From contig DAOVDN010000021.1 in assembly GCA_030669465.1 (NCBI GenBank), positions 1-10,136 on the forward strand: 10,136 nucleotides of DNA, read 5' to 3'. This DNA is from Desulfobacterales bacterium. GTDB taxonomy: Bacteria > Desulfobacterota > Desulfobacteria > Desulfobacterales > ETH-SRB1. The notes below the pieces were generated by a model. That model was given only the letters and a program-made list of their open reading frames with translations, did no database searches and had not been told where the DNA came from. Of the stretch, positions 1 to 10,136 are shown piece after piece. The translations under genes were made by a program, and so were the position numbers. Numbering within the stretch: position 1 is the first letter of the stretch; each line of letters opens with the position of its first letter.

Positions 1-153
1 CCTCCACCTGCAGATATCACAAACCATAACAGAACTATATTTGGTGTGATTGACTTGGTGGCATCTCCCGCCATTTCCTGCTTTGTGGTCTCCATGCTTC
101 TGAATTTTGGCAATCCCATCTGGGAGTACGTTGTATCAAGGGCTGGAGGATAA
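1..153 (+). CDS. atpE: N-ATPase (alternate F-type) subunit c, C-terminal fragment, probably degenerate
   Basis: The 5' end lies outside the window, and the visible 50 residues end at TAA 151-153. The segment aligns by eye with the second transmembrane helix of N-ATPase c subunits (remembered pattern RTLFVGLAMIESTAIYCFVVSMILIFANPFW). Here it reads RTIFGVIDLVASPAISCFVV, then SMLLNFGNPIW. In the family the Glu of ESTAIYCF binds the Na+ or H+ carried through the membrane rotor. At this position the sequence has Ala (gca), with Pro for Thr and Ser for Tyr nearby. An Asp lies three residues earlier, where a small residue is normal. The frame is intact and runs into atpF with a 3-nt gap, the usual E-F order of these operons. 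Seen: homology and the missing carboxylate. Inferred: a non-functional ring subunit, or base-call errors. Confidence 0.8.
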   Translation, partial: PPPADITNHNRTIFGVIDLVASPAISCFVVSMLLNFGNPIWEYVVSRAGG

Positions 154-156
154 TCC

Positions 157-927
157 GTGCTTATTGATTGGTTTACCGTGACCGCCCAGGTAATTAATTT
201 CCTTGTGCTCGTCTACCTGCTCAAGCGTTTTCTTTACGGCCCGATTATCAGGGCAATGGATGAACGAGAAAAGAAAATAGCTCTTAGCCTGGAAGGGGCG
301 CGGAAGAAGAAAGAGGAAGCTGATCTGGAAGCGGAAGACTATCGCAGAAAAAACAGGGAATTTGATGATCGCCGCGAAGAGATGATCTCTCAAATCAAGG
401 AAGAAGCGGAGGCCCGTCGAAAAGATCTCATAAACGAAGCCCGCAATCAGGTTGATGCCGACAGGACCAGATGGTATGGGGCAATCCGGAAAGAGAAAGA
501 GACCTTTCTTCAGGACTTGCGCCGGCGCGCAGGAATGCAGACTTGCGCCATTTCCCGACGGGTCTTAAAGGATATGGCAGATGTTGATCTTGATGGTCAG
601 ATCATCCATCTCTTCATTAAAAGGCTCCGGAGTCTGAACGAGGATGAATTAGAGGCGCTTAAGGAATCTATACGTCAATCACCGCAAAAAATCAGCGTGC
701 GCAGCGCTTTTAAAATTCCGGGGAAAATGGCCGGAGAAATTAAGGAAGTTCTGCAAAATCAGGCAGCCGGTCATGTTGATGTGCGGTTTGAGATTTCACC
801 GGACCTTATATGCGGCATTGAATTGAAATTCCATGGTCGCAGGATATCGTGGAATGTAGCTGATTATCTGGAGACCCTGGAAGAGAGCTTGCTCGCAGCG
901 CTTGAGGGTAAAGGAGGAAAAACGTAA
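157..927 (+). CDS. atpF: N-ATPase (alternate F-type) F0 subunit b with delta-like C-terminus
   Basis: This is the peripheral-stalk subunit of the alternate F1F0 ATPase (N-ATPase), 256 aa. The start is GTG 157, with GGAGGA at 145-150 spaced 6 nt before it. The N-terminus (MLIDWFTVTAQVINFLVLVY) is the highly typical membrane anchor of this family, at about residues 4-24. A long charged coiled coil follows at about 25-120, rich in E, K and R. The last ~130 residues resemble the delta/OSCP region, including an ISPDLICGIELKFHGRRISW stretch. The family is longer than ordinary b subunits (about 160 aa) because these operons have no separate delta gene. The membrane anchor and stalk look intact. atpE precedes it as expected, but atpA and atpG, which normally follow directly, are missing. 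This gene is therefore probably a leftover without a catalytic partner here, unless the missing genes lie elsewhere. Confidence 0.9.
   Translation: MLIDWFTVTAQVINFLVLVYLLKRFLYGPIIRAMDEREKKIALSLEGARKKKEEADLEAEDYRRKNREFDDRREEMISQIKEEAEARRKDLINEARNQVDADRTRWYGAIRKEKETFLQDLRRRAGMQTCAISRRVLKDMADVDLDGQIIHLFIKRLRSLNEDELEALKESIRQSPQKISVRSAFKIPGKMAGEIKEVLQNQAAGHVDVRFEISPDLICGIELKFHGRRISWNVADYLETLEESLLAALEGKGGKT
911..917 (+). promoter_or_regulatory. Orphan ribosome-binding site of a lost atpA
   Basis: AAGGAGG lies in the last codons of atpF, exactly where the Shine-Dalgarno for atpA is expected in N-ATPase operons. About 6 nt downstream there is GTAACTAA rather than a start codon. The short open frame that follows (to about 1088) shows no resemblance to an ATPase alpha subunit. 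I infer that the operon was broken at about 924-935. Confidence 0.5.
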
Positions 928-1047
928 CTAATTTAACGTCTCGGAATTTCCATTTCTTTGACAGGATTAATAAGATTTACCCGCCCGCCTCGCCTGAGCA
1001 CAAGCATATGAAAATCTTACCAATTCCCTTACATAAGCGCTCAATGG

Positions 1048-1206
1048 GTAACTTCTCAAAAACTTGGGGTATTTGTTGCCCTCCGTAGTCACGGCAACAC
1101 GGTTGCCTCGATCCATATAACTTCGATTTGGAGCGAGGCAACCGTGTTGCCGGAAAGGGTTTGGATGACAAAACGGAACATCTGCCCGGACTTTTTGAGA
1201 AGTTAC
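1048..1206. mobile_element. MITE-like fold-back element with 15-bp perfect terminal inverted repeats
   Basis: The ends GTAACTTCTCAAAAA (1048-1062) and TTTTTGAGAAGTTAC (1192-1206) are a perfect 15-bp inverted repeat. Nested inside is a perfect 19-bp inverted repeat, CGGCAACACGGTTGCCTCG (1092-1110) against 1134-1152, with a 23-nt loop. No protein is encoded, and no clear target-site duplication is visible at the edges. The size and nested palindromes fit a non-autonomous transposable element. The identity of a parent transposase is unknown. It lies close to the break point of the ATPase operon. Confidence 0.6.
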
Positions 1207-1232
1207 GTCGAGTCGTCGAGTTGTAAGGGTGA

Positions 1233-1288
1233 TTGAACCACTCGACTAATCAACCACTTGATCACTCGACCAACTAAGCGAACTAAAG
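1233..1288. repeat. Degenerate octamer tandem array
   Basis: Five consecutive 8-nt words share a YTYRAYYA-like pattern: ttgaacca, ctcgacta, atcaacca, cttgatca, ctcgacca (1233-1272). Two weaker words follow to 1288. This is a short-period intergenic repeat with no coding potential. It resembles in style the heptamer array at 3594 and the TGAACCYT words at 3676 and 9704. Confidence 0.55.
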
Positions 1289-1338
1289 AAAGGCTTCAAT
1301 ACGAAACATTTGTTCAATAGAATTTACTCTACCTTCTA

Positions 1339-1373
1339 TTTGTGTAAATTCGTGTTCATTCGTGGCTGAATAG
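1339..1373. repeat. Intergenic phrase of the 'attcgtgttcattcgtgg' type
   Basis: The stretch tttgtgtaaattcgtg followed by ttcattcgtggctgaatag is an internally repetitive phrase (attcgtg appears twice). I recall similar phrases recurring between genes in many environmental bacterial genomes. A partial look-alike (ttcttcgtgaattagtgtg) occurs at 8061-8079. The function is unknown and no coding role is seen. Confidence 0.4.
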
Positions 1374-1381
1374 TACGTTTA

Positions 1382-1870
1382 TTATTTTGGTTCCCTGGAC
1401 AGCGCAATAGCGCCGGTCTTTGCGATCTCCTTGATGCCTATTGGTTTCAGAAGGCTCAATATTGCGGACATTTTGCCTTCATCACCAGTTACTTCTATGG
1501 TGTAATGTTCCGGTCCCACGTCAACTACTTTACACCTGAAGATATCGACAATCCTCAGGATTTCGGCACGGTGCTCAGGTTTGGTCCTTACCTTGATAAG
1601 GGCCATCTCCCTCTGAACAAAATCCGTGCCTGTAAGCTCATATACTTTTATTACATTGATGAGCTTGTAAAGCTGCTTCATAATCTGCTCGACAACAGGA
1701 GTGTTCGCCTTGGTGACAAGGGTAATCCTTGATACAAGTGGGTCAGTAGTTTCGGCAACGCAGAGGCTTTCAATATTATAGCCTCTTCCGCTGAACAATC
1801 CCGCAATTCTGGAAAGCACACCGGGCTGATTGTCAACCAGAATCGAAAGTACATGTTTTTCTTCTGTCAT
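1382..1870 (-). CDS. ilvH: Acetolactate synthase small (regulatory) subunit
   Basis: This 162-aa protein is the regulatory subunit of acetohydroxyacid synthase, which activates the large subunit and makes it sensitive to valine. The start ATG at 1870 has AAGGAGG at 1880-1886, 9 nt upstream. The N-terminal ACT domain (about residues 5-80) carries DNQPGVLSRIAGLFSGRGYN. N14 and G17 match the N11 and G14 positions known from E. coli IlvH to affect valine binding, so feedback inhibition is likely retained (inference). The C-terminal domain (about 85-160) follows the family pattern, and the length is normal. It is the last gene of ilvD-ilvB-ilvH, 20 nt after the ilvB stop. No ilvC follows, although it commonly does in such operons; a repeat-filled spacer lies there instead. 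Confidence 0.96.
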   Translation of the reverse strand: MTEEKHVLSILVDNQPGVLSRIAGLFSGRGYNIESLCVAETTDPLVSRITLVTKANTPVVEQIMKQLYKLINVIKVYELTGTDFVQREMALIKVRTKPEHRAEILRIVDIFRCKVVDVGPEHYTIEVTGDEGKMSAILSLLKPIGIKEIAKTGAIALSREPK

Positions 1871-1890
1871 GGCTAAAATCCTCCTTATCC

Positions 1891-3576
1891 CTAAGCTAGA
1901 AGCATATCCGTTATTGCAGCCCCTGCAGGAACCATCGGATAAACAGACTCTTCCTGCTCAACCACAAAATCCATGATCACGGTTTTCGGGCTGGACAGGC
2001 CTTCCGAAAGTACGGATTCAACCTCTTCCGGCTTTGTAGCCCTTAAACCGACTGCTCCGTAAGCCTCTGCCAGTTTTACGAAATCAGGGGAGTGCTCCAT
2101 CTTCGTGCTGGAATAACGCTTTTCGTAAAAAAGCTCCTGCCATTGCCTTACCATACCGAGATACCCGTTGTTCAAAATAACAACTTTTACCGGAAGACGG
2201 TATTGCACCGCTGTCGCCATTTCCTGAATGTTCATCTGAATGCTGCCGTCTCCTGCGATATCTACTACAAGTTGATCAGGACAGGCAACTTGTGCTCCGA
2301 TTGCAGCAGGAAGTCCGAAACCCATAACACCCAGGCCGCCTGAGGTAATAAAATGGTTGCTCCGATTAAAGTGATAATACTGGGCAGCCCACATTTGATG
2401 CTGGCCCACTTCAGTGGTTATAATCGCTTTGCCTTTGGTCAATTCGTAGAGTTTCTCGACAACATATTGCGGCTTGATAATATCTTTCTGTTTATATGCT
2501 AAAGGGTTTGTGCTTTTCCACTGGTCAATCTGATCAAGCCATTTTTTTCTCTTTGTCGCAAGATCGCCTAAGTCCTCCTTGTCCAAAAGCCTGTTAAGGT
2601 CGTCAAGGGTAATTTTACAATCACCTACAATAGGGATAGCAACGGGAATATTCTTGCGTATTGATGTCGGATCAATATCAATATGCACAATCTTTGCATT
2701 GGGAGCAAATGTACCTGTTTTTCCGGTAACACGGTCGTCAAAACGGACTCCGACAGCAACAATAAGATCGCAGGCTCCTGCGCACATGTTGGCTCGATAT
2801 GTGCCATGCATGCCGATCATGCCGAGCCACAAAGGATCTGTGCCCGGAAATACGCCAAGGCCCATTAAGGAGGCTGTCACAGGGATTTGGGTTTTATGTG
2901 CCAGTTCAGTAAGCTCTTTTGAACCAGTTGAAAGAACAACTCCGCCACCCGCAAAAATAAGCGGCTTTTTGGCATTCTTTATAAGTTTTACTGCATTCTG
3001 CAACTGTTTCATATTCGGGTTGTAGGTAGGATTGTATGACTTTAGCTTAATTTTTTCTGGCGCTTTGTAATTTATTGTTGTGTTTGACACATCCTTTGGA
3101 ATATCAATCAGCACGGGTCCGGGACGGCCGGAACCAGCTATAAAAAATGCCTCCTTAACAATTCTTGCGAGATCCTCGGTGCGTTTAACAAGGTAGTTGT
3201 GCTTGGTGCATGGCCTTGTTATTCCGACAATATCCACTTCCTGAAAGGCATCGTTCCCGATGAGCTGTGTTGGAACCTGGCCGGTAAATATAACCAGTGG
3301 AATGGAATCCATATAGGCACATGCAATTCCGGTCACCGTGTTGGTAGCCCCGGGTCCGGATGTTACCAGACATACCCCTACCTTACCGCTGGCCCTTGCA
3401 TAACCGTCAGCAGCATGAACCGCTCCTTGCTCATGGCGGACCAGTATATGCTGTATATCTGTCTTTGCAAGCTCATCGTAAATGTCTATGACGACACCGC
3501 CAGGAAATCCAAAGATCGTGTCCACGCCTTCTTCCTTGAGCACTTCCATCAGGATTTGTGCGCCTGTAAGTTTCAT
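1891..3576 (-). CDS. ilvB: Acetolactate synthase large (catalytic) subunit
   Basis: This 561-aa thiamine-diphosphate enzyme condenses two pyruvates to 2-acetolactate, or pyruvate with 2-oxobutyrate to 2-aceto-2-hydroxybutyrate. It is the first common step of Val, Leu and Ile synthesis. The N-terminal Pyr domain holds FGFPGG and the catalytic-type Glu49 in RHEQGAVHAADGYARASG. The central part is the FAD-binding region. The C-terminal PP domain holds the ThDP/Mg motif from GDG (442-444) to NN (469-470) and RQWQ with Trp479, the position contacted by herbicides in plant enzymes. Length and motifs are normal for AHAS. The start ATG 3574-3576 is preceded by AAAGGA. It lies between ilvD and ilvH in one transcriptional direction. 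Its 140-nt upstream gap to ilvD is filled by a heptamer array. Confidence 0.97.
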   Translation of the reverse strand: MKLTGAQILMEVLKEEGVDTIFGFPGGVVIDIYDELAKTDIQHILVRHEQGAVHAADGYARASGKVGVCLVTSGPGATNTVTGIACAYMDSIPLVIFTGQVPTQLIGNDAFQEVDIVGITRPCTKHNYLVKRTEDLARIVKEAFFIAGSGRPGPVLIDIPKDVSNTTINYKAPEKIKLKSYNPTYNPNMKQLQNAVKLIKNAKKPLIFAGGGVVLSTGSKELTELAHKTQIPVTASLMGLGVFPGTDPLWLGMIGMHGTYRANMCAGACDLIVAVGVRFDDRVTGKTGTFAPNAKIVHIDIDPTSIRKNIPVAIPIVGDCKITLDDLNRLLDKEDLGDLATKRKKWLDQIDQWKSTNPLAYKQKDIIKPQYVVEKLYELTKGKAIITTEVGQHQMWAAQYYHFNRSNHFITSGGLGVMGFGLPAAIGAQVACPDQLVVDIAGDGSIQMNIQEMATAVQYRLPVKVVILNNGYLGMVRQWQELFYEKRYSSTKMEHSPDFVKLAEAYGAVGLRATKPEEVESVLSEGLSSPKTVIMDFVVEQEESVYPMVPAGAAITDMLLA

Positions 3577-3593
3577 GATAAATCCTTTCTTTT

Positions 3594-3677
3594 GCTGGTT
3601 GCTTGTTTCTGGTTTCTGGTTGCTTGTTGCTTGTTGCTTGTTGCTGGTTTCTGGTTGCTTGTTTCTGGTTTCTGGTG
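3594..3677. repeat. 12-unit heptamer tandem array in the ilvD-ilvB spacer
   Basis: The + strand reads as twelve uninterrupted 7-nt words fitting [GT]CT[GT]GTT. GCTTGTT occurs 5 times, TCTGGTT 4 times, GCTGGTT twice, and the last unit is TCTGGTG. In the ilv mRNA (- strand) this becomes an A/C-rich, probably unstructured linker of AACMAGM units, ending about 18 nt before the ilvB start. The period of 7 and the lack of a conserved frame argue against coding. Such arrays are prone to copy-number change, which could alter ilvD-ilvB spacing (inference). Confidence 0.85.
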
Positions 3678-3707
3678 AACCACTGAACCCTTGAACCTTG
3701 AACCCCT
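3676..3707. repeat. TGAACCYT octamer words
   Basis: Four near-identical 8-nt words, tgaaccac, tgaaccct, tgaacctt and gaacccct, directly abut the heptamer array just after the ilvD stop. The same word family recurs at 9704-9727. Non-coding; its origin is unknown. Confidence 0.6.
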
Positions 3708-3716
3708 ACATGCACT

Positions 3717-5387
3717 TTATTTCACGACTGCTCCATCAGCGGCGGATGAAACCATGCGTGAATACCTGGCCATATATCCATGCGTTATCTTCGGTTCCGG
3801 AGGAGACCACTTAGATAATCGATCCATGATTTCTTCTTCAGATACCTTGAGCGTTATCTTTTTGCCTGGAATATCGATTGATATCAGGTCCTCTTCCTGC
3901 ACAATTGCAATAGGTCCTCCCTGCATGGCTTCCGGTGAAATGTGCCCCAGGGATGCGCCTCTTGTGCCTCCTGAAAAACGACCATCTGTAAGAAGAGCAA
4001 CATGGGCATCCAGTTTCATGCCGGCGATTGCCGAAGTCGGAGTCAGCATCTCCCGCATACCAGGACCACCCATCGGCCCTTCGTAGCGGATTACGATAAT
4101 ATCTCCTTTTCTTATATTTCCCTCCATGATGGCACGGGTCGCATCCTCTTCTGACTCAAACACCCTGGCGGGCCCTTCATGACATAGCATTTCATCAAGA
4201 ACCGCAGACTGTTTTACTACACATCCATCCGGGGCAAGGTTGCCGAAGAGCGCAGCAAGACCCCCCTGGTCATGATACGGGTTGTCTACAGATCGTATGA
4301 CATCATTATCGAGTATCTCTTTATCCATTATATTTTCGCTGACGCTTTTGCCTGTCACCGTCATGCAGTCATCATTGATAAGACCCGATCTTGAAAGTTC
4401 CCTGATTACTGCGCTTATACCGCCTGCACGGTTTAAGTCTTCCATGTGATATCTGCCGCCTGGACTTAGTGAGCATAGATTTGGTGTTTTCCTGCTTATT
4501 TCGTTGATCAGGTTAAGGTCAATATCTACGCCCGCCTCCTTTGCTATTGCCGTGAGGTGAAGGACTGTATTTGTTGAGCAGCTTAGCGCCATGTCCACAG
4601 TAAGAGCATTTTTAAAGGCCTTTTCCGTCATTATTTTGCTTGGAGTTATCTGTTTTTCAAAAAGATTGATGATCTCCATTCCTGCTTGTTTGGCCAAACG
4701 GATACGCGAGGCCATAACAGCGGGAATTGTGCCGTTGCCGGGCAAACCCATGCCTATGGCTTCAGTTAAACAGTTCATGGAATTGGCGGTAAACATGCCC
4801 GCACACGATCCGCATGTTGGACAAGCGGCATCTTCAATGGAAGACAGCCTCTCTTCCGGCATCTTTCCTGAAAGAACAGCGCCAACAGATTCAAAGACCG
4901 TGATAAGATCTATTTTTTCAAAGCCCTCTCTTCCAAGATGTTCTCCTGCCAGCATCGGACCTCCGCTTATTATAATGGTGGGGAGATCCAGACGTACTGT
5001 CGCCATCAACATACCGGGAACGATCTTGTCGCAATTTGTTACCATGACCATGGCATCAAATGCATGAGCCGTTGCCATAACCTCGATTGAGTCGGCAATA
5101 AGCTCCCTGCTTGCAAGGGAATATTTCATCCCAACATGATTCATGGCAATACCGTCACAAACCCCGATAGTCCCGAATTCAATCGGAGTGCCGCCCGCCA
5201 TGTAAACTCCGGCCTTTACCGCCTCCACAATTTTATTCAGATGGACATGGCCCGGAATAATGGTGTTTGCCGAATTGGCAATACCTATGAGAGGCCTTTC
5301 CAGCTCGGCATCCGTATATCCCATTGCCTTAAAGAGGCTGCGGTGCGGCGCTCTTTCAATGCCTTTTTTTACAATATCACTTTTCAT
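3717..5387 (-). CDS. ilvD: Dihydroxy-acid dehydratase
   Basis: This 556-aa Fe-S enzyme dehydrates 2,3-dihydroxy-isovalerate and 2,3-dihydroxy-3-methylvalerate to the 2-keto acids of valine and isoleucine. Visible motifs are GVCDGIAM (Cys77, Asp78), [10 protein letters not shown] (Cys119, Asp120, Lys121), [20 protein letters not shown] (Cys192, Cys195) and [10 protein letters not shown], whose Ser472 is the likely catalytic base. The N-terminal motif is [10 protein letters not shown], as in E. coli IlvD. The [2Fe-2S] enzymes have a Cys ligand there (PCN), so a [4Fe-4S]-type, oxygen-sensitive cluster is more likely (inference). The length is normal. The start ATG 5385-5387 has GGAG 9 nt upstream. 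It is the first structural gene of the operon, downstream of the leader attenuator and a palindromic insertion. Confidence 0.96.
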
Positions 5388-5406
5388 CGGTCCGGTCTCC
5401 TCAAAA

Positions 5407-5531
5407 TATAGATTTTCAGATAATTCATTTCACAAGGCTAGAAGGAGAAATCCGAGTAAGGCGTACTGATTTGTACGTCGTCGAGGATTTCGACTGATAA
5501 CGCAGTGAAATTATTTATCTGGAAATCTATA
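5407..5531. mobile_element. Palindromic MITE-like element between the ilv terminator and ilvD
   Basis: The ends form a 27-bp inverted repeat with three mismatches (5407-5433 against 5505-5531; tatagatttt... and ...aaatctata). Pairing continues inward: gaaatcc (5447-5453) with ggatttc (5485-5491), and a central hairpin cgtac-tgattt-gtacg at 5462-5477, exactly at the midpoint. The 7-bp direct repeat GGTCTCC occurs at 5394-5400 and 5532-5538. It could be a target duplication if the element includes 5401-5406, but that is uncertain. The left copy contains the ilvD Shine-Dalgarno, so insertion would have left a functional site. No protein is encoded. It will be part of the ilv mRNA leader and should fold strongly. 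Confidence 0.65.
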
Positions 5532-5542
5532 GGTCTCCATAA

Positions 5543-5584
5543 AAAAAATCCGTTACCAGTCTCAGGGCTAATAACGGATTTTTT
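5543..5584 (-). terminator. ilv attenuator: intrinsic terminator (segments 3 and 4)
   Basis: A perfect 13-bp inverted repeat, AAAAAATCCGTTA (5543-5555 on +) against TAACGGATTTTTT (5572-5584), has a 16-nt loop. Read on the - strand it ends in TAACGG followed by eight U, so transcription from the ilv promoter would stop before ilvD. The sequence is T-rich on the other side as well, so it could act in both directions. It lies 33 nt after the leader-peptide stop, the normal place for an amino-acid operon attenuator. Confidence 0.88.
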
Positions 5585-5616
5585 ATTTTTTAAAATTTTA
5601 TAAAATTAAGCCATTA

Positions 5617-5850
5617 TTAACCCTGTTCCTCGCAGCAGATAATTATCCCTACTACGAGGACGATAAGAGAGACCTTTGAAAAATGTTCAATTTTGTCCAA
5701 GGTCAAGAAAGGCGAAGATTTTAACCGGAGGAATACATTGAGTATTTTGAGGATTAAAATCTGAGCCTGACGCAGAAATTGGGCAAAAGGGGACGTTTTG
5801 CAAAGGTCTCTAAGATTGACAAGGTTGATAATGGTTAGCGCTCTTCTCAT
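5617..5850 (-). CDS. ilv operon leader peptide gene, interrupted in frame by a MITE
   Basis: The open frame now codes for 77 aa: start ATG 5848-5850, a modest SD (AAGG, 8 nt upstream), stop TAA at 5617. Residues 1-13 include TIINLVNL and residues 63-77 are IVLVVGIIICCEEQG. The 49 codons between come from a 142-bp palindromic element plus its 5-bp duplication. Removing these 147 nt restores a 28-aa peptide in which 13 of residues 7-22 are Ile, Leu or Val, a typical control peptide for an ilv attenuator. Its role is ribosome stalling when charged branched-chain tRNAs are short, not a function of the peptide itself. The element adds further Ile/Leu codons (ILILKILNV, about residues 31-39). It may therefore still work, with altered folding of segment 1 to 2. 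Confidence 0.82.
   Translation of the reverse strand: MRRALTIINLVNLRDLCKTSPFAQFLRQAQILILKILNVFLRLKSSPFLTLDKIEHFSKVSLIVLVVGIIICCEEQG
5669..5810. mobile_element. 142-bp palindromic MITE inside the ilv leader peptide gene
   Basis: The element starts GAGACCTTTG (5669-5678) and ends CAAAGGTCTC (5801-5810). About 26 of the outer 32 positions pair. The palindromy continues inward (gattttaa with ttaaaatc) to a central aatac-attga-gtatt hairpin at 5732-5746, which is the exact midpoint. TAAGA flanks both sides (5664-5668 and 5811-5815), a 5-bp target-site duplication. No transposase is encoded, so it must have been moved in trans. Together with the duplication it adds 147 nt (49 codons) and contains no stop in the leader frame. 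I have the impression that this sequence family is common in Desulfobacterales genomes, but I could not check it. Confidence 0.85.
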
Positions 5851-5871
5851 GATAATTGCCTTTTAAAACAC

Positions 5872-5900
5872 TTTTTAGCAACCTTTAAAAAGATTGTCAA
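5872..5900 (-). promoter_or_regulatory. Promoter of the ilv leader and ilvDBH operon
   Basis: On the - strand a perfect -35 TTGACA (5895-5900) is followed by a 17-nt spacer and TAAAAA (5872-5877, four of six matches to TATAAT). Transcription would begin about 15 nt upstream of the leader-peptide ATG at 5850. This is the only strong sigma70-like site found upstream of the attenuator. Confidence 0.7.
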
Positions 5901-5947
5901 GTTTTTTTGTGGTTGTATTCAGGGAGTAGATTATTTATTTGTAATAA

Positions 5948-5976
5948 TTGGGATAATTCGCTACATGTTATAAAAT
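5948..5976 (+). promoter_or_regulatory. Possible promoter of the ferredoxin gene
   Basis: TTGGGA (5948-5953), a 17-nt spacer and TAAAAT (5971-5976) on +. Two ACATGT words (5963-5968 and 5979-5984) flank the -10 region as an imperfect dyad that might be an operator. The start codon is 230 nt downstream, with a REP-like element between, so this call is tentative. Confidence 0.35.
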
Positions 5977-6021
5977 ATACATGTCGATTTAGGGCATCCT
6001 TCATTTTATAGTTTACACTTT

Positions 6022-6074
6022 TTGTGGGAGAGGCATCCTGCCTCGAAAATCGTGGCTGAAAGCCACTCCCACAA
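6022..6074. repeat. REP-like three-stem palindromic element
   Basis: An outer stem TTGTGGGAG (6022-6030) pairs with CTCCCACAA (6066-6074) almost end to end. Inside are two small hairpins: aggca-tcc-tgcct (6031-6043) and gtggct-gaa-agccac (6052-6066), whose last base overlaps the outer stem. The GTGGGAG...CTCCCAC design with a GGCTGAAAGCC core resembles REP-type intergenic repeats known from many proteobacteria. It lies in the likely 5' leader of the ferredoxin gene. No coding role is seen. Confidence 0.65.
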
Positions 6075-6205
6075 TAATAATGAAAAACCTGTAAATGGAA
6101 AAGATATTTATTTTCAAAAAGTGTCAACTACTTTCATACGATTATGAAGAATGCCCGATTCAGGTTTCACTTTCTTGCACTTGTATTTTTATTGAGGAGG
6201 TTAAT

Positions 6206-7078
6206 ATGTCTTTACTTAAGTCTCTCCTTTATGGTTTGAAAGAAGCTAAATACAATCCTATAACCATAATTCATAGTATGTTATATGCGGCTACAGTAAC
6301 GTATTTGAGGGTGTTGAAAAATCTTCTAAAGCTAAATTCCAAATCGTTTCGCAACCACATAAGCGAAACTTATCATGGCAAAGTGGTTCGATTGGATGAT
6401 GCCGCCAAATTCATTACCATTAACAAGAATATTGAACTCAGGGACTTAGATCAAGTACTTCCATATAGATATGCAAAAGACATTATACTCAAAAATCCTC
6501 AAAATATCGTGGTTTATGAATGTCCTTGCAGGGCTCAAAAAAGTGATCCGTGTAAACCGACAGATGTATGTTTGGTCGTTGGTGAGCCTTTTGCTGATCT
6601 AGCCCGTATGTTTCAACCGTTTCGTTCTCGCAGAATAACTCCGGAAGAGGCAATAAGGATTCTCAAAGAAGAGGATCAGAGGGGTCACGTCCATACGGCG
6701 TGGTTTAAGACAGCTATGCTAAATCGTTTTTACGCAATTTGCAACTGTTGTAAGTGCTGCTGTTTGGGAATGAAAGTCATGTTTGAGTACGACATGAAAA
6801 CAGTTCTTCCATCAGGATATCGCGCCGTTATCGGAGAGGATTGTGTCGGTTGTGGTGAATGTGCAAAATATTGCCAATTCGATGCAATAGAAATTATCTC
6901 AATTTCGGATAACGGCAAAGAAAAGAAGAAGAGTAGGGTTATCCCTGAGAGATGTTTTGGTTGTGGAATATGCGAAAGCAAATGTAAAAGAGAAAACATT
7001 TCCCTGGTATTGGATGCTGAAAATGGGATTCCGTTGAATATCGAAGCACTGGCGCAATCAACTGAAAAGGTGGCATAA
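6206..7078 (+). CDS. Cys-rich 4Fe-4S ferredoxin-type protein
   Basis: The protein has 290 aa. ATG 6206 was chosen because GAGGAGG (6194-6200) lies 5 nt before it; the frame is open upstream but has no supported start. Residues 1-100 lack cysteine and begin with a moderately hydrophobic stretch (about 17-41). Next comes a CPCR motif with four cysteines (C106, C108, C116, C122), then an unusual six-Cys knot CNCCKCCC (179-186). Two classical CxxCxxCxxxC clusters follow (C213-C223 and C250-C260), the pattern of a 2[4Fe-4S] ferredoxin domain. With 18 cysteines it may carry three or more Fe-S clusters. An electron-transfer role is likely, but the partner is unknown. I do not recognise a named gene. 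It stands alone and converges with the downstream deacetylase-family gene (7-nt gap). Confidence 0.85.
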   Translation: MSLLKSLLYGLKEAKYNPITIIHSMLYAATVTYLRVLKNLLKLNSKSFRNHISETYHGKVVRLDDAAKFITINKNIELRDLDQVLPYRYAKDIILKNPQNIVVYECPCRAQKSDPCKPTDVCLVVGEPFADLARMFQPFRSRRITPEEAIRILKEEDQRGHVHTAWFKTAMLNRFYAICNCCKCCCLGMKVMFEYDMKTVLPSGYRAVIGEDCVGCGECAKYCQFDAIEIISISDNGKEKKKSRVIPERCFGCGICESKCKRENISLVLDAENGIPLNIEALAQSTEKVA

Positions 7079-7085
7079 ATTTAAA

Positions 7086-7832
7086 TTATTGTTCAGACAA
7101 CCCTTGAATCAGAGCAAGGACATTATGCCCCAATACATTATGATTATACCCCCCTTCCAGAATACCGAAACATCCGCCGTTGCAACGAAGCGCTGCCTTA
7201 CGAACCTTTTGACCGATTTCAAAATAGTCTTCGGTTTTGAGCACCCCTCCCCAATCCTTTTCATGGTTATCAAAACCAGCAGAAATACCGATAATATCCG
7301 CCCTGCAATTCTCCATTTCCCTTGTTATCTCATCCATATAACTCTTTCGGTCATGAGATCCTGAATTGTATATACTAATATAATCTTTGTTTCCCAGGAT
7401 ATCGATGGTACCGTCTCCATAATGCATGTCAATGTCCAGCACGTATGCGCTTTGGATTTGATTCTTTCGTTTCAACGTCTCAATCGCTATGGCCATGTTA
7501 TTGAAATAACAAAAACCCCAGGATGAACCAACAGAAGCATGATGACCTGGGGGTCGGATGAGCCCGAAACATGGTTCGGTCAACCCTTGAATGGCTGCCT
7601 GAATCGCTCCACCGGCAGCAAGAGCGGCGATAGGATAAAGACCTTCCTGTCTCACGCTGAGAATATGGTCTTTAGTATGAACGGAAGCAATGTCTGATTC
7701 AGATGCTGATTCGGCTGCCACAAACTCTACCTCAGACTCAATCACGTCCACAATGGCTTCCATTCTGCCCTGCTCGGCAGCAGGGTCGGACGTATAAACC
7801 TGATAAAAATCTTCGTGAAAAATAACCTTCAT
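7086..7832 (-). CDS. Histone deacetylase / AcuC / acetylpolyamine amidohydrolase family protein
   Basis: This is a 248-aa Zn-dependent deacetylase-family hydrolase. ATG 7830-7832 was chosen because GGGAGG (7838-7843) lies 5 nt before it; a start 21 nt upstream would overlap that site. Family motifs are in order: RPPGHHA with catalytic His97 and His98, WGFCYFNNMAIA, DIDMHYGDG with Zn ligands Asp135 and His137, SAGFD with Asp188, and the transition-state Tyr229 in LEGGYN. All catalytic residues are present, so an active enzyme is likely. It is clearly shorter than AcuC or eukaryotic HDACs (usually above 300 aa), with less sequence before the GHH motif. Substrates in the family include acetyl-lysine proteins and acetylpolyamines; none can be assigned here. 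It appears to be a single-gene unit with its own promoter. Confidence 0.92.
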   Translation of the reverse strand: MKVIFHEDFYQVYTSDPAAEQGRMEAIVDVIESEVEFVAAESASESDIASVHTKDHILSVRQEGLYPIAALAAGGAIQAAIQGLTEPCFGLIRPPGHHASVGSSWGFCYFNNMAIAIETLKRKNQIQSAYVLDIDMHYGDGTIDILGNKDYISIYNSGSHDRKSYMDEITREMENCRADIIGISAGFDNHEKDWGGVLKTEDYFEIGQKVRKAALRCNGGCFGILEGGYNHNVLGHNVLALIQGLSEQ

Positions 7833-7941
7833 GATGTCCTCCCACTTTTTCAATGGATCAGATGTTGCTGCTATCCGATTTCTTCAATTTAGGCCACCAG
7901 ATGCATATGCTTGATATTCTATACGCCATTGTCTCACCATG

Positions 7942-7971
7942 ATAATAACAAAAGCAAAAACGCCATGTCAA
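7942..7971 (-). promoter_or_regulatory. Likely promoter of the deacetylase-family gene
   Basis: On the - strand TTGACA (7966-7971), an 18-nt spacer and TATTAT (7942-7947, five of six matches) lie about 110 nt upstream of the start at 7832. The rest of 7854-8166 holds no gene that I can see. It contains part of a low-complexity phrase near 8061-8079 and a small GTGTGAAA/TTTCACAC dyad (8074-8081, 8117-8124). Confidence 0.5.
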
Positions 7972-8166
7972 TATAATCGCAAACCAGTATGCAATATCCG
8001 CTAAACTTTATATTGACCCTGTCCGCCTTTTCTCTTACTCTTCTTTTAATCTATTCTGGTTCTTCGTGAATTAGTGTGAAAAATTTAATTTTAGCAAAAG
8101 GTGTAAAAATTGCGGATTTCACACAAATCCACGATGAGCTTCTATTCTTTTGTAAGGAATTCTCAT

Positions 8167-9537
8167 ATGAATTTTAGGGGCTCGGAAACAAATATTGACA
8201 AAATGCGAAATGACGCTGTCAGGATCTTTCACGCAGGCCTGAGGGCTGTTGAGCCAAATGCTGCCGTCAAAAAATATTGCAGACTTGAAAACGACAATTT
8301 TTTTATCGGAAGTAAAATTTACGATCTCTCCATGTTTAAAAATCTGTTTGTGATCGGAGCAGGAAAGGCCTCAGCTCCCATGGCTTCAGCCATAGAGGAC
8401 ATTCTTGGCAAAAGAATCACAAGCGGCATCGTCAATGTAAAATATAAACATGTAACCGATCTTGACCGGATCAAACTGATAGAAGCCGGCCACCCTCTTC
8501 CCGACAAAAACGGTCAACGGGGCGCAAGCGCCATCCTCAACCTTGCAAAGAATGCAGGAAAGGACGACCTGTTGTTATGCCTGATTTCAGGGGGAGGATC
8601 GGCCCTTCTTCCGCTTCCTTCTCCAGGCCTCACATTAAAGGAGAAGCAGGATACCATAAAGGAGCTTCTTTCCTGCGGTGCCGCTATCCACGAAATCAAT
8701 ACAATAAGAAAGCATATTTCTATGGTAAAGGGAGGAAGACTTGCAAAGGCAACTCACCCTGCCGCTCTTGCCTCCCTTATACTTTCAGATGTTGTTGGAG
8801 ATGATCTAGACGTTATTGCATCTGGGCCAACTGTACCGGATTCGAGCACTTTTTTCGATTGCATGGAAATTATCAAAAAATACAACCTGGTAAAAAGATT
8901 ACCCGAACCTGTTGTAAGCCATATCAAAGCAGGTGTTTCAGGAAAGGTTCCCGAGACTCCAAAGACCGGCGATCCTGCTTTTAATAAAACATACAATCAG
9001 ATTATAGGAAGCAACATTGAAGCCATGACTGCCGCAAAGCAAAAAGCTGAAAGCCTGGGATACAACACAATTCTTCTTTCCTCCATGATCGAAGGAGATA
9101 CAAGTGATGTCGCTCACGTTCACGGAGCAATCGCCAGAGAGATCATTAAAACCGGTAATCCCCTCCCCTTTCCTGCCTGTATCCTTTCCGGCGGCGAAAC
9201 CACGGTAAGAGTCAAGGGAAAAGGTCTTGGAGGAAGAAATCAGGAATTTGCGCTGGCTGCGGCAATCGATATTGCGGGTAAGGAGAGTGTAGTGGTTCTC
9301 AGCGGCGGCACAGACGGCACAGACGGACCTACTGATGCTGCAGGCGCACTGTCTGACACCAATACCTTAAAAAGAGCAAAAGCTATGGGATTAGATCCAA
9401 ACCATTTCCTTTTAAACAACGATTCATATCATTTTTTTAAAAAACTGGGCGACCTGTTTATCACAGGTCCCACCAACACAAATGTAATGGACCTGCGGAT
9501 AGTGCTTGTAAGACATGATTCTAATTTCGGCCAATAA
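8167..9537 (+). CDS. Glycerate 2-kinase (MOFRL family, GckA/TtuD-like)
   Basis: This 456-aa cytosolic enzyme of the glycerate kinase type II (GckA/TtuD) family phosphorylates D-glycerate with ATP, usually to 2-phosphoglycerate. Some members were named hydroxypyruvate reductase in older annotation. ATG 8167 has AAGGA 8 nt upstream. A longer TTG start at 8110 lacks a site, and ATG 8203 is a possible shorter start. Visible family signatures are GAGKAS (64-69), GHPLPD (108-113), LISGGGSALL (139-148), NTIRKHIS with KGGRLA, LSDVVGDDLDVIASGPT (206-222), SGGTDGTDGPTDAAGA (379-394) and TGPTNTNVMD (433-442), the last two in the MOFRL C-terminal domain. It would connect glycerate or serine breakdown to glycolysis. 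It is a single gene with no operon partner in view. Confidence 0.93.
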   Translation: MNFRGSETNIDKMRNDAVRIFHAGLRAVEPNAAVKKYCRLENDNFFIGSKIYDLSMFKNLFVIGAGKASAPMASAIEDILGKRITSGIVNVKYKHVTDLDRIKLIEAGHPLPDKNGQRGASAILNLAKNAGKDDLLLCLISGGGSALLPLPSPGLTLKEKQDTIKELLSCGAAIHEINTIRKHISMVKGGRLAKATHPAALASLILSDVVGDDLDVIASGPTVPDSSTFFDCMEIIKKYNLVKRLPEPVVSHIKAGVSGKVPETPKTGDPAFNKTYNQIIGSNIEAMTAAKQKAESLGYNTILLSSMIEGDTSDVAHVHGAIAREIIKTGNPLPFPACILSGGETTVRVKGKGLGGRNQEFALAAAIDIAGKESVVVLSGGTDGTDGPTDAAGALSDTNTLKRAKAMGLDPNHFLLNNDSYHFFKKLGDLFITGPTNTNVMDLRIVLVRHDSNFGQ

Positions 9538-9581
9538 CAACTGGGCATACTGTTTGTGAACTATACCTAATCATAGTCAAA

Positions 9582-9609
9582 ATTGATGATTGTCGATTGA
9601 TGATTGTCG
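9582..9609. repeat. Direct tandem repeat, 14 bp x 2
   Basis: ATTGATGATTGTCG occurs twice head to tail (9582-9595 and 9596-9609), followed by a partial ATT. It lies in the spacer after the glycerate kinase gene. Non-coding. Confidence 0.8.
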
Positions 9610-9657
9610 ATTTGTGGAATCGCTTCGCTCTGTCTTTTTTGTTATAAAATTAGTAGG

Positions 9658-9727
9658 CGTTCAGGGTTCACCGTTCAGGGTTACCTTTCTTTCGTTAACC
9701 TTCACTAACCTCTGAACCTCTGAACCT
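9658..9727. repeat. Short-word repeats (CGTTCAGGGTT and CTGAACCT)
   Basis: CGTTCAGGGTT occurs at 9658-9668 and again at 9672-9682. Octamers actaacct, ctgaacct, ctgaacct follow at 9704-9727. The two word types are partly complementary (GTTCAGGGTT against AACCTCTGAAC), so a weak hairpin is possible. They belong to the same word family as 3676-3707. The rest of 9538-9804 shows no gene. Confidence 0.55.
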
Positions 9728-9804
9728 CAATTTTTTGTTTTGTAAGCATTAATTGACTTTAACATAGGATAGTGGCCGAAGTTAGAACCATGCCCTGCTT
9801 ATAG

Positions 9805-10136
9805 CTATTTCAACTGGAATCGGATAGGAACTCTGACCCACATTTCCACCTTTTCATTACCTCTTAATCCTGGTTCAAACAACCAGTCCTTTACCGAGGC
9901 CATTGCAGTTCTGTCCAGAATCTTGTATCCACTTGATCTAAATACCAGCAAATCACCGACTTTTCCATTTCGATCAACCAGGACCTCAAGAACCACCGTG
10001 CCCTGATAACCTCTTTTTCTGGCCGATCTCGGATATCTGGGAGACGGATTTATCCGATAGAGGGGTCTGGCTTCCCGTATAACCGGCTTAGCCTGCGCTC
10101 TCCTCTCTCTGCCGCCTGTCGTCGAAACCTCGTATA
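9805..10136 (-). CDS. TonB-family protein, C-terminal domain (5' end outside window)
   Basis: The visible 110 residues end at TAG 9805-9807, and the frame stays open to the window edge, so the N-terminus is missing. The C-terminal TonB domain is clear: LYRINPSPRYPRSARKRGYQ, then GTVVLEVLVDRNGKVGDLLV, a DRTAMASVKDWLFEP helix and a final VPIRFQLK strand. In the family this domain binds the TonB box of outer-membrane receptors and passes on energy from ExbB-ExbD. The N-terminal membrane anchor and Pro-rich linker would lie outside. The upstream visible part (about residues 1-25 of the fragment) is rich in Arg, Gly, Lys and Ala. No ExbB/ExbD gene is in view, so its partner is unknown; a generic energy-transducer protein is also possible. 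Confidence 0.88.
   Translation of the reverse strand, partial: YEVSTTGGRERRAQAKPVIREARPLYRINPSPRYPRSARKRGYQGTVVLEVLVDRNGKVGDLLVFRSSGYKILDRTAMASVKDWLFEPGLRGNEKVEMWVRVPIRFQLK

Follow-up and report, generated by a model that had tools for sequence, protein, structure and literature searches.

A MITE inserted in frame in the leader peptide of a predicted ilvDBN attenuator in a Desulfobacterales bacterium

The ilvDBN locus and its leader

The DNA analyzed here is a stretch of 10,136 nt from a Desulfobacterales bacterium (hereafter, the window). Its minus strand carries ilvD (3717..5387; dihydroxy-acid dehydratase, domains PF00920 and PF24877), ilvB (1891..3576; acetolactate synthase large subunit, with TPP-enzyme domains and named from its position beside the small subunit) and ilvN (1382..1870; acetolactate synthase small subunit, PF10369 and an ACT domain). 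Upstream of ilvD-ilvB-ilvN, on the same strand, there is a leader peptide ORF of 77 codons (5850-5617; 77 aa), 49 codons of which come from an inserted element together with its target site duplication.

When the element is removed together with one TAAGA copy (147 nt), a leader of 28 residues is restored, MRRALTIINLVNLIVLVVGIIICCEEQG. Counted by eye, 13 of residues 7–22 in this peptide are Ile, Leu or Val, in agreement with the first-pass annotation of the sequence. The restored leader has one codon less than the 29-codon leaders of many near relatives (NLIVLVV vs SLIIVLVV). The number of Ile/Leu/Val codons is 14 in the empty form and 30 in the inserted leader, with 16 contributed by the added stretch.

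A probable leader promoter, read by eye, occupies 5872..5900 on the minus strand: TTGACA at 5895-5900, a 17 nt spacer and TAAAAA at 5872-5877. Similar hexamers were found at the same place in several relatives. The consensus promoter scan did not list this promoter because the scan requires a final T in the second hexamer, which is absent here. The leader of the window had no Rfam 15 match at the gathering score; there were six matches up to an E-value of 5, all far below that score.

The inserted element

The insertion in the leader is a multi-copy MITE of 142 bp (5669..5810), a palindrome with ends GAGACCTTTG and CAAAGGTCTC. It is flanked by a perfect 5 bp target site duplication, TAAGA on the plus strand (copies at 5811..5815 and 5664..5668). 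The RNA of the element folds at −43.9 kcal/mol as compared with −20.2 kcal/mol (SD 2.9) for shuffled sequences, and none of the 200 shuffles was as good (z −8.06). The element is short, repeated, bounded by inverted ends, associated with a target site duplication and devoid of a transposase gene, all of which are characters of a MITE. Within 5669-5810 the consensus scan listed no new promoter on either strand.

A search of 38 genomes of relatives, in which at most 22 candidate places per genome were scored, produced matches to the element in 28 genomes at an E-value of 0.001 or better and none in the other 10. At least 20 matches were seen in 21 of the 28; weak matches, one or two only, were seen in G019, G021 and G022. 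Copies were compared in a set of 58, all distinct, nearly full-length and with flanks, one of them being that of the window; partial copies and those lying 60 nt or less from the end of a locus were dropped. The 60 regions supplying the copies were chosen by hand, mostly from the best-scoring rows of the genome search, and therefore the set leans to copies close to that of the window. The length is 142 nt in 56 of the 58 copies. In 33 copies the same 5-mer adjoins both ends, and in 51 the two 5-mers differ by at most one mismatch. Since the duplications in other copies lie directly outside the same ends, the ends of the element are fixed at 5669 and 5810. Thus, the MITE with a 5 bp duplication and defined ends proposed in the first-pass annotation is borne out; in the alignment of other copies we saw no mismatch with the ends it gave.

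The same ends also bound elements of other sizes. The genome G008 has 82 end motifs, against 0 for a reversed control pattern, and both shorter and longer elements with these ends are present there. A fixed length of 142 bp was considered and rejected: among the 19 exact facing end pairs <700 bp apart in G008 only nine (hand count) span 142 bp, with the others ranging from 35 to 595 bp. The search for a parent transposon around 30 PF01609 transposase loci yielded no facing end pair, with single ends at two loci, and in two G008 intervals whose genes were listed no transposase was recognized by eye.

Uninterrupted leaders in relatives

Out of 110 ilvD loci, three had no upstream DNA or too little of it and 15 were duplicates; the remaining 92 distinct loci were compared over upstream stretches of 150 to 450 nt. 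They belong to Desulfobacteraceae and other members of the Deltaproteobacteria and are represented almost entirely by metagenome-assembled genomes. Candidatus Desulfaltia is one of the closest; of the genomes searched, G001 is the nearest by shared 31-mers. The element is absent from all 92 stretches. A short uninterrupted Ile/Leu/Val-rich ORF is present in 65 of them, as compared with one in 79 control stretches taken further upstream and 21 in 460 shuffled sequences. The frequency is 44 of 46 among loci whose IlvD is at least 77% identical and 21 of 46 below that level. Such recurrence, along with the position of the ORF ahead of ilvDBN, agrees with the initial assignment of the ORF as an ilv-type attenuator leader.

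The empty site itself was found in syntenic DNA. In locus L044 (Candidatus Desulfaltia bathyphila) the leader is uninterrupted, and window positions 5538-5666 align with it at 82% identity, the alignment ending inside the duplication. A 77-codon leader shared by relatives that have no empty site, the observation that would speak against an insertion, was not seen in the 92 stretches. We also recognized no other case of the element in an ilv leader in a set of 106 small proteins that contain portions of the query (best query coverage 83%); in the best 25 of the 106 the density of Ile, Leu and Val in the flanks is at most seven of ten residues.

Attenuator anatomy

All parts of the predicted attenuator lie on the minus strand. 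RNA segment 1 (5819..5834; codons 6–11) can pair with segment 2 (5611..5626) in single-sequence folds; segment 2, which overlaps the leader stop codon, can pair with either segment 1 or segment 3 (5563..5577), the latter supported by duplex shuffles, folds and alignment. Segment 4 with the U tract is at 5541-5557, and the intrinsic terminator, made of stem 3:4 and the U tract, extends over 5541..5584 as judged from folds and paired cells. A simple terminator scan did not list it (0 found). An additional hairpin, CCTCGTAGTAGGG ... CTGCTGCGAGG, is situated in the 1:2 loop (5628..5659) and is present in many relatives. In the folds, 1:2, 2:3 and 3:4 are mutually exclusive stems.

A short leader peptide rich in branched-chain residues, mutually exclusive stems and an intrinsic terminator located before branched-chain genes make up the attenuators of ilvGMEDA and ilvBN. 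The locus described here resembles those of Escherichia coli and Salmonella in its Ile/Leu/Val-rich leader, exclusive stems and terminator ahead of branched-chain genes; it differs in that the operon is ilvDBN of Desulfobacterales relatives, in the hairpin within the 1:2 loop and in the 142 bp MITE in the leader. The available text of PMC1183508 names the E. coli and Salmonella attenuators as ribosome-mediated. In the window, a ribosome-mediated transcription attenuator would control ilvD-ilvB-ilvN, with the leader peptide ORF overlapping segments 1 and 2; segment 2 would pair with segment 1 (protector) or segment 3 (antiterminator), and segment 3 with segment 4 (terminator).

The stems were assessed in 60 sequences (59 relatives and the empty form of the window; L029, L057, L059 and L071 were set aside from 64 as too short). 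The best 2:3 duplex was better than all 50 segment-2 shuffles in 44 sequences and the best 1:2 duplex in 29, leaving 16 and 31, respectively, that did not beat all shuffles; in L061 and L077 the 2:3 duplex was no better than typical shuffles. In a fixed alignment of 56 sequences (eight set aside) the proportion of paired cells, compared with that in shuffled columns, was 0.872 vs 0.836 for 2:3, 0.984 vs 0.921 for 3:4 and 0.834 vs 0.758 for the internal hairpin. For 1:2 this alignment showed no covariation beyond column composition (0.742 vs 0.729). The sequence comparisons thus support the predicted terminator and antiterminator stems; the predicted 1:2 stem is supported by single-sequence folds and not by covariation.

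A predicted ilvD leader-peptide attenuator with a hairpin inside the 1:2 loop recurs in the Desulfobacterales relatives (many of the loci L011–L113).

The complementarity of segments 1 and 2 across the insertion indicates that both flanks belong to one leader. This bears on a possible assembly artefact, in which repeat junctions were misjoined and the true genome has an empty leader. High-copy repeats are classic points of misassembly; still, a chimera of two loci would not yield a perfect 5 bp duplication or flanks that form one leader both by the restored peptide and by 1:2 pairing across the junction, and we regard such an error as very improbable.

Folding with and without the element

The MITE would have transposed, with duplication of 5 bp, into the loop that joins segment 1 to segment 2, where its position corresponds to an unpaired part ahead of the internal hairpin. 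By coordinates, the gap between the two segments is 192 nt with the element and 45 nt without it; the large increase pointed out by the first-pass annotation is real, while its figures (∼194 and ∼47 nt) are slightly off. That annotation had also expected the longer gap to weaken the 1:2 hairpin, which the equilibrium folds do not support. For a transcript ended at segment 2, the probability of 1:2 is 0.913 with the element and 0.919 without it, and the folds lose 15.67 and 15.62 kcal/mol, respectively, when 1:2 is forbidden. No weakening appears at equilibrium; the computed fold of the element closes on itself within the 1:2 loop. In the model, the element thus behaves as an insulated arm: as it is self-complementary, its RNA would fold out and the 1:2, 2:3 and 3:4 alternatives would survive.

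In the absence of a ribosome, a transcript ended at segment 3 favours 2:3 (0.997) over 1:2 (0.000) in both leaders, while the full transcript folds with 1:2 and 3:4 in both (0.913/0.999 with the element, 0.919/0.999 without it). Since 2:3 wins when only segment 3 has been made, the equilibrium model itself gives no termination without translation; such termination would need 1:2 forming first and persisting. We then represented the ribosome as a mask of about 30 nt with the upstream RNA kept apart. The probability of 2:3 stays at or above 0.94 through stall codon 73 of 77 in the inserted leader and 24 of 28 in the empty one, and then drops in the same register. What the equilibrium model can show is only that masking of segment 2 matters; it is no proof that 1:2 determines the outcome, and the decision itself would have to depend on folding order.

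The stability of the arm raises the question of whether ribosomes translate through the leader. Were an arm of −43.9 kcal/mol to block or shed them, the operon would be permanently attenuated, and the ribosome-free full transcript, with its 1:2 and 3:4 stems, has the fold that this would require. A ribosome stopped at the arm, however, leaves segment 2 free and 2:3 favoured (at least 0.94, as above); ribosomes melt strong hairpins; and selection should disfavour losing ilvDBN expression where amino acids are not supplied from outside. We consider permanent attenuation unlikely.

Predicted effect on timing

The 49 extra codons delay the ribosome, and so timing may change with the stems kept intact. 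In the inserted leader the ribosome would have to cross these codons, 16 of them for Ile, Leu or Val, and melt the arm before covering segment 2. We explored the delay with a toy Monte Carlo model at four pairs of assumed rates (orders of magnitude) and in two versions. In the pause-synchronised version the ribosome has to melt 1:2 before RNA polymerase moves on from the end of segment 2; readthrough in the fed state was 1.00 at every rate pair for the inserted leader, and for the empty leader it was 0.58, 0.86, 0.18 and 0.08. In the free-running version the polymerase never pauses there, and the values were 0.16, 0.36, 0.06 and 0.01 for the empty leader and 0.23, 0.75, 0.02 and 0.00 for the inserted one, the value of 0.75 belonging to the slow-translation rate pair; here slower Ile/Leu/Val codons raised readthrough in both leaders. 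On the suggestion of the first-pass annotation that control may still work, the toy model thus gives opposite answers: it predicts that readthrough is constitutive when RNA polymerase pauses at 1:2, and that control is mostly retained when there is no such pause.

The first of these outcomes would mean that amino acid control is broken, with ilvDBN constitutively on. A ribosome that releases RNA polymerase at 1:2 is ∼70 codons away from segment 2, instead of ∼21, and so the antiterminator would always form; the pause-synchronised version of the model gave complete readthrough at all four rate pairs. A precedent is the trp-type leader, in which, as described in the available text of PMC1183508, paused RNA polymerase is freed by the ribosome melting the I:II hairpin. 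In our model, however, the pause at the 1:2 hairpin is assumed, segment 1, once free behind the ribosome, might pair with segment 2 again, and the free-running readthrough is low at three of the four rate pairs. A constitutive operon appears rather doubtful, although its chance is appreciable.

The reading that we favour, and hold to be somewhat probable, is that of an insertion in the leader of an ilvDBN attenuator that still responds to amino acids, with the fed-state set point moved towards readthrough. Three things are inferred in this reading: translation of the leader, a working attenuation mechanism and the direction of the shift. The same source (PMC1183508, available text) describes synchrony between RNA polymerase and the ribosome as essential for the sensitivity of attenuation, and ties hypersensitivity to this synchrony along with large numbers of regulatory codons and bases.

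More tentatively, in a reading more probably wrong than right, the locus could be seen as a natural timing mutant: a self-folding hairpin that spares the stems at equilibrium, triples the number of codons translated before segment 2 is covered and may have re-set the ilv operon to constitutive or hypersensitive control. If true, such a mutant separates in nature the structural part of attenuation from the kinetic one. As the leader grows from 28 to 77 codons with the computed worth of 1:2 unchanged, the pair of leaders can be used to test whether pausing or trailing translation sets readthrough.

Origin of the open reading frame

As first noted from the sequence, the insertion keeps the frame of the leader, brings no stop codon and adds the residues ILILKILNV. 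We asked how often the element would do so by chance. Of the 58 copies, 46 are open in the frame that the leader uses, and the five other frames are open in three of 290 cases; at random orientation and phase the element is thus open in 49 of 348 cases, about 0.14. Since one frame is usually open, with no sign of selection for coding, an in-frame, open hit in the leader is roughly a one-in-seven accident: of the six frames of the MITE, the leader would have received the one that is usually open. This openness looks like an accident of the MITE family rather than an adaptation. It is possible that the open, in-frame version was kept because closed ones would harm ilv expression.

Coding selection on the open frame was considered and is not supported: this frame is open in 46 of 56 copies, as compared with 43.0 (SD 3.1) expected from re-placed substitutions, and 111 of 500 trials reach that number. 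Substitutions in the element are spread evenly over the codon positions (127/129/134).

The MITE review PMC10969869, in its available text, mentions in-frame fusions as well as the Rickettsia palindromic elements (RPE), for which in-frame insertions have been reported unusually often. The element in the window is similar to RPE in being a palindromic repeat of about 150 bp found in frame in an ORF. Membership in a frame-sparing, RPE-like family was rejected: of the 13 copies that fall in ORFs of 120 aa or longer, as reconstructed mechanically, only one leaves its ORF open, and this copy sits two codons from the ORF start. A further difference from RPE is that the host ORF in the window encodes a regulatory leader peptide.

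The available main text of the same review mentions attenuation and leaders nowhere. Among the matches listed in the open-licence PMC literature (titles and starts of abstracts), none dealt with a MITE within the leader peptide of an attenuator. In the system of PMC2965389 (available text), too, a mobile element has a bearing on how a cellular gene is attenuated in transcription; there the element supplies the terminator, while in the window the attenuator is the host's own and the element enters the leader peptide. The case thus appears to join a known kind of element with a known kind of switch in an uncommon combination that we did not find described, with a predicted function. It shows that the sensing peptide of a predicted RNA switch can take up a mobile element with no obvious loss of the structure of the switch.

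Other repeats and genes in the window

A second palindromic repeat, of 125 bp (5407..5531; TATAGA...TCTATA), is located between the terminator and the start of ilvD. It is multi-copy and folds at −39.5 kcal/mol; in 12 other copies no clear longer duplication was seen by eye. The distance from the aligned block to ilvD is about 30 nt in L044 and about 150 nt in the window, and thus the repeat is missing from L044. Relatives of this palindrome are also found upstream of ilvD in L035 and L102; in L035 the relative lies between the leader and ilvD and may have entered the same place independently.

A third repeat (5993-6155; 163 bp, ends GGCATCCTTCAT and ATGAAGAATGCC) is situated upstream of the leader promoter. 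An exact 8 bp duplication was seen by eye in two of four other copies having both flanks, and seven of the eight bases agree in the window. A fourth repeat (9514-9795), with inverted ends near CATGATTCTAATTTCGGCC and GGCCGAAGTTAGAACCATG, is partly common to G001.

A single ORF at 157-927 matches both the ATP synthase subunit b and the delta/OSCP family and is thus apparently a b-delta fusion. The region 7086-7853 encodes a histone-deacetylase-family protein (PF00850) and adjoins a gene for a 4Fe-4S ferredoxin-type protein.
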